This document shows, in pieces, positions 1 to 45,749 of a DNA stretch of 45,749 nucleotides. Below the pieces are notes generated by a model, which saw only the letters and a list, made by a program, of their open reading frames with translations, searched no databases and was not told where the DNA came from. Position numbers and translations under genes: made by a program. The DNA lies in IMG/VR virus record IMGVR_UViG_3300011252_000669, positions 1-45,749 of that record. One strand, written 5' to 3'. Positions within the stretch are counted from its first letter, which is position 1. Each line of letters starts with the position of its first letter. This DNA comes from a virus.

Positions 1-45
1 TTTGCAATCTCATGATTAATGGACTTTTTCTTTACCATGCAGTAT

Positions 46-255
46 TTATCTCGCTCTAGACCATTCCCTGCTCAACCGACGAACGTTTTCTCTACCTTCG
101 GCGATGAACAACTCGGAATCGCACTTATGACTGTAAATGACTCTAGCAACAATGGGGGAGGAATGCTTGTCGGTGCAGTTGACACAATACTGGGCGTCTG
201 GTACTGCTTCAAGACGAGCAACGGGGATTTGAATTCCACAAGATTCGCAAATCAT
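46..255 (-). CDS. TraR/DksA-type C4 zinc-finger protein
   Basis: A 69-residue protein. The first half has the C4 zinc-finger pattern of the TraR/DksA family: CESCG near the N-terminus, then IPVARLEAVPDA, then YCVNC. Family members act on RNA polymerase through the secondary channel, but the long coiled coil of full DksA is missing, so only the zinc-finger module is supported. The basic C-terminal half (RRLSREWSRAR) is not recognised. The ATG at 255 begins just before the first Cys pair, and no clear Shine-Dalgarno is visible. It is the last complete gene of the leftmost minus-strand series. Confidence 0.75.
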   Translation of the reverse strand: MICESCGIQIPVARLEAVPDAQYCVNCTDKHSSPIVARVIYSHKCDSELFIAEGRENVRRLSREWSRAR

Positions 256-264
256 TGGTTTTCG

Positions 265-393
265 CTAGGGCAGGGGTCGAGGTCGACCCCAATCCTGATA
301 CCTTCCTGATAAATTGACTAAGTAACTCGGGTCACGTTTCAAACGTTTTATGTACAACCTGCGTCTTTTCGAAAGCAGGAATCTTTTCAACAT
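265..393 (-). CDS. Possible small basic protein (42 aa)
   Basis: A 42-codon ATG reading frame fills most of the gap between the zinc-finger gene and the membrane-protein gene. The peptide is strongly basic (MLKRFLLSKRRRLYIKRLKR at the N-terminus) and ends 9 nt before the next ATG, as expected in this compact operon. No family is recognised and the ribosome-binding site is weak, so it could be chance. A TTGACA hexamer about 30 nt upstream lacks a convincing -10. Confidence 0.35.
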   Translation of the reverse strand: MLKRFLLSKRRRLYIKRLKRDPSYLVNLSGRYQDWGRPRPLP

Positions 394-438
394 CTTCGGT
401 ATCTCTTCTTTGTCAAGGGGGAAATACCATATGTATTT

Positions 439-660
439 TTACTTCTTCATTCGAGACTGGTAATCTTTCGGACTTTCCCACATCCGAACATTACCCATCA
501 AATCCCTCTTACACTTCCAGACCAGACCACACATTGCGAAGGAAGAGAGTGACATCCCATATCCAACTGGAATAATTTCCGATACCATCAACACCCCAAG
601 AAAAATATTCGTGATGGTCATGATCAAGAGCATCGTCATGGCATACTGCTGCTCAAACAT
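439..660 (-). CDS. Small two-helix membrane protein
   Basis: A 73-residue protein starting at the ATG at 660 (MFEQQYAMTMLLIMTITNIF). A longer frame begins with TTG at 678 but would overlap the upstream gene further. Two hydrophobic segments (about residues 8-28 and 33-52) are followed by a charged tail ending SRMKK. The start overlaps the preceding stop by 8 nt, which suggests coupled translation. Function unknown; small inner-membrane peptides are common in early phage regions. Confidence 0.55.
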   Translation of the reverse strand: MFEQQYAMTMLLIMTITNIFLGVLMVSEIIPVGYGMSLSSFAMCGLVWKCKRDLMGNVRMWESPKDYQSRMKK

Positions 661-826
661 TGTGCTTTTCGCCTCCAAGACTGGAGTCTCGATGCATCTC
701 TGAGATCGCCATCCTGTGTACCTCTTTTTGAATCATCAGTTCAACAGACGTGCCCTGTCTAATTGCCCTCTCCTGAAGGGCGAGAAACTGCTTGTCACTG
801 AGATTAATATTCGGATTCAAATGCAT
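653..826 (-). CDS. Hypothetical protein, possibly helical DNA-binding
   Basis: A 57-residue protein with its likely start at the ATG at 826. The central stretch NINLSDKQFLALQERAIRQG followed by SVELMIQKEVHRM is predicted helical. It loosely recalls the beta-strand plus two helices of ribbon-helix-helix proteins, but no diagnostic motif is present. It sits between the Cys-rich 103-residue gene and the membrane gene with a few nt of overlap or gap. Function unknown. Confidence 0.5.
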   Translation of the reverse strand: MHLNPNINLSDKQFLALQERAIRQGTSVELMIQKEVHRMAISEMHRDSSLGGEKHNV

Positions 827-831
827 TCTTA

Positions 832-1143
832 TCAATTTTCCTTCTTAATGAAATCGGGACCCCACAGGTATTCAGTCATGACTGGGTGACCAAATGTCCA
901 TGGAGTAGAAACCTTACCTTCTTTCCCACAGATGCCGCATTTACCATGAGAGTGATGAGACTCAACTGCTGCTTCAAATCTCGGACCCTTTGGTCTGTCC
1001 TTATGGGAGGCCCATTCAGTACCAGTGAAACGAGCACCGAACCAACCACAATCCATGCACAGTTCCTCTACTGGGTATCCTGCCCCATAATCTTTAGCCT
1101 CTGCCAGAATGACACGTTGACCGTTGGGAAGATACCTGCTCAT
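832..1143 (-). CDS. Hypothetical Cys/His-rich putative zinc-binding protein
   Basis: A 103-residue protein. The ATG at 1143 overlaps the stop of the prepilin-like gene as ATGA, so this start is preferred over the longer frame from 1218. It contains CMDCGWFG, then an H-rich segment (ESHHSHGKCGICGKEG). Two CxxC pairs plus histidines suggest one structural zinc site. No family recognised. Confidence 0.6.
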   Translation of the reverse strand: MSRYLPNGQRVILAEAKDYGAGYPVEELCMDCGWFGARFTGTEWASHKDRPKGPRFEAAVESHHSHGKCGICGKEGKVSTPWTFGHPVMTEYLWGPDFIKKEN

Positions 1144-1400
1144 GGACCCACCTTCCTCACAGTATTGTCTCCACGAGAAAGCATCCACATAACGCCTTCT
1201 CCGTCCTCCCAGACCCAAAACACTGGTTGGGTCGGATCTTCAATGCGGACCAACCACAGTTCACTGGTGGCCTGCTGGATCTGCCTGCTATCTTCCAGTT
1301 CCTTCTTGGTGTCATCCCATCGGAAGAAAAAAGTCATCGAAATCAAAAGGAAAATCAAAGACACCACCACCAAAAGCTCTACCATACTGAATGCTCTCAT
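1140..1400 (-). CDS. Prepilin/pseudopilin-like protein with class III signal
   Basis: An 86-residue protein whose N-terminus reads MRAFSMVELLVVVSLIFLLI, the pattern of type IV prepilins and type II secretion pseudopilins. It has a short basic leader, a Phe that would be residue +1, Glu at +5, then about 18 hydrophobic residues. The residue before the cleavage point is Ala rather than the usual Gly. The soluble part is short (RWDDTKKELEDSRQIQQ then a Trp-rich tail). ATGA overlaps tie it to both neighbours, so it is part of the operon. A prepilin in a phage is unusual; a plain single-pass membrane protein is the alternative. Confidence 0.6.
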   Translation of the reverse strand: MRAFSMVELLVVVSLIFLLISMTFFFRWDDTKKELEDSRQIQQATSELWLVRIEDPTQPVFWVWEDGEGVMWMLSRGDNTVRKVGP

Positions 1401-1651
1401 TTGTGCCAGATCCTGTATTCTTCGTTTGCCGAGTTCGCTTCATCCTTGGCATACCATTCGCCGTAAATGATTAATGCTTCGCTGCTGTGGGGGTAATCGG
1501 TAGTCGCTTCTCTTTCGACGATTGCTTGACCACTTTCGGAGATCCAAGCATCAAATTCGTCGGTCCACCTTGCTCGGTCTCCGTTTTCGATCATATGACC
1601 AGTGACAAAGCAAACATCAGTCTCATCCAGGATTCGATCTTCTTCATTCAT
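1397..1651 (-). CDS. Hypothetical acidic protein
   Basis: An 84-residue acidic protein (MNEEDRILDETDVCFVTGHM at the start). It contains ARWTDEFDAWISESGQAIV and a C-terminal YAKDEANSANEEYRIWHK. The start overlaps the stop of the metalloprotease-like gene by 8 nt and its stop overlaps the prepilin-like start as ATGA. No family is recognised. Confidence 0.55.
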   Translation of the reverse strand: MNEEDRILDETDVCFVTGHMIENGDRARWTDEFDAWISESGQAIVEREATTDYPHSSEALIIYGEWYAKDEANSANEEYRIWHK

Positions 1652-2036
1652 GAGTGTTGTCCTTCAGGTACTTTTTGGTCCACTTGTACTGCTTTCTTTC
1701 CGCCTCATCTTCGCCATCACCGTCCCACTCTCCAGTTACCCACTGGTTCATGTGGACGAGTTCATGCATCAAGGTCGCCATGAAATCTTTATGGGATTGG
1801 TCTCGGGCAATAGCGATATGATATGTATCGGGGTCGTCGCCTTCTTCACAAGATCCGCAACATCCGAGATTCTCGAGCGTACCGACAGTCAGTACGATCG
1901 TCTTGACCTTCTGATCGATGTCGATTCTCTGGGTGGTGTAACACCAACGTACGATATCCGCCGCCAGATAGCGATGGAGCGGGCTATAGAGTAAACTAAA
2001 TACGATTGTGGGGATGTTCTCGATCACGATGTCCAT
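1644..2036 (-). CDS. Putative zinc metallopeptidase (HELVH)
   Basis: A 130-residue protein from the ATG at 2036. The upstream in-frame extension to 2306 is low-complexity shadow of the neighbouring gene. The key motif is LMHELVHMNQW, an HExxH zincin signature, followed about 15 residues later by DEAERK, which could supply the third zinc ligand. A CCGSCEEGDD cluster lies upstream. Layout (helix with HExxH near the C-terminus, small size) resembles SprT-like or other minimal zincins, but this is not certain. Substrate unknown. Confidence 0.55.
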   Translation of the reverse strand: MDIVIENIPTIVFSLLYSPLHRYLAADIVRWCYTTQRIDIDQKVKTIVLTVGTLENLGCCGSCEEGDDPDTYHIAIARDQSHKDFMATLMHELVHMNQWVTGEWDGDGEDEAERKQYKWTKKYLKDNTHE

Positions 2037-2052
2037 TGTATCAGAGCGGCTC

Positions 2053-2241
2053 TCAGGAGTCAAACCACTTACCTCGTTTGATGCATCGGGTGCACTGGAT
2101 GGTCTCGCCTCGCTTGTGCATCTTTCGTTGCTTGGTGATGCCCTTGCCATAGGCCGTCTCAGGAATCCCTCGGTGGGATCGGATCGCCGAACCTTCTCGC
2201 TCGGCCTCGAGATCAAATTGATCAATAACTCGCTTCGCCAC
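2053..2241 (-). CDS. Hypothetical protein with C-terminal CxxC
   Basis: Open frame from 2271 (TTG). The GTG at 2241, preceded by AAAGGA, is the better start and gives 62 residues (VAKRVIDQFDLEAE...). The C-terminus holds TIQCTRCIKRGKWFDS, a single CxxC pair in a basic context. It overlaps the end of the upstream membrane gene by about 20 nt. No family recognised; start uncertain. Confidence 0.4.
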   Translation of the reverse strand: MAKRVIDQFDLEAEREGSAIRSHRGIPETAYGKGITKQRKMHKRGETIQCTRCIKRGKWFDS

Positions 2242-2431
2242 GGTATCCTTTCTTGTGCTTGCTTGATCCAAGCAAGGTGACTACCAGGAATTGGAATCCC
2301 GACCAACCGCCGATAACCATCGCGAAGGCCCCGTTACCCATCCAGGAGGCCAGGCTCAGTGCACCAATGGTCAACCAGTATGAGGCAACAGTGACAAGGA
2401 AAGTCAGAACAATAATGAGCAGTGGTTTCAT
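2222..2431 (-). CDS. Small two-helix membrane protein
   Basis: A 69-residue protein from the ATG at 2431 (MKPLLIIVLTFLVTVASYWL). An ATG three codons earlier is possible. Hydrophobic segments cover about residues 3-25 and 33-52, followed by a basic tail (SSKHKKGYRGEASY). GAAGGA lies about 8 nt upstream. It could be exported or an integral membrane protein; function unknown. Confidence 0.55.
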   Translation of the reverse strand: MKPLLIIVLTFLVTVASYWLTIGALSLASWMGNGAFAMVIGGWSGFQFLVVTLLGSSKHKKGYRGEASY

Positions 2432-2433
2432 AT

Positions 2434-2709
2434 TCACCATCCTTCGTTGGAGTCGTGGCGGGACACTGCGTCCCATGTGGGTTCGGGCGGATCGTAGATG
2501 TAATCATCATCGTTGGAGTCGCACGAATTGTACGGCTTCGTCATCACCACACAATCGTCGAGATAATCGCCGAGTTCGTCCTTCGTGGTGATTCCATACT
2601 CTGCCCAGTGGGCGAGATCGCTGGTGAGCGTGAACCCGCCCTTCGCCTTCTCGTTGAGAAAAGCGATGTAGTCGATCAGTTCGCGTGCTTCTTTGGTGAA
2701 AAATGCCAT
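2434..2709 (-). CDS. Hypothetical acidic protein
   Basis: A 91-residue protein (MAFFTKEARELIDYIAFLNE...) with an acidic, Asp-rich C-terminal half containing NDDDYIYDPPEPTWDAV. Predominantly helical N-terminus. Its leader contains the CAACTGA-(C/T)-CATG sequence that also precedes the genes at 2951 and 3631. No family recognised. Confidence 0.55.
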   Translation of the reverse strand: MAFFTKEARELIDYIAFLNEKAKGGFTLTSDLAHWAEYGITTKDELGDYLDDCVVMTKPYNSCDSNDDDYIYDPPEPTWDAVSRHDSNEGW

Positions 2710-2723
2710 GTCAGTTGTCCGTT

Positions 2724-2951
2724 TCAGGTAGTGAAGTTATCGACGACACGCGGCGCATCGTAGAGGGTAGTGGTACCGATCGTCCAGATCTGATCGATCG
2801 TGACTCCACAATCGGAGTCGCCACGCTGGAGACTGTCCCGCACCAGTTCAGTGGCAGTGAAAGCACCATCAGCGGCGACGATGAAGAGGGATCCGTATTC
2901 GCAACCATGATAGTCGGCACGGATCGAGAAGAGGGTAAGCGTATCGTTCAT
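2724..2951 (-). CDS. Hypothetical protein
   Basis: A 75-residue protein (MNDTLTLFSIRADYHGCEYG...) with alternating hydrophobic residues suggesting a small beta/alpha fold. A strong ribosome-binding site (GGAGGA, 9 nt before the ATG at 2951) supports the start. It lies 2 nt after the previous stop. Function not recognised. Confidence 0.6.
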   Translation of the reverse strand: MNDTLTLFSIRADYHGCEYGSLFIVAADGAFTATELVRDSLQRGDSDCGVTIDQIWTIGTTTLYDAPRVVDNFTT

Positions 2952-2953
2952 GA

Positions 2954-3190
2954 TCAGTTGTCCTCCGTGAAGATACCGCGAGCGGTGCAGAAATCTTCCC
3001 AGTTATCTGGGGTGATCGTGGACTCGTCGATGGTGCAGATCGCACAAGCACTGTGCTCGGAGATCTCCTCTCGGTCGCCCGTATGGGTGTTGATGATGAA
3101 GAACACTCGACGACCATCCTCGTCTTCATAGACGCAGATTTCGAGGTTGTTGTTGATGCAGTATGTATTGTTGATGTTGTGCATGATCAT
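2954..3190 (-). CDS. Hypothetical protein
   Basis: A 78-residue protein beginning MIMHNINNTYCINNNLEICV, then DEDGRRVFFIINTHTGDREE, then a Cys-containing stretch (HSACAICTIDES). The start at 3190 overlaps the upstream stop as ATGA. No family assignment. The NW-x-DFCTARGIF tail may be a small helical module. Confidence 0.55.
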   Translation of the reverse strand: MIMHNINNTYCINNNLEICVYEDEDGRRVFFIINTHTGDREEISEHSACAICTIDESTITPDNWEDFCTARGIFTEDN

Positions 3191-3489
3191 CGCCCCACAG
3201 TAGCGTAGGGATCATCGGATTCGGACATCCGATCTTGGATTCCCTTGGCAGCGGAGTGGATATCCTTACCGATGCCAGCCATGGTGTTGCACCCACCCAT
3301 GGAGGTGACGAAAAGGACGAAAATGAAAATGAAGAGGTAAAAGAAAAGTCGGTTCATCTGCTTGTCGTCGGACATGGTGTTTTCTCTTTTCGAGGAGGAG
3401 GAGAGAGGTGATTCTTTTTCGTAGCAATCCCAACACTTGGGATCAACTCCACAGTAACGGTTACCGCATTCTGGACACTTATCGCTCAT
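3187..3489 (-). CDS. Zinc-ribbon plus entericidin-like lipoprotein frame
   Basis: A continuous 100-codon frame from the ATG at 3489, preceded by AGGA at 6 nt. The first 25 residues form a zinc-ribbon-like unit (CPECGNRYCG...CWDC). After a Ser-rich linker comes MSDDKQMNRLFFYLFIFIF, a hydrophobic segment, a lipobox-like TSMGGC and NTMAGIGKDIHSA. The last part closely resembles bacterial entericidin-type lipoproteins (CNTxxGxGKD). A lipoprotein needs its signal at the N-terminus, so a second start at the ATG at 3375 is likely. The gene may make a long and a short product, or the zinc-ribbon part may be an N-terminal fusion. Confidence 0.55.
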   Translation of the reverse strand: MSDKCPECGNRYCGVDPKCWDCYEKESPLSSSSKRENTMSDDKQMNRLFFYLFIFIFVLFVTSMGGCNTMAGIGKDIHSAAKGIQDRMSESDDPYATVGR

Positions 3490-3631
3490 TTTTGATCCTG
3501 GTGCTCCTGATGTATGCATCGGTGTGATCATCCATCAAGGCGTTGAGCTGGTTGGTGTTGAGGTTCTCAAAGGCCCATTCGGTGGACTGGATGATACCTT
3601 CTTCTTCAAGAAAAATCATGAAATCGCTCAT
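3479..3631 (-). CDS. Small hypothetical protein (50 aa)
   Basis: A 50-codon frame (MSDFMIFLEEEGIIQSTEWA...) that exactly fills the space between two other operon genes. It starts 2 nt after the upstream stop and ends 11 nt inside the next gene. It has a strong GGAGGT site 9 nt before the ATG. The protein is acidic and helical. Spacing and the ribosome-binding site make it convincing despite its size. Confidence 0.6.
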   Translation of the reverse strand: MSDFMIFLEEEGIIQSTEWAFENLNTNQLNALMDDHTDAYIRSTRIKNER

Positions 3632-3633
3632 GG

Positions 3634-3987
3634 TCAGTTGACCTCCTTGAGAGCAACGAGGTCCATCCGAAAGTCGGTCCGACCTGCAAGCAGCCTGCCA
3701 GTCGTTCCACAGACCAAATTCCTCTCGTACTTGATGAGATTGGAGTACGTCTTGTACACAATGTTCATGATGGAGTCCCAGTATCCTTCTCCAAACGCAT
3801 CGTCGCTCAGCTCCTTGGCAGTGCCAATCTCGATGAGGTCTCCGTCGATCGAGATATCAAGAGAGATCTTGCCGTTATCCATTTCAAGGAATCCGATCGA
3901 GATGGTCTCGGTCTGGGTGTTGTCTCCGAAAGGGATTTCGAGGATGGTGAGATCGATGGGGTCATTTTGATGCATGTTGGTTTCCAT
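3634..3987 (-). CDS. Hypothetical protein at head of early operon
   Basis: A 117-residue protein (METNMHQNDPIDLTILEIPF...) with several beta-strand-like stretches (TISIGFLEM, KISLDISIDGDLIEIGTA) and a basic C-terminal part. No family recognised. It is the first gene of the minus-strand operon that runs to the left edge. Its ATG lies at the predicted +1 of the promoter at 3994-4022, so the mRNA is probably leaderless. Confidence 0.6.
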   Translation of the reverse strand: METNMHQNDPIDLTILEIPFGDNTQTETISIGFLEMDNGKISLDISIDGDLIEIGTAKELSDDAFGEGYWDSIMNIVYKTYSNLIKYERNLVCGTTGRLLAGRTDFRMDLVALKEVN

Positions 3988-3993
3988 ACACCC

Positions 3994-4022
3994 ATTGTAC
4001 CAGAACGAGACCTCCGTGTCAA
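3994..4022 (-). promoter_or_regulatory. Sigma70-type promoter, leaderless start
   Basis: TTGACA (4017-4022), a 17-nt spacer ending in TGG, then TACAAT (3994-3999). Counting the last T of the -10 as -7 puts +1 on the A of the ATG at 3987. Nearly the same 40-nt arrangement precedes 10211, 34084 and 44547. Confidence 0.8.
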
Positions 4023-4047
4023 GTATATGTGCTTATGTTTGGTGATA

Positions 4048-4202
4048 CCCTCTTCCTGATATCAGGAATACCCCCCTCTCAATATCAGGAAGAGGGGTCT
4101 GTGGATGAGTTGTGGATGAAGAAAGCCTTAACAAAACCTTAACATGGCGTTAGGGGTCCGTTAGGGTCCGAGAACCCCATTGCGATTGAGTCTCAGTCTC
4201 AA
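4048..4202. repeat. Composite intergenic module, copy A
   Basis: Contains a 14-bp perfect inverted repeat (4048-4061 with 4083-4096). It has two TGTGGATGA 9-mers 11 nt apart (4100-4108, 4111-4119), similar to the DnaA box complement. It has two GTTAGGG(G)TCC units around 4149-4170, and a partly symmetric GATTGAGTCTCAGTCTCAA tract to about 4202. The same parts in the same order recur at 10268-10381 and, less strictly, at 34139-34251. Here it separates a minus-strand early promoter from the plus-strand HNH gene. Confidence 0.75.
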
Positions 4203-4259
4203 CAATAGCTCTTGAATAAATAAAGCAACTGATAAAAAACCCTGGTCGGAAAGGGATTT

Positions 4260-4784
4260 ATGAGAGAACGACAAGTACTCGTCCTTAACTCATCCGAGGA
4301 AGTATTGCGGATAGTGGACTGGCGGGACGCAGTGCGTCTGCTAGTCACGGGGAAGGCGTTCTCTCCGTTCGTAAAAACTGAAGAATACAGCATCACCAGC
4401 ACCCGAGGCGAATTCAAATTGCCAAAGGTGCTGGTGCTTTTCAAGTACGTGCATACTCCATACAAAGAGAGTACACCCACCAAGAGGAATGTCATGACAA
4501 GAGACAGGTGGACCTGCCAGTATTGTGGTAAATCCACCAAGGACAAAACCAAGTTGACTATTGACCACGTTGTCCCAAGGTCCAGAGGTGGCGATTCCAC
4601 GTGGACCAATCTTGTTGCCGCTTGCGAAAGGTGCAATGGGGTCAAAAGCAACAAGACTCCGAAAGAGGCGAAAATGCCTCTTAAAAATAAACCACGTAAG
4701 CCCACCATGCTTGAGATGCACATCGGGAGAGCGGGAACTCAGATCCTCGATGCATGGGATTCGTGGTTAAATATCGAAAAATGA
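4260..4784 (+). CDS. HNH endonuclease
   Basis: A 174-residue plus-strand protein. The N-terminal half (RQVLVLNSSEEVLRIVDWRDAVRLL) is the cap typical of the common bacterial and phage HNH family. The catalytic module follows: WTCQYCG, then LTIDHVVPRSRGG, then LVAACERCNGVK, giving the Cys4 zinc site and the H of the beta-beta-alpha metal fold. AAGGG lies about 5 nt before the ATG. It sits alone on the plus strand beside intergenic module A, so it could be a free-standing homing-type nuclease or a genuine phage enzyme. Confidence 0.9.
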   Translation: MRERQVLVLNSSEEVLRIVDWRDAVRLLVTGKAFSPFVKTEEYSITSTRGEFKLPKVLVLFKYVHTPYKESTPTKRNVMTRDRWTCQYCGKSTKDKTKLTIDHVVPRSRGGDSTWTNLVAACERCNGVKSNKTPKEAKMPLKNKPRKPTMLEMHIGRAGTQILDAWDSWLNIEK

Positions 4785-4915
4785 GGGTTTTATTAAAGGA
4801 CAAGAGGAGAACACCCACAAACTATCTCCGTCCTACCGACTGTTTAACGTCTGTCGGGAGACACATAATAAAGCTCACACGTTCAATGCTCACATAACAC
4901 TGCCCTCCGAAGGAA

Positions 4916-4988
4916 AGCGGGTGATCGGGGTCGAACCGACAACATTCAGCTTGGAAGGCTAACGCTCTGCCAATTGAGCTACACCCGC
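4916..4988 (-). tRNA. tRNA-Gly (UCC)
   Basis: A complete cloverleaf on the minus strand: acceptor GCGGGTG/CACCCGC, D-loop TAGCTCAATTGGCAGAGC, anticodon stem-loop with TCC, T-arm GGTTCGA. The discriminator base is U, usual for tRNA-Gly, and CCA is not encoded. It would read GGA codons. Confidence 0.93.
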
Positions 4989-5017
4989 TTGATAAAGAAA
5001 TCTGGACTCAGGTGGGG

Positions 5018-5037
5018 GCGAGAATCTCTCGCTTTTT
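5018..5037 (+). terminator. Rho-independent terminator (plus strand)
   Basis: A perfect 6-bp stem GCGAGA/TCTCGC with a 3-nt loop followed by five T residues on the plus strand. It is the first such structure downstream of the plus-strand HNH gene, so it probably ends that transcript, which would run antisense across tRNA-Gly. Confidence 0.6.
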
Positions 5038-5038
5038 A

Positions 5039-5290
5039 AAGGTATTTTCCTCCCACCGTCGTCCAGACGATAAATCTTGCTCCGAGGGGATTTGCTGATT
5101 ACCCCTAACGTTCGTCGCTACAATCAGGCGAGTGACTACTTGTACCGTCTCACCCTATCTCAGTCACTTGACCGTTGACGCGGGTGACCACGTGCTTTAT
5201 TTCCCATAGCTAAAAATTATTCTGCCACGGAGCTGACGGCAGCGGATCAGGCCGCCATCATTGTTTTCTATTCACTTGTCAAAGAACCAA
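5039..5290. other. Gene-free stretch with potential RNA structure
   Basis: Between tRNA-Gly and the gene ending at 5348 there are about 360 nt without a credible reading frame. Apart from the terminators listed separately, it contains a possible H-type pseudoknot: 5085-5089 pairs with 5102-5106 while 5095-5100 pairs with 5122-5127. It also has a 7-bp stem between 5131-5137 and 5162-5168. A GC-rich pair of short hairpins lies around 5222-5256. It does not match tmRNA, RNase P or a group I intron by eye. It may be a noncoding RNA or an untranslated leader of tRNA-Gly. Confidence 0.4.
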
Positions 5291-5331
5291 AAGGATTGGA
5301 GGGCTTTCGCCCTCCTCACCCGAAAGGGGGG
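5290..5331 (-). terminator. Tandem hairpin terminator
   Basis: On the minus strand, after the gene ending at 5348, a CCC/GGG hairpin is followed by a 7-bp GGAGGGC-GAAA-GCCCTCC hairpin with a GNRA-type loop (5298-5315) and then CCTTTT. The T-run is short, so termination may be partial, allowing read-through to tRNA-Gly. Confidence 0.5.
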
Positions 5332-5347
5332 TTGTCACCTGATTAAA

Positions 5348-5656
5348 TCAGGCAGTGGTGGTCGGATCGTTCGGACCGCCGATGGTGTATCGGTTGCCTT
5401 CACGATCGTACCCGAAGGTGCGACTGCCAGGGTGGGTATCCCGCATGAAGTAGCGGACCTTACCACGTGGGGTTCGCATGCGATCGACCTTCCAATTTCC
5501 GAAGGCCTCCACCTGAGGTGCGATGTCGCGAATGGTGTTCGCGAGGTTCGCGATCCCGAAACGACTCTTTGCCTCAGCAATGGTCAGACCCTTGTCGGGG
5601 TAGCTGGTGAGGAAGTTCATGACCTGACGACGCTTAGAAACGGGGCTCAGTGGCAT
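5348..5656 (-). CDS. Hypothetical winged-helix-like phage protein
   Basis: A 102-residue protein. The ATG at 5656 has AGGAG 6 nt upstream and is preferred over the frame start at 5725. It includes KRRQVMNFLTSYPDKGLTIA, then EAKSRFGIANLANTIRDI, which reads like a helix-turn-helix. A C-terminal segment (RYFMRDTHPGSRTFGYDREG) follows, seen in small phage proteins of similar layout. A DNA-binding or regulatory role is plausible but not shown. The stop lies in a 15-nt palindrome and is followed by hairpins. Confidence 0.6.
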   Translation of the reverse strand: MPLSPVSKRRQVMNFLTSYPDKGLTIAEAKSRFGIANLANTIRDIAPQVEAFGNWKVDRMRTPRGKVRYFMRDTHPGSRTFGYDREGNRYTIGGPNDPTTTA

Positions 5657-5737
5657 TCCGTTCTCCTGTACTCCGATGTTCACTAAATTCTGCTTGCGGG
5701 ACCCATCGGAAGATCTCACTTGCACTGTTGAAACTAC

Positions 5738-5766
5738 ATTATATCAGAGAGGCTTGTTGCAGTCAA
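5738..5766 (-). promoter_or_regulatory. Sigma70-type promoter
   Basis: TTGACT (5761-5766), 17 nt, TATAAT (5738-5743), with predicted +1 near 5731. The -35 lies in the 3' end of the 61-residue membrane gene. It gives a leader of about 75 nt for the gene starting at 5656. Confidence 0.75.
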
Positions 5767-5929
5767 CCCTGTTGCATCCTGCCCATGGGCAAGGACGGTT
5801 GCTCAAGAGGAGCAGGGTAGGAACCCACAGGCCGATGAACGTGCCTAGAGTCACTGAGTGCAAGTTGTAGACAATGATACTACCGATGATGCTCATGAGA
5901 GCAGCACAATAAAGAATCTTCTGGACCAT
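5744..5929 (-). CDS. Small two-helix membrane protein
   Basis: A 61-residue protein from the ATG at 5929 (AAGGAG 9 nt upstream). Two hydrophobic helices (MVQKILYCAALMSIIGSIIV and TLGTFIGLWVPTLLLL) are followed by a Cys-rich C-terminus (CPWAGCNRVDC). Function unknown. Confidence 0.6.
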   Translation of the reverse strand: MVQKILYCAALMSIIGSIIVYNLHSVTLGTFIGLWVPTLLLLSNRPCPWAGCNRVDCNKPL

Positions 5930-5964
5930 TTTGGTTATCTCCTTATCAATCATTACGAAACACT

Positions 5965-5993
5965 ATTTTATACGGGAGGCTTTCCCGTGTCAA
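5965..5993 (-). promoter_or_regulatory. Sigma70-type promoter
   Basis: TTGACA (5988-5993), 17-nt spacer, TAAAAT (5965-5970). It sits between tRNA-Lys and the membrane gene starting at 5929. The spacer contains a GGGAAAGCCTCCC inverted repeat that could be an operator. Confidence 0.75.
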
Positions 5994-6004
5994 CCATTAC
6001 AAAA

Positions 6005-6076
6005 TGAGGGCGGCTGGGATCGAACCAGCGACCAGCGGATTAAAAGTCCGATGCTCTACCTCTGAGCTACGCCCCC
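6005..6076 (-). tRNA. tRNA-Lys (UUU)
   Basis: Cloverleaf on the minus strand: acceptor GGGGGCG/CGCCCTC (one G-U pair), D-arm TAGCTCAGAGGTAGAGC, anticodon loop CTTTTAA with TTT, T-arm GGTTCGATC. One mismatch at the base of the anticodon stem. No encoded CCA. Its 5' end overlaps the stop of the 66-residue gene by 10 nt. Confidence 0.92.
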
Positions 6077-6267
6077 TTGTCGAACTTATCATCGATGTCC
6101 ATTGGCAACATGTCTCTCAACCGTTTCATTAACTTGGCCATTTCCAAGTAATCGATTTTGTTGAGTAGGTACTTCTCATACCCCTTAACTGCCGCCTCGG
6201 ACACTTCGATAAGATCTGCTAACCACTCGGTCTTATTCCTAGGCTTTTTCCATCCTTCTTTCGGCAT
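6067..6267 (-). CDS. Hypothetical basic helical protein
   Basis: A 66-residue protein (MPKEGWKKPRNKTEWLADLI...) that appears all-helical with mixed charge. Strong GGGAGGTGA site upstream of the ATG at 6267. Directly upstream of that site is a near-perfect CCTAAAT/ATTTAGG inverted repeat, which could modulate translation. The stop codon lies within the tRNA-Lys acceptor sequence. Confidence 0.6.
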   Translation of the reverse strand: MPKEGWKKPRNKTEWLADLIEVSEAAVKGYEKYLLNKIDYLEMAKLMKRLRDMLPMDIDDKFDKGA

Positions 6268-6301
6268 ATGTCACCTCCCTAAATTATTTAGGGATCGGCG
6301 A

Positions 6302-6490
6302 TCAGCCGAGAAGGAATTCCTTGATCTCACTAGAATGAACAAATGATGTGCAACTTACACCTTCGAATTGGACCTGAACCATGGGATCGTGGTCGTGGTC
6401 TTCAATCAGAATCTCTGAACTTTGCACAATGGTGCACTTCCTCTTGGTCGGTTCATGGTACATTGTCGAACCTGCTGAAAAATTGGTCAT
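6302..6490 (-). CDS. Hypothetical small beta-rich protein
   Basis: A 62-residue protein from the ATG at 6490, which overlaps the upstream stop as ATGA (MTNFSAGSTMYHEPTKRKCT...). The middle contains ILIEDHDHDPMVQVQFEGVS, a strand-turn-strand pattern. The short size and beta content recall Sm- or SH3-like domains, but the family is not clear. Confidence 0.5.
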   Translation of the reverse strand: MTNFSAGSTMYHEPTKRKCTIVQSSEILIEDHDHDPMVQVQFEGVSCTSFVHSSEIKEFLLG

Positions 6491-6798
6491 CGAGTGACTC
6501 CCGTAAGTTGTTCTAGTCTCGTGATTCGTGAAAATGGGATCTGAATCCACTTTCCGCCTCGCCATTCGTCGCCGTTAAGGTCCCATACGACGAGGATCCT
6601 GCTCTCATGTTCGAAGTCAATCCAGTCATGAACCTTGTCTTCTTCGATGTGGTGGGATTTAAGGGTTACAAAAATTGTAACATCATCCCCACTGGGATCT
6701 GTATAGATGATTTCACAGATCCCCTTCTTAAGACATGAAAGGATGGACGATCTGGTCATTGAATCTGATTCGATCACGATGGTGTTGTCATTAAACAT
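6487..6798 (-). CDS. WYL_2/Sm-like SH3-barrel phage protein
   Basis: A 103-residue protein: MTRSSILSCLKKGICEIIYT, then VTIFVTLKSHHI, and near the end ILVVWDLNGDEWRGGKWIQI. This layout matches the small phage family of Sm-like SH3 barrels (Pfam WYL_2, formerly DUF2693) by recognition of the VVWD...WR...I ending. The molecular role of the family is not established. An AAGGGGG site precedes the ATG and the promoter at 6828-6856 lies just upstream. Confidence 0.6.
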   Translation of the reverse strand: MFNDNTIVIESDSMTRSSILSCLKKGICEIIYTDPSGDDVTIFVTLKSHHIEEDKVHDWIDFEHESRILVVWDLNGDEWRGGKWIQIPFSRITRLEQLTGVTR

Positions 6799-6827
6799 TA
6801 TGTTCTAACCCCCTTGTGAGGACTTTG

Positions 6828-6856
6828 TATGTATTACAGGCTGAATTACCTGTCAA
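6828..6856 (-). promoter_or_regulatory. Sigma70-type promoter
   Basis: TTGACA (6851-6856), 17 nt, TACATA (6828-6833), giving a leader of about 22 nt for the gene starting at 6798. It lies in the short gap after the stop at 6860. Confidence 0.65.
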
Positions 6857-6859
6857 TAA

Positions 6860-7141
6860 TCAGCTTTGAAAATATTGGCAGTACTCGCACATAGCACCGC
6901 AGCTGTTCTCATAATCTTCGCATTCACCAATGGTCCGACCACCGCATGTCTTGTAATCCATGGCACTGTATTGGATCTTGGCCTCACGAACGATTGCCTT
7001 CTCAAATTCTGGAGGACAGTTGATCAAGCAATCAGTACTGGACTCCAACGTATCTTCACTTACTTGATACTTTTCCAGAAGATTGGAGGAAAAGAACTGT
7101 TCTCGGACGTCTGGGTTGTCAAAAGAGAGGACTACTGGCAC
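6860..7141 (-). CDS. Hypothetical Cys-rich protein, GTG start
   Basis: A 93-residue protein best started at the GTG at 7141, which overlaps the preceding TAG as TAGTG and has GGGAGGG about 8 nt upstream. The C-terminal third is Cys-rich (CGGRTIGECEDYENSCG, then CEYCQYF), suggesting a metal site. No family recognised. Confidence 0.5.
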   Translation of the reverse strand: MPVVLSFDNPDVREQFFSSNLLEKYQVSEDTLESSTDCLINCPPEFEKAIVREAKIQYSAMDYKTCGGRTIGECEDYENSCGAMCEYCQYFQS

Positions 7142-7401
7142 TACCAATCCCTCCCTTGTGCTCGACCCATGTTCATGATGATAACATTCCACTTGTTACC
7201 CTTACACATTTCTCTGACCTGAGATTGCTTCACCCAGTCGCCGATCGTGAATTCAAGCGAATTCCGAATTTCGACAATTTGGAAAGGAGAAGGATCCTCC
7301 CTCTTGGTATCAATCACCTTCTTGTTCACAATCTTCCTGGAAGGACTGGTCTTGTGGTGGTCGTAGAGAAAGACGATAGTACGTTGCATGGCGTCTGTCA
7401 T
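7141..7401 (-). CDS. Hypothetical protein
   Basis: An 86-residue basic protein (MTDAMQRTIVFLYDHHKTSP...), with FTIGDWVKQSQVREMCKGNK and a beta strand (WNVIIMNMG) near the end. The ATG at 7401 overlaps the upstream stop as ATGA and the stop abuts the next GTG. Function unknown. Confidence 0.5.
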   Translation of the reverse strand: MTDAMQRTIVFLYDHHKTSPSRKIVNKKVIDTKREDPSPFQIVEIRNSLEFTIGDWVKQSQVREMCKGNKWNVIIMNMGRAQGRDW

Positions 7402-7631
7402 GAATGATCTCCTGAATAGATGTCGACGACTTCTTTGAGTATTTCAACTATGAAACGGTATTCTTCTGCCGTGATCAGGTCGGGTTGGTACCCTAGAACG
7501 ATGTCTGATATCTGGATGAATGTATCTGCTGCTGCCAGTCTAGATTCTGGATCAACACCATTCCCCACTATGAGAGGAGCAATACCAGTAAGATGACGGA
7601 TATCATCAGATATCCTCGTGGAACGGATCAC
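7398..7631 (-). CDS. Hypothetical helical protein, GTG start
   Basis: A 77-residue protein (VIRSTRISDDIRHLTGIAPL...). The GTG at 7631 forms a GTGA overlap with the upstream stop, with GAGGA about 9 nt before. The protein is acidic and mainly helical (AEEYRFIVEILKEVVDIYSG). No family recognised. Confidence 0.5.
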   Translation of the reverse strand: MIRSTRISDDIRHLTGIAPLIVGNGVDPESRLAAADTFIQISDIVLGYQPDLITAEEYRFIVEILKEVVDIYSGDHS

Positions 7632-8032
7632 CAAGAGACTTCCTCACAGTCGACTTCCGCGTTGATTTCTGCTTCGAGACGGAGACGGCTTCGAAGCTTG
7701 TCATTTGCCCACTTTGCCTGCCCATTTTCCTCGATCACGGTACTGCTTTCGCTGGATTGGACCTCGGAGGTGGTGGTCTCGCTATCTGCAGTATACTTCT
7801 CGCTCACTTCAGGAAGGTGGAACACACCGACACCAGCTCGGCGGGTGTGTTCATGAGTGATCCAGTTCGGAATCCACTTCTTGCCCTTCATGCTCATGCT
7901 GATTTGCCTAAGCTCGGCACGGCAAAAAGTATCCTTGCTGAGATTGATCCCCAGTGCGACACCGTGTTCTAGAATGCCATCCACATAGGCCTTACGCTGC
8001 TTGGTGAGATTGTTGTATTCGAAATCGTTCAT
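7628..8032 (-). CDS. Hypothetical protein with acidic low-complexity tail
   Basis: A 134-residue protein. The N-terminal half (MNDFEYNNLTKQRKAYVDGI..., then SMKGKKWIPNWITHEHTRRA) looks globular and basic. The C-terminal half is Ser/Glu/Thr-rich (SETTTSEVQSSESSTVIEE). It starts in a TGATG overlap with the upstream stop. Function unknown. The promoter at 8123-8151 can drive it with an 84-nt leader. Confidence 0.55.
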   Translation of the reverse strand: MNDFEYNNLTKQRKAYVDGILEHGVALGINLSKDTFCRAELRQISMSMKGKKWIPNWITHEHTRRAGVGVFHLPEVSEKYTADSETTTSEVQSSESSTVIEENGQAKWANDKLRSRLRLEAEINAEVDCEEVSW

Positions 8033-8202
8033 CAGATCAACTGTCCTTGTTCTTCAAGATCGGCAAGAGTCTGCTTGCCATGTTCACTCAAACTACCATC
8101 TTCTTCGAAGAGGTCATTACCCATTGTATCACAAAGGCTGTCCTCTGTCAAGTACCCTGTATCCTGGCTAAGGTTAATAGCCATCATTTGGTCACTTTGC
8201 AT
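8032..8202 (-). CDS. Small acidic protein (56 aa)
   Basis: Likely start at the ATG at 8202 (GAGGG 8 nt upstream), inside the end of the previous gene: MQSDQMMAINLSQDTGYLTE..., ending SEHGKQTLADLEEQGQLI. A longer frame from 8232 is less likely. A full consensus promoter lies inside the frame, which raises the possibility that only the last 30 codons are made from it. Function unknown. Confidence 0.4.
   Translation of the reverse strand: MQSDQMMAINLSQDTGYLTEDSLCDTMGNDLFEEDGSLSEHGKQTLADLEEQGQLI
8123..8151 (-). promoter_or_regulatory. Sigma70-type promoter inside a small gene
   Basis: TTGACA (8146-8151), 17 nt, TACAAT (8123-8128) followed by GGGT, matching the early-promoter family seen at 3994, 10218 and 34091. 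Unlike those, it lies inside coding sequence and would drive the genes from 8032 leftward. Confidence 0.65.
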
Positions 8203-8704
8203 CTTCAATGCCCTCTTCACTATCCCAATCAATACTGTTCATAGCGTTCCATTCCTTTTCTTCTTCAAGCCATGACTGCAAGCCATCAGCCAGGATGTCG
8301 CGATCCTCTTCTGGGATGCCGTCAATGTCCCCAGCATCCCCCCATTCAGTCATCTCTCCATCCAGATACTGACCACAGAATGCCATACCTGGTTCTACCC
8401 ACCACGCCTCTACCTCAAACTTCTGGGAGAGATCTTCGATGACTGGGATGGGTGGAGACCATGCAGAATTTGCGTCGATGAAAAGGGTACCAGTACCGTC
8501 TTCATTCTTGACGACGTCAAAACAATCGTCCTCGATCTGGAGATCCCACTTGGTTCCCCAAGTATCAATCGCCTTTCCATAATCCCACTCACCGAGAGGG
8601 ATCACTGCTTCACAGAATCCGCGATCCTTCATGGCATACATCAGGTCGGTGATTTCTTGTAGATCACCACTGATCTCGATTGTGTTTTGGCACCAATTAG
8701 GCAT
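8192..8704 (-). CDS. Api92/YubB-like ferredoxin-fold protein
   Basis: A 170-residue protein from the ATG at 8704 (MPNWCQNTIEISG). The MPNWCxN start, the internal TWGTKWD, SAWSPPIPVIEDLS and WWVEPGMAFCGQY are features of the Api92-like/YubB family (DUF1281) found on plasmids and phages. The fold is ferredoxin-like and the function is not established. The acidic C-terminal tail (WDSEEGIEDAK) is longer than the core. It overlaps the 29-codon membrane peptide upstream. Confidence 0.75.
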   Translation of the reverse strand: MPNWCQNTIEISGDLQEITDLMYAMKDRGFCEAVIPLGEWDYGKAIDTWGTKWDLQIEDDCFDVVKNEDGTGTLFIDANSAWSPPIPVIEDLSQKFEVEAWWVEPGMAFCGQYLDGEMTEWGDAGDIDGIPEEDRDILADGLQSWLEEEKEWNAMNSIDWDSEEGIEDAK

Positions 8705-8786
8705 CGTCAAAAATTCCTTTGTAGAGGTAATAAATCCCTGAAATACAGGCGATTATGATCAAGTATGCTCCGTAAGAATCAATCAT
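8697..8786 (-). CDS. Micro membrane peptide (29 aa)
   Basis: A 29-codon frame (MIDSYGAYLIIIACISGIYY then LYKGIFDDA) between the AAA ATPase and Api92-like genes. Its ATG overlaps the ATPase stop as ATGA and its TAA overlaps the next ATG. It encodes a single transmembrane helix. The double overlap and the membrane-like sequence argue that it is real. Confidence 0.5.
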   Translation of the reverse strand: MIDSYGAYLIIIACISGIYYLYKGIFDDA

Positions 8787-10156
8787 TCGCTGATCCAATC
8801 CACCTGCCAGTTCTTCTCCAGAATCTTGCTTTCCACGGCGTTGTAGGAAGCAATATTCATCTTCCACTTCTTGGCATCTGGCATCCAGAGGACTGGACCC
8901 AAGCTCTTGATATCGTCCTTCTCGGCGAAAGGAACCCTGATGGAGACATGGGTGGCACCTTCCCTAGCGACATTCTCCGCCTCTGCTCGTGCCTCCTTGT
9001 CGAAGTCGGCATCGAGCTTACCATACATCGTCAGGAAGGATTCCTTGGTGGCATCGTCGAATCGGGTGATCGCCATTTCGATCGCCTTCTTCTGATCCTT
9101 GAAGATCGAGTATGCGGTCACGATGTTCGTCAAACGACGAGTGGTGATGATCTCGTCCACGGCATCCTGGTAGTAGCACTGTCGGATCATGTCCGCCCAG
9201 CTGACCAGAGTCTTTGCGAAAGCATCGTCATTGACTCCAAGGCTGTCCATCATCTTCTTGATGATCCGAGTCTCGACATTCTTGGGAGCATATGCCTGCT
9301 CCAGAGTGACCGAGAATCGGTCGAGGAATGCCTCGTTCAGCACGTTCGTACCCACGAACCGACCGTCATCTGACCCCTTGCCTTTGGTGTTGGCAGTGGC
9401 GAAGATCTGGAATCCATCAGCAGGAGTGACCCACTGTCCGATCTTCTTCAAGAAGACACCCTTGCCCTCTAGCACAGGCTGGAGACACATGATATTGTGC
9501 GATGCGAGATCCACCTCGTCAAGAAGCAAGATACCACCCTGCTTCATGGCACGGACCACAGGACCATCACACCAGACGGTCTCGCCGTTGATGAGACGGA
9601 ATCCGCCGAGGAGATCATCCTCGTCAGTCTGCTTGGTGATGTTCACTCGGAACATTTCCCGCTTGAGCTTCGCACATACCTGCTCGATCATGGTGGTCTT
9701 GCCGTTGCCCGACAGACCAGTCACGAACATGGGATAGAACATGCGACTCTTCATGATCGTCACGACATCCCCGAAGTGACCCCATGGGACGTAGGTATCG
9801 ATCTTGCTCGGAACCAAGGAGTCAGACTCGCCACCAGTCATGCCACGAACTTCGCTTGTCGCAGGAGAGACCTTGGGGGTCTCGACAATGGTTTTGACCA
9901 TTGCCTTTTTGGGGAGACTCGTGGTCTCATGGACGACGTTCGTCGCAGACGAACCCAGCTCGTGGATGATGTATTCACCGACGTTTTCGGTCCGACGAGT
10001 CTGATCCTGAGAGATCCAAGCGGGAGGACAGGCGTAAATGCCAGTCGAGAGGCAGAGTGCCTTGATCTCGGTTCGGGTGACGGGAGAGGTCAGACCAGCA
10101 TCACGCATCGCTTCAATGAAGGACTCGCGGGCTGCAATCGATTGGGCAGTTGCCAT
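8783..10156 (-). CDS. cobS: MoxR/CobS-like AAA+ ATPase
   Basis: A 457-residue AAA+ protein. Walker A GLSGNGKT is at about 147-154 and Walker B ILLLDEVD at 209-216, then ATANTKGKGSDDGRFVGTN (sensor 1) and LDRFSV. This is the CobS-like subgroup often found in T4-type cyanophages. A C-terminal segment (about 400-457: VPFAEKDDIKSLG...KKWKM) resembles DUF5710, which is not part of CobS. CobS works with CobT and CobN in cobaltochelatase. A CobT-like VWA gene ends at 31826 but no CobN is seen, so general MoxR-type remodelling is equally possible. The leader from the promoter at 10218 is about 55 nt with GGAG before the ATG. Confidence 0.8.
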   Translation of the reverse strand: MATAQSIAARESFIEAMRDAGLTSPVTRTEIKALCLSTGIYACPPAWISQDQTRRTENVGEYIIHELGSSATNVVHETTSLPKKAMVKTIVETPKVSPATSEVRGMTGGESDSLVPSKIDTYVPWGHFGDVVTIMKSRMFYPMFVTGLSGNGKTTMIEQVCAKLKREMFRVNITKQTDEDDLLGGFRLINGETVWCDGPVVRAMKQGGILLLDEVDLASHNIMCLQPVLEGKGVFLKKIGQWVTPADGFQIFATANTKGKGSDDGRFVGTNVLNEAFLDRFSVTLEQAYAPKNVETRIIKKMMDSLGVNDDAFAKTLVSWADMIRQCYYQDAVDEIITTRRLTNIVTAYSIFKDQKKAIEMAITRFDDATKESFLTMYGKLDADFDKEARAEAENVAREGATHVSIRVPFAEKDDIKSLGPVLWMPDAKKWKMNIASYNAVESKILEKNWQVDWISE

Positions 10157-10217
10157 TTTTCAGTGCTCCGAAGAGGAGGTGTTCGTGGTCGGGACCAATC
10201 CCGAATCCTGAACACCC

Positions 10218-10246
10218 ATTGTACCAGAAAAAAGGGCTCGTGTCAA
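10218..10246 (-). promoter_or_regulatory. Sigma70-type promoter for the AAA ATPase
   Basis: TTGACA (10241-10246), 17-nt spacer ending CTGG, TACAAT (10218-10223), then GGGTG. Sequence is nearly identical to the promoters at 3994 and 34091, but here a normal leader of about 55 nt with a ribosome-binding site follows. Confidence 0.8.
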
Positions 10247-10267
10247 GCTGATGGTTGACACAAGAGA

Positions 10268-10381
10268 AAACCCCCTTCTGAATATCAGGAAGGGGGTTTA
10301 TTATGTGGATGAGTTGTGGATGAAGGCTGTTAGGGTCCCGTTAGGGTCCGAGAACTCCGTTGAGATTGAGACTCAATCTCA
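10268..10381. repeat. Composite intergenic module, copy B
   Basis: An 11-bp hairpin (10268-10278 with 10289-10299, C-rich arm, ends in TTT). Two TGTGGATGA 9-mers (10304-10312, 10315-10323). Two GTTAGGGTCC units (from 10329 and 10340). A perfect inverted repeat GAGATTGAG-A-CTCAATCTC (10362-10380) that begins directly after the stop at 10382. The hairpin can act as a terminator in front of the ATPase promoter. Confidence 0.8.
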
Positions 10382-10735
10382 TTACCGTCTTCTCTTGGCG
10401 GATTTCTTGGCGGCCTTAGATCTGACTTTGCTTGGTCGATATCCAGACTTCGCTCTCTTCTTGGAATACTTCTTTCGGGCTTTCTTACCAGCAGAGGACC
10501 GTCTATATTTCTTGGCCTTTGTTCTTTCAGATGAGGACATCTTCTTATATTCTTCGAGATCAAACTCGTCATCTTCATCGTCCTCATACCCCTCTAGATC
10601 TCTGAGTGCGTCCTCGTACCCATCCATATACCCGTCTTCATATTCTTCTTCGGTATCATCTCCAATATGGGCATCTTCCCTCATATTGATGTAGGTATCC
10701 ATCACCGATTTTATCCACTCTGGGTCTTTGAACAT
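10382..10735 (-). CDS. Bipolar acidic/basic protein, putative DNA-condensing
   Basis: A 117-residue protein. The first two thirds are very acidic (EEEYEDGYMDGYEDALRDLE, GYEDDEDDEFDLEEY). The last 45 residues are Lys/Arg/Ser/Ala-rich (KKARKKYSKKRAKSGY, ending SKAAKKSAKRRR), like histone H1 or protamine tails. GGAGGG lies 8 nt before the ATG and a TATAAATA box lies at 10757-10764, so it is probably late-expressed. A role binding or packing DNA in the head is inferred only from composition. Confidence 0.6.
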   Translation of the reverse strand: MFKDPEWIKSVMDTYINMREDAHIGDDTEEEYEDGYMDGYEDALRDLEGYEDDEDDEFDLEEYKKMSSSERTKAKKYRRSSAGKKARKKYSKKRAKSGYRPSKVRSKAAKKSAKRRR

Positions 10736-10756
10736 GGGCTTAGCCCTCCATTCTCT

Positions 10757-10773
10757 TATTTATAATATAAATA
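10757..10773. promoter_or_regulatory. Back-to-back T4-type late promoters
   Basis: TATAAATA occurs on the minus strand at 10757-10764 (for the gene starting at 10735) and on the plus strand at 10766-10773 (for the resolvase starting at 10779), separated by 1 nt. TATAAATA is the T4 late-promoter core. The plus-strand box ends only 5 nt before the ATG, implying a very short or absent leader. Confidence 0.6.
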
Positions 10774-10778
10774 ACTCC

Positions 10779-11342
10779 ATGAAAACAGCAGGCGTTGACT
10801 ACAGTATGACCAGCCCAGGCATTTGTACCCATTGGGGTGAAAAATGGTCTTTCGAAAACTGCCGCTTTTATTATCTGACCAAGATTAAAAAGCTGGAAGG
10901 TAAGTTCTTCGGGGGTTTGGTTTCGGGCAGACTTCTTAAAGACTTCAAGTCATCTATGGAAAGATATGATTTCATATCTGATTGGGCCTTGGATAAGACG
11001 TCTTTTTACAACCATGTCATGATTGAAGGTTATGCTTATGCTGCTACTGGCAGGGTATTCGACATCGGTGAAAATACGGGCATTTATAAACATAAGTTGT
11101 GGTTGAATAACACCCCTCTAAGTGTAGTCACTCCGACCCAGATCAAGAAGTTTGCCACTGGGTCTGGTGCCGCTACCAAAGAGCACATGTATGAGTCCTG
11201 GATGCAGGAGACTGGGATGGATTTACAGCGGGAAATGACCCCAAAGAGATCCAATATTGGGAACCCCACTAGCGATATCGTCGATGCCTATTATATTTGT
11301 AAGTATTTGTTCCACGAAGGTGGACTGACGGTCGATCCCTAG
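10779..11342 (+). CDS. RuvC-like Holliday junction resolvase
   Basis: A 187-residue plus-strand protein. The start at 10779 is chosen because the late promoter lies upstream of it, inside the longer frame from 10728. Motifs match RuvC/RNase H-fold resolvases: GVDYSMTSPGI (first Asp), MIEGYAYAATG (Glu), PTQIKKFATGSGAATKEHM, and DIVDAYYICKYL (last Asp pair). Such enzymes cut branched DNA before packaging, the role of the unrelated gp49 in T4. It converges with the 383-residue gene, their 3' ends overlapping by 4 nt. Confidence 0.75.
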   Translation: MKTAGVDYSMTSPGICTHWGEKWSFENCRFYYLTKIKKLEGKFFGGLVSGRLLKDFKSSMERYDFISDWALDKTSFYNHVMIEGYAYAATGRVFDIGENTGIYKHKLWLNNTPLSVVTPTQIKKFATGSGAATKEHMYESWMQETGMDLQREMTPKRSNIGNPTSDIVDAYYICKYLFHEGGLTVDP

Positions 11343-12490
11343 CGGAATCTCGCCATCGTTCTGCCAATGTCGGTTTTCTTTGGTACTCGTCCCGTCTTGA
11401 CGTATGTATCCCATGACTTTTCATCTTCAACCATTGTACCGCCGTCTTTCACCCAGAACTGATCGGTATTGATGCCTTGCCAACCACCGAGTGTCTTGTC
11501 AATCACCTTTGCTGCTGCTTGACATCGATCGAGTTCACCAAGAACAGACGAACGACCATTTTGTTTTCTATCAATGCGGACCTTGACCCATCCTGCTTTT
11601 TCTAGATTTTCTTCGGTATCATAATCACCATCAGACTTACCTAACTTGAGTGCATTGTAGATGTTTTTGTATGACTTGTCAATGATGTCCTGGAGTTGTG
11701 CCTCTGTCATGTCGCCATTTTTCACGAACTGCGCCATATCTTGTGCAATATCCACACCGATCCTGTCTGGTTGAAACTTTCGAAACTCTTCTGCCGACAT
11801 CATATTGGTAAGAACCTGAGTATGGAAGTTCCACCCCCTACCGCCCTCGGGGTGCAGGATCAGCTTGTTCTTGGGATCCACCCAACCAATAAGCATCTCG
11901 CCTTTTTTTGACTCTAACACACTTTCTCCACGGAACATTGCCATTGTTCGCCCTATGTCTGTCTGCTGAGGCGCTGGCTTCCCCGTTTTGATATATGATA
12001 TCAAATCTCTCTCGCTTCTGATCTCGATCTCTTCGTCGGCCTCATACCCACGTTCGTAAATCTCTAAGAACTCAATGTGTTTCACCCAGTCTAACTTATT
12101 GTATATGATTTTGGCAGCCTTTTTCGCCGCTGGTGCACCACCTTGCTTGATTTCTAACGAGCTGACACCTGCATCGAAAACGACTCTGTGCCACCCCATG
12201 CTCGCTAGTAGACTGTCGAGATTCGAGTCTCTGTCTACTTTACCACTCTTAAGATCATCCCACATGCTCTCGACTTCTTCATCTCCATCTTCAAACCCGT
12301 ACGTCTCTGCCCATCTTTTCTTCAGCGACTCACCACCGAATTTAGACAAGTTGTTGACTATTATTTCGTCATGATAAGGTCGAACACCCCTTTTCATGGG
12401 GAAAAGAGATAATTCATCTGTTTTAACATTGACCCACCCTTTACGGCGGAATCTAACAGCTTCGAAGATGAACTGGAGGAATGTTTTCAT
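11339..12490 (-). CDS. Capsid-tagged protein with two tandem domains
   Basis: A 383-residue protein beginning MKTFLQFIFEAV, close to the T4 internal-protein capsid-targeting tag (MKTYQEFIAEA) with an IxE prohead-protease site (IFE). The rest is two related halves of about 185 residues. Each contains a GW(V/H) strand segment and a Y-(I/V)-KTGR/K-P motif, and ends DIGRTMA-(M/R)-FR. Function unknown. It follows the lipoprotein gene by 1 nt. Confidence 0.6.
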   Translation of the reverse strand: MKTFLQFIFEAVRFRRKGWVNVKTDELSLFPMKRGVRPYHDEIIVNNLSKFGGESLKKRWAETYGFEDGDEEVESMWDDLKSGKVDRDSNLDSLLASMGWHRVVFDAGVSSLEIKQGGAPAAKKAAKIIYNKLDWVKHIEFLEIYERGYEADEEIEIRSERDLISYIKTGKPAPQQTDIGRTMAMFRGESVLESKKGEMLIGWVDPKNKLILHPEGGRGWNFHTQVLTNMMSAEEFRKFQPDRIGVDIAQDMAQFVKNGDMTEAQLQDIIDKSYKNIYNALKLGKSDGDYDTEENLEKAGWVKVRIDRKQNGRSSVLGELDRCQAAAKVIDKTLGGWQGINTDQFWVKDGGTMVEDEKSWDTYVKTGRVPKKTDIGRTMARFR

Positions 12491-12491
12491 A

Positions 12492-13409
12492 TCACTTATT
12501 TAGACGACTGAGCTTCTCAAAATGATTCTTCGCCTTAACTTCAGCTATGATTCTCTTGGTGATTGGATTGGTGAATTTGCCAGCGATCCCGCCTGGTCCG
12601 AATATTTCTTTACGCATGTCATCTAGACTCGCATCGCTCATGTGGTCTTTGATCTCTTCGATTAGTTCTACCACTTCTCTGGTTGCGTCCTGGTAATTTT
12701 TCCCTTCCAACAGACTTCTACCCAACATACCCGCAACCAGCAAAAATCCAATGATTAATGCTACCAGTCCGACTATTGCTATTTCTTCAAGATAGTATTG
12801 GGATGCAGCAGCAAACCCGATGACTAACATGCCAACTGCCAGAACTGCACCACCCAGCTTTCGGTCCACTTTGATGGTGACGAATGCGCCACCAACAATC
12901 ATGAAGAAGCCCACAGAAAAGGCCAGAGTGATGAAACTCCGCATATTTTGTAATGCTTGCTGTCTTACTTCCCTATCAGATTCCGCGTAATCGGCGAGGA
13001 GATCTTCTAGCCCCTCTACCTGGACTATCGCGGCGGCAGCACGGACATTTGCCATATCCAGATCTTCTAGGGCCTCTTCTATTCTCACCTGCTCTTTGTG
13101 GGCCTCTTTGGCGGAGTCTCTTATCGATCCCGCTCTTATTTCTATCTCTTCCGTCTGAGGCGTCATTTCTTCGTCTGGGATCTCGGCGGTCCTCCACAGA
13201 ATCTCTTCGGCCTCCATGTCGATATTGTGGAGGTGAGAGTCTATGAGACTGCTTGATTGATGAATCTCTTCGGTTTGTTCTATCTGCTCTCTGACGGTAT
13301 CCACCATTTGTATTGAAGGGTGGTCTACCGAACGTGATGAAGTCGGGGTCACCGAGCAACTCATTAAGAACGACATGGTTAGTATTGTACTGATTACCAC
13401 ACGCATCAT
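12492..13409 (-). CDS. Putative lipoprotein with coiled coil and three membrane helices
   Basis: A 305-residue protein. Residues 1-18 form a lipoprotein signal (ILTMSFLMSC). Residues 35-150 are charged and helical, probably coiled coil. Three hydrophobic segments follow (about 158-178, 185-205, 209-230), then a soluble tail. GGAGG lies 5 nt before the ATG at 13409. A lipidated polytopic protein is unusual in a late head block; lysis or host-envelope modification are possibilities. If Cys18 is not lipidated, residues 1-17 are simply a membrane anchor. Confidence 0.55.
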   Translation of the reverse strand: MMRVVISTILTMSFLMSCSVTPTSSRSVDHPSIQMVDTVREQIEQTEEIHQSSSLIDSHLHNIDMEAEEILWRTAEIPDEEMTPQTEEIEIRAGSIRDSAKEAHKEQVRIEEALEDLDMANVRAAAAIVQVEGLEDLLADYAESDREVRQQALQNMRSFITLAFSVGFFMIVGGAFVTIKVDRKLGGAVLAVGMLVIGFAAASQYYLEEIAIVGLVALIIGFLLVAGMLGRSLLEGKNYQDATREVVELIEEIKDHMSDASLDDMRKEIFGPGGIAGKFTNPITKRIIAEVKAKNHFEKLSRLNK

Positions 13410-13447
13410 TTATACCTCCAAATAATACCAAAGACAAAATCAGTGCT

Positions 13448-13747
13448 TCAACCACCATTGCGATTTTTTCTATTGTGCTTTAACCTCTGGTCGTTTAGTC
13501 TTCTTCTGATCATCTTCATCTCACCAGTATCTCCATTCTGAACAATGATCGGGGTACCTGGACGTTTGAGAGAATAAGACTTGATGATTCCCAAGTTGGG
13601 GGATTCACCCAGAGTCTTAGACCATCTCTCGTATTTTCTTCTTCCAGTAACTTGATTAAATTCTTCTGGTGTCAACTGGAATACCTTAACACCTTTGTAC
13701 TCGCTCACGATCTCCCCCTTTTTGGGAAGATGATTCATTTCATTCAT
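13448..13747 (-). CDS. Hypothetical basic protein
   Basis: A 99-residue protein from the ATG at 13747 (TGATG overlap with the upstream stop). It begins MNEMNHLPKKGEIVSEYKGV and ends in a very basic RRRLNDQRLKHNRKNRNGG. The middle (VFQLTPEEFNQVTGRRKYE) may be a small globular domain. No family recognised. Confidence 0.5.
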   Translation of the reverse strand: MNEMNHLPKKGEIVSEYKGVKVFQLTPEEFNQVTGRRKYERWSKTLGESPNLGIIKSYSLKRPGTPIIVQNGDTGEMKMIRRRLNDQRLKHNRKNRNGG

Positions 13748-15948
13748 CACATCAGTTTTTTTTTCCGTTTTTTCTTGATACCCACAACGCCGTCACGGTT
13801 CTGTGGGATAGCGGTGGAAGTGGTTCCAATCAATTCGTCAAGATTCCATGAAGTTCTCTTCTCGGATCCCTCTCCGATGACCTTGCCCATCATATCCTTC
13901 GCTAGTTTGCTAATTCTTCTTCTGACTTCGCCGTCCTTGGTGAAGAATTCGACATGAGCGATCCTACCATCGGACGTCGCAATCGCGGTGTCAGAGCTGT
14001 AGTTGACCTTGATTGCCTTGGTGAATGCCTGAGAGGACTTCTTATCTTCGAACCTATAAGTGGCGGGAATTGCCTTCAGGGGCATACCACTGGCGGTCTC
14101 GTTGATTAGTTCCTTCGCCTTCTCCTCGTCATACACTTTGAAGGTGTGGTTCTCTTTGGTTTTGTTATCCCTAATTGTGTAATGGCTCGAGCTGACTTTG
14201 ACGACCTTACCCTCTAGTTTTTTTCCACCGTTCTTGGAAAAGAACTGCTGGTCTTTACCAACTGTTTGCCTTGCCTGCTTAGCGGTCAAGGTGCCCATGC
14301 CTTTGGTGGCAAGGTCTCTAAGGTCTACCGACTCGTCCAACATCAAGTCATCGTGGTTGTCGATGGCCCAAATGTGGGCATCTCCTATTTTATTAAATTC
14401 TTTAGCGATATTGCCGTCGCTATCGTAGACACAATACTTGCCATCCTTCTTTTTCACATGATCTCTAGGATCCATTTCTTCGTTGACACTTTCCTTGAAG
14501 GTGTGTCGGATGGTTCCTTTTCTGTCCTCAATACCGATAGTAACATTAGGACCTACTTCTTTACGCATCATCTTGACGACGGCGGGAAGCATGTCCTTCA
14601 TCTTAGTATTCTCTTGCTTGATCACCTTGTTGTTCTTGATAGCAACAACGGTGAACGGACCGTCCATGTCGGTAAGGCCCTTGACGATGTCCTTCGATTT
14701 TGCTTCTTCCTTGATGGATGCCATCAACTCCATCTGACCGTCAGTTGCTTGGGCGATTGCTTTCATCAGAGCTGCCTGTGAGAAAGAGCTAAGTTGTCTC
14801 CACTTCTTATTGGAGGTCTGTCTGGCATACTTTTCATCACCGTCGAACGCCATCATCGCTAGTTCTAGCTTCTCTTCTCGTGGCATCTTCTCCCAGCTTC
14901 GGAATTCCTCTTCCTTGATGGTCACTAGACCATCAGTTTCGTCTTCCATGGTCTTGATGAGAGTCTTCTTGTCGGCAGGACTAACCTTACCCCACTTCAT
15001 CTTGGAGATCTTTTTACCTTTAGATGTACCGAAGGCGGAGTCGGCGACATCAAATCGCTCGTCTTCTGGCATATCATCCCACGTTAGTTCTGCGTCGCCA
15101 TATCGACCTTCAGCAATGGTCACCAAACCATTAGTTTCGTCTTCCATCGTCTTGATGAGGGTCTTCTTCATCTTGGGGTCGATCCTTGCCCACTTAGTCT
15201 TGGAGATTTTAACTGCTTTTCTCTCCCCAAACGCGATCTCCGCTATGTCGAACTTCTCATCTTCGGGCATTGAATCCCATTCGAGCTCGGCATCACCATA
15301 ACGCGATTCCTCTAGGGTCACAAGACCGTCGGTCTCTTTTTCAAGAGCCTTGACTAGTTTGTCCTGGATCTTCTTAGAAATCATTACCCAGGGTTCCTTG
15401 GCAATTTTGGCAGCCTCTCGGTCTCTGAAGATGAGAAGGGCAATATCTTCTCTCTCGTCATCAGGAAGGTCTCTCCACGATAGCACCGAATCACCGTATC
15501 TCTCCTGAAGCTGTCCAGCTCCAGATAGGTTTAGATGAGATGTTAGTCTAATGTTGTTGTTGCGGTTTTCCATCAGGATAGCCTTTCCTTCTAGTTCTGA
15601 CAATAAGTCTTCTTTATTTAGTCCGTAGTGCATGGTTACCGCCTCGATCAACATGGGATCAAGTGGAACACCAGATTCTTCTTTTAATAGGTAAAGGGCA
15701 GTGGCGAATTTGCCAATCCTGCTCTTTACGATGGGCACCTTGTTCAGGATTTTTTGCAAATTCCACACCAACGTATATACGTTAGAAGGGTATGCCGCCT
15801 TATCTTTGCTATTGATAAGGTCTTTTCTCTTCTTGAGAATGTTCCCCTTAGCATCAATAATTCCCAGCTTATAGGCATCAGTTTCATCGAACGGAGTCGT
15901 TAAAAGCTTGATGAATTTATATGCTACGAATGTATCGAATACTTTCAT
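13747..15948 (-). CDS. Conserved T4-type late protein with 66-residue repeats
   Basis: A 733-residue protein. Residues 1-130 (MKVFDTFVAYKFIKLLTTPF..., VPIVKSRIGKFATALYLLKE) resemble a protein conserved in marine T4-type phages and of unknown role. About residues 150-415 are four tandem repeats of about 66 residues: RYGD-x-x-L-x-W-DxxPEDER, AF or IF, a Lys-rich WxxI segment, then ME-x-ET-(D/N)-GLVT. The fourth is divergent. Later parts include VTIGIEDRKGTIRHTFKES and GKYCVYDSDGNIAKEFNKIG. Possibly a structural or scaffold-associated protein. Confidence 0.6.
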   Translation of the reverse strand: MKVFDTFVAYKFIKLLTTPFDETDAYKLGIIDAKGNILKKRKDLINSKDKAAYPSNVYTLVWNLQKILNKVPIVKSRIGKFATALYLLKEESGVPLDPMLIEAVTMHYGLNKEDLLSELEGKAILMENRNNNIRLTSHLNLSGAGQLQERYGDSVLSWRDLPDDEREDIALLIFRDREAAKIAKEPWVMISKKIQDKLVKALEKETDGLVTLEESRYGDAELEWDSMPEDEKFDIAEIAFGERKAVKISKTKWARIDPKMKKTLIKTMEDETNGLVTIAEGRYGDAELTWDDMPEDERFDVADSAFGTSKGKKISKMKWGKVSPADKKTLIKTMEDETDGLVTIKEEEFRSWEKMPREEKLELAMMAFDGDEKYARQTSNKKWRQLSSFSQAALMKAIAQATDGQMELMASIKEEAKSKDIVKGLTDMDGPFTVVAIKNNKVIKQENTKMKDMLPAVVKMMRKEVGPNVTIGIEDRKGTIRHTFKESVNEEMDPRDHVKKKDGKYCVYDSDGNIAKEFNKIGDAHIWAIDNHDDLMLDESVDLRDLATKGMGTLTAKQARQTVGKDQQFFSKNGGKKLEGKVVKVSSSHYTIRDNKTKENHTFKVYDEEKAKELINETASGMPLKAIPATYRFEDKKSSQAFTKAIKVNYSSDTAIATSDGRIAHVEFFTKDGEVRRRISKLAKDMMGKVIGEGSEKRTSWNLDELIGTTSTAIPQNRDGVVGIKKKRKKKLM

Positions 15949-16328
15949 ATTTTCCTCAGTAGGTCTGCTACTTCTTGATCGATCCCCAACGACAAAATGT
16001 CTGCCTCTTCCACTTTCTTTAGTTCATCACCCTCTGGGGCAATGTTTAAAAATACCAACAATGTTTTAATAATTTCGTGGTATTCTTTTTCCATCCTAAA
16101 GAAGAGGAGTCTCGAACAAGGTATCACACCGAAGACATTATTGAGGACAATGACATGGTTTAAAATCAACCTATCTTTCAACTCCCCAGTGGTTTTATAC
16201 CTCTTTAAAAGACGTTTGAGGTACTTAATCCGATTGATATCGCTGTAAAATTCATCGATATCTAAGCACTGAGGGTTGTCATAATGCTTCATTGCGTACA
16301 TAATATAGTTGTTAGATGTCAATTTCAA
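15945..16328 (-). CDS. Conserved T4-type phage hypothetical protein (DUF7207-like)
   Basis: A 127-residue protein (MKLTSNNYIMYAMKHYDNPQ, DINRIKYLKRLLKRYKTTGE, LILNHVIVLNNVFGV). From memory of family sequences this matches a small protein conserved across T4-type marine phages and adjacent to the preceding conserved gene. All-helical, role unknown. The stop overlaps the start of the 733-residue gene as ATGA. Confidence 0.65.
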   Translation of the reverse strand: MKLTSNNYIMYAMKHYDNPQCLDIDEFYSDINRIKYLKRLLKRYKTTGELKDRLILNHVIVLNNVFGVIPCSRLLFFRMEKEYHEIIKTLLVFLNIAPEGDELKKVEEADILSLGIDQEVADLLRKI

Positions 16329-16334
16329 AGTTTC

Positions 16335-16799
16335 TCACACAGGTTGAATCTCAGATTCAAGTCCCCATAGTCCATTTTCCTTGGTCCAGGTGAACCTGAC
16401 TCCCCACTCTTTACCAGTCTTTCTTTTGAATCCGCTGTCGTTGACAAAGGTTCCATCGTCTTCCATGCCGATCATACCACCCCAGAGCTTTGCGGGGACA
16501 ACATGGGTACCCACTTCGATCGGGACTTCCGCAGGATTGAAATCAATTCCAGCAAATCCCATTGCCTGCCTGATTTCCGTGACTCTGGCCTTGGGATCTG
16601 CTACGGGCTGCCCGTTGATAAATGCCATACCAGCGTTCAGCCTATCAATTGCCTCTGGCGTATTTGGATCGTAGAGGTTAACGCTACCATCATCCGCCTT
16701 TGAAACGACATTGGAGAAATGAACGTTATCAAGTGCAGCGGCGTTTGGGCCGAGACCCTCGTTGATGATTTGCTTCTTGAAGTCTTTATAGTGCTTCAT
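16335..16799 (-). CDS. Capsid-tagged hypothetical protein
   Basis: A 154-residue protein beginning MKHYKDFKKQIINEG, a capsid-tag-like helix ending in an IxE site (INE). The body contains NTPEAIDRLNAGMAFINGQP and PIEVGTHVVPAKLWGGMIGM, then a C-terminal beta segment (WGVRFTWTKENGLWGLESEI). No catalytic motif. Late box TATAAATA at 16824-16831 and GGAGAC before the ATG. Confidence 0.55.
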   Translation of the reverse strand: MKHYKDFKKQIINEGLGPNAAALDNVHFSNVVSKADDGSVNLYDPNTPEAIDRLNAGMAFINGQPVADPKARVTEIRQAMGFAGIDFNPAEVPIEVGTHVVPAKLWGGMIGMEDDGTFVNDSGFKRKTGKEWGVRFTWTKENGLWGLESEIQPV

Positions 16800-16800
16800 A

Positions 16801-17562
16801 TCAGTAGTCTCCTTGTTCGTCGTTATTTATATCCAACGAGCCACTAATTAGAGCCTCGTATGCTTCTTCGGATAAGTTGTTGGTGATCTCGATTGCGAAG
16901 TCTTCTTCACTGATATCGATTGGTAGGTTATCGTAGAAAGCAATAACCTCTTCATACAGTTTAATTCCTGCCCTGAGGTCATCAAACATCATTGATGCAG
17001 TTCTATCTGGCATTCCACTGGGGACCCCCTTCAGGAATCCGTCGAAATTGTTTTCGGATGCGAGTTTTCTCATTTTCGATGCTGACATACCAGAGACCCC
17101 ATCCGAGTCAGGATCTCTGCCACCAGCGCTAACGACTTCGAAATTATCGAAATCAAACGATTTTTTGGGATCTGAATGATTGATATATTTCCTGATCTCC
17201 CTGTCTAGATCAGCGACACGATCGCTACCGACAACAAGGATGACATTTTTGTATCCTTCATCGCTCAACATTTTAGCGACGAAAAACGGGTTCTTCATGC
17301 TGGGGTCTTCTACCACATTCGCATTGCGGAACGACGCCTTCATATATTTTATTTTGTTTTTGTACTTCAAGGGATTTTTCACGTTGCCTTCCGAAGGACT
17401 AGCGAAAATCATATTTTCATACCCGTTCTTGCGAGCGGTCTTGAGCACAGTATTAACCAAAAGCTCGTGGCCTACGTGGGGGGGATTGAATCTACCAAAG
17501 GTAAAAACAACCCCGTCCCCACTTGCCTCTTGGAGGCCTCTCTTCTCGTTGAAGGTAAGCAC
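16801..17562 (-). CDS. HxGH nucleotidyltransferase
   Basis: A 253-residue protein with a GTG start at 17562, the only start possible because TGA lies two codons upstream. TFGRFNPPHVGHELLV carries the HxGH nucleotide-binding motif. SGMSASKMRKLA matches the second cytidylyl/adenylyltransferase motif (SxSKxR), with LVVGSDRVADLDR between them. Similar proteins occur in T4-type marine phages; substrate (NMN, a sugar phosphate or other) is unknown. The N-terminus (LTFNEKRGLQEASGDG) weakly recalls a capsid tag. A late box for the next gene lies inside its 3' end. Confidence 0.75.
   Translation of the reverse strand: MLTFNEKRGLQEASGDGVVFTFGRFNPPHVGHELLVNTVLKTARKNGYENMIFASPSEGNVKNPLKYKNKIKYMKASFRNANVVEDPSMKNPFFVAKMLSDEGYKNVILVVGSDRVADLDREIRKYINHSDPKKSFDFDNFEVVSAGGRDPDSDGVSGMSASKMRKLASENNFDGFLKGVPSGMPDRTASMMFDDLRAGIKLYEEVIAFYDNLPIDISEEDFAIEITNNLSEEAYEALISGSLDINNDEQGDY
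16824..16831 (-). promoter_or_regulatory. T4-type late promoter box
   Basis: TATAAATA on the minus strand, 24 nt before the ATG at 16799 and inside the end of the nucleotidyltransferase gene. Confidence 0.55.
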
Positions 17563-17568
17563 TCGATA

Positions 17569-17709
17569 TCAGTCCTTATTCCATGGGAAGAATTTCTTTG
17601 CCCAACCCCATGCGGGAGCACCGACTACGGCACCAGCAATGAAAGTTAGTGCGATAAACCATGTTGTTCCCAGAATGCTGGAGTAGTCCATCTCTGCTAA
17701 AGTAATCAT
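17569..17709 (-). CDS. Small single-helix membrane protein (46 aa)
   Basis: A 46-codon frame (MITLAEMDYSSILGTTWFIA...) with one clear membrane helix (TWFIALTFIAGAVVGAPAWG) and a short basic tail (WAKKFFPWNKD). AGGAG lies about 7 nt before the ATG and TATAAATA 33 nt upstream; the stop is 6 nt before the next GTG. These signals make it a confident small gene. Function unknown. Confidence 0.65.
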   Translation of the reverse strand: MITLAEMDYSSILGTTWFIALTFIAGAVVGAPAWGWAKKFFPWNKD

Positions 17710-17742
17710 ATAAATCTCCTTGATCGATTACAAAAAAACGTT

Positions 17743-17750
17743 TATTTATA
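17743..17750 (-). promoter_or_regulatory. T4-type late promoter box
   Basis: TATAAATA on the minus strand directly after the stop codon at 17751 of the upstream gene, 33 nt before the ATG at 17709. Confidence 0.6.
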
Positions 17751-18881
17751 TCACATCATGGGGGGCATGCCTGGCATCCCACCACCTTGTCCCTCTTGTG
17801 GACCGCCAGCTCCACCGTGGTGTTGCTGGTTCATCATCTGCTGCTTAGCGAGCATTTCTTTAATCTTCCTGATTCTCTCTGCATTGTTACCACCTTCGTA
17901 GTATTGCTGCATCGCTAGGCTTTTCAGAATGTCAGAAACCCCATCCATCGCCATGGGTTCAACAGCGGGAACACCTTGAATCTCTGGTTCGCGGTAGAAC
18001 ATTTCTGGATCTTCGTTTGGTTGATGGTAACCAGCTTGACCCATGTTTTGCATGTGTTCCTGCTGTCTCTTTTGCAATTCATCGAAGGAATAATTGATGG
18101 GTCTCTCAATAGGACTCAGACCACGAACCTTCTCTGGATGGATTCCGTAAGCCATCTGATAGACATCTGCACGGTCACCGCCCAGAGGATCAGAAGTTCT
18201 CCACTCTCCTGCGGACTGGAGGAATCCCTGCTGCTCGTCTGCAGTGATGTCTCTTCTTCCTCTCAGACCAGTCACATCTTTCTTTCTACCAGATTTGAAA
18301 TCCCATATGGGTCTGGGTTGCTGCTGCTGTTGTTGTTGTGCTCCCTGCTGTGGCAGTCCACCCGCCATCTGCGGCGGCATCCCTGGCATTTGTGGTGGCA
18401 TTCCTGGCATTGGAGGAGCTGGCATACCCCCAGCAATTGGGGGTTGCATTTGAGCAGCTGCAGAAGCCATGGGTCTGGGAGTGGACCGTGAAGCTCTACC
18501 CTGCTGCATCGCTCCCGCCATGTCCATGCCGCTTCCTTCATCTCTACCTCGGAGGTCTGGGACCTGAGGCATCGTTGGGGGAGCAATACCCGTCTGGGGT
18601 TGTGCTTGTGGTTGCTGTTGTGGCATCTGACCGCCCATGGGCGGCATCTGTGGGGGTCTATCTGCACCAGGAGGCATCTGTGGCATCTGACCACCACCAG
18701 GAGGCTGCTGCATCTGACCAGACATCATCTGCTGGATCATCGCCATCATTTGTTGCTTGTTGGGATCTTTCTTTTTTCCCCGCATTTGTGGGGTAAACCC
18801 ACCATATAGGCTTTCAGCAATTATGGGTTTCGCTGGTTCTTCGGAAAAAGGATCGAATTGTTCGAATAATACTTTAGTCAT
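17751..18881 (-). CDS. Gln/Pro/Gly/Met-rich late protein
   Basis: A 376-residue low-complexity protein. It starts MTKVLFEQFDPFSEEPAKPI and IIAESLYGGFTP, then long stretches of MPPQMPG, QQQQ and GGG. A compact central segment (SGRRKDVTGLRGRRDITADE) precedes a helical C-terminal segment (ILKSLAMQQYYEGGNNAERI). Such composition suggests a disordered structural or scaffold-like protein. It ends in an ATGA-type junction with its neighbours; function unknown. Confidence 0.6.
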   Translation of the reverse strand: MTKVLFEQFDPFSEEPAKPIIAESLYGGFTPQMRGKKKDPNKQQMMAMIQQMMSGQMQQPPGGGQMPQMPPGADRPPQMPPMGGQMPQQQPQAQPQTGIAPPTMPQVPDLRGRDEGSGMDMAGAMQQGRASRSTPRPMASAAAQMQPPIAGGMPAPPMPGMPPQMPGMPPQMAGGLPQQGAQQQQQQQPRPIWDFKSGRKKDVTGLRGRRDITADEQQGFLQSAGEWRTSDPLGGDRADVYQMAYGIHPEKVRGLSPIERPINYSFDELQKRQQEHMQNMGQAGYHQPNEDPEMFYREPEIQGVPAVEPMAMDGVSDILKSLAMQQYYEGGNNAERIRKIKEMLAKQQMMNQQHHGGAGGPQEGQGGGMPGMPPMM

Positions 18882-19216
18882 CTTCCCATTCTCCTTCGTC
18901 TTTCTTCTTCCTGTTGTTCGATATATGCCCTATATGCTGCCATATAGTCTGCTTTACTGTACTGGTAAGGCATCTGATTATATGCTCGGTTGTTGAATCT
19001 TTGACCGTAGTTGGCAATCTTAGGACTGGGGTCCGCCCCGATTCCTGCGATTCCACCGACTGCTGTACTAAGATCTCCGCCTGGATTAAACCCAGCATAG
19101 GTGGAATTTGGTTTAACATTACTAGCGACAGCAGTATCCAATCCCAGTTCGCCGACTTCTCTAAGCATCCTTCGATGGATGATTCCCTCTAGTATTGCCT
19201 GATTATAATAGTTCAT
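18878..19216 (-). CDS. Hypothetical late protein
   Basis: A 112-residue protein (MNYYNQAILEGIIHRRMLRE...) with a Gly-rich middle (GGDLSTAVGGIAGIGADPSP) and a C-terminal Arg/Glu helix (IEQQEEERRRRMGR). The N-terminus (YYNQAILEG) could be a degenerate capsid tag with a site at ILE. Its stop overlaps the next start as ATGA. No family recognised. Confidence 0.5.
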   Translation of the reverse strand: MNYYNQAILEGIIHRRMLREVGELGLDTAVASNVKPNSTYAGFNPGGDLSTAVGGIAGIGADPSPKIANYGQRFNNRAYNQMPYQYSKADYMAAYRAYIEQQEEERRRRMGR

Positions 19217-19217
19217 A

Positions 19218-20426
19218 TCATTTTACCCAGTTTTTAGCTACTGTGAAGTTCGACCTACTGAATTCTAGTCTGTCGACCAGTTTAAGTGCTTTGTTACTCA
19301 CCCTATCTACTGCCACGAATCCTTCTGGAGCAGTGGACTTCAAACCGTTCTCAGTCTGAATGAAAGTACCGATTGAATCGATTTTTTCCAGTTTCCTAAC
19401 GAGGAAGATCTTCAGATCCGTGATTGATTCATGTAGTTCAAACACTTCGTCTAAGTATTCTCTATTACTATTTAGGTACCGTACGACCTCCTGCAACTCA
19501 GCTCTCTTAGATGCTTTGGTCACTTCGGTCTTTACACTGTCTATTGCCTCTGAATATTTTTGGGTGACAAACCCAACTAGACCCCTGGTGCTTCCACTAA
19601 CACTACCAGACTTGACCATGTCATTCACATAGATCTTCACCATTGGGATCAACTTAGCAAATCCCGTAACCTCGTCAATGAAGGCGGAGGTATTAGAGAA
19701 CTGGGCCTTGATATCATTTAGGAGATCTTCGGCATAAGACTGCTCATCACTGGTCATGGTAGCATTGCCACTCTCGTCCTTGAAGTCTGCATCTCTGTAC
19801 CAGACGTTCTTGGACTTTCTGAGAGTGCGGACCTGAGGATCAAAAGATGCCTTCATGGATGCCATGTCCCCACCAGTATATCTGGTATGGAACACGACAC
19901 CCAATTTAGCACGTTTCACCTCTTTGGCATTGTCACTATCTTCTGGGAAGGCATAAGTGATAGTGTTGGGTCTGAATGCTAGCTGTTTCTCTCCATCCAC
20001 ATCCATCGAGAAAGTGGAATCAGAAGTGAACATCAGATCGCCTTGAAGGACAGTCTTGATCCCCAACTCAGGGAGGAATTTCAACGCAGCCTTCAATTTC
20101 TTAGCAAGATCCCCGCCATGGTTGGCATCAATATCATCATTGGTGTAGTTGATCTTGGGGGATCTTTTATTAAATACGCTCTTCGTTCCAACAAAGAACT
20201 TCCCATTTTCTGGGTTAATGCCGCAGAAGACAGCAGGAGCACCGTCCCACTTGGTAGTGAGATCAACGGCACTCTTGCTGCTTCCGCTGAGCATATTAAT
20301 CACTTCATCTAGGAATCTGATAGCATTCTCAACGCCTGTAGATCCTTCATTGAAGATTTCGTCTTCAATGTGTTCTAGGTGAGTGTTTTTACCCTCGGTA
20401 AGAAATTTGTTGAAAGATAGTATCAT
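19218..20426 (-). CDS. Capsid-tagged DUF6267-like protein with KWDG motif
   Basis: A 402-residue protein. The N-terminus MILSFNKFLTEGKN is tag-like, with a cleavage-type LTE. The body matches a family conserved in marine T4-type phages: HIEDEIFNEG, TTKWDGAPAVFCGINP, KFFVGTKSVFNK, TVLQGDLMF. K59-W-D-G resembles motif I (KxDG) of covalent nucleotidyltransferases (DNA/RNA ligases), with QGDLMF in the position of motif III. A ligase-like role is an inference; other motifs are not clear. Confidence 0.65.
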   Translation of the reverse strand: MILSFNKFLTEGKNTHLEHIEDEIFNEGSTGVENAIRFLDEVINMLSGSSKSAVDLTTKWDGAPAVFCGINPENGKFFVGTKSVFNKRSPKINYTNDDIDANHGGDLAKKLKAALKFLPELGIKTVLQGDLMFTSDSTFSMDVDGEKQLAFRPNTITYAFPEDSDNAKEVKRAKLGVVFHTRYTGGDMASMKASFDPQVRTLRKSKNVWYRDADFKDESGNATMTSDEQSYAEDLLNDIKAQFSNTSAFIDEVTGFAKLIPMVKIYVNDMVKSGSVSGSTRGLVGFVTQKYSEAIDSVKTEVTKASKRAELQEVVRYLNSNREYLDEVFELHESITDLKIFLVRKLEKIDSIGTFIQTENGLKSTAPEGFVAVDRVSNKALKLVDRLEFSRSNFTVAKNWVK

Positions 20427-20914
20427 GGTACAAATGGTAAGAAGCGGATAGGATTGAGAACAGGATTGCCTCCCACTCCAGGAATTGGAAGCTGACCTGG
20501 AATAGTGACATCAGGAGTTAAAATAGGAGTACCTGTAGGCTCTCCTGCTGGTTTACCATCTTCAACTTCTCCTGGTGCTGTAACATCCGTTGGGGCAGTC
20601 CACTGGTTTGGTTCGGTGGGGTCTGCGGGGGGCCACAAGGTAGGATCGCCCATTCCACCAGGCTGGGTTTGATCGTTGGGGTTTATACCACCTGGCATAT
20701 CTGCTGGTGCAGTAACATCGTTACCGTTTTTATCTTTATAAACCCATCTTTGCCCTCTCTTGGCTCCAGGCACTGGTTGCCAACCTGGAAGTGGATAGTT
20801 GACTGGTGCAAAAGGGGTCAACAAACCAGGGACGGGGTTCATCCACCATGGCACACCAGATTCAGGACCGCCTGGTGCCTCAGTGATTAAAGTTCTAAGA
20901 TCGTTGATTTTCAT
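20423..20914 (-). CDS. Capsid-tagged Pro/Gly-rich protein
   Basis: A 163-residue protein beginning MKINDLRTLITEAPG: a tag-like helix with an ITE cleavage-type site. After the tag it is mostly Pro, Gly, Asp and Trp (VPWWMNPVPGLLTPFAPVNY, QRWVYKDKNGNDV). No catalytic motif and low complexity. One of several paralogous tagged Pro/Gly/Asp-rich proteins between 20.4 and 29.2 kb. Confidence 0.6.
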   Translation of the reverse strand: MKINDLRTLITEAPGGPESGVPWWMNPVPGLLTPFAPVNYPLPGWQPVPGAKRGQRWVYKDKNGNDVTAPADMPGGINPNDQTQPGGMGDPTLWPPADPTEPNQWTAPTDVTAPGEVEDGKPAGEPTGTPILTPDVTIPGQLPIPGVGGNPVLNPIRFLPFVP

Positions 20915-20970
20915 CTTTTTACCTTTTTATAAATTTCTATTGGAAGAATACAAGAGTAGAATTTTTTAAT

Positions 20971-21714
20971 TCATGCCATTGGTTGAGAGCCATAACCGCC
21001 GCCTGGTCGAGGTACACCGTACGCGGGGTCGAATACCCCAGGCCCACCAGCAGGAGAGCCATACCCTGGCATCCAAGGCCACGTGCTTGGATCACTTGGA
21101 TCGAAGTTGTCTATCTCTTCTCTCCAACCTTCCCCTGCATTCCTCAGCCATTCCAATAATTCTTCAAGAATTTTATCATCAATTGTTACATCAAATCCAG
21201 GGGCGTGGATTGGAAGAGGCTGACCGTCTCGACCAACGGGGCGTCCCCACTCGTCAAAACCTGGATTCGGGATGATGGGGTTCTCTCGGTCTACAAGCCA
21301 GGGGTAGTTCTCATCCCAGTTCCATTGCTGATTTGGAGGAACACCACTGGGGAGATCTGGTACACTCCATGCATCTGGAATTCCATCACCGTCGGTGTCC
21401 ACATCGGGCAGAGGCCAGTTAGCAGGCCAATTGGGGTCACCTGGCATGGGTGCACCTTCCGTTGGAGACCCAGGATCTCCATAACCATCGGGAAACGTAT
21501 TATAACCATCGGGATCTGGGGGGATGAATGGATCACCGCCATTATCTTCTACCTCACCGCCGCCATCATCGTCGTTTCCGAACCAGTCGAACGGGTTTAA
21601 TAGCCAGTCGCTTGAAGATCTATTACCCATAGAAGTGTTTGAAACATCTGTAACAGGGCTTGGAATCACTTCGTCGGATTCATTTAATTTGTCGAAAAAA
21701 TCTTTAAGATGCAT
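20971..21714 (-). CDS. Capsid-tagged Asp/Pro/Gly-rich protein with DxDGDG loop
   Basis: A 247-residue protein. Tag MHLKDFFDKLNES (LNE site), then acidic and Gly-rich sequence (GNDDDGGGEVEDNGGDPF). A calcium-type loop DVDTDGDGIPDAW follows, as in thrombospondin type 3 repeats. A helical segment KILEELLEWLRNAGEGWREE and a Gly-rich tail end the protein. Likely extended and possibly calcium-binding. Role inside the head is inferred only from the tag. Confidence 0.6.
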   Translation of the reverse strand: MHLKDFFDKLNESDEVIPSPVTDVSNTSMGNRSSSDWLLNPFDWFGNDDDGGGEVEDNGGDPFIPPDPDGYNTFPDGYGDPGSPTEGAPMPGDPNWPANWPLPDVDTDGDGIPDAWSVPDLPSGVPPNQQWNWDENYPWLVDRENPIIPNPGFDEWGRPVGRDGQPLPIHAPGFDVTIDDKILEELLEWLRNAGEGWREEIDNFDPSDPSTWPWMPGYGSPAGGPGVFDPAYGVPRPGGGYGSQPMA

Positions 21715-21726
21715 GGGGGTTTCCCT

Positions 21727-22473
21727 CTATAATCCTGGTTGGGGCATTCTGGGTGTTGGCGGTTGATTATCTTTGGGTGATCCAACAGATCCTGGAAATG
21801 GGTTGAAAAATCCTGGGGGGAGTGGAGTTACAGGAGGACGTGAGAAGTCTGGTATTATTTCCTTATCTGGATCCGCATAATCGGGGATACCGTCACCATC
21901 TTCATCTCCTGGATTAAGACCACCATCGATTGGGACATTTGGATCATTGGGGTCGGTTTCATTAGGATCACTGTCTTCTAACCCATCCCCGTCAGTGTCC
22001 GTCCAAGGATCATAAGGACGATCGTCTTGATAATTGGGTAACCCGTCCCCGTCCCAATCTTCTGGGTCATAATTTTCATACCATTCCCAGAAGTCTTCTT
22101 CACTGATACCAGGAGGGATCGCTCCTGATGGCATAAAAGGACCTTCCTCATAGGGGGAGACCCACCATTCCCCAGTTTCAGGGTCTTCGTAATACCACCA
22201 CCCGCGATCAGGTTCATATTCGGGCCACGGCATGCCCATTCCGCCAGGCGGGAGCTCCAGCATACCACCGCCGATGACGCCCGCATTCGGGTCGAATGGT
22301 ATATCCTTGAGCAGGTCATGTATCCAATCTGGATATGCAATATCCAGATCCATCGGGAGTAACACATCGGTGGGATCGGGAACTACGAGAAGAGGAATAA
22401 GCCAAAGAGGGTTGAACTCATTGAGTTGCTGCCTTTCTTCCTGGACGAATTGTTTGAGATTTTTGATTTTCAT
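21727..22473 (-). CDS. Capsid-tagged protein with three calcium-type loops
   Basis: A 248-residue protein from the ATG at 22473, which overlaps the upstream TGA as TGATG. The tag is MKIKNLKQFVQEERQQLNEF. Then a Trp/Pro-rich region and three DxDGDG loops (DWDGDGLPNYQDD, DTDGDGLEDSDP, DEDGDGIPDYADP) separated by Asp/Pro-rich linkers, much like thrombospondin type 3 repeats. Probably binds calcium. It shares style with the neighbours at 20971, 22473, 24290 and 25023. Confidence 0.65.
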   Translation of the reverse strand: MKIKNLKQFVQEERQQLNEFNPLWLIPLLVVPDPTDVLLPMDLDIAYPDWIHDLLKDIPFDPNAGVIGGGMLELPPGGMGMPWPEYEPDRGWWYYEDPETGEWWVSPYEEGPFMPSGAIPPGISEEDFWEWYENYDPEDWDGDGLPNYQDDRPYDPWTDTDGDGLEDSDPNETDPNDPNVPIDGGLNPGDEDGDGIPDYADPDKEIIPDFSRPPVTPLPPGFFNPFPGSVGSPKDNQPPTPRMPQPGL

Positions 22474-23333
22474 CAAAGGGGCCCTGGGAGGTTAGGTCGG
22501 ATCTGAGTTGGACGCCTACCGCCGATACCTCTACCACCTAAGCCTGGTGCGTTGTGGGGGTTAGGACGGTTGGGATCAGGTTTAAAGCCTGGAAGATCTA
22601 AATCGGGTCTGAACGGCCTGGGTGTAAGTTGAGTTGGATCGGGGTTGATATACCATGGTCTACCATCTCCTACGCCGTCACCGTTGAAATCTGGGGTGTA
22701 ATGCCCTGGGGGCATTTCAACCATTGGGACCCACTCACCACCAGGCCCGTAAAATCCTGGTCCAGTGGGGGTATTCGGTCTAACTGGGATACTTCCTGGA
22801 GGATGGGCATCGGGACTCCTAAATCCTGGATCTCGATCAAACCATTTCTTCTCTTCTCGGGAGTACCCACCTTCTCGGTAGGGATCATAAACCCATTCGC
22901 CAGTATTGGGGTCTATGTGCCAGCCTCTGTTGGCATATGGTCCTAGGTCATCTGTGCCTTGTGGTCCAGTGGGGTCTGGACCTTGAGGTCCATATGGGTC
23001 TAATAATTCAGGCTGACTCAAGGGGTTGCCTGGCCTTTCAGGACGGAAGGGCTCTGGTAAGAGCGGATTTTCTGGGGTGGCACCAGGATAATTTTCCCAA
23101 AAGTTTGGGGGGTATACCTCTGGGTTGGTATAAAAATCTTCCCAACCTGCTGGACTGCCTTGCCACCAGCCTGGCATTTGTGGTGGAAAAAACGGGGCGC
23201 CAGGGGAGGAAGGAGGCCACCCTATTGGAGGAGGAAAGATATCTGGAAAATTATCCCATGGGAATACCGAATCGGCTTCATTTAGGACAATTGATTCATT
23301 CACTGACACTAATCTGAGATCGTTAAGTTTCAT
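22473..23333 (-). CDS. Capsid-tagged Pro/Gly/Trp-rich protein
   Basis: A 286-residue protein. Tag MKLNDLRLVSVNESIVLNEA (LNE site), then almost entirely Pro, Gly, Asp, Trp and aromatic residues. It has a WHIDPNTGEWVYDPYREGG unit like the WWYYEDPETGEWW of the neighbouring protein. A single loop DFNGDGVGDGRPW is present. No catalytic motif. GGAGG lies about 5 nt before the ATG at 23333. Confidence 0.6.
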   Translation of the reverse strand: MKLNDLRLVSVNESIVLNEADSVFPWDNFPDIFPPPIGWPPSSPGAPFFPPQMPGWWQGSPAGWEDFYTNPEVYPPNFWENYPGATPENPLLPEPFRPERPGNPLSQPELLDPYGPQGPDPTGPQGTDDLGPYANRGWHIDPNTGEWVYDPYREGGYSREEKKWFDRDPGFRSPDAHPPGSIPVRPNTPTGPGFYGPGGEWVPMVEMPPGHYTPDFNGDGVGDGRPWYINPDPTQLTPRPFRPDLDLPGFKPDPNRPNPHNAPGLGGRGIGGRRPTQIRPNLPGPL

Positions 23334-23351
23334 GATTCCTCCGTGTGTGCT

Positions 23352-24293
23352 TTATTTAGTGCTCTTCCAGCCTCCACCCATCTTCTTATACTCCTTAGAT
23401 GCGTAAGCACTAGCGTATGCAGAGGGGAATACATCAAACTTATTTCTTGCCTTGTCTAAGGCTTTTTCCCACTTTGCTGGGTCAGTGGGTTTGTTATCTT
23501 TCTCGTTAATCGCCGACTCTCTCTTCTCCCCGCCCTTGAGGTCAATAATCCCTCTAGCGGCAAGTCTAGAGGTGGCAGTGGATCCAATAATCCCTTGCAC
23601 TCTATCTCTACTAACTTCTTTGCTCATATCTACGCCCGAGTCTTTGAGTTTCTTCTTCATATTCTTTACGAACTGACCCATATCTTTGGGCTTTCCCTCT
23701 CTCAGTACTGACTCGGAGGTTTTGGTGGCGACGGAGGTGGGTTTCTGACCCTTCTTCTCTTCGCCGCCCTTCGCCGAATCTCCTGCAGACTTCTGGGCCT
23801 CTCTCTTTCTTCGGACGAATTTTGCGATCCCGTCCTTGCCGAGTTTGTCTGCCTTCTGCTTCGAAAGGCATGCAGCATAAGGGTCTCCCTCTTTAGAGTC
23901 ACCACATTTTCCTGCTTTTTCACCTTTTGAATTATAACGGTCCCAACCAGGCTCTCCACCCGCAGACTGACTGTGGAACCAGTCTCCCAAACCAGAGTCC
24001 TTGTAAACCTCGTCGATGGAATGATCTTTCTGACTGATCAGAGTAGCAACGTTGTCTCTCAGGAAGTCAACTAAGTCTACCACTTTAGCAATACTATCGT
24101 AATTAGCACGATCCAAGATCCTCTTTGCGATCGGCATCGCCAGTAGCTGAATCGCCACCGCTGTGGACGCTAGTCTAGCATTGCCCAATAGTCTGACCAC
24201 TGGTTGGATCTTCAGCAGTGCTGACATCAATTTATCTTTGATGCCTTCGTCTAACTGCTGGTCTTCAGAGATGTATTGCTTAAATGACTTCAT
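23352..24293 (-). CDS. Capsid-tagged DUF5872-like protein
   Basis: A 313-residue protein. The tag MKSFKQYISEDQQLDEG has an ISE and a second LDE cleavage-type site. A helical N-terminal region follows (about 20-100), then WFHSQSAGGEPGWDRYNSKG...KCG...YAACL, a small Cys-containing domain known from phage proteins (DUF5872-like). A basic linker and a C-terminal KFDVFPSAYASAYASKEYKK module end the protein, the latter recurrent in large phages. Likely packaged; biochemical role unknown. Confidence 0.6.
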   Translation of the reverse strand: MKSFKQYISEDQQLDEGIKDKLMSALLKIQPVVRLLGNARLASTAVAIQLLAMPIAKRILDRANYDSIAKVVDLVDFLRDNVATLISQKDHSIDEVYKDSGLGDWFHSQSAGGEPGWDRYNSKGEKAGKCGDSKEGDPYAACLSKQKADKLGKDGIAKFVRRKREAQKSAGDSAKGGEEKKGQKPTSVATKTSESVLREGKPKDMGQFVKNMKKKLKDSGVDMSKEVSRDRVQGIIGSTATSRLAARGIIDLKGGEKRESAINEKDNKPTDPAKWEKALDKARNKFDVFPSAYASAYASKEYKKMGGGWKSTK

Positions 24294-24751
24294 CTGAATA
24301 TCTGGCCATCCCCATAATCTGGGTAATCTACTGGGGGCGGCCCGTCGCCGATCGAGTTAGGAGTCCAGTCGGGTTCTGACAGCAAAGGACCAAGAATGGG
24401 GGTGTACGGAGCGGGTTCCCATGGTGGATTGGTATAATACTGTCCTTCTCCCGCAAGATCCTGACCATACCATCTATCTGGCACACCGTCTCCATCATCA
24501 TCGGAACTATAAATTAGTCTGATCGGATCCCACACCCAGTTCCCACCATCATCGGGGGGTCCATAGAAAGGGAGAACTGAGTCGTGACCTATGCCTCTGT
24601 CATCCAAGACAGGAGTCACCCCGTATCCAGGAGTGAGGACTTCCGCTGGTGATCCCTTTAGGATGAGTTTCAACAGTCGCCACAAGGAAGGAAGGCCTGC
24701 ATTTTCATTTATCTGTTTATCTTCGGATGTGTATTGCTTGAATGATTTCAT
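24290..24751 (-). CDS. Capsid-tagged Pro/Gly/Asp-rich protein
   Basis: A 153-residue protein. Its tag MKSFKQYTSEDKQINENAG is nearly identical to that of the gene at 23352, implying duplication of the tag region. A short helical part (PSLWRLLKLILKGSP) precedes Pro/Gly-rich sequence with one loop (SDDDGDGVPDRWYG). Stop and start overlap both neighbours as ATGA. Confidence 0.6.
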   Translation of the reverse strand: MKSFKQYTSEDKQINENAGLPSLWRLLKLILKGSPAEVLTPGYGVTPVLDDRGIGHDSVLPFYGPPDDGGNWVWDPIRLIYSSDDDGDGVPDRWYGQDLAGEGQYYTNPPWEPAPYTPILGPLLSEPDWTPNSIGDGPPPVDYPDYGDGQIFR

Positions 24752-25026
24752 TGGGTGATCTCCTTGATTTTCTCGATCTGAGATTCCAATGCGGGAATCC
24801 GATTTTCAGCAGGCCAGTAAATATAATCTTTCTCTGCATCGCCCTTGAGATTAACCAGCAAAGGGATAATCAGATCTTCGACATCATCTAGTCTGCCCTC
24901 GATGTCTTTTCTAATCAGGTCTTTATATTCTTCTACGTCAAAAGAAGGTGCTGCTGGTTCTGCAGGTACCTCTGGTGAATCCGTGAAGGAAAACCCGAAC
25001 ATGAAATCTTCGTTGTTATCAGTCAT
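24748..25026 (-). CDS. Conserved T4-type phage protein (YIYWP motif)
   Basis: A 92-residue protein from the ATG at 25026 (ATGA overlap with the upstream stop). The N-terminus is acidic (MTDNNEDFMFGFSF) and the C-terminal helix region contains DLIIPLLVNLKGDAEKDYIY then WPAENR. From memory, PLLVNL...YIYWPxR is a motif of a small protein conserved in marine T4-type phages. Function not established. Confidence 0.65.
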   Translation of the reverse strand: MTDNNEDFMFGFSFTDSPEVPAEPAAPSFDVEEYKDLIRKDIEGRLDDVEDLIIPLLVNLKGDAEKDYIYWPAENRIPALESQIEKIKEITQ

Positions 25027-25466
25027 GAGAAAGGCCACCACCAAGGGTTATCATCATCGGGTAGAGGGATTCCATGGTTAGGACCAGGATAGTGTATGTC
25101 GCCTGGATCATAGGGATATTCGTACTCATCCTCGTAATCAAGGTTCCAATGCCACGGATTTTGTGGTTTATATTTCTTGTCGCCTGGGCTTCCAACTACT
25201 CCGTCTCCATCGAAATCGTACTCGGGATCGGGGTTAACCCGTATGGGTGGGCTCGGTCCGAATGGTCCGTCAGGATCAGCCCATTCTGGTCCCCATTGAT
25301 GCCCATAGTCAACAAATATTGGATTCCAGATGTGATCATCTTCGTCAGCTGGTCCCTCTGGACCGCCTGGATATCCAGCAGGAATGACCAGTCTTTTGAT
25401 CGTAGGGATTATAGGACCCATATCATCTGCTTCAACAATAAAATTTCTTAAGTTACTTAGATTCAT
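25023..25466 (-). CDS. Capsid-tagged Pro/Asp-rich protein
   Basis: A 147-residue protein started at the ATG at 25466, which overlaps the upstream TGA by 1 nt (the longer frame to 25526 is rejected). Tag MNLSNLRNFIVEADDMGP with an IVE site, then Pro/Gly/Asp/Tyr-rich sequence including YDFDGDGVVGSPGDKKYKP and DEYEYPYDPGDIHYPGPNHG. One calcium-type loop. Paralogous in style to the genes at 20971-24751. Confidence 0.6.
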   Translation of the reverse strand: MNLSNLRNFIVEADDMGPIIPTIKRLVIPAGYPGGPEGPADEDDHIWNPIFVDYGHQWGPEWADPDGPFGPSPPIRVNPDPEYDFDGDGVVGSPGDKKYKPQNPWHWNLDYEDEYEYPYDPGDIHYPGPNHGIPLPDDDNPWWWPFS

Positions 25467-25990
25467 CAGTCGTCTACCTCCGCTCCTGCTCGCCACTGGT
25501 AGCAGGACCAGTAACGTGCTTTCCATTTGGGTCCAGGATCGTCGCAGTTGTGCCGTGCACGGAAGTTTTTCCTACGGCCTGGGTCGTCCCTCTTAATTTC
25601 CATGTTAGGGTCACCAAATCTGACGATGACCACGGTGCCAGCCTCATTCTTGGTATATACCGCAAATTTTTTGGAAGCATTTTTTGGAGTCCTGAAAGGA
25701 TCGTTGAGGGTCACTTTCTTTCCTTGGTACTCTGCCTCTTCTAGAGTACCGATGCAATCATCACAACCACAATCGACGCACTCTTCGTTCTTCGCTAGGT
25801 ATTCATTGAAAGAGGGAATATTAGATTCTCCCCTTTGCTTCTTGGATATTTCAACAGCCGCCAGTTGCTTCAGGGCATCCTTCTTGGAATCATGTGTACC
25901 AAGAGTTCGGTCTCCCTTTTTATTGGTGACCGCCCATTTGTCGCCTCTTTTGGCGATAGATTCTGCCATAAACTCTTTAATATTTTTCAT
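25466..25990 (-). CDS. Capsid-tagged phage domain protein
   Basis: A 174-residue protein. Tag MKNIKEFMAESIAKRG, then KWAVTNKKGDRTLGTHDSKK and a second tag-like helix (SFNEYLAKNEE) with a CVDCGCDDC cluster. The C-terminal 85 residues (YQGKKVTLNDPFRTPKNASK, KFAVYTKNEAGTVVIVRFGD, RRKNFRARHNCDD, ARYWSCYQW) match a compact domain recurrent in large-phage late proteins. Its role is unknown; the Cys and His residues suggest metal binding. Confidence 0.65.
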   Translation of the reverse strand: MKNIKEFMAESIAKRGDKWAVTNKKGDRTLGTHDSKKDALKQLAAVEISKKQRGESNIPSFNEYLAKNEECVDCGCDDCIGTLEEAEYQGKKVTLNDPFRTPKNASKKFAVYTKNEAGTVVIVRFGDPNMEIKRDDPGRRKNFRARHNCDDPGPKWKARYWSCYQWRAGAEVDD

Positions 25991-27357
25991 GATAGTATCT
26001 GTAGTCCAATCTTGTCTGCTGCTATTCTGGTCGTCCCGTTCTTGGTACGGAGAATGACGTTTGCATTACCGCCTTCCGATGTGTGCCACTGCGGCAGTCC
26101 GTCCTTGCCAATATTCAGAAGGTTGATGTAGTTTACTGCACCACCGACTACCTCGTCGAAGATCTCGGAGTAGTTCAAGATTGCTTTGTTACCCTTACTG
26201 GCCTTACAAATGGCGGTCTCAGTGTAATAAAGGATCTCGCCGAAGGTTGGTTTCTTACGACCACTGGTTGGAACTCCGATTGCCTTAACGAAGTCATCGT
26301 ACAGTTCAGGATCGTACTTCCAGGTGGCACCCTTACGGGCGGAGTTGGAAATCCAGTGATTCAGCATTTCGTTGCTGATCTTCTTGAATTCTCTTATAGA
26401 TCTCTTGAGATTGAAAGCAGCAACCATTGGACCGTCGACACCAGTGTTGTTGTGGAAGTCTCTTAGAACCTGTACCTCGATACTGTCCCCATACTTCTTC
26501 AAGAAATCTGAGTTATTGTCGATCATCGGCACGATGTCAGCAGACTTGACGACGTTGGTGGTGGATTTTCCACTCTTAGCAGAGAACGGGATCCTATTTC
26601 CACCCTTGACCAGATAGAAGTCGACCAGCGGCTCGTTTCCTCTTAAAGGGAAATATGCCTTGTCTCTTGAACTGAATTTCATACTCTTGAAAAGATCTGA
26701 TTTGCTATTGAGAATGGCGAAAGGACCGACAATCTCTCCGAAATTCTTCTTGATCTGACCCATGGGGAATTGACTCAACATGTCCCCGTACTCATCCTTG
26801 ATCTCTTGGGCGATATTAGGTGCCTGGTTGTTCCAATAATACTCGATCATCAGTTCAAGATAACCAGCCAGGGCGTTATCAATGTCTGATCTGTCATATA
26901 ACGTATTAATGACGGCAGTTGCCAGATCTTTCATATTATATTCTTGATCACGAATGCCAAGAGCCTGGGGTTTCAAATCCAGGCTCTCGGTGGAGGTAGC
27001 ATACCGTAGACCGAACCTCTTTGGGGAGGCTCCACCCATTGCAGACCCACTATAGATGACCACTATTAAATTGGGTTCACCATTCAGTACGATTACTCGC
27101 CCTTTGGTGGCACCTTTGACTTTATTGTCATCTGTGACCCTTTTATCAGGACCCGTCCATTGAGATGCAACTTCAAATCCCTTTTCGACGTAATCCTGGA
27201 CTACAGCATGAACATCTGCATGAACATCATGGGATGCGATGGTCCAAGTACCTTTTCCAGCATGGGGACCGTCTATGAACATCACACCGTCTCCGACGTG
27301 ATGACCAGTGAAAAATCCCCTGCCTTCTACAAGGTATTCTTTAAAAGATAAGACCAT
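25987..27357 (-). CDS. Capsid-tagged protein, possible nuclease fold
   Basis: A 456-residue protein beginning MVLSFKEYLVEGRG (tag with LVE site). The central region has GNEPLVDFYLV (E242, D246) followed by RIPFSAKSG (S259-A-K261), an arrangement like E...D...(E/S)xK in PD-(D/E)xK nucleases. This is a weak structural guess. The N-terminal 120 residues are alpha/beta and the rest mainly helical. AATAAATA, a late-box variant, lies 23 nt upstream. Confidence 0.55.
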   Translation of the reverse strand: MVLSFKEYLVEGRGFFTGHHVGDGVMFIDGPHAGKGTWTIASHDVHADVHAVVQDYVEKGFEVASQWTGPDKRVTDDNKVKGATKGRVIVLNGEPNLIVVIYSGSAMGGASPKRFGLRYATSTESLDLKPQALGIRDQEYNMKDLATAVINTLYDRSDIDNALAGYLELMIEYYWNNQAPNIAQEIKDEYGDMLSQFPMGQIKKNFGEIVGPFAILNSKSDLFKSMKFSSRDKAYFPLRGNEPLVDFYLVKGGNRIPFSAKSGKSTTNVVKSADIVPMIDNNSDFLKKYGDSIEVQVLRDFHNNTGVDGPMVAAFNLKRSIREFKKISNEMLNHWISNSARKGATWKYDPELYDDFVKAIGVPTSGRKKPTFGEILYYTETAICKASKGNKAILNYSEIFDEVVGGAVNYINLLNIGKDGLPQWHTSEGGNANVILRTKNGTTRIAADKIGLQILS

Positions 27358-27392
27358 GCTACCCTCCGATGTTGTTTACATATTTATTTTCT

Positions 27393-27746
27393 TCAAGGCT
27401 CTATATATTCTCTGTCTGGTGGATAGTTAGGGATCTCTGGGGCAGAGTCCCAACCGTAAACCACCCACCTATCCCCCGATTTGACTTCGGAAGTGGGGAT
27501 CAATTGTCTCCAGTAGATAGCATTGCCATATTGACTCCCACCGTCGGGCAATCCTATCCTTCCACTGGCAGAGGCATTAGAAGAGTCAGAACCTATCGTA
27601 CCTACTAGTAAGTTTCCTCGATACATTTCGACTATCCACTTACTAGTAGGTTCTAACAAACTGTCTATCCCTACTGATTGATATCCGTATGGATTTATCG
27701 TAATTGTGGCAGGTCCAGCAGACCCGTTTGCATCTTGTAGAGACAT
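27393..27746 (-). CDS. Hypothetical late protein
   Basis: A 117-residue protein from the ATG at 27746 (AAGG upstream); a TTG at 27773 would overlap the preceding gene. Beta-rich: GPATITINPYGYQSV, SKWIVEMYRGNLLVGTIGSD, YWRQLIPTSEVKSGDRWVVY. A beta-sandwich fibre- or head-decoration-like fold is possible; no family recognised. Confidence 0.5.
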   Translation of the reverse strand: MSLQDANGSAGPATITINPYGYQSVGIDSLLEPTSKWIVEMYRGNLLVGTIGSDSSNASASGRIGLPDGGSQYGNAIYWRQLIPTSEVKSGDRWVVYGWDSAPEIPNYPPDREYIEP

Positions 27747-27754
27747 TTCACCTT

Positions 27755-28540
27755 TTATGCTGTCCACTGCCAATCCAGAAAAGGGATGCGGACTTGTCCG
27801 TTACCCCCTCTCAAGGGTTCAGAATCGATATCTGCGGCAATGATATAGTCTGCAGATTCCCAGTCTGGATTGAACATTCCTTCGATGGGGTCTGGGTCAC
27901 CAGCATCAGCACCATCGATGGTATCGTCAGAAGAGTCAGACCAGTTGTTGAGGAGGATTCCAAGGTCAGCGGCATCGACGATTCCGTCTGCATTGAGATC
28001 GGCAAGAGGATCGTCAGTATTAAACACAGCCATCAAGATCCCTTCGTCTGCACCATCTACCTGACCGTCTCCGTTGAGATCTGCTAGAAGAGAAGAATTA
28101 CGGATTAAAACATCCCATGAGATTGGGACCTCTACCACCGCGTTCGCCCCTACGGTAGATTCATATACCCCGATAATTCTCCTTGTATCAGGCTCCCAGC
28201 ACAGTTCGCTACCATCTGGGATATTCGGTAATGATCCCTCAGGAAGAAGCACAGAGATTCGGTATCTCATTTTTCTGTTAACGTTAGTAACGTTGGTGAA
28301 GGTGACGCCTCCAGTGGAAGACATTACACCAACTTTGCCAGGGTTCCACTCGGTGTACTCATAAGAGGAAAGTACGTTTCTGGTGGGGCCTTGATATTCT
28401 CCAACCACCACGACCGTTCCAGACCCATCTGGAACCCTAACAGTTGAATTCAATGGTTGTAAAAAAGGTAAGCAATCCTCAGCATAAGCAGGGGTGCTAG
28501 ACACCAGAAGAAGGCTTAGAACTATCATTAGCGTTTTCAT
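27755..28540 (-). CDS. Secreted protein with dockerin-like repeat pair
   Basis: A 261-residue protein. The ATG at 28540 has GGAG 6 nt upstream and is preferred over 28552. Residues 1-20 (MKTLMIVLSLLLVSSTPAYA) are a signal peptide with an AYA cleavage site. Residues 25-145 are a beta-rich domain. Residues 152-200 are two dockerin-type loops (LADLNGDGQVDGADEGILM, ADLNADGIVDAADLGILLNN), each with the Asp/Asn calcium positions. This type is common in Planctomycetota exported proteins. Role unknown; it may be host-derived. Confidence 0.7.
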   Translation of the reverse strand: MKTLMIVLSLLLVSSTPAYAEDCLPFLQPLNSTVRVPDGSGTVVVVGEYQGPTRNVLSSYEYTEWNPGKVGVMSSTGGVTFTNVTNVNRKMRYRISVLLPEGSLPNIPDGSELCWEPDTRRIIGVYESTVGANAVVEVPISWDVLIRNSSLLADLNGDGQVDGADEGILMAVFNTDDPLADLNADGIVDAADLGILLNNWSDSSDDTIDGADAGDPDPIEGMFNPDWESADYIIAADIDSEPLRGGNGQVRIPFLDWQWTA

Positions 28541-28766
28541 TTTCAACTCCATACTTGTTTGCAGAAACTTTCACCCATGCTCTGGTGAAAACATAAACAG
28601 AAGCAATCAATCCAGCGGATAACCATAAAGCGGTTTCTCCACCTTCAGTGACTGGCATTTTGTTAAAGAACCCCAGTTGATCAGCTATTGGGAGTCCAGA
28701 GATTCCAATGGTTGCCCAGAATTCTGTAGACTTGATTCCAGGCTTAGGACCTTGGTTGTTGTTCAT
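28497..28766 (-). CDS. Small membrane protein, candidate holin
   Basis: An 89-residue protein (MNNNQGPKPGIKSTEFWATI...). A first moderately hydrophobic segment (about 18-36) and a strong helix (ALWLSAGLIASVYVFTRAWV) are followed by a polar tail. The GxKSTEFW motif plus a membrane helix resembles small phage holin-like proteins. AAGGAGG precedes the ATG at 28766 and TATAAATA lies 22 nt upstream. Holin function is not shown. Confidence 0.45.
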   Translation of the reverse strand: MNNNQGPKPGIKSTEFWATIGISGLPIADQLGFFNKMPVTEGGETALWLSAGLIASVYVFTRAWVKVSANKYGVENENANDSSKPSSGV

Positions 28767-28788
28767 ATGATAACCTCCTTAATGGAAG

Positions 28789-28796
28789 TATTTATA
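28789..28796 (-). promoter_or_regulatory. T4-type late promoter box
   Basis: TATAAATA on the minus strand, 22 nt before the ATG at 28766. Confidence 0.55.
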
Positions 28797-28812
28797 TGAA
28801 AAGACCCACACC

Positions 28813-29178
28813 CTAAAAGGTGACGGAGTAGCCTGGAAGTCCAGCGGGATCGGTCCTCGGAGGAGGACCGTAGTCTGGATCGGAGAACGCTGGGTGTGGT
28901 TCAAACAGAGGAGGGGCATCCTGAACCAAACCAGGTCTTGTATCGTACCAACCGTACCAGTCACCTTGCTGGTTATTAGACCAATTCTGCCACGTGGGTA
29001 TCCAATCGGGTAAGTTTTCCCAGTAGACATCTGGAACATCATGCCACGCATTAGTGTTGGGGTTGATTCTCCCCCTCCAAAACTCTGGTCCTAAAGGCAT
29101 CATGCCGTGCGGAGCACGCTCATTTAAATTACCAGCTTCTTCGAGCAGAAAATTAAGATCTAAATTATTAATATCCAT
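28813..29178 (-). CDS. Tag-like Pro/Gly-rich late protein
   Basis: A 121-residue protein from the ATG at 29178 (AAGGA 6 nt upstream), beginning MDINNLDLNFLLEEAGNLNE, a degenerate tag with LLE and LNE sites. The body is Pro/Trp/Asp-rich (FWRGRINPNTNAWHDVPDVY, PDWIPTWQNW). It is the last of the Pro/Gly/Trp-rich group and has no calcium loop. Late box at 29208-29215. Confidence 0.5.
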   Translation of the reverse strand: MDINNLDLNFLLEEAGNLNERAPHGMMPLGPEFWRGRINPNTNAWHDVPDVYWENLPDWIPTWQNWSNNQQGDWYGWYDTRPGLVQDAPPLFEPHPAFSDPDYGPPPRTDPAGLPGYSVTF

Positions 29179-29207
29179 GCCATTTCCTTTTGGTGGTGAC
29201 AGCATCA

Positions 29208-29215
29208 TATTTATA
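29208..29215 (-). promoter_or_regulatory. T4-type late promoter box
   Basis: TATAAATA on the minus strand, 29 nt before the ATG at 29178, just below the tRNA-Asn gene. Confidence 0.55.
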
Positions 29216-29223
29216 AGAAATAG

Positions 29224-29296
29224 CTCCCCCGACTGGACTCGAACCAGTGACATGCGAGTTAACAGCTCGCCGCTCTACCAACTGAGCTACAGGGGA
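29224..29296 (-). tRNA. tRNA-Asn (GUU)
   Basis: Cloverleaf on the minus strand: acceptor TCCCCTG/CGGGGGA (one G-U), D-arm TAGCTCAGTTGGTAGAGC, anticodon loop CTGTTAA (GTT), T-arm GGTTCGAGTCC. No encoded CCA. Confidence 0.93.
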
Positions 29297-29301
29297 AAAA
29301 A

Positions 29302-29385
29302 TACCGAGGACGGGACTCGAACCCGTAAGACCGTGAGGTCGGCAGATTTTAAGTCTGCTGCGTATGCCGATTCCGCCACCTCGGC
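29302..29385 (-). tRNA. tRNA-Leu (UAA)
   Basis: An 84-nt class II tRNA on the minus strand with a variable arm. Acceptor GCCGAGG/CCTCGGT, anticodon loop CTTAAAA (TAA), T-arm GGTTCGAGTCC. A GAATAAATAA tract, a possible late-box variant, lies directly upstream. No encoded CCA. Confidence 0.93.
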
Positions 29386-29393
29386 TTATTTAT

Positions 29394-29759
29394 TCACTTG
29401 AACCTGACGACACCTTGGTCTGTGGTGTAGAAGATTTCATCAAAAACGGCATCGCACCATGGAGTACATAACCTGCAGGGCCTGCTCATCCTCATCTCTC
29501 CCTCTCGGTTGAATCGGAAGTTGTATAAAGACAAACCGTCTTTCGGTCCTTTATACTTGAGCAATGCATCTAATTCGGAATGTACTTCATCATATCGGTA
29601 TCCGTACTTCTTAGCCAGGGGGTGAGTCTTGAATTGGTTCACCCCCACCGACTCTACGGCTCCCTTGCGGACGATCATCGACACATGCTTTTTCTGTCTG
29701 TCGATGTCCAGTGCCACTGGGAGGGCGATCTCAGTAAACTTTTCGACTCGCAGTCGCAT
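29394..29759 (-). CDS. Cytidine-deaminase-fold protein
   Basis: A 121-residue protein from the ATG at 29759. It has the zinc-deaminase signature: VNQFKTHPLAKKYGY, then VHSELDALLK (H60-S-E62) and about 30 residues later SRPCRLCTPW (PCxxC, C95 and C98). This supplies the His, Glu and two Cys of the CDA/dCMP deaminase superfamily; Ser replaces the usual Ala. Substrate unknown. It overlaps the adenine-deaminase-like gene by 29 nt and the tRNA genes follow. Confidence 0.65.
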   Translation of the reverse strand: MRLRVEKFTEIALPVALDIDRQKKHVSMIVRKGAVESVGVNQFKTHPLAKKYGYRYDEVHSELDALLKYKGPKDGLSLYNFRFNREGEMRMSRPCRLCTPWCDAVFDEIFYTTDQGVVRFK

Positions 29760-30753
29760 CGTCAATCAATCCCAAATAGTGATCCTTCATCTCGTCGTCG
29801 ATGAATGCAGACTTGAAGCTGTTCTTCGCCAGTTCAATGATATGATAGTCATCTAGATCGAATGCATCAGCAACTGCAATGTAGTTATCATTGATATACC
29901 CACCGAAATAGGAAGGATCATCTGAATGGATAGACACCATCACCCCCATTTCGAAAAGATCCATAATATTATGGTCTTCCATCTTGTCGAATACCTTCAG
30001 CTTAACGTTGGATAGAGGACAAATAGTGAGAGGAATCTGGTGCTTAGCAAGATAATTGACCAGAGGAAAATCATCAGAGCACCTCACACCGTGGTCAATC
30101 CTTTCAGCACCAAGGTCGTTCAGAGCACTCCAAACGTATCCAGCAGGACCTTCTTCTCCCGCATGAGCAACGCAGGAGTATCCTTCTTCTTTCGCCTTCT
30201 GAAATACTTCAATGAAATCGTGTGGTGGATTGTCCATCTCGGAAGAGTCCAAACCCACTCCATAGATCGTATCTCTGAACGGAAGAGACTTATGAAGAGT
30301 CTCCATAGCATCCGATGCTGGAAGGTGCCTCAAGAAACACATAATCAGCTTGGTATCAAGACCATAGGTCGCCGCAGCCTCTTCACAAGCACTGTTGATA
30401 CCATTTACGACAGTCTCGATCTCCACCCCACGGGCGGTGTGAGTCTGCGGATCGAAGAAGATCTCTGCATATCTGACATTGTTCAGATGAGCCTTAGCAA
30501 GATAGGCACGGGTCAGTTCATAAAAATCCGATTCATCACACAAGACACTAGCACCCGCATAGTAGATGTCTAGGAATGATTGCAGATCAGAGAAATTATA
30601 TGCCCTTCTTGCTTCTTCTGGAGTCTTGTATGGGATCGAAATCCCATTCTTTTCTGCCAGTCTAATCATCATCTCGGGTTCAAGTGTACCCTCAATGTGT
30701 ACGTGTAACTCCGCTTTGGGCAAAGAGTAAATGAGTTCGTTTCGGTCTTTCAT
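29731..30753 (-). CDS. Adenine/adenosine deaminase
   Basis: A 340-residue protein from the ATG at 30753 (GGAG 6 nt upstream), chosen over 30765. Metal and catalytic motifs are intact: ELHVHIEGTLEPEM, CVAHAGEEGP, IDHGVRC, LTICPLSNVKL, VSIHSDDPSYFGGY. The NVRYAEIFFDPQTHTARGVE stretch is typical of the bacterial and fungal adenine deaminase branch rather than classical adenosine deaminase. Predicted reaction: adenine (or adenosine) plus water to hypoxanthine (or inosine) plus ammonia. Paired with a CDA-fold gene. Confidence 0.88.
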   Translation of the reverse strand: MKDRNELIYSLPKAELHVHIEGTLEPEMMIRLAEKNGISIPYKTPEEARRAYNFSDLQSFLDIYYAGASVLCDESDFYELTRAYLAKAHLNNVRYAEIFFDPQTHTARGVEIETVVNGINSACEEAAATYGLDTKLIMCFLRHLPASDAMETLHKSLPFRDTIYGVGLDSSEMDNPPHDFIEVFQKAKEEGYSCVAHAGEEGPAGYVWSALNDLGAERIDHGVRCSDDFPLVNYLAKHQIPLTICPLSNVKLKVFDKMEDHNIMDLFEMGVMVSIHSDDPSYFGGYINDNYIAVADAFDLDDYHIIELAKNSFKSAFIDDEMKDHYLGLIDDATASRKVY

Positions 30754-30773
30754 GAAGTTCTCCATAATGTAAA

Positions 30774-30847
30774 CATGCCTGATAGGACTCGAACCTATGA
30801 CCTGCTGATTAGAAGTCAGCTGCTCTATCCAACTGAGCTACAGGCAC
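30774..30847 (-). tRNA. tRNA-Arg (UCU)
   Basis: Cloverleaf on the minus strand: acceptor GTGCCTG/CAGGCAT (one G-U at the end), D-arm TAGCTCAGTTGGATAGAGC, anticodon loop CTTCTAA (TCT), T-arm GGTTCGAGTCC. No encoded CCA. It would read AGA codons. Confidence 0.93.
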
Positions 30848-30859
30848 ATGATTCAGATA

Positions 30860-31186
30860 TCAGTTCCCACCGATGATTCCGATGGGACCAGTGGCGACGG
30901 GCTTCTGCTTGGTTGGGGTAACCAGTCCGCTCCCGAAAGATGAATTGTACTGATTCTTCATCTCGTCGCTGGGATCAAGCACAGTCATGACAAACTGCTC
31001 ATCGATGGAGATGCCAGTCTCCCATGTGTCGGCATAGGGGGTATAGGGCATTGCACCAAAACCGTTCTGGGTGACAACAATCACACATGGGGACTTGAGC
31101 ACGTGGGTCCCAGTTGTGTCATGGAACTCGTGCTTACAAATGATGTCCTCTTGGGTGGACAACTTGACCAGCTTAATATCATTCAT
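30860..31186 (-). CDS. LSm-like phage protein
   Basis: A 108-residue protein (MNDIKLVKLSTQEDIICKHE...) with strand pattern THVLKSPCVIVVTQNGFGAM, EQFVMTVLDPSDEMKNQYNS and a disordered C-terminal tail (TPTKQKPVATGPIGIIGGN). The beta pattern and the E/MKNxYNSxFGSG ending match small Sm-like proteins of T4-type phages. An RNA-binding role is known for the fold but not for this protein. TGATG overlap with the upstream gene. Confidence 0.6.
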   Translation of the reverse strand: MNDIKLVKLSTQEDIICKHEFHDTTGTHVLKSPCVIVVTQNGFGAMPYTPYADTWETGISIDEQFVMTVLDPSDEMKNQYNSSFGSGLVTPTKQKPVATGPIGIIGGN

Positions 31187-31332
31187 GATGAATTCTTCTT
31201 TCCTTTGAGATTCGGTTTAATCTTCTTACCGAAGATCTTGTTATAATTTTCTCGATATTTTTCCATATCGATCTTTCTTGGACTGTCGCCCTTCCCAGCA
31301 GAGTGGACCCTACGATTTCCCTTTGAGGACAT
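31183..31332 (-). CDS. Small basic conserved phage protein
   Basis: A 49-residue protein from the ATG at 31332 (MSSKGNRRVHSAGKGDSPRK, then YRENYNKIFGKK). This resembles the very short basic proteins of many phages that carry GxGSKxR and NYDKIFGK motifs; role unknown. It starts inside the endolysin 3' end and overlaps the next gene by 4 nt. Confidence 0.6.
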   Translation of the reverse strand: MSSKGNRRVHSAGKGDSPRKIDMEKYRENYNKIFGKKIKPNLKGKKNSS

Positions 31333-31735
31333 TCTGCACCTTCTTCCAATACTTAACGGTTGCAGTTTTATTATATCCGTTAGGCCCACCGTTGTGAATC
31401 CTTGCACGATCTTGATCAGTGACAGGACGGCCTAGCCTTCTTTGGATGGCATATCTTGCCATGTAAGCACGGACAATCTTCTCTGAGTACCCCTTATATA
31501 GGCAATCCCGATAAGACCCGCCGATCGATCGGTCGTACTCTACCGCGTCCTTCCAGTAGGCGTACCAGATCTGATAAGGACCAATCGCCTTGCCTCCATC
31601 CCCCACCGCTCCCTCGGTGCAGTTAGACTCCACCTGACAGATAGCAGACAAAAAACGATCTGTAATCTTGGCGGTCGATGTATAATAACAGGTAGTCGCA
31701 CACATGGCGGTTGCCAAAACAACTTGAGTGATCAT
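31310..31735 (-). CDS. Lysozyme-like endolysin with N-terminal signal/anchor
   Basis: A 141-residue protein. Residues 1-22 form a hydrophobic signal-like segment (MITQVVLATAMCATTCYYTS). Then FLSAICQVESNCTEGAVGDG, AIGPYQIWYAYWKDAV, IVRAYMARYA and RIHNGGPNGYN follow. This is the pattern of lysozyme-like murein hydrolases with the candidate catalytic Glu in QVESN. Several Cys could form disulfides outside the cytoplasm. The signal-like start suggests export. AAGGA lies 7 nt before the ATG. Confidence 0.7.
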   Translation of the reverse strand: MITQVVLATAMCATTCYYTSTAKITDRFLSAICQVESNCTEGAVGDGGKAIGPYQIWYAYWKDAVEYDRSIGGSYRDCLYKGYSEKIVRAYMARYAIQRRLGRPVTDQDRARIHNGGPNGYNKTATVKYWKKVQNVLKGKS

Positions 31736-31836
31736 AGTCTAGTCCTTGATCTTTCAACACAGTTCATACAAACTACCCACCACATGATGAGCAGACGGGC
31801 TGTCATCATCCAAACCTCTAGCGGTTCAGACTCCAT
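31732..31836 (-). CDS. Possible micro membrane protein upstream of endolysin (34 aa)
   Basis: A 34-codon frame (MESEPLEVWMMTARLLIMWW...) that overlaps the end of the CobT-like gene and the start of the endolysin gene (ATGA). It has one membrane helix and a basic C-terminus (CVERSRTRL). Position directly before the endolysin makes a holin-like role conceivable, but this is only positional. Confidence 0.4.
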   Translation of the reverse strand: MESEPLEVWMMTARLLIMWWVVCMNCVERSRTRL

Positions 31837-34084
31837 GACCACAGATCCTGTCGACGAAGATGTCCATGATCTTCGTCAGGCCCTTCTTCTTCTTCGCTTC
31901 TCGGATCATCGCATTCGCCACGACCCGACTGTTCGAACCGACTTGGACATCATCTAGGCCCTTGATCTTCTTGTTTCCTTCTGCCATCATCACGATGTAC
32001 TCGGAGTACCCTCTGGCATCACCGCATGAGATTGCACCTTCGTTCTTGAGACTTTCGCACTTCTTCTCAAATGACTTGCTATCTCCCTGATCAGGAATGG
32101 CACTGGCATAATACTTACCTTCGGTGAGGTAGATCCCGATCACAGGAGCACCAGTCTCATGTCGCAACCACCTGAAAAACGATTCAGTGTTGTAAGCATA
32201 AGCATCTTCGCTTTCGAACAGGGTACCGTCATGAGACTTGAGGATCCTTTGATTGTTGTAATCAATGCTGGACCATGATTTTCCATCCCAAGAATCCTTC
32301 TGGAGAGGACCAGCTCCACTGCAACCGTCGGTGAGGAAGACAGTATTCACCACCTGAACCCCGTGCTTAGACTTGAAGTCGATTACCACTTGACGAGCGG
32401 CGGTGATGGCATCATCGAGAGGAGTACCACCAAGGTGCATTCGGGGATTAGTGATACCCCAGGCCTTCATGTGATTGTAATCCTGCATCATCCCTTCAGA
32501 GAAAAGGTAGGTGAAGCACTCGATCCAGTCGGACCGCTTGAGATCAGAGCTGAGCATGTTCACCAGATGAAGGCTTTCACAGCACTTGACATCGCCGACC
32601 TTCGGACTTTTGTGCATCTCCCTGTGGGCATCACTATCCCATCGAACATCGAACTTGGCATTTCGACTTGCCCACCCAGACGATCGGTGAGACCACGCAT
32701 TGGTGAAGGCATAGACATCGAACGGGATATTCACCTTCTTACAAAACATTGCAAGGACCAACAACTGCTTGACCGTATCGAAAATGTTCGGGGACATCGA
32801 ACCAGACCAGTCGACGAACATCACCAGGCCGTGACTCTGACCATCTTCTACAGTGGATGACTTCAGGAAGATGTCCTCGGACCAGCGATAGTTGATCATC
32901 TTGATCGTATCAAGAATGCCAGTATCCGAGGACATTACCCTCTTCGATTCTTCTGCAGCCTTCCGCATTTCGAATCGCTTGACCATATTGCCCACAATCT
33001 TCTGTGATTCCTTTTGGAAATCCAAGGCAGCCTTCAAGCATCGGATGTACTTGTCTTCGGGAAAACTACACTGCCGATAGGTATTCAGGAAATCCTGGGC
33101 CGAAACAATGATATTCGACAAGTCGATCTGGTTCGGGACGGTCACATACTCCCGATTTCTCGTCCTAGATCCAGGGCTCTTCGCCATATCCTTGAGATTG
33201 TCAGCGAGTGCAGACTGAGTCATGGATTCTTCTGGCAGTGGACCATTGCTAGAACCAGAGCTGGACGGTCCAGAGGAATCATCCTTCTCGTCGCCATCAC
33301 CATCGGTTTCAGTAGAAGGCTCAGATCCTTCATCAGCGGGGTCGGATCCACTGGGGCTCTCACCTTCTCCGTCATCCTCATCTGAATCATCTTCACCACC
33401 ATTAGCAGAACCATTGCCGCTGTCGGATTCAGCCTGCTGGTCACCTTCGGGATCGGCAATGCCAGACTGATTTTCATCAGTCTCATCCTCTTGCTTGGAT
33501 GCAGAGTAGTTCATCAAGGTGACAGCGGTATCGATGACTTCGTCGAAATCTTCACATTCGTCGACCATGGTTACCAAATCCGACTCTTCACTGGTGAATG
33601 GGATCTGCAGCATGGTTCCGACCTTGAAGTGGAGATTCACTCGGTCGATGAAAGACAATTCGCCGAGATCATCGATTCCCGCGACTCCGAAGAAATCACG
33701 TTCGAGCAGCTCGTTGTATGCGGATCGGAAATCGCGACGGAGGCCTGGGAATCGAGACTGGATGTCCTTCTCGATTCGAGCATCTTCGACCACGTTCAGG
33801 TAATCCATCCGAGTACTCTTGGGGATACTATCGGTGGGGTCCATGTCGTCGAGGACCTTTTCCAGATCCACATCGGGGGTGAACAGTGCGTGTCCGACTT
33901 CATGACCGACCAGCATGTCGTAGAGGCTGTTGCTGGCATTCTCCCAGATGGGGAGAGTCAAGGTACGGGACTCGGTGTTGAACATCGCGGTATGCACTGG
34001 CTGGTGCTCCACAGTGATATCCTCGGTCGCCAGCAGCTTTGCCAGCAGACTCTTTGCCTCGGTATTGATCGTAGTAGTGTTCAT
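31826..34084 (-). CDS. cobT: CobT-like VWA protein with HExxH
   Basis: A 752-residue protein from the ATG at 34084, which is leaderless at the promoter 34091-34119; the upstream extension to 34231 is not coding. Residues 55-70 contain LVGHEVGHALFTP (HExxH). About residues 240-330 are acidic Ser/Gly/Asp/Glu-rich linker. The C-terminal part holds a VWA domain with MIDAS DWSGSMS and VFLTDGCSG. This layout is that of CobT-like partners of MoxR/CobS ATPases; the ATPase lies at 8783-10156. Cobaltochelatase function would need CobN, not seen here. Confidence 0.75.
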   Translation of the reverse strand: MNTTTINTEAKSLLAKLLATEDITVEHQPVHTAMFNTESRTLTLPIWENASNSLYDMLVGHEVGHALFTPDVDLEKVLDDMDPTDSIPKSTRMDYLNVVEDARIEKDIQSRFPGLRRDFRSAYNELLERDFFGVAGIDDLGELSFIDRVNLHFKVGTMLQIPFTSEESDLVTMVDECEDFDEVIDTAVTLMNYSASKQEDETDENQSGIADPEGDQQAESDSGNGSANGGEDDSDEDDGEGESPSGSDPADEGSEPSTETDGDGDEKDDSSGPSSSGSSNGPLPEESMTQSALADNLKDMAKSPGSRTRNREYVTVPNQIDLSNIIVSAQDFLNTYRQCSFPEDKYIRCLKAALDFQKESQKIVGNMVKRFEMRKAAEESKRVMSSDTGILDTIKMINYRWSEDIFLKSSTVEDGQSHGLVMFVDWSGSMSPNIFDTVKQLLVLAMFCKKVNIPFDVYAFTNAWSHRSSGWASRNAKFDVRWDSDAHREMHKSPKVGDVKCCESLHLVNMLSSDLKRSDWIECFTYLFSEGMMQDYNHMKAWGITNPRMHLGGTPLDDAITAARQVVIDFKSKHGVQVVNTVFLTDGCSGAGPLQKDSWDGKSWSSIDYNNQRILKSHDGTLFESEDAYAYNTESFFRWLRHETGAPVIGIYLTEGKYYASAIPDQGDSKSFEKKCESLKNEGAISCGDARGYSEYIVMMAEGNKKIKGLDDVQVGSNSRVVANAMIREAKKKKGLTKIMDIFVDRICGHGV

Positions 34085-34090
34085 CCACCC

Positions 34091-34119
34091 ATTGTACCAG
34101 AAAGGCGTCCTCGTGTCAA
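34091..34119 (-). promoter_or_regulatory. Sigma70-type promoter, leaderless start
   Basis: TTGACA (34114-34119), 17-nt spacer ending CTGG, TACAAT (34091-34096), then GGGTGG and the ATG at 34084. Predicted +1 coincides with the A of that ATG. Confidence 0.8.
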
Positions 34120-34138
34120 TTCGGTCAAAAGTATAAAA

Positions 34139-34251
34139 GCAAACCCCCTTCCTGGTATTCGGAAGGGGGTTTGCGTTTGTGGATGAACTGTGGATGAGTT
34201 GTGAATGGCATTGAGACTGGGTCTCAATCAAGTTAGGTGCCTGTTAGGGTC
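34139..34251. repeat. Composite intergenic module, copy C
   Basis: A perfect 14-bp stem (34139-34152 with 34161-34174, C-rich arm) with an 8-nt loop. TGTGGATGA at 34178-34186 and 34189-34197, with a degenerate third copy (TGTGAATGG) at the same 11-nt spacing. ATTGAGAC/GTCTCAAT inverted repeat (34210-34228). GTTAGG units from 34232 to the RNR stop at 34250. Order of the last two parts is swapped relative to copies A and B. Confidence 0.75.
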
Positions 34252-36187
34252 AATCTTCCGAGGTCAGATCGACCACTTCACAGGATCCAGCGGAGCAGGC
34301 CAGAGTCTGAGATCCAGCAGTGTTGTCTTCCTTCTCATAGGTCGACAACTCCGACCAATCTACATCTTGGGGCATCTTCTCCACAAGACCATTGTACTCC
34401 TCGATTGTGCAATCCTGGTAAGGTGCCTGCTTATAAGAGTGATCACTGAAGGGCAAGAATGAAACACCAGCAACCTCGTCGAAATGATCATAAACCCAAG
34501 CACCAACATCCAACCATTCATGCTCCTTGACTGAGATAGTCACCGAAGGCTTATGCTCACACCAGTGCTTCTGATAGGTCAACCACAATTCCAGCTGCTC
34601 GATCGCACTCATATCCTTCCTGAATACTGCATCTTCAGGAGACTTGATTGGGAAAGAAAAGACCATGGTGGTATCTGGTTTCATAGCACATTTTTCGTGT
34701 GGGAATCCCTTATCAATCATGAAAGAGCACAGAGGATCCCTAGTAGAAGCACGGACTGTGCGAATGTAATAGGGGTTGTGTCGTGCATGGATGCCTGATG
34801 CTGAGTCTACTAACTGGGACACAGTGCCAGAAGGCTTGACGCATGTGATTGAGGCAGACTGACTGATTCCCAGCCTGCTGCACCATTCCTTGTTGGTAGA
34901 AACAGCAGCCTTCTTCAGTTTGGCAAGCAAGTCTGGTAGACCTCCATTATTGTCCTTGCCGTTAAGTAGATTATTGTCCATGATCCCAGTAATTGAAACT
35001 CCCAGGAGTCTTTCTTCTTCACAGTTCTTCTTCCATTCTGCAGATAGATACCTGAAGTCGGTGAGAGTAGATTGCCACGTACCAATGATCGTGGCGACTC
35101 TGACCTTCCGAAGCATATCTTCTTCTGTGTCCCCTTCTCTGGCGACGATCTCAGACAAGTTGCAAAATTCCCGATCCCTAAGGATAATCTCAGAGCAGGG
35201 GTTGGTACCGAAATCATGATCGGGGTCTCTTCTTCCATTCTCTGCCACAGTCTTCTTGGCACTCTCTCTGTTGAAGATTCCTCTTTCCCCGCTCTTGGAT
35301 TCGTAGAGGGACAACCATTCCTGCATGAAAGTACCGACTTCAGGCTTGGACTTGTAGCATACCGAGTTGTTGGACAGTGCTCGCTGGGGATCGATGACCC
35401 ACCATTGCCCACTCTTTGCCCCACGCATTCTTTCATCCGTAAGGGAAGAAAGGGAAATTAGAGCAGCACGACGAACACCACCGACCACGACGATCTCTGC
35501 AATCTTACATACTTGGTCGTGACATTCTAGCGAAGTCATCTTTCTACCAGCGGCCTTCTTGAAGTTATCAACCGTGAATCTGAACATCTCATCGAGAGAT
35601 TCTGGTCCAGAAGAGCGACCACCGAAAGTCTTTAGTCTGGAACCAGAAGGTCGGACCTTGGAAAGATCCCACTTCGGTACCTGCCCAGTGATCAGAAGGG
35701 AGATCAGTTCACGAAGTGCCTTACACCATCCGATCCTGCTGTCTTGCACAACAATCGTGGTGTCAGATTCAGTGAACTCTTCTGCGATAGTTGGAAGCTT
35801 AGCGACGTATTCTCTTTCAACACTGAAACCCACACCAGTTCCACACATCAGAACATACAACACTTCATCGAATGCTCTAACCCTGTTGATTTTAAGATAG
35901 GAGCAGTTGTATCCAGAAACCATATCCTTACGCAACGCCTTACCAGCAGTCATTAAACATCGCATACTGGGCATGACTTCAAGGTTGATAATAGCATCTC
36001 TGACTTCATTTTCAATGCCAGAACCCATTTTATACCCCAGAGTTCTTTCTAGGTGTCCCTTGAAGAAACCGATATATCTGTCTACGGTCTCACCCCAGCT
36101 TTCTCGCTTACCGAGGTCGTCCAACCACCTGGAGTATCTGGACAAGTGGATAAAGGTCTGATAGGGTGTGGGCAGTTCTTCGTTCAT
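34250..36187 (-). CDS. nrdJ: Adenosylcobalamin-dependent class II ribonucleotide reductase
   Basis: A 645-residue protein. Motifs: MPSMRCLMTAGKAL, GYNCSYLKINRVRAF, MCGTGVGFSVE, ETNPCSEI-type FGTNPCSEIILRDREFCNL, KPSGTVSQLVDSASGIHARH, and a C-terminal CSAGSCEV redox pair. This is the monomeric class II (RTPR-like) type that needs coenzyme B12. It supplies dNTPs for replication. It is close to ThyX and dUTPase and begins the block upstream of intergenic module C. Confidence 0.9.
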   Translation of the reverse strand: MNEELPTPYQTFIHLSRYSRWLDDLGKRESWGETVDRYIGFFKGHLERTLGYKMGSGIENEVRDAIINLEVMPSMRCLMTAGKALRKDMVSGYNCSYLKINRVRAFDEVLYVLMCGTGVGFSVEREYVAKLPTIAEEFTESDTTIVVQDSRIGWCKALRELISLLITGQVPKWDLSKVRPSGSRLKTFGGRSSGPESLDEMFRFTVDNFKKAAGRKMTSLECHDQVCKIAEIVVVGGVRRAALISLSSLTDERMRGAKSGQWWVIDPQRALSNNSVCYKSKPEVGTFMQEWLSLYESKSGERGIFNRESAKKTVAENGRRDPDHDFGTNPCSEIILRDREFCNLSEIVAREGDTEEDMLRKVRVATIIGTWQSTLTDFRYLSAEWKKNCEEERLLGVSITGIMDNNLLNGKDNNGGLPDLLAKLKKAAVSTNKEWCSRLGISQSASITCVKPSGTVSQLVDSASGIHARHNPYYIRTVRASTRDPLCSFMIDKGFPHEKCAMKPDTTMVFSFPIKSPEDAVFRKDMSAIEQLELWLTYQKHWCEHKPSVTISVKEHEWLDVGAWVYDHFDEVAGVSFLPFSDHSYKQAPYQDCTIEEYNGLVEKMPQDVDWSELSTYEKEDNTAGSQTLACSAGSCEVVDLTSED

Positions 36188-36236
36188 CTGATATAATTCC
36201 TTTTATGTAAAAACGCATCTCTATGTATAGTCCTGA

Positions 36237-36974
36237 TCAACCCTTGGCAAGATATTTTGAAGACCAAGGAAAAAGGCCTTCCATCACGCCTGAAATAGCA
36301 ATGGCATACTGCCTTATCTCCCACTGTGCATGGTCATCAATCCTCTGACTGATGAACCTCATATAAGCGGCTAGACTTCCAGTCCAGAACCATTCGGTGA
36401 ACATTCCTTGGGGAAGAACAAATCTTGCCTGTTCTGGTGCCACGCCCTGTTCCAAAAGCTGGTTGTATGTATAAATTGCAGATCTGATTGTGTTGTCAAA
36501 TACCTGCTGGGTCTCATTGTCTACATCAATAAAATCTTCACTGCCCTGTTTAGCACCGTTTGTGGGTCTACCTCTCCACTTGGGACGATAGAATTCGGGA
36601 TCAAAAGAGACATATCTTCTGCTAATTTCGTTTTCCACAAATCCCTGCTTGTGCTTGAAGAATTGGGTTCTGATAGAGACTGGTGCCTTAATCCTCAGAG
36701 TCACTTGAGGATGTGCGAAAGGCGTCCAATGTCCATGTTCTGCAAGGTATTTGAGTAATTTTCGGTCTTTCTTACTCAGGACATTTAGATCCTCTGCGTG
36801 GTAGGTGGACCCGCTCTCTTTCAGTCGGGACTTAGCATCCTCATCTACATCCCATTCGGTCTCTTTCGCAAATGACACCCTGGCGGCATTACAGACCGTG
36901 AGGTCAGAACCCATGCTATCTACCAGTTGAACAAAACCGCCCTCTACCCCACCAATTTCGATCGGTTCTTTCAT
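36237..36974 (-). CDS. thyX: Flavin-dependent thymidylate synthase ThyX
   Basis: A 245-residue protein started at the ATG at 36974, an ATGA overlap with the GlnII stop. It has HWTPFAHPQVTLRIKAPVSI, then FFKHKQGFVENEISRRYVSF, the ThyX signature (RHRxxSxNExSxRY type) with KHK in place of RHR, as in some phage ThyX. PEQARFVLPQGMFTEWFWTG and SLAAYMRFISQR also fit. It methylates dUMP to dTMP using flavin and folate. Expected length for the family. Confidence 0.88.
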   Translation of the reverse strand: MKEPIEIGGVEGGFVQLVDSMGSDLTVCNAARVSFAKETEWDVDEDAKSRLKESGSTYHAEDLNVLSKKDRKLLKYLAEHGHWTPFAHPQVTLRIKAPVSIRTQFFKHKQGFVENEISRRYVSFDPEFYRPKWRGRPTNGAKQGSEDFIDVDNETQQVFDNTIRSAIYTYNQLLEQGVAPEQARFVLPQGMFTEWFWTGSLAAYMRFISQRIDDHAQWEIRQYAIAISGVMEGLFPWSSKYLAKG

Positions 36975-38050
36975 GAAGAGGTTCCCACCAAAGATGGACA
37001 TTCAACAGAAGAAACAGTCTTCACCAAGCATCTGATAGCACGGTAGGGATCGATATTTGAAGCTGGACGTCTGTCCTCTAGATAACCTTTCCCAGTCTTC
37101 GCAGTGCTGGGTGGGATCCTGACAGAAGCACTCCTATCAGAGTCTCCATAAGAGAAGGAAGCAATACACGCGGTTTCGTGCTTACCAGTCAGTCTCTCGT
37201 TATTCCCCAGTCCGTAGTTCTCAATGTGGTCTACATGGTTCTTTCTCAGGGCATTGCAAATATCTTCAATGTATTCTTCACCACCAACATCTCTGAGGGC
37301 CTTAGTAGAGAAATTAATGTGAGCACCCGAACCGTTCCAATCGCCATGAACGGGCTTAGGAGTCAGACTAATAGAAAGATTTTCTCTCTCTGCTAAGATC
37401 TCCATCAGATATCTCGATACCCACAGATCGTCGCAGATATCCAGTGCGTTAGCAGTTCCAATCTGATACTCCCACTGTCCAAGCATAACCTCTGCATTAG
37501 TTCCACAGAGAGGGATACCACAAGATAGACAGGCGAACGCATGATCTTCTACAAGCTTACGCTGGACTACCACATCTCCGCCCACTCCGCAATAGTACCG
37601 ACCCTGGGGGTGGGGGAACTCGGTGGGGTTAGTAGGCCATCCGATGGGGCGACCGTTATTTGGGTCCAAGAAGGTATATTCTTGCTCGATCCCAAACCAC
37701 ATATCTTCAGAACCCTCAGATGAGATCAGTGCTTCTCTGAGAGACTGTCTGGTGTTGGATGAGTGAACCCCACCGTTCTTATCAAAGACCTCGCAGAGGA
37801 CGATGAAAGAATTGACGCCGATCTGATTTTCGATTGGATTGGAATAGACCCTAATCGGTACCAAAAGGCAATCACTATCGCTACCTTCTGCCTGCTCGGT
37901 GCTCGAGCCATCAAAAGACCATTCTGGAATGTCTTCAACACCGATTTGGTTGTTTTCCGTAGCAACAGTAGCATACTTAGTCTTGCTTCTGATATTGGGT
38001 GTATCGTAACCATCTAACCAAAGATATTCAAACTTACAATTAAATTCCAT
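36971..38050 (-). CDS. glnII: Eukaryotic-type glutamine synthetase (GlnII)
   Basis: A 359-residue protein from the ATG at 38050, which overlaps the primase TGA (TGATG). Family motifs: EYLWLDGYDTPNIRSKTKYA, WFGIEQEYTFLD, GDWNGSGAHINFS, RLTGKHETACIASFSYGDSD, SVRIP, and a near-complete C-terminal EDRRPASNIDPY. This is GS type II, not bacterial GlnA. It makes glutamine from glutamate, ammonia and ATP. The C-terminal 20 residues diverge from the usual ending, but catalytic parts are intact. A very unusual phage gene. Confidence 0.92.
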   Translation of the reverse strand: MEFNCKFEYLWLDGYDTPNIRSKTKYATVATENNQIGVEDIPEWSFDGSSTEQAEGSDSDCLLVPIRVYSNPIENQIGVNSFIVLCEVFDKNGGVHSSNTRQSLREALISSEGSEDMWFGIEQEYTFLDPNNGRPIGWPTNPTEFPHPQGRYYCGVGGDVVVQRKLVEDHAFACLSCGIPLCGTNAEVMLGQWEYQIGTANALDICDDLWVSRYLMEILAERENLSISLTPKPVHGDWNGSGAHINFSTKALRDVGGEEYIEDICNALRKNHVDHIENYGLGNNERLTGKHETACIASFSYGDSDRSASVRIPPSTAKTGKGYLEDRRPASNIDPYRAIRCLVKTVSSVECPSLVGTSS

Positions 38051-39105
38051 CAGATTCTTCTCCATTGATTCAATCTAGCGGTCGCTTCAAGACCAGAAAA
38101 AGTGTTATTATCGATCTCTTTGCGGATTTCTTTCGCAGACCTGTCGAAAATCATATCATTCACATCTTTATGATTGTTCGAACCAGGCCAAATGCACACA
38201 TCCCTACCGCTAGAAATCAACTGCTCATTATACTTAACAATCTGCTTATTCCTTGGTTCGTTATCCAAAACGAAAGTCATGTCTGAATTGGCGAACCTGC
38301 TGGGGATCTTCTGCATGGATCCAGCACCAACCATGGCAATAGAATTAGGGATGAATAGGCTGTCGATGGGACCTTCAACCACGTAGATTCGCTTCTTGGG
38401 GTTAGCACGCCACATACCATACCACAGTCTTTCAATACTTTTATCTGCCTTAACGGTGATATATTTCACCGTTCTCCTAGCATTATTCTCGTCCTTCATG
38501 CTGAGAGATCGACCTTGGACCGCAACCACTTCTCCCTCTTTGTTATAAAAAGGTATCACCAATCTGGGGTCATAGGAGAATAATTTCTGGTCTGGATCCA
38601 TATTGGCAGCGAGTTTGCCAAAATTATCCGTAAAGAACAAGATATTCCAATGCTCTTTGGGAATCAGTCTAAGACTGGCGAACTCTACTGCTGGGTGATC
38701 TTTGGGCAGATCTTTAAGGCAGGTGCAACCTTTCGGTCTTTTACCAAACTTGCCTTTAGGAGACAACATCTTGAACACTTCTTCATCCTTCTTCTTCTTA
38801 AAACCGTTATTTATCTTAGGCTTTAAAATACCTCCGCTGAATAACTGCATGCAATATTCTTTGTAGAGGGATGGGTTAGTGTCCTTGAGAAAAGAATGGA
38901 GATTGCACCAGTGATCACAGTTATGACACTTATAAAAGAATCTACCATGCTTAGAATAAAAGTATCCTCTAGCCTTCTTTTTATCCCTTTTGCTGTCTCC
39001 ACAAATGGGACACGAGCAATTGGCGAGAGAATCTTTCTTCCACTTAAAATTGCGTAAACTACCTGCCGCAATGTTAATGAATTGTTTATCTACTATTATG
39101 CTCAT
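38050..39105 (-). CDS. T4 gp61-type DNA primase
   Basis: A 351-residue protein from the ATG at 39105. The N-terminal zinc-binding domain (CSCPICGDSKRDKKKARGYF, FYKCHNCDHWCNLHSFLKD) and the TOPRIM domain (IYVVEGPIDSLFIPNSIAMV, MTFVLDNEPRNKQI, DVNDMIF) closely match T4 gp61. It makes RNA primers for lagging-strand synthesis together with the gp41-type helicase. It overlaps the 70-residue gene by 20 nt. Confidence 0.92.
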   Translation of the reverse strand: MSIIVDKQFINIAAGSLRNFKWKKDSLANCSCPICGDSKRDKKKARGYFYSKHGRFFYKCHNCDHWCNLHSFLKDTNPSLYKEYCMQLFSGGILKPKINNGFKKKKDEEVFKMLSPKGKFGKRPKGCTCLKDLPKDHPAVEFASLRLIPKEHWNILFFTDNFGKLAANMDPDQKLFSYDPRLVIPFYNKEGEVVAVQGRSLSMKDENNARRTVKYITVKADKSIERLWYGMWRANPKKRIYVVEGPIDSLFIPNSIAMVGAGSMQKIPSRFANSDMTFVLDNEPRNKQIVKYNEQLISSGRDVCIWPGSNNHKDVNDMIFDRSAKEIRKEIDNNTFSGLEATARLNQWRRI

Positions 39106-39298
39106 TTTCACCCTGGCCAGGCGTGTCGTTCTTGTACCGATTCACCGCTTGATCGGTTCCCTCTTCTCCTGCACCACCATCAATTTCGGTAATCCAGGAT
39201 TCCGCCCACTTCTTCCATTCCTGTAACTCTGCTTCTTCTGCATTTCTTATTCTTGCATCAGAGTAGGCATCGTCTCGTTCTGGGTCTAAGTTATCCAT
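39086..39298 (-). CDS. Small acidic protein between helicase and primase
   Basis: A 70-residue protein from the ATG at 39298 (AGGA 8 nt upstream). The sequence is acidic and helical (MDNLDPERDDAYSDARIRNA, EAELQEWKKWAESWITEIDG). It has no family match. Its position between helicase and primase genes suggests a replisome-associated helper, by position only. Confidence 0.5.
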   Translation of the reverse strand: MDNLDPERDDAYSDARIRNAEEAELQEWKKWAESWITEIDGGAGEEGTDQAVNRYKNDTPGQGENEHNSR

Positions 39299-39314
39299 GA
39301 TCTTATTCCTGTTA

Positions 39315-40697
39315 CTAAATGTTCCAACCAGAGAATTTCTCACCAGACTTGAACTTCTCGCCCAAGTCGTCCCTTATGTAGGTACTTTGACCAGAGTCTA
39401 CAAGATTCTCTTGCTCTAGCCCAGCGGCATCATAAAGCTTCATCTTAGCCCTATTAATACCGACCACGAATCTTCTATTCGTGGCAAGATCGTTATACCG
39501 ATTTTTAAGCTGCTTTACTAGGATCTGATTGTGTGCGTCCAGGTCTTCCGTAGCAATCAATGCAAACATGAAATCTGCCGTTTGAGGAAGGCCGAAAGAC
39601 TCAGATGTGTCTTCTAGTCCAACGTCCGAGCTGGTAAAACCCGTTCTGTTGGTCTGTGTTGCAGTGAAGACTGGAATCTCTGTCTCCATTGCAAGACCTC
39701 GCAGTTCTTCTGCGATCGCCTTAACGTACATGTAAGAATTTACATTAGAAGCATCTTTGAATCTAGCAGCAGCACAAATGTTAAGATAATCAACGAAGAT
39801 GATATCAGGCGAAAAATTCTTCTTGATCTTCAACTCTTCAAGAAGACCTCTGAAGTGGTTGACGTTCGCAGTGGCGGTGGGGTATTCTTTAATGATTAGA
39901 GAACCTGTCACTCTACCAGACACCTTCTCCATTTTCCGATTGTATGATTCCTTAGGCAGCTCGCTAAGTTCATCCATCGTAATGTCCATCAGATTAGCAT
40001 CGATTCTCTCTGCAATCCTTTCTTCTGCCATCTCACACGTGATATAAAGGACATTCTTACCCTGAGTCAAACAATTGGCAGCATGATGGCACATGAAGAG
40101 AGACTTCCCCACTCCTGTGCCAGCTAAGATCACGTTCAGAGTCTTGGTAGGAGTTCCACCATTCGTGATCTGATTGAAATAATCGAGATCGAAAGAGATT
40201 CTCTTCTCTCTGCGATGGTAGAAGTCGTATCTGTCTTCAGAATCCTGAAGGTAGTCGTGTCCAACACTTACATCGAAAGACACAGACAAAGCATCCTGTA
40301 GAAGCTTGGGCAGGTGATTTTTGCTTTGCTTGGACTTGCCGTCAATGATCTGGATGGATTCCAAGATGGCAAGATAAATGGACTTATCTTTGCAGAATTT
40401 CTCGGTAGATTCCACCAACCATTCTTTATCAGGCTTGTCAGTCTTCTTTTCATAGATGGAAGACATGATATCTTTGGCATCTCTAAAATCAGACTCTGTA
40501 AAATCCCCGATCTCGGAGACACAAATACTTAATGCATCCCTGGTGGGAAGGCTATTATATTTACCGACGAACTCCTGAATCTCCCTAAAGACCTTTCTTT
40601 CAACCCTGTCTGAGAAGTATTCTTCCTTCAGGAATGGAAGGACCTTCCTCGTAAATTCTTCATCCTGTACCAGGCTCGCCAGGATCGTCTTTTCCAT
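39315..40697 (-). CDS. T4 gp41-type DnaB-family replicative helicase
   Basis: A 460-residue protein, start chosen at the ATG at 40697 because MEKTILASLVQDEEFTRKVL aligns with the start of T4 gp41. Upstream ATG codons at 40712 and 40718 are possible. RecA-fold motifs: ILAGTGVGKSLFMCHHAANC (Walker A), VLYITCEMAEERIAERIDAN, PDIIFVDYLNICAA (Walker B), TATQTNRTGF, VKQLKNRYNDLATNRRFVVG. Hexameric 5' to 3' helicase of the replisome. Confidence 0.93.
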   Translation of the reverse strand: MEKTILASLVQDEEFTRKVLPFLKEEYFSDRVERKVFREIQEFVGKYNSLPTRDALSICVSEIGDFTESDFRDAKDIMSSIYEKKTDKPDKEWLVESTEKFCKDKSIYLAILESIQIIDGKSKQSKNHLPKLLQDALSVSFDVSVGHDYLQDSEDRYDFYHRREKRISFDLDYFNQITNGGTPTKTLNVILAGTGVGKSLFMCHHAANCLTQGKNVLYITCEMAEERIAERIDANLMDITMDELSELPKESYNRKMEKVSGRVTGSLIIKEYPTATANVNHFRGLLEELKIKKNFSPDIIFVDYLNICAAARFKDASNVNSYMYVKAIAEELRGLAMETEIPVFTATQTNRTGFTSSDVGLEDTSESFGLPQTADFMFALIATEDLDAHNQILVKQLKNRYNDLATNRRFVVGINRAKMKLYDAAGLEQENLVDSGQSTYIRDDLGEKFKSGEKFSGWNI

Positions 40698-40938
40698 CGT
40701 TGGATCTGTCATCGTCATCACCGCCATACTTAGCATCTAAAAGGACGGACAAAACGTTGCCCATCATATCAATCGCACTTTGATTTATTTCATAATTATC
40801 TGGGTTGTCAATGATGTCGTATGTGAAATTGACAGAAGGCTCAGAACCTTCGATCAGATCTCCCTTTTCATCAATACCAGAAAATGAAATCACTCCGTAA
40901 TTGTACCTCAGGTTGACAAAATCGCCATCTAAGATCAC
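40660..40938 (-). CDS. Conserved small protein between UvsX and helicase
   Basis: A 92-residue protein. The only reasonable start in the short gap after UvsX is the GTG at 40938 (VILDGDFVNLRYNYGVISFS). The middle has NYEINQSAIDMMGNVLSVLL and the C-terminus is acidic and Gly/Asp-rich. Similar small proteins with DGDFVNLRYN appear at this position in T4-type marine phages, from memory. Its function is unknown and its ribosome-binding site is weak. Confidence 0.5.
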   Translation of the reverse strand: MILDGDFVNLRYNYGVISFSGIDEKGDLIEGSEPSVNFTYDIIDNPDNYEINQSAIDMMGNVLSVLLDAKYGGDDDDRSNDGKDDPGEPGTG

Positions 40939-40975
40939 AATTGCGTTGGTATCTTTCTCTTCTACCTCGAAGAAA

Positions 40976-42034
40976 TCAAACTTCGGGGCTACCTTCCTCA
41001 GATGACTCCTCTTCTCTGTGGGATCCGTACTTGAACTCAATGCCAACAGATTCGTTGATTCGGTCGAGAATTTCATCGGTGTAGTACTGCTCTGGGTTGT
41101 TGTTGATTTGCTTTTCATAGACTTTCCTTCCGTCTGGTAGTTCGATTCTGGTTCCTAGTTTATTGAAAATACCGTACTTGACGGCGATGTCGACCAGACC
41201 ATAATAAGGATTAAGTCCAGTGTCATAATTAAGCTGTACTTGTACCTGCTTGTTTTCCTTTGTCAGTCTGCTCTTGAACAGTTTGCATCTGATGATGTTG
41301 CCGATAATATCGGTCCCATCCTTGTCCTTCTTCTTAGAAAGGTAAACAATCGTAGATGCTGCGTACTTGAGGCCAGAACCCCCACCCATCTCTTTGGTAG
41401 GAACGTATGCACCAACTACATCATAGGTGTGATTGGTGAGGATGAGCGGGATGTGTGCTCTGCCTAACTTGAGGGTCAGAACCCTGAAGGTAGCCTTGAC
41501 CAGCTGTGCTCTGGTCATATCTCTAGTATCTTTACCTTCGGCGGTATCGTTGATTTCCTTGTTCGTACTAAGCATGCCTAGCGAATCAAGCACGATTATC
41601 ATCGGCCTACGCTCGGACTTGTGGGTCTCCAGGACCTTGTCCACGATCGAAATGCATTGATGTCTGAAATCTTCCACAGTCGCGACGGGAAAAATTGCCA
41701 CTCTCTTGGGATCGATCCCTCTTTCCTTGATCATACCAGAAGTGATTGCTTGCTCTGTATCGAAGTAAAGGACCGCTGCGTCTGGATTATCAGATAGGAA
41801 CTTCTTGCAGATATCAAGTGCAAAATAGGTCTTTCCAGTGGCACTTTCACCTGCAATGGCGACGATCTTGTTGTTGGGAATCCCACCATAGATGTCACCA
41901 GATAAAAGACCGTTAAAAATATAGCTGCCTGAATTAATGAAGCCTGTTACGTCGCTTCCTTCAACACCGTCTTCGACGATGCTTGCATATTCATTACCAG
42001 AGTCTTTGATGATAGATTGTAGAAAGTCAGTCAT
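40976..42034 (-). CDS. uvsX: UvsX/RecA-type recombinase
   Basis: A 352-residue protein with RecA-fold motifs: [17 protein letters not shown] (Walker A), [17 protein letters not shown] (Walker B), [31 protein letters not shown]. Fits UvsX of T4, the strand-exchange protein for recombination-dependent replication and repair. The acidic C-terminus ([12 protein letters not shown]) is typical. Its ATG overlaps the polymerase stop as ATGA. Confidence 0.93.
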
Positions 42035-44547
42035 GCGAATAATCCTTCAAGTGTACTTTCTCTTTGTGAACTCCAACCGATGGCATTCAGAATAGAGCGT
42101 AGTGGATCGAGAAACGATTTCTCGAACTGTGTGTCATAATCAACGTAGTCGTGGAGGTCAAATTCCTCTGGCAGCACGTCTGGAAATGTGATTACTCTTT
42201 CCCTTATCGGGTTAGGAGTCTTAATGTATAAGAACTTGGCCTTATCATTCTCCATGATGACCCTATATTTAGTAGTCAGTCCCCTCTTTTTCAAGTGGTA
42301 GTTATATAAAAGGGATCCTTTCACGGCTATTGGGCAATGCTTGCCATAGACTATGGTAGGATCGGAATACTTCTTCAACCCTTTGATGCCTCTGGGGAAT
42401 GCAATATCTTCTGGTACAAGCTTATCAAATTCGGCCCTAACGTCTTCAATGTATTGAACTACTGAGTCTTCGTCGGTGTTCAAGATGAGGCTGATTGAAT
42501 CAGTCAAATATCCTCTGACTGCAGCTGGTGTCGAAGCACGAGTGGTTTCAATTCCAGTCACCTTGATTTTCGGATTCTCATATCTGACGCCCTCGTTGTC
42601 CAGGACATTTAAGATGTACCGCTTTTTCGCTGTCCAGATTCCCTTGTTGGCGATTGCCTCTCTACCCATTTTCATCTTCTGCTGAAAAGCATTTACCTTC
42701 TTCGCCATCTCTGCGTATTGCTCATCGATGTAAGGTAGCATCGCTTCTTTTGAGATCTTATCGAGGAAATCAACAGTTTCCTGTTCCGTCTTATGTGGGC
42801 AAAAACGAGAAACAAGGTCATCGACCCTAAGGTATACTGAGTCTGTGTCAATTGCAACAACGTAGTCTTTATCATCCGATTCTAGAACCTTACTGAGAAA
42901 CTGATTCAGTTTTTGTTCAATCCATCGAATGCTAAACTGTCCTGAAATAGTGATGGCCTCTGCCAAGTGAACGTCGTAATAGCGGCAGTACTCATTACCA
43001 ACCGCTCCATATGCCGAATTCAATTGGACCTTTCTGACCAATTGCTGATTCTGGTATTTGGTGATGTCATACTGCAGACTTTCGTTATCTGGATCTTTCT
43101 CCGCCTTCTGCTGGCACTCGATCATCTTTTTCTTTGCAATCTTCCTCTCTTCATAGAGCTTTTCCATGATAGAGGGCAAAAACCCCTTGAATTCTCGGGT
43201 AAAAGTGACCCCATTAGAAGCGATAGAAAGATCCTTATCTTTCCATTCATCCAGAAACTGATTGGTGGTGCTATCATCGTTCAGCAACCTTTCAGGATCG
43301 ATCAGATTAGAAATCATCTGATCACCCCGATTATTCACTTTGGTCTCTGGACTGACATTATATTGCATAATCAGGTGGGGATATAGACTGTTCAAGTCAA
43401 AAGACATGATCCAATCGTGCATACCAACGATAGGCTCTTTGACATAAGCACCCGCGTACTGCTCCGATTTCGTGGTTGCCGCCCTTGGCGGAATCACAAT
43501 ATCGTGCTCCTTCAGGTAGTGGTAGATAATAGAATCCCACATCTTGACCTGAGAGAAGACATCCATGAAATTGACCTTGGCGGCATATGCAAGAGCGACT
43601 GCCAATTCCATCAACTTCAACTTGTCTTCAAGGCGGGTTACCAGATGCACGTCTTTGACATTGTATTCCATGAACTTCTGAAAATCATTCTTATAGAATT
43701 CACGGATCGAACCGTGTTCTTCATAAGATAACTTCCTCTCACCAAGCTCAACGAACGCAATGTGATCTAGACGATAGGATTCCTGGTTCACATAAGTGAA
43801 TGATTGGTAGAGATCGAAGTAGTCCATGATAGAGATCCCAACAAGATCAAAGATCCGCTGTTCTCTCCCTCGTCGGTGAACAGTCTTTTCCTTGGTGATC
43901 TTCCATGGACTAAGCCGCTTGGCATCACTAGAACTCAGGACCTTCTTGATCCGATTGAAGATGTATGGGATGTCGAAGAATCTGACATTCCACCCAGTGA
44001 CAATATCTGGTTGCTCTTCGTTCCAAAAGTCGAGGAATGTGCTTAAGAGGTCCCTCTCGTCATCGTAACTAAAACAATCCACACCATCAATGTTAAAATC
44101 ACCCAACCCCAGACTAGTAGTCTTATCGCCAATTTGAATAGTGATCGCAATGATCTTCTCCTGAGGGTCATCTACATCTGGAAATCCGAGATCGCAGGTG
44201 GTCTCGATGTCGATCGATGCTACCTTGAGCAAACTATAATCATAATCGACTTCCGACTTTGGAAATTTATCCCCAATGAACTGGCAGTCTAGATTAATGT
44301 CTCCGTAGATCCGAATTCCGCTGACACCATCATACTGCCTGATGAAATCTCGATATTCTTTAATGGAGCCTGGATGGATCGGTTCAACAAACACCCCCTC
44401 CAAATTGCGATATCTAGTCTCGCGTTTGGAGGGGATGAAACATGCTGGGCTGAAATCGGGGTTGTCTTTTACCCGCTTCCCGTTTTCAAAGCCTCGATAA
44501 TAAATTGTGTTGCCGTAAGTCACGACATTAGAATAAAATTCGCTCAT
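42031..44547 (-). CDS. Family B DNA polymerase (T4 gp43-type)
   Basis: An 838-residue protein with a 3'-5' exonuclease domain ([30 protein letters not shown]) and polymerase motifs A ([20 protein letters not shown]), B ([20 protein letters not shown]) and C ([13 protein letters not shown]). Length is close to T4 gp43 (about 900). Replicative polymerase. The ATG sits at the predicted +1 of the promoter at 44554-44582, so the mRNA is probably leaderless. Confidence 0.95.
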
Positions 44548-44553
44548 ACAGTT

Positions 44554-44582
44554 ATTGTACCAGATAGGCTAGTCTTTTGCAA
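44554..44582 (-). promoter_or_regulatory. Sigma70-type promoter, leaderless start
   Basis: TTGCAA (44577-44582), 17 nt, TACAAT (44554-44559), preceded by CTGG as in the other early promoters. Predicted +1 falls on the A of the polymerase ATG at 44547. It overlaps the 3' end of the upstream gene. Confidence 0.7.
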
Positions 44583-44946
44583 GGTCTTCCTCAGTTAGGA
44601 GTCCAGCCTGGCCTTGGACTGGCATGTCTTTGGCCTCTTTTTCCTTACAAAAGGCTGAGAACAACACCATGTAATTGATGATGTCGACAATCGAGTCATG
44701 GACGCCTTCTCCTTTTACCTTAAGATGACCAGCATCGATGAAGGTAATCAGACGGCTGACCTTGTCCAAAATCCTGACCATGAAGGCCTGTTCTGTTTTG
44801 CAAAGGCCCATCAGTTCGGATCTTTCGAAATTCATCCATGGACTAGACGAATTCTCTCCTGCATAATCATGATTCTTAGCACGCATCAGGTCACGAGCCT
44901 CTAGGCAAATTCGATCATGGTATTCAATAAGTTCATCGCGATTCAT
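44569..44946 (-). CDS. Nmad1/DUF1599-like nucleotide-metabolism protein
   Basis: A 125-residue protein from the ATG at 44946 (MNRDELIEYHDRICLEARDL). RAKNHDYAGENSSSPWMNFE, then CKTEQAFMVRILDKVSRL and EGVHDSIVDIINYMVLFSAF resemble the DUF1599 (Nmad1) family, which has a MazG-like helical arrangement and occurs with phage base-modification or nucleotide genes. Predicted role: nucleotide modification or pool control; the exact substrate is unknown. Confidence 0.6.
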   Translation of the reverse strand: MNRDELIEYHDRICLEARDLMRAKNHDYAGENSSSPWMNFERSELMGLCKTEQAFMVRILDKVSRLITFIDAGHLKVKGEGVHDSIVDIINYMVLFSAFCKEKEAKDMPVQGQAGLLTEEDLAKD

Positions 44947-44956
44947 TTTAATTCTT

Positions 44957-45526
44957 TCATTGGAGACCAGTAGAACCCAGACCACCAACACGATCGGTCT
45001 TTTGCTCTGGTCTATTCTTGGTTTCTTCTAACACGTGGGGTTCGACCCGCATAAGTTCTGCTTGACAAATCCGATCTCCATGACGGACTTGGATATCGAT
45101 ATCACTGTTATTCACCATCAAGGCCTTAATTTCATGAAAGTAGTCACTGTCAATAACACCTTCGCAGTTCGCCACGATGAAGCCTTGCTTAATCGATAGA
45201 CCAGATCTGGGATGTAGGCGGACCGAATACCCAGTGGGAATCTCGAAGATGATACCAGTAGGAATGATCGCTCTATGTCTTGCTGGCACGACTGTATAAG
45301 ATTCGGGATGGTCGGAATTGAAGGTGGTATTTACCTTACCAGGGATTACTTTGTTTTCTGGGGTATAAAGTGTAACGTCTCTGATTTCTGTTTGATGATC
45401 TTCAGCAACAACTGGTCCATGAAGGTGAGCACAAAGATCATAACATGCCGCCTCCTCAGTACTCATCATTGGAGTACGGGCGTTTGGGTGGGTCTTATAA
45501 TAACGAAGAGTGGGAATACTTTGCAT
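44957..45526 (-). CDS. dut: dUTPase
   Basis: A 189-residue protein with all five dUTPase motifs: EEAACYDLCAH (1), HPRSGLSIKQG (2), GVIDSDYFHEI (3), RHGDRICQAELM (4), DRVGGLGSTG (5). Trimeric dUTP pyrophosphatase keeping uracil out of DNA and supplying dUMP for ThyX. A 35-residue insertion between motifs 1 and 2 makes it longer than the bacterial enzyme (about 150). Confidence 0.92.
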   Translation of the reverse strand: MQSIPTLRYYKTHPNARTPMMSTEEAACYDLCAHLHGPVVAEDHQTEIRDVTLYTPENKVIPGKVNTTFNSDHPESYTVVPARHRAIIPTGIIFEIPTGYSVRLHPRSGLSIKQGFIVANCEGVIDSDYFHEIKALMVNNSDIDIQVRHGDRICQAELMRVEPHVLEETKNRPEQKTDRVGGLGSTGLQ

Positions 45527-45579
45527 CTAAAATGGGTCCTTATTTTACCATTTGGTCCAACCCCCTTAAGGGGACTTTT

Positions 45580-45612
45580 AATTTATAAGATTCGGGTTGG
45601 GGAGTCAACCCT
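45580..45612 (-). promoter_or_regulatory. Promoter-like region upstream of dUTPase
   Basis: TTGACT near 45606-45611 is followed by CCCCAACCCGAATCT and TATAAATT, which could serve as a sigma70 -10 or as a late-box variant. The leader to the dUTPase ATG at 45526 would be about 60 nt. It is followed on the minus strand by a CCCCTTAAGGGG inverted repeat near 45560-45572. Confidence 0.4.
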
Positions 45613-45614
45613 TA

Positions 45615-45642
45615 GGCTTTTGGTTACTTAGTACCAAAAGCC
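45615..45642. other. Hairpin around the stop codon of the truncated gene
   Basis: A perfect 10-bp inverted repeat GGCTTTTGGT/ACCAAAAGCC with an 8-nt loop, spanning the stop of the partial gene at the right edge. It lacks a T-run, so termination is possible but not clear. Confidence 0.4.
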
Positions 45643-45749
45643 ACGTGGATGGTCTTGGTAGCAGTGCCCAGTCCGACTTGGATGCCTATTTGTGCAGGAA
45701 TCTCTGTTATGATTTCACTGCAACCTGTTCTGTCCGCTCTGTTCACCGT
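45624..45749 (-). CDS. Partial gene at right edge (C-terminal 41 aa)
   Basis: The frame enters from beyond 45749 and ends with TAA at 45624-45626. Visible residues include EIITEIPAQIGIQVGLGTAT and end IHVAFGTK. Too short to assign; the start lies outside the window. Confidence 0.5.
   Translation of the reverse strand, partial: TVNRADRTGCSEIITEIPAQIGIQVGLGTATKTIHVAFGTK

Follow-up and report, generated by a model that had tools for sequence, protein, structure and literature searches.

A conserved dockerin-bearing protein family in T4-like phages and a second tailed phage lineage

The locus in a marine T4-like phage fragment

The window (the whole stretch of DNA analysed here) is a 45.7-kb virus fragment from IMG/VR (IMGVR_UViG_3300011252_000669, positions 1 to 45,749). 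It belongs to a marine T4-like phage of bacteria and encodes a T4-type DNA polymerase with ~50% identity to those of Synechococcus phages, together with UvsX, a DnaB-type helicase, a primase, ribonucleotide reductase, thymidylate synthase and five tRNAs. The original prediction had placed a secreted phage protein with a dockerin-like repeat pair at 27755-28540, and the feature does lie there, but its ORF is on the minus strand and spans 27755..28552 (265 aa), with an ATG at 28552 and an alternative, internal ATG at 28540; a start at the latter would leave MKTLMIVLSLLLVSSTPAYA as the signal-peptide-like N-terminus.

Two small genes on the same strand overlap the ends of the dockerin gene. The one encoding an 89-aa membrane-like protein (28497..28766, minus strand) overlaps its start and is kept as the upstream partner in T4-like relatives, the same gene being found in the sequence upstream of the L102, L103 and L114 dockerin genes; neither the 89-aa protein nor its L100 homologue matched a Pfam or PHROG family above cut-off. 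The other, for a 126-aa protein (27393..27773, minus strand), overlaps the dockerin stop and is the conserved downstream partner in T4-like relatives (cluster c3); its AlphaFold model was too poor for use (mean pLDDT 56).

A T4-type late-promoter octamer, TATAAATA, at 28789..28796 (minus strand) precedes the 89-aa gene, and with it the operon, by 22 bp; the operon thus carries the element expected upstream of T4-like late genes. The window has six copies of this octamer where 0.87 would be expected, none of 100 shuffles reaching that number, and the octamer was not conserved at the corresponding upstream place in the relatives checked. The predicted location in a late block holds as regards this octamer but not as regards gene content: of those window proteins that were scanned (Pfam, PHROGs), none was recognised as a virion protein, and it is therefore the promoter motif that carries the assignment. 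Further TATAAATA sites, several of which lie shortly before the start of a gene, could serve to delineate late transcription units (e.g. 16824, 17743 and 29208, besides 28789, all on the minus strand).

About 3 kb upstream of the dockerin gene, a candidate endolysin with a hydrophobic, signal-peptide-like N-terminus is encoded at 31310..31735 (minus strand). It resembles Destabilase (i-type lysozyme; PF05497, E=1.4e-17), a family whose name is more familiar from animals, and a Destabilase gene is also found near the dockerin gene in the relatives L003 and L100. Three other minus-strand genes of the window deserve mention in their own right. A glutamine synthetase-like protein (36971-38065; PF00120, E=1.5e-17, plus sub-threshold PF03951), also encoded in L003 (1-756), represents an unusual nitrogen-metabolism gene for a T4-like phage; an adenosine deaminase (29731-30765; PF00962, E=2.5e-91), here in a T4-like phage, is likewise common to L003; and an 801-aa protein (31826-34231) matched the PHROG family 'peptidase' (phrog_459, E=1.5e-179) and no Pfam family.

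Domain architecture of the dockerin protein

The first 24 residues, MELKMKTLMIVLSLLLVSSTPAYA (28481..28552, minus strand), have the basic start, hydrophobic core and AYA end of a probable signal peptide, in agreement with the original prediction, and the protein is probably exported, judging by this N-terminus. Residues 25-153 (28094..28480, minus strand), with two conserved cysteines, C27 and C118, were anticipated to form a beta domain and are confidently modelled by AlphaFold2 as a beta-sandwich; in this model, built from 23 sequences, the beta domain and the dockerin module mostly reach pLDDT values of ~80-98. A fold search with the beta domain returned weak Ig-like and adaptor-ear matches, none of them confident, the best viral match being the unnamed protein A0A516MFS6 (E=1.2e-14).

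The dockerin module spans residues 157-206 (27935..28084, minus strand) and is supported by Pfam (PF00404), NCBIfam (NF041540), PDB sequence matches to dockerins and a Foldseek match to 2y3n_B. It contains two canonical calcium-binding loops, DLNGDGQVDGAD (aa 158-169; 28046..28081, minus strand), in which D158, D162 and D169 are invariant among 23 homologues, and DLNADGIVDAAD (aa 185-196; 27965..28000, minus strand), in which D185 and D196 are invariant and D189 is conserved in at least 90% of the same homologues; both loops would be expected to bind calcium. With Pfam Dockerin_1, hmmscan gave 17.0 bits against a cut-off of 22.9, and the genome search gave 21.2 bits (E=1.8e-5), rising to 28.3 bits, above 22.9, when both repeats were summed. 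Score (with the repeats summed), loops and predicted fold thus all place the module in PF00404. The predicted dockerin part overlays 2y3n_B at 1.0 Å rmsd (51 columns, 41% identity, prob 1.00). The GC-type dockerin family NF041540 matched at E=1.3e-6 and 28.7 bits, 0.3 short of its 29-bit cut-off, and ~60 residues trail the module in the window protein, which accordingly falls outside that family. This C-terminal extension (aa 207-265; 27758..27934, minus strand) is confined by alignment to the T4-like members and was modelled with low confidence. The protein matched no virion family in Pfam, PHROGs or NCBIfam.

A protein family in two phage lineages

In profile scans of viral contigs, the beta domain turned up together with the dockerin pair on 42 other IMG/VR contigs. 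The scans with the beta domain only used two subgroup profiles of it, because a profile of all members was too diverse; in these, a dockerin was joined to it in 27 of the 27 ORFs long enough to judge. The window protein shares 27-54% identity with its homologues, with D158, D162, D169, D185 and D196 invariant; C118 is invariant and C27 at least 90% conserved (23 homologues). Pairwise dN/dS values of 0.05-0.28 indicate that both domains are under purifying selection. Given the domain pair shared by the homologues, their conserved calcium ligands and these dN/dS values, a chance origin is excluded.

Two distinct phage lineages carry the family. In the T4-like relatives (L003, L100-L103, L114 and others), the gene order is small membrane gene, dockerin gene, 126-aa gene. 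The second, a group of tailed phages (L002, members in the range L104-L126 and others) with terminase, portal and capsid genes, has the dockerin gene after one of tail-fibre-like type (Mtd_N in L113, E=2.6e-16), usually with a 70-83 aa gene in between, and in many loci it precedes terminase or scaffold/capsid genes, an order that is conserved. The protein stops right after the dockerin in this second lineage, and the module is C-terminal in most non-T4 homologues, whereas T4-like members add ~60 aa. In L164 and several non-T4 loci, other small membrane genes follow the dockerin gene. Putative signal-peptide-like N-termini and the conserved cysteine pair are found in most members of both lineages; N-termini like that of the window protein occur in L003, L100-L103, L164, L180 and L194, and are clear in the non-T4 L180 and L194. 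A signal peptide is impossible in at least four members, namely L115, L122, L123 and L126. Outside the dockerin family, a T4-like relative (L166, 1149-1640, in G012) encodes an acidic protein of 163 aa in which a single loop, DVNNDGKVNSSD, resembles an EF-hand.

A host origin for the beta domain was considered and rejected: it was absent from 392 Planctomycetota genomes, where the two weak matches were about what chance would give. In INPHARED there was no match to the window protein, to the trypsin-like protein described below or to a consensus dockerin, tblastn with the Planctomycetota-type consensus returning nothing at E 0.01. Gene 40 of Vibrio phage VvAW1 has been reported to resemble dockerin type I proteins in blastp (PMC3558961), and the literature searched held no description of a phage dockerin family. 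We conclude that this is a real, conserved family of phage proteins, undescribed in the sources searched, in which a known module appears in a new setting.

Dockerin modules on other phage proteins

The module also occurs on phage proteins of other kinds. It is found on a trypsin-like protein without signal peptide (L004, L010, L017, L128, L129, L146 and L152), assigned as such by a GDSGSP or GDSGTP motif only, with no Pfam protease match (ORFs at L004 639-1769, L017 4167-5237 and L128 5188-6255, and also in L146 and L152), on T4-like baseplate-wedge proteins (L008, L011, L136 and L143) and on tail-fibre-like proteins (L025 and L026). Two T4-like contigs combine a gene of the window type with a baseplate-wedge protein bearing a dockerin: L124 and L136 (phrog_17744, E=3e-52) in G028, and L164 and L143 in G032. 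In L102, L103 and L114, a gene for the trypsin-like protein with dockerin lies directly upstream of the window-type gene. The window, a genome fragment, contains no dockerin-bearing virion gene that we could see.

A further set of proteins (L015, L018, L019 and L020) combines a signal peptide, a conserved domain of no named family, conceivably a divergent cohesin, and a C-terminal dockerin; a cohesin-dockerin identity for them was dropped when Pfam and PDB profile searches gave no support for a cohesin.

Candidate hosts and docking partners

Among at least 70 bacterial loci carrying the dockerins closest to the phage module, 41 belong to Planctomycetota, as do 20 of the 22 best loci listed. 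In 38 of 42 such loci (two from unnamed bacteria, the rest from Planctomycetota), the module sits at the very C-terminal end of its protein. The original proposal that such motifs end exported proteins in this phylum agrees with the nearest tags but not with the window protein, whose dockerin has ~60 aa after it. A prophage syntenic with the second phage lineage was present in one of 392 Planctomycetota genomes (28-32% identity in terminase, portal and capsid), and 398 Pseudomonadota and 296 Bacteroidota genomes yielded no such prophage. This contrast between phyla, suggestive and drawn from a single positive genome and a lineage other than that of the window, may point to a Planctomycetota host, and the window phage may likewise infect Planctomycetota. 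Adenosine deaminase was set aside as a host marker: its identity of 51-58% to genomes from a single Planctomycetota subset was not taken as proof of host, because the comparison included no control phylum.

The idea that the phage dockerin works through a cohesin gained no support from the genomes searched. No Pfam cohesin was found in the window or in 34 dockerin-bearing phage records (one weak sub-threshold match), and a phage-encoded cohesin partner was rejected on these grounds; among bacteria, it was missing from 19 of 22 dockerin-rich genomes and, when candidate hosts were searched, from 179 of 203 Planctomycetota genomes, 24 being positive. Dockerin matches, by comparison, numbered from 11 to 89 per genome in the Planctomycetota sampled.

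Possible roles of the phage dockerin protein

A role at the host surface, as originally suggested, is plausible, and the motif is of Planctomycetota type. Our tentative preference is for a protein that is made late, is exported and would fill the docking site on which dockerin-bearing virions rely. The signal peptide would take the late phage protein across the host membrane, a disulfide would probably form in the oxidising envelope, and the calcium-loaded, Planctomycetota-type dockerin would attach to the host partner that holds the host's own dockerin-tagged exported proteins. With the docking site occupied on the infected cell and on debris, further dockerin-bearing virions would adsorb less (superinfection exclusion), and progeny would be freed at lysis. 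Site occupation appears the most likely role because related phages carry the module on baseplate-wedge and tail-fibre-like proteins. The dockerin fold, the signal-peptide-like starts, the cysteine pair, the 27/27 domain pairing, purifying selection, the co-occurrence in G028 and G032, the neighbouring trypsin-like gene in L102, L103 and L114, the tail-fibre-like gene ahead of it in the other lineage, the Planctomycetota source of the closest dockerins, the syntenic prophage and the late-promoter octamer all speak for it. Against it are the rarity of cohesin in candidate hosts, the virion dockerin not seen in the window fragment and an indirect link to the host, since the prophage belongs with the other lineage and comes from a single genome.

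The four members that cannot have a signal peptide are better explained by a virion or lysis-released protein. We consider it rather unlikely that the family as a whole is a virion-associated adhesin, present in the particle or joining it in the periplasm or at lysis, whose dockerin binds the host surface during adsorption. The non-T4 gene does sit in a structural block, after a tail-fibre-like gene and before terminase or scaffold/capsid genes, and dockerins on baseplate-wedge and tail-fibre-like proteins fit as well, but signal-peptide-like starts in all T4-like and several non-T4 members (L180, L194) would be odd for a virion protein, and no virion family was matched in Pfam, PHROGs or NCBIfam. 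The small membrane proteins adjoining the dockerin protein (overlapping upstream in T4-like members, with different ones following in several non-T4 loci and L164) and the nearby Destabilase lysozyme of T4-like genomes also fit a part in a lysis cassette, in which the protein would strip or loosen dockerin-held surface proteins or aid disruption of the outer envelope. The late-promoter octamer would suit this lysis role too. We nonetheless regard it as unlikely, for the small membrane proteins gave no hit to a holin family, the Destabilase gene is several genes distant, and by eye the mature protein has no spanin-like features, with neither lipobox nor transmembrane helix.

EF-hand loops are common as structural calcium sites, and cohesin is missing from most dockerin-rich genomes, both of which would accord with the dockerin pair being a calcium-stabilised structural tail or sorting tag that docks to nothing outside its own protein. 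This seems improbable in view of how strongly the module is constrained in both lineages and of its presence on unrelated phage proteins (protease-like, baseplate and fibre), which suggests a shared function. Site occupation, a virion adhesin and a lysis factor are not strongly separated by the evidence.

The phage dockerin suggests that the host's surface-attachment tag has been put to use by a T4-like virus and at least one unrelated phage group. A wider scheme, which we hold to be doubtful, is that several phage lineages of Planctomycetota base both adsorption and surface exclusion on the dockerin anchoring of their host: baseplate and fibre dockerins would attach and the exported, soluble beta-domain dockerin would control the same site, the host partner being mostly not a recognisable cohesin. 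Most dockerin-tagged Planctomycetota genomes are without a recognisable cohesin, and the phage tag offers a small, expressible bait for the docking partner. Should the tag serve as a receptor ligand, this would account for how the phages of this phylum, few of which have been studied, recognise their hosts, and dockerins might mark the hosts of uncultured phage contigs.

Comparison with known dockerin and exclusion systems

The planctosome, a cohesin/dockerin machinery proposed for freshwater Planctomycetes (PMC6461901), likewise involves non-cellulosomal dockerins in Planctomycetota and is peptidase-linked, to be compared with the trypsin-like phage dockerins; it is, however, a cellular hypothesis concerning one family, and phage proteins are not known to take part in it. 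With cellulosomal dockerins (PF00404, PDB 2y3n_B), the phage module shares two calcium loops, helices and the predicted fold, but it sits on a beta domain of no known family rather than on a carbohydrase, and cohesin is absent in the phages and found in few candidate hosts. GC-type dockerin-anchored proteins (NF041540) provide the best profile match to the phage dockerin, just below the curated cut-off, and differ from the phage protein in that the latter has no C-terminal GC and, in T4-like members, is ~60 residues longer. As to function, some phage superinfection-exclusion proteins block the receptor at the cell surface, T5 Llp being an example. Like Llp, the phage dockerin protein may be a small exported phage protein acting at the surface of the infected cell, a purely functional comparison; the Llp-type proteins have a lipoprotein anchor, whereas the phage dockerin protein would rely on a calcium-dependent docking module.

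Follow-up and report, generated by a model that had tools for sequence, protein, structure and literature searches.

The window analysed here is the whole stretch of 45,749 nucleotides of virus record IMGVR_UViG_3300011252_000669 (linear, 45.7 kb), and it contains a complete open reading frame (ORF) for a type II glutamine synthetase (GSII) at 36971-38050 on the minus strand, with 360 codons counting the stop and a product of 359 aa. On the same strand it is preceded by genes for a dUTPase (44957-45526), a gp43-type DNA polymerase (42031-44547, 50% identity to gp43 of cyanomyoviruses), the UvsX recombinase (40976-42034, 62% to Pelagibacter phage HTVC008M and Methylophilales phage Melnitz), a DnaB-like (gp41) helicase (39315-40736) and a gp61-type DNA primase (phrog_47; 38050-39111, E=2.3e-70). 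It is followed, also on the minus strand, by ThyX, the FAD-dependent thymidylate synthase (36237-36974), and a B12-dependent (class II) ribonucleotide reductase (RNR; 34250-36187), which has 61-64% identity to marine alphaproteobacterial phages, among others. An adenosine/adenine deaminase family enzyme is encoded at 29731-30765 (minus strand; 501 bits, above the NCBIfam cut-off).

The genes for gp43, UvsX, gp41 and gp61 are all in the window, which places the synthetase on a virus genome. Two contigs, G001 (126 kb) and G007 (136 kb), are syntenic with much of the window and both carry the T4 major capsid protein gp23; on sequence grounds, the window is assigned to a T4-like phage. Host DNA in the contig is ruled out by the phage genes on both flanks and by the synteny with gp23-bearing contigs. 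A search for near-identical DNA among isolated phages found none. The window also contains a CobS/MoxR-like AAA ATPase (8783-10156) and a large phrog_459 "peptidase" (31826-34231), both of which cyanomyoviruses have as well, and five tRNA genes (Gly, Lys, Asn, Leu, Arg) at 4915-4989, 6005-6076, 29223-29385 and 30773-30848.

The synthetase matches the GlnII profile (NCBIfam NF041605) with E=2e-116 over residues 5-348, Pfam Gln-synt_C with E=1.4e-17 and, as its best PDB match in a sequence search, Streptomyces coelicolor GlnII (4bax) with E=1.9e-96, so a chance match is excluded for the GSII assignment. Its score of 388.8 bits is under the GlnII equivalog cut-off (500 bits) and it is therefore not filed as an NF041605 equivalog; other phage GSII score 344-433 bits against this profile. 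The AF2 monomer model (pLDDT 83.2, pTM 0.86) aligns with 4bax at Z 39.2 and 47% identity over 331 residues (VIA-align), and the top 21 PDB entries for the model are all GSII (Z 39 to 33), with GSI at Z 30 or below. No full-length GSII-like model is among the top matches in the viral fold library BFVD.

The initial annotation proposed a complete GSII gene with intact catalytic motifs and pointed to structural modelling as a way to reveal the loss of a catalytic residue. Its coordinates are exact, the AF2 model has the GSII fold (Z=39 to Streptomyces GlnII), and no such loss is seen: all 19 of the 19 checked active-site positions (D47, S50, E122, E124, Y153, E187, E194, N239, G240, H244, N246, S248, R286, E292, R306, R311, E325, D326 and R327) are identical in the window, S. 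coelicolor and yeast enzymes. We take these to be the metal, ATP, glutamate and ammonia site residues of published glutamine synthetase (GS) structures. All 19 are also invariant across 67 viral and 80 cellular GSII rows, a count that is biased because some positions fall within the motifs used to fetch the sequences; R286, E292, R306, R311 and R327 lie outside these motifs. Judged from these residues and the model, the window gene most likely encodes a catalytically active GSII.

The position of the gene between primase and ThyX, with overlaps of 1 nt and 4 nt as first described, can be read directly from the sequence. The primase-GS junction (38048-38063, minus strand) has a TGATG stop/start (38052-38048), in which 1 nt is common to the primase stop TGA (38052-38050) and the GS start ATG (38050-38048), and a GGAG (38060-38063) inside the primase gene. 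At the other end, the GS stop TGA (36973-36971) and the ThyX ATG (36974-36972) have 4 nt in common, giving an ATGA overlap (36971-36974, minus strand). The exact starts of both genes are predictions, because earlier ATGs exist at 38065 (in frame, for a GS of 364 aa) and at 37001 (for a ThyX with a 31-nt overlap with GS). Lying 9 nt before the GS start, this GGAG could plausibly serve as a ribosome site for GS. Among relatives, a GGAG/GAGG/AGGA motif just before the primase stop is found at 31 of 42 distinct primase 3' junctions, and an ATG overlapping the primase stop at 22 of 42, whatever the next gene. Because of the TGATG and ATGA overlaps and the motif before the primase stop, translation of the synthetase is likely to be coupled to that of its neighbours. 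Searches of the window, nine related loci, G001 and G007 gave no riboswitch that passed Rfam thresholds, and glutamine riboswitch control of the synthetase was rejected for lack of such matches.

The analyses below use metagenomic contigs fetched by motif patterns as relatives, and all counts are lower bounds, not a census. The GS gene family is under purifying selection in the relatives, about as strong as on the replication neighbours: the two closest pairs have Ka/Ks of 0.033 and 0.077 for GS, similar to the neighbouring genes, and these values come from relatives only, since synonymous sites between the window and its nearest relative are saturated.

A survey of viral contigs for GSII beside the primase, as the initial annotation suggested, found further cases. 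The primase|ThyX slot (site A) contains GS in at least 14 rows of the window lineage, which was collected via primase (the window, L001-L008, L013, L029, L087, L088 and L129), and lacks it in at least 42. The site-A synthetase follows primase and precedes ThyX, or RNR where ThyX has decayed, while in many relatives primase is directly followed by ThyX. In L006 (9233-9415) and L005 (3069-3227), ThyX is apparently cut to a C-terminal remnant, and the nearby GS is intact. On the UvsX-DnaB-primase tree, GS presence needs at least two changes, and one close pair differs in it (L086 without, L087/L088 with).

Other cargo is found at site A in relatives, including GDP-fucose synthase with GDP-mannose dehydratase, a UDP-sugar epimerase, a phosphoesterase with a glycosyltransferase, a probable membrane protein, small ORFs and an AsnRS-like (class II synthetase-like) protein; site A may therefore simply tolerate cargo. 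In L105 (5078-5893), for example, the GS slot is occupied by a class II synthetase-like protein that lacks an anticodon domain, and this family is very common in viral contigs (at least 599 loci). Its matches are only weakly AsnRS/AspRS-like, and it is a tentative candidate for a second ammonia-fixing enzyme.

T4-like phages share one GSII family at three alternative sites of the replication cluster. At site B, GS comes after gp47-gp46-u528 and before an exonuclease and the sliding clamp, and at site B' it lies between gp46 and u528; gp23 was found in site A, B and B' records. Site A is unoccupied in G022 and G047, which have a member of this GSII family at site B. G001 and G007 show the opposite: their GS is at site A, and at the site-B position u528 is followed by the next cluster gene, with no GS. 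Both sites are visible in only these four records, each with one filled and the other empty, and the exclusivity of A and B rests on them. The docking site tracks the GS phylogeny, with tree support of 100/98 for the T4-phage GSII family, 100/97 for the site A clade, 100/100 for B' and 96/93 for a clade of the site-B rows plus L010. GS is absent from G023, a gp23-bearing relative of 142 kb, and was not found in the isolates S-MbCM6, HTVC008M and Melnitz in a search run without positive control. The gp46|u528 junction accepts other cargo too, because L340 (3412-4374) has a gene there that is GDP-mannose-dehydratase-like, by resemblance only.

Beyond this family, most members of another GSII clade (11 rows) have GS flanked by RNR upstream and PolB downstream. 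Our data thus support repeated placement of GSII in clusters for replication or dNTP synthesis. The jumbo-phage GSII in this set fall in clades apart from the T4-like family, and in a large clade of them GS is often followed by a 116-aa ORF, thioredoxin and glutaredoxin, a block seen at L022 (8004-10019) and about 20 similar jumbo-phage loci. Some site-B GSII are extended in frame at the N-terminus by a domain that has CGWC and CGTPLF motifs and by a Pro/Gln-rich linker (L018, 7599-9059; also L017, L036, L335, L347, L356, L360, L372, L377, L380 and L390). This domain scores 21.6 bits against Pfam Thioredoxin (cut-off 23.5), and a PDB profile search returned thioredoxin chains alongside spurious designed proteins; because the family match is weak, "thioredoxin/glutaredoxin fold" is the safe description.

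Two statements about origin in the initial annotation were not borne out. GSII was said to be normally cellular, and hundreds of viral loci or contigs, at least, carry it. The window gene was called eukaryotic-type, and its closest relatives are viral and the next, at no more than 54% identity, are bacterial. In the phylogeny with Planctomycetota GlnII that it suggested as a check, these sequences take another place in the tree than the window gene. The tree intersperses viral with cellular GSII, and the starred branches force at least three switches. A recent capture from Planctomycetota or a eukaryote is not favoured, given the low cellular identity and the grouping of the window protein with phage GSII.

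Bacteria often switch off their GSI by adenylylating Tyr397, a residue of its C-terminal segment. The structural alignment of window GSII with Salmonella GSI (1lgr) stops at residue 385, before this tyrosine, and the C-terminal segment that contains it is absent from the 359-aa enzyme. Because the window enzyme ends before the Tyr397 segment, it should escape adenylylation control.

Taken as a whole, we consider it probable that the window encodes a working GSII, a coupled cistron of the primase-ThyX-RNR operon, which escapes the control acting on GSI and feeds host-encoded nucleotide synthesis as well as phage protein. The enzyme, a single-copy member of the T4-phage family at one of several sites in the replication/recombination cluster, would convert glutamate, ammonia and ATP to glutamine, and as a coupled cistron it would appear as DNA synthesis starts. 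With host adenylylation evaded, glutamine would keep flowing and would be spent by host enzymes on purines, GMP, CTP and amino sugars, and also on phage protein. No glutamine amidotransferase of the families PF00117 and PF13522 turned up in ten related records, of which several are short fragments, in searches whose positive controls worked; a phage-encoded glutamine consumer of these two families was rejected on this basis, and any benefit would therefore run via host enzymes. Besides this lack of a phage-encoded consumer, the GlnII score below the equivalog cut-off, the missing GS in G023 and the three isolates, and the other cargo of site A count against our reading. The initial proposal that the gene may relieve a nitrogen limit during infection is plausible. 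A more specific idea, which we offer tentatively and think may well be wrong, is that T4-like and other phages keep GSII as a partner of their own dNTP factory, as a single copy with a shifting docking site and coupled translation. In certain lineages it would be joined to, or lie next to, thiol reductants of the sort that supply RNR, and nitrogen supply would so be tied to DNA-precursor synthesis.

The varied cargo of site A lends itself to another explanation, in which the primase|ThyX junction is permissive for any useful early metabolic gene and GS supports nitrogen supply in general, chiefly for protein, its neighbours being irrelevant to its role. Sugar-nucleotide enzymes, the phosphoesterase and glycosyltransferase, the membrane protein, the AsnRS-like protein and small ORFs do occupy the same slot, and the primase 3' end would offer its ribosome site to whatever gene follows. 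However, GS at three T4-like replication sites, and beside RNR and PolB elsewhere, is more pointed than one permissive slot would predict, and we regard this explanation as unlikely, though it is the strongest of the competitors. The deaminase of the window suggests a different source of benefit. Its best PDB relatives are 3ou8/3pan, presumably adenine deaminase, and it would release ammonia, a possible GS substrate, so that GS might recapture ammonia during the breakdown of host nucleic acids. It is a strong member of the adenosine deaminase family, and among relatives it was found only in phages with a site-A GS (L001, G007 and G068), but G001 and G021 have GS without it, and none of the site-B/B' records searched, several of which are fragments, has it. 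The recycling link is therefore possible but not general, and as the main role of the gene it seems improbable.

A changed substrate has the lowest probability of all and appears very improbable to us. Some ligases of the GS fold act on other substrates, gamma-glutamylmethylamide synthetases (GmaS) match the fold at Z 28-29, and phages do encode amidoligases, so the window protein might join glutamate to a polyamine, base or protein, for example in DNA or tRNA modification. Yet every checked ammonia-site and glutamate-site position is the same as in cellular GSII, GSII structures are far nearer (Z 39) than GmaS, and no modification cassette was recognised among the neighbours.

The recurrent placement of GS in DNA-copying clusters suggests that phages produce a nitrogen donor of their own as they synthesise DNA. 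Nitrogen auxiliary genes are usually listed singly and without genetic context, while here alternative sites are seen together with their empty counterparts in close relatives, so the idea of phages securing nitrogen for their DNA synthesis becomes testable across related phages with and without GS. The combination of a thioredoxin fold with GSII is likewise open to assay.

Phage GS as an auxiliary gene is already known (PMC12619734, PMC13037316, PMC11944383), and type II GS was assigned to viruses in the Global Ocean Sampling survey in 2007 (PMC1821046). In the literature covered, with preprints and most subscription papers outside its scope, nothing was found that describes GSII as a coupled cistron within the replication operons of T4-like phages, alternative GS docking sites or a thioredoxin-fold/GS fusion. 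What is new is thus the shared T4-phage GSII family, its alternative replication-cluster sites and the thioredoxin-fold fusion, and not viral GSII itself. The Global Ocean Sampling group is described in that survey as clustering with GS of eukaryotes and mimivirus rather than of T4-like phages (PMC1821046). Melnitz, a T4-like relative (UvsX 62%), is also linked to glutamine level through a glutamine riboswitch (PMC9004378), but no GS was found in it, and the window has no riboswitch above Rfam thresholds. The GS genes of jumbo phages (moraphages, PMC12619734; a jumbo-phage survey, PMC13037316) are proposed to act on nitrogen supply, so that they resemble the window gene in being phage-borne and in their proposed role. 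Huge phages with genomes of 634-735 kb (LR756501-LR756503, LR745206; unannotated records) also have GSII, with 46-52% identity to that of the window. S. coelicolor GlnII (4bax) is alike in fold, length and all checked active-site positions; unlike it, the window GSII is encoded by a phage within a replication operon, scores below the GlnII equivalog cut-off and falls in a clade with T4-phage GSII.
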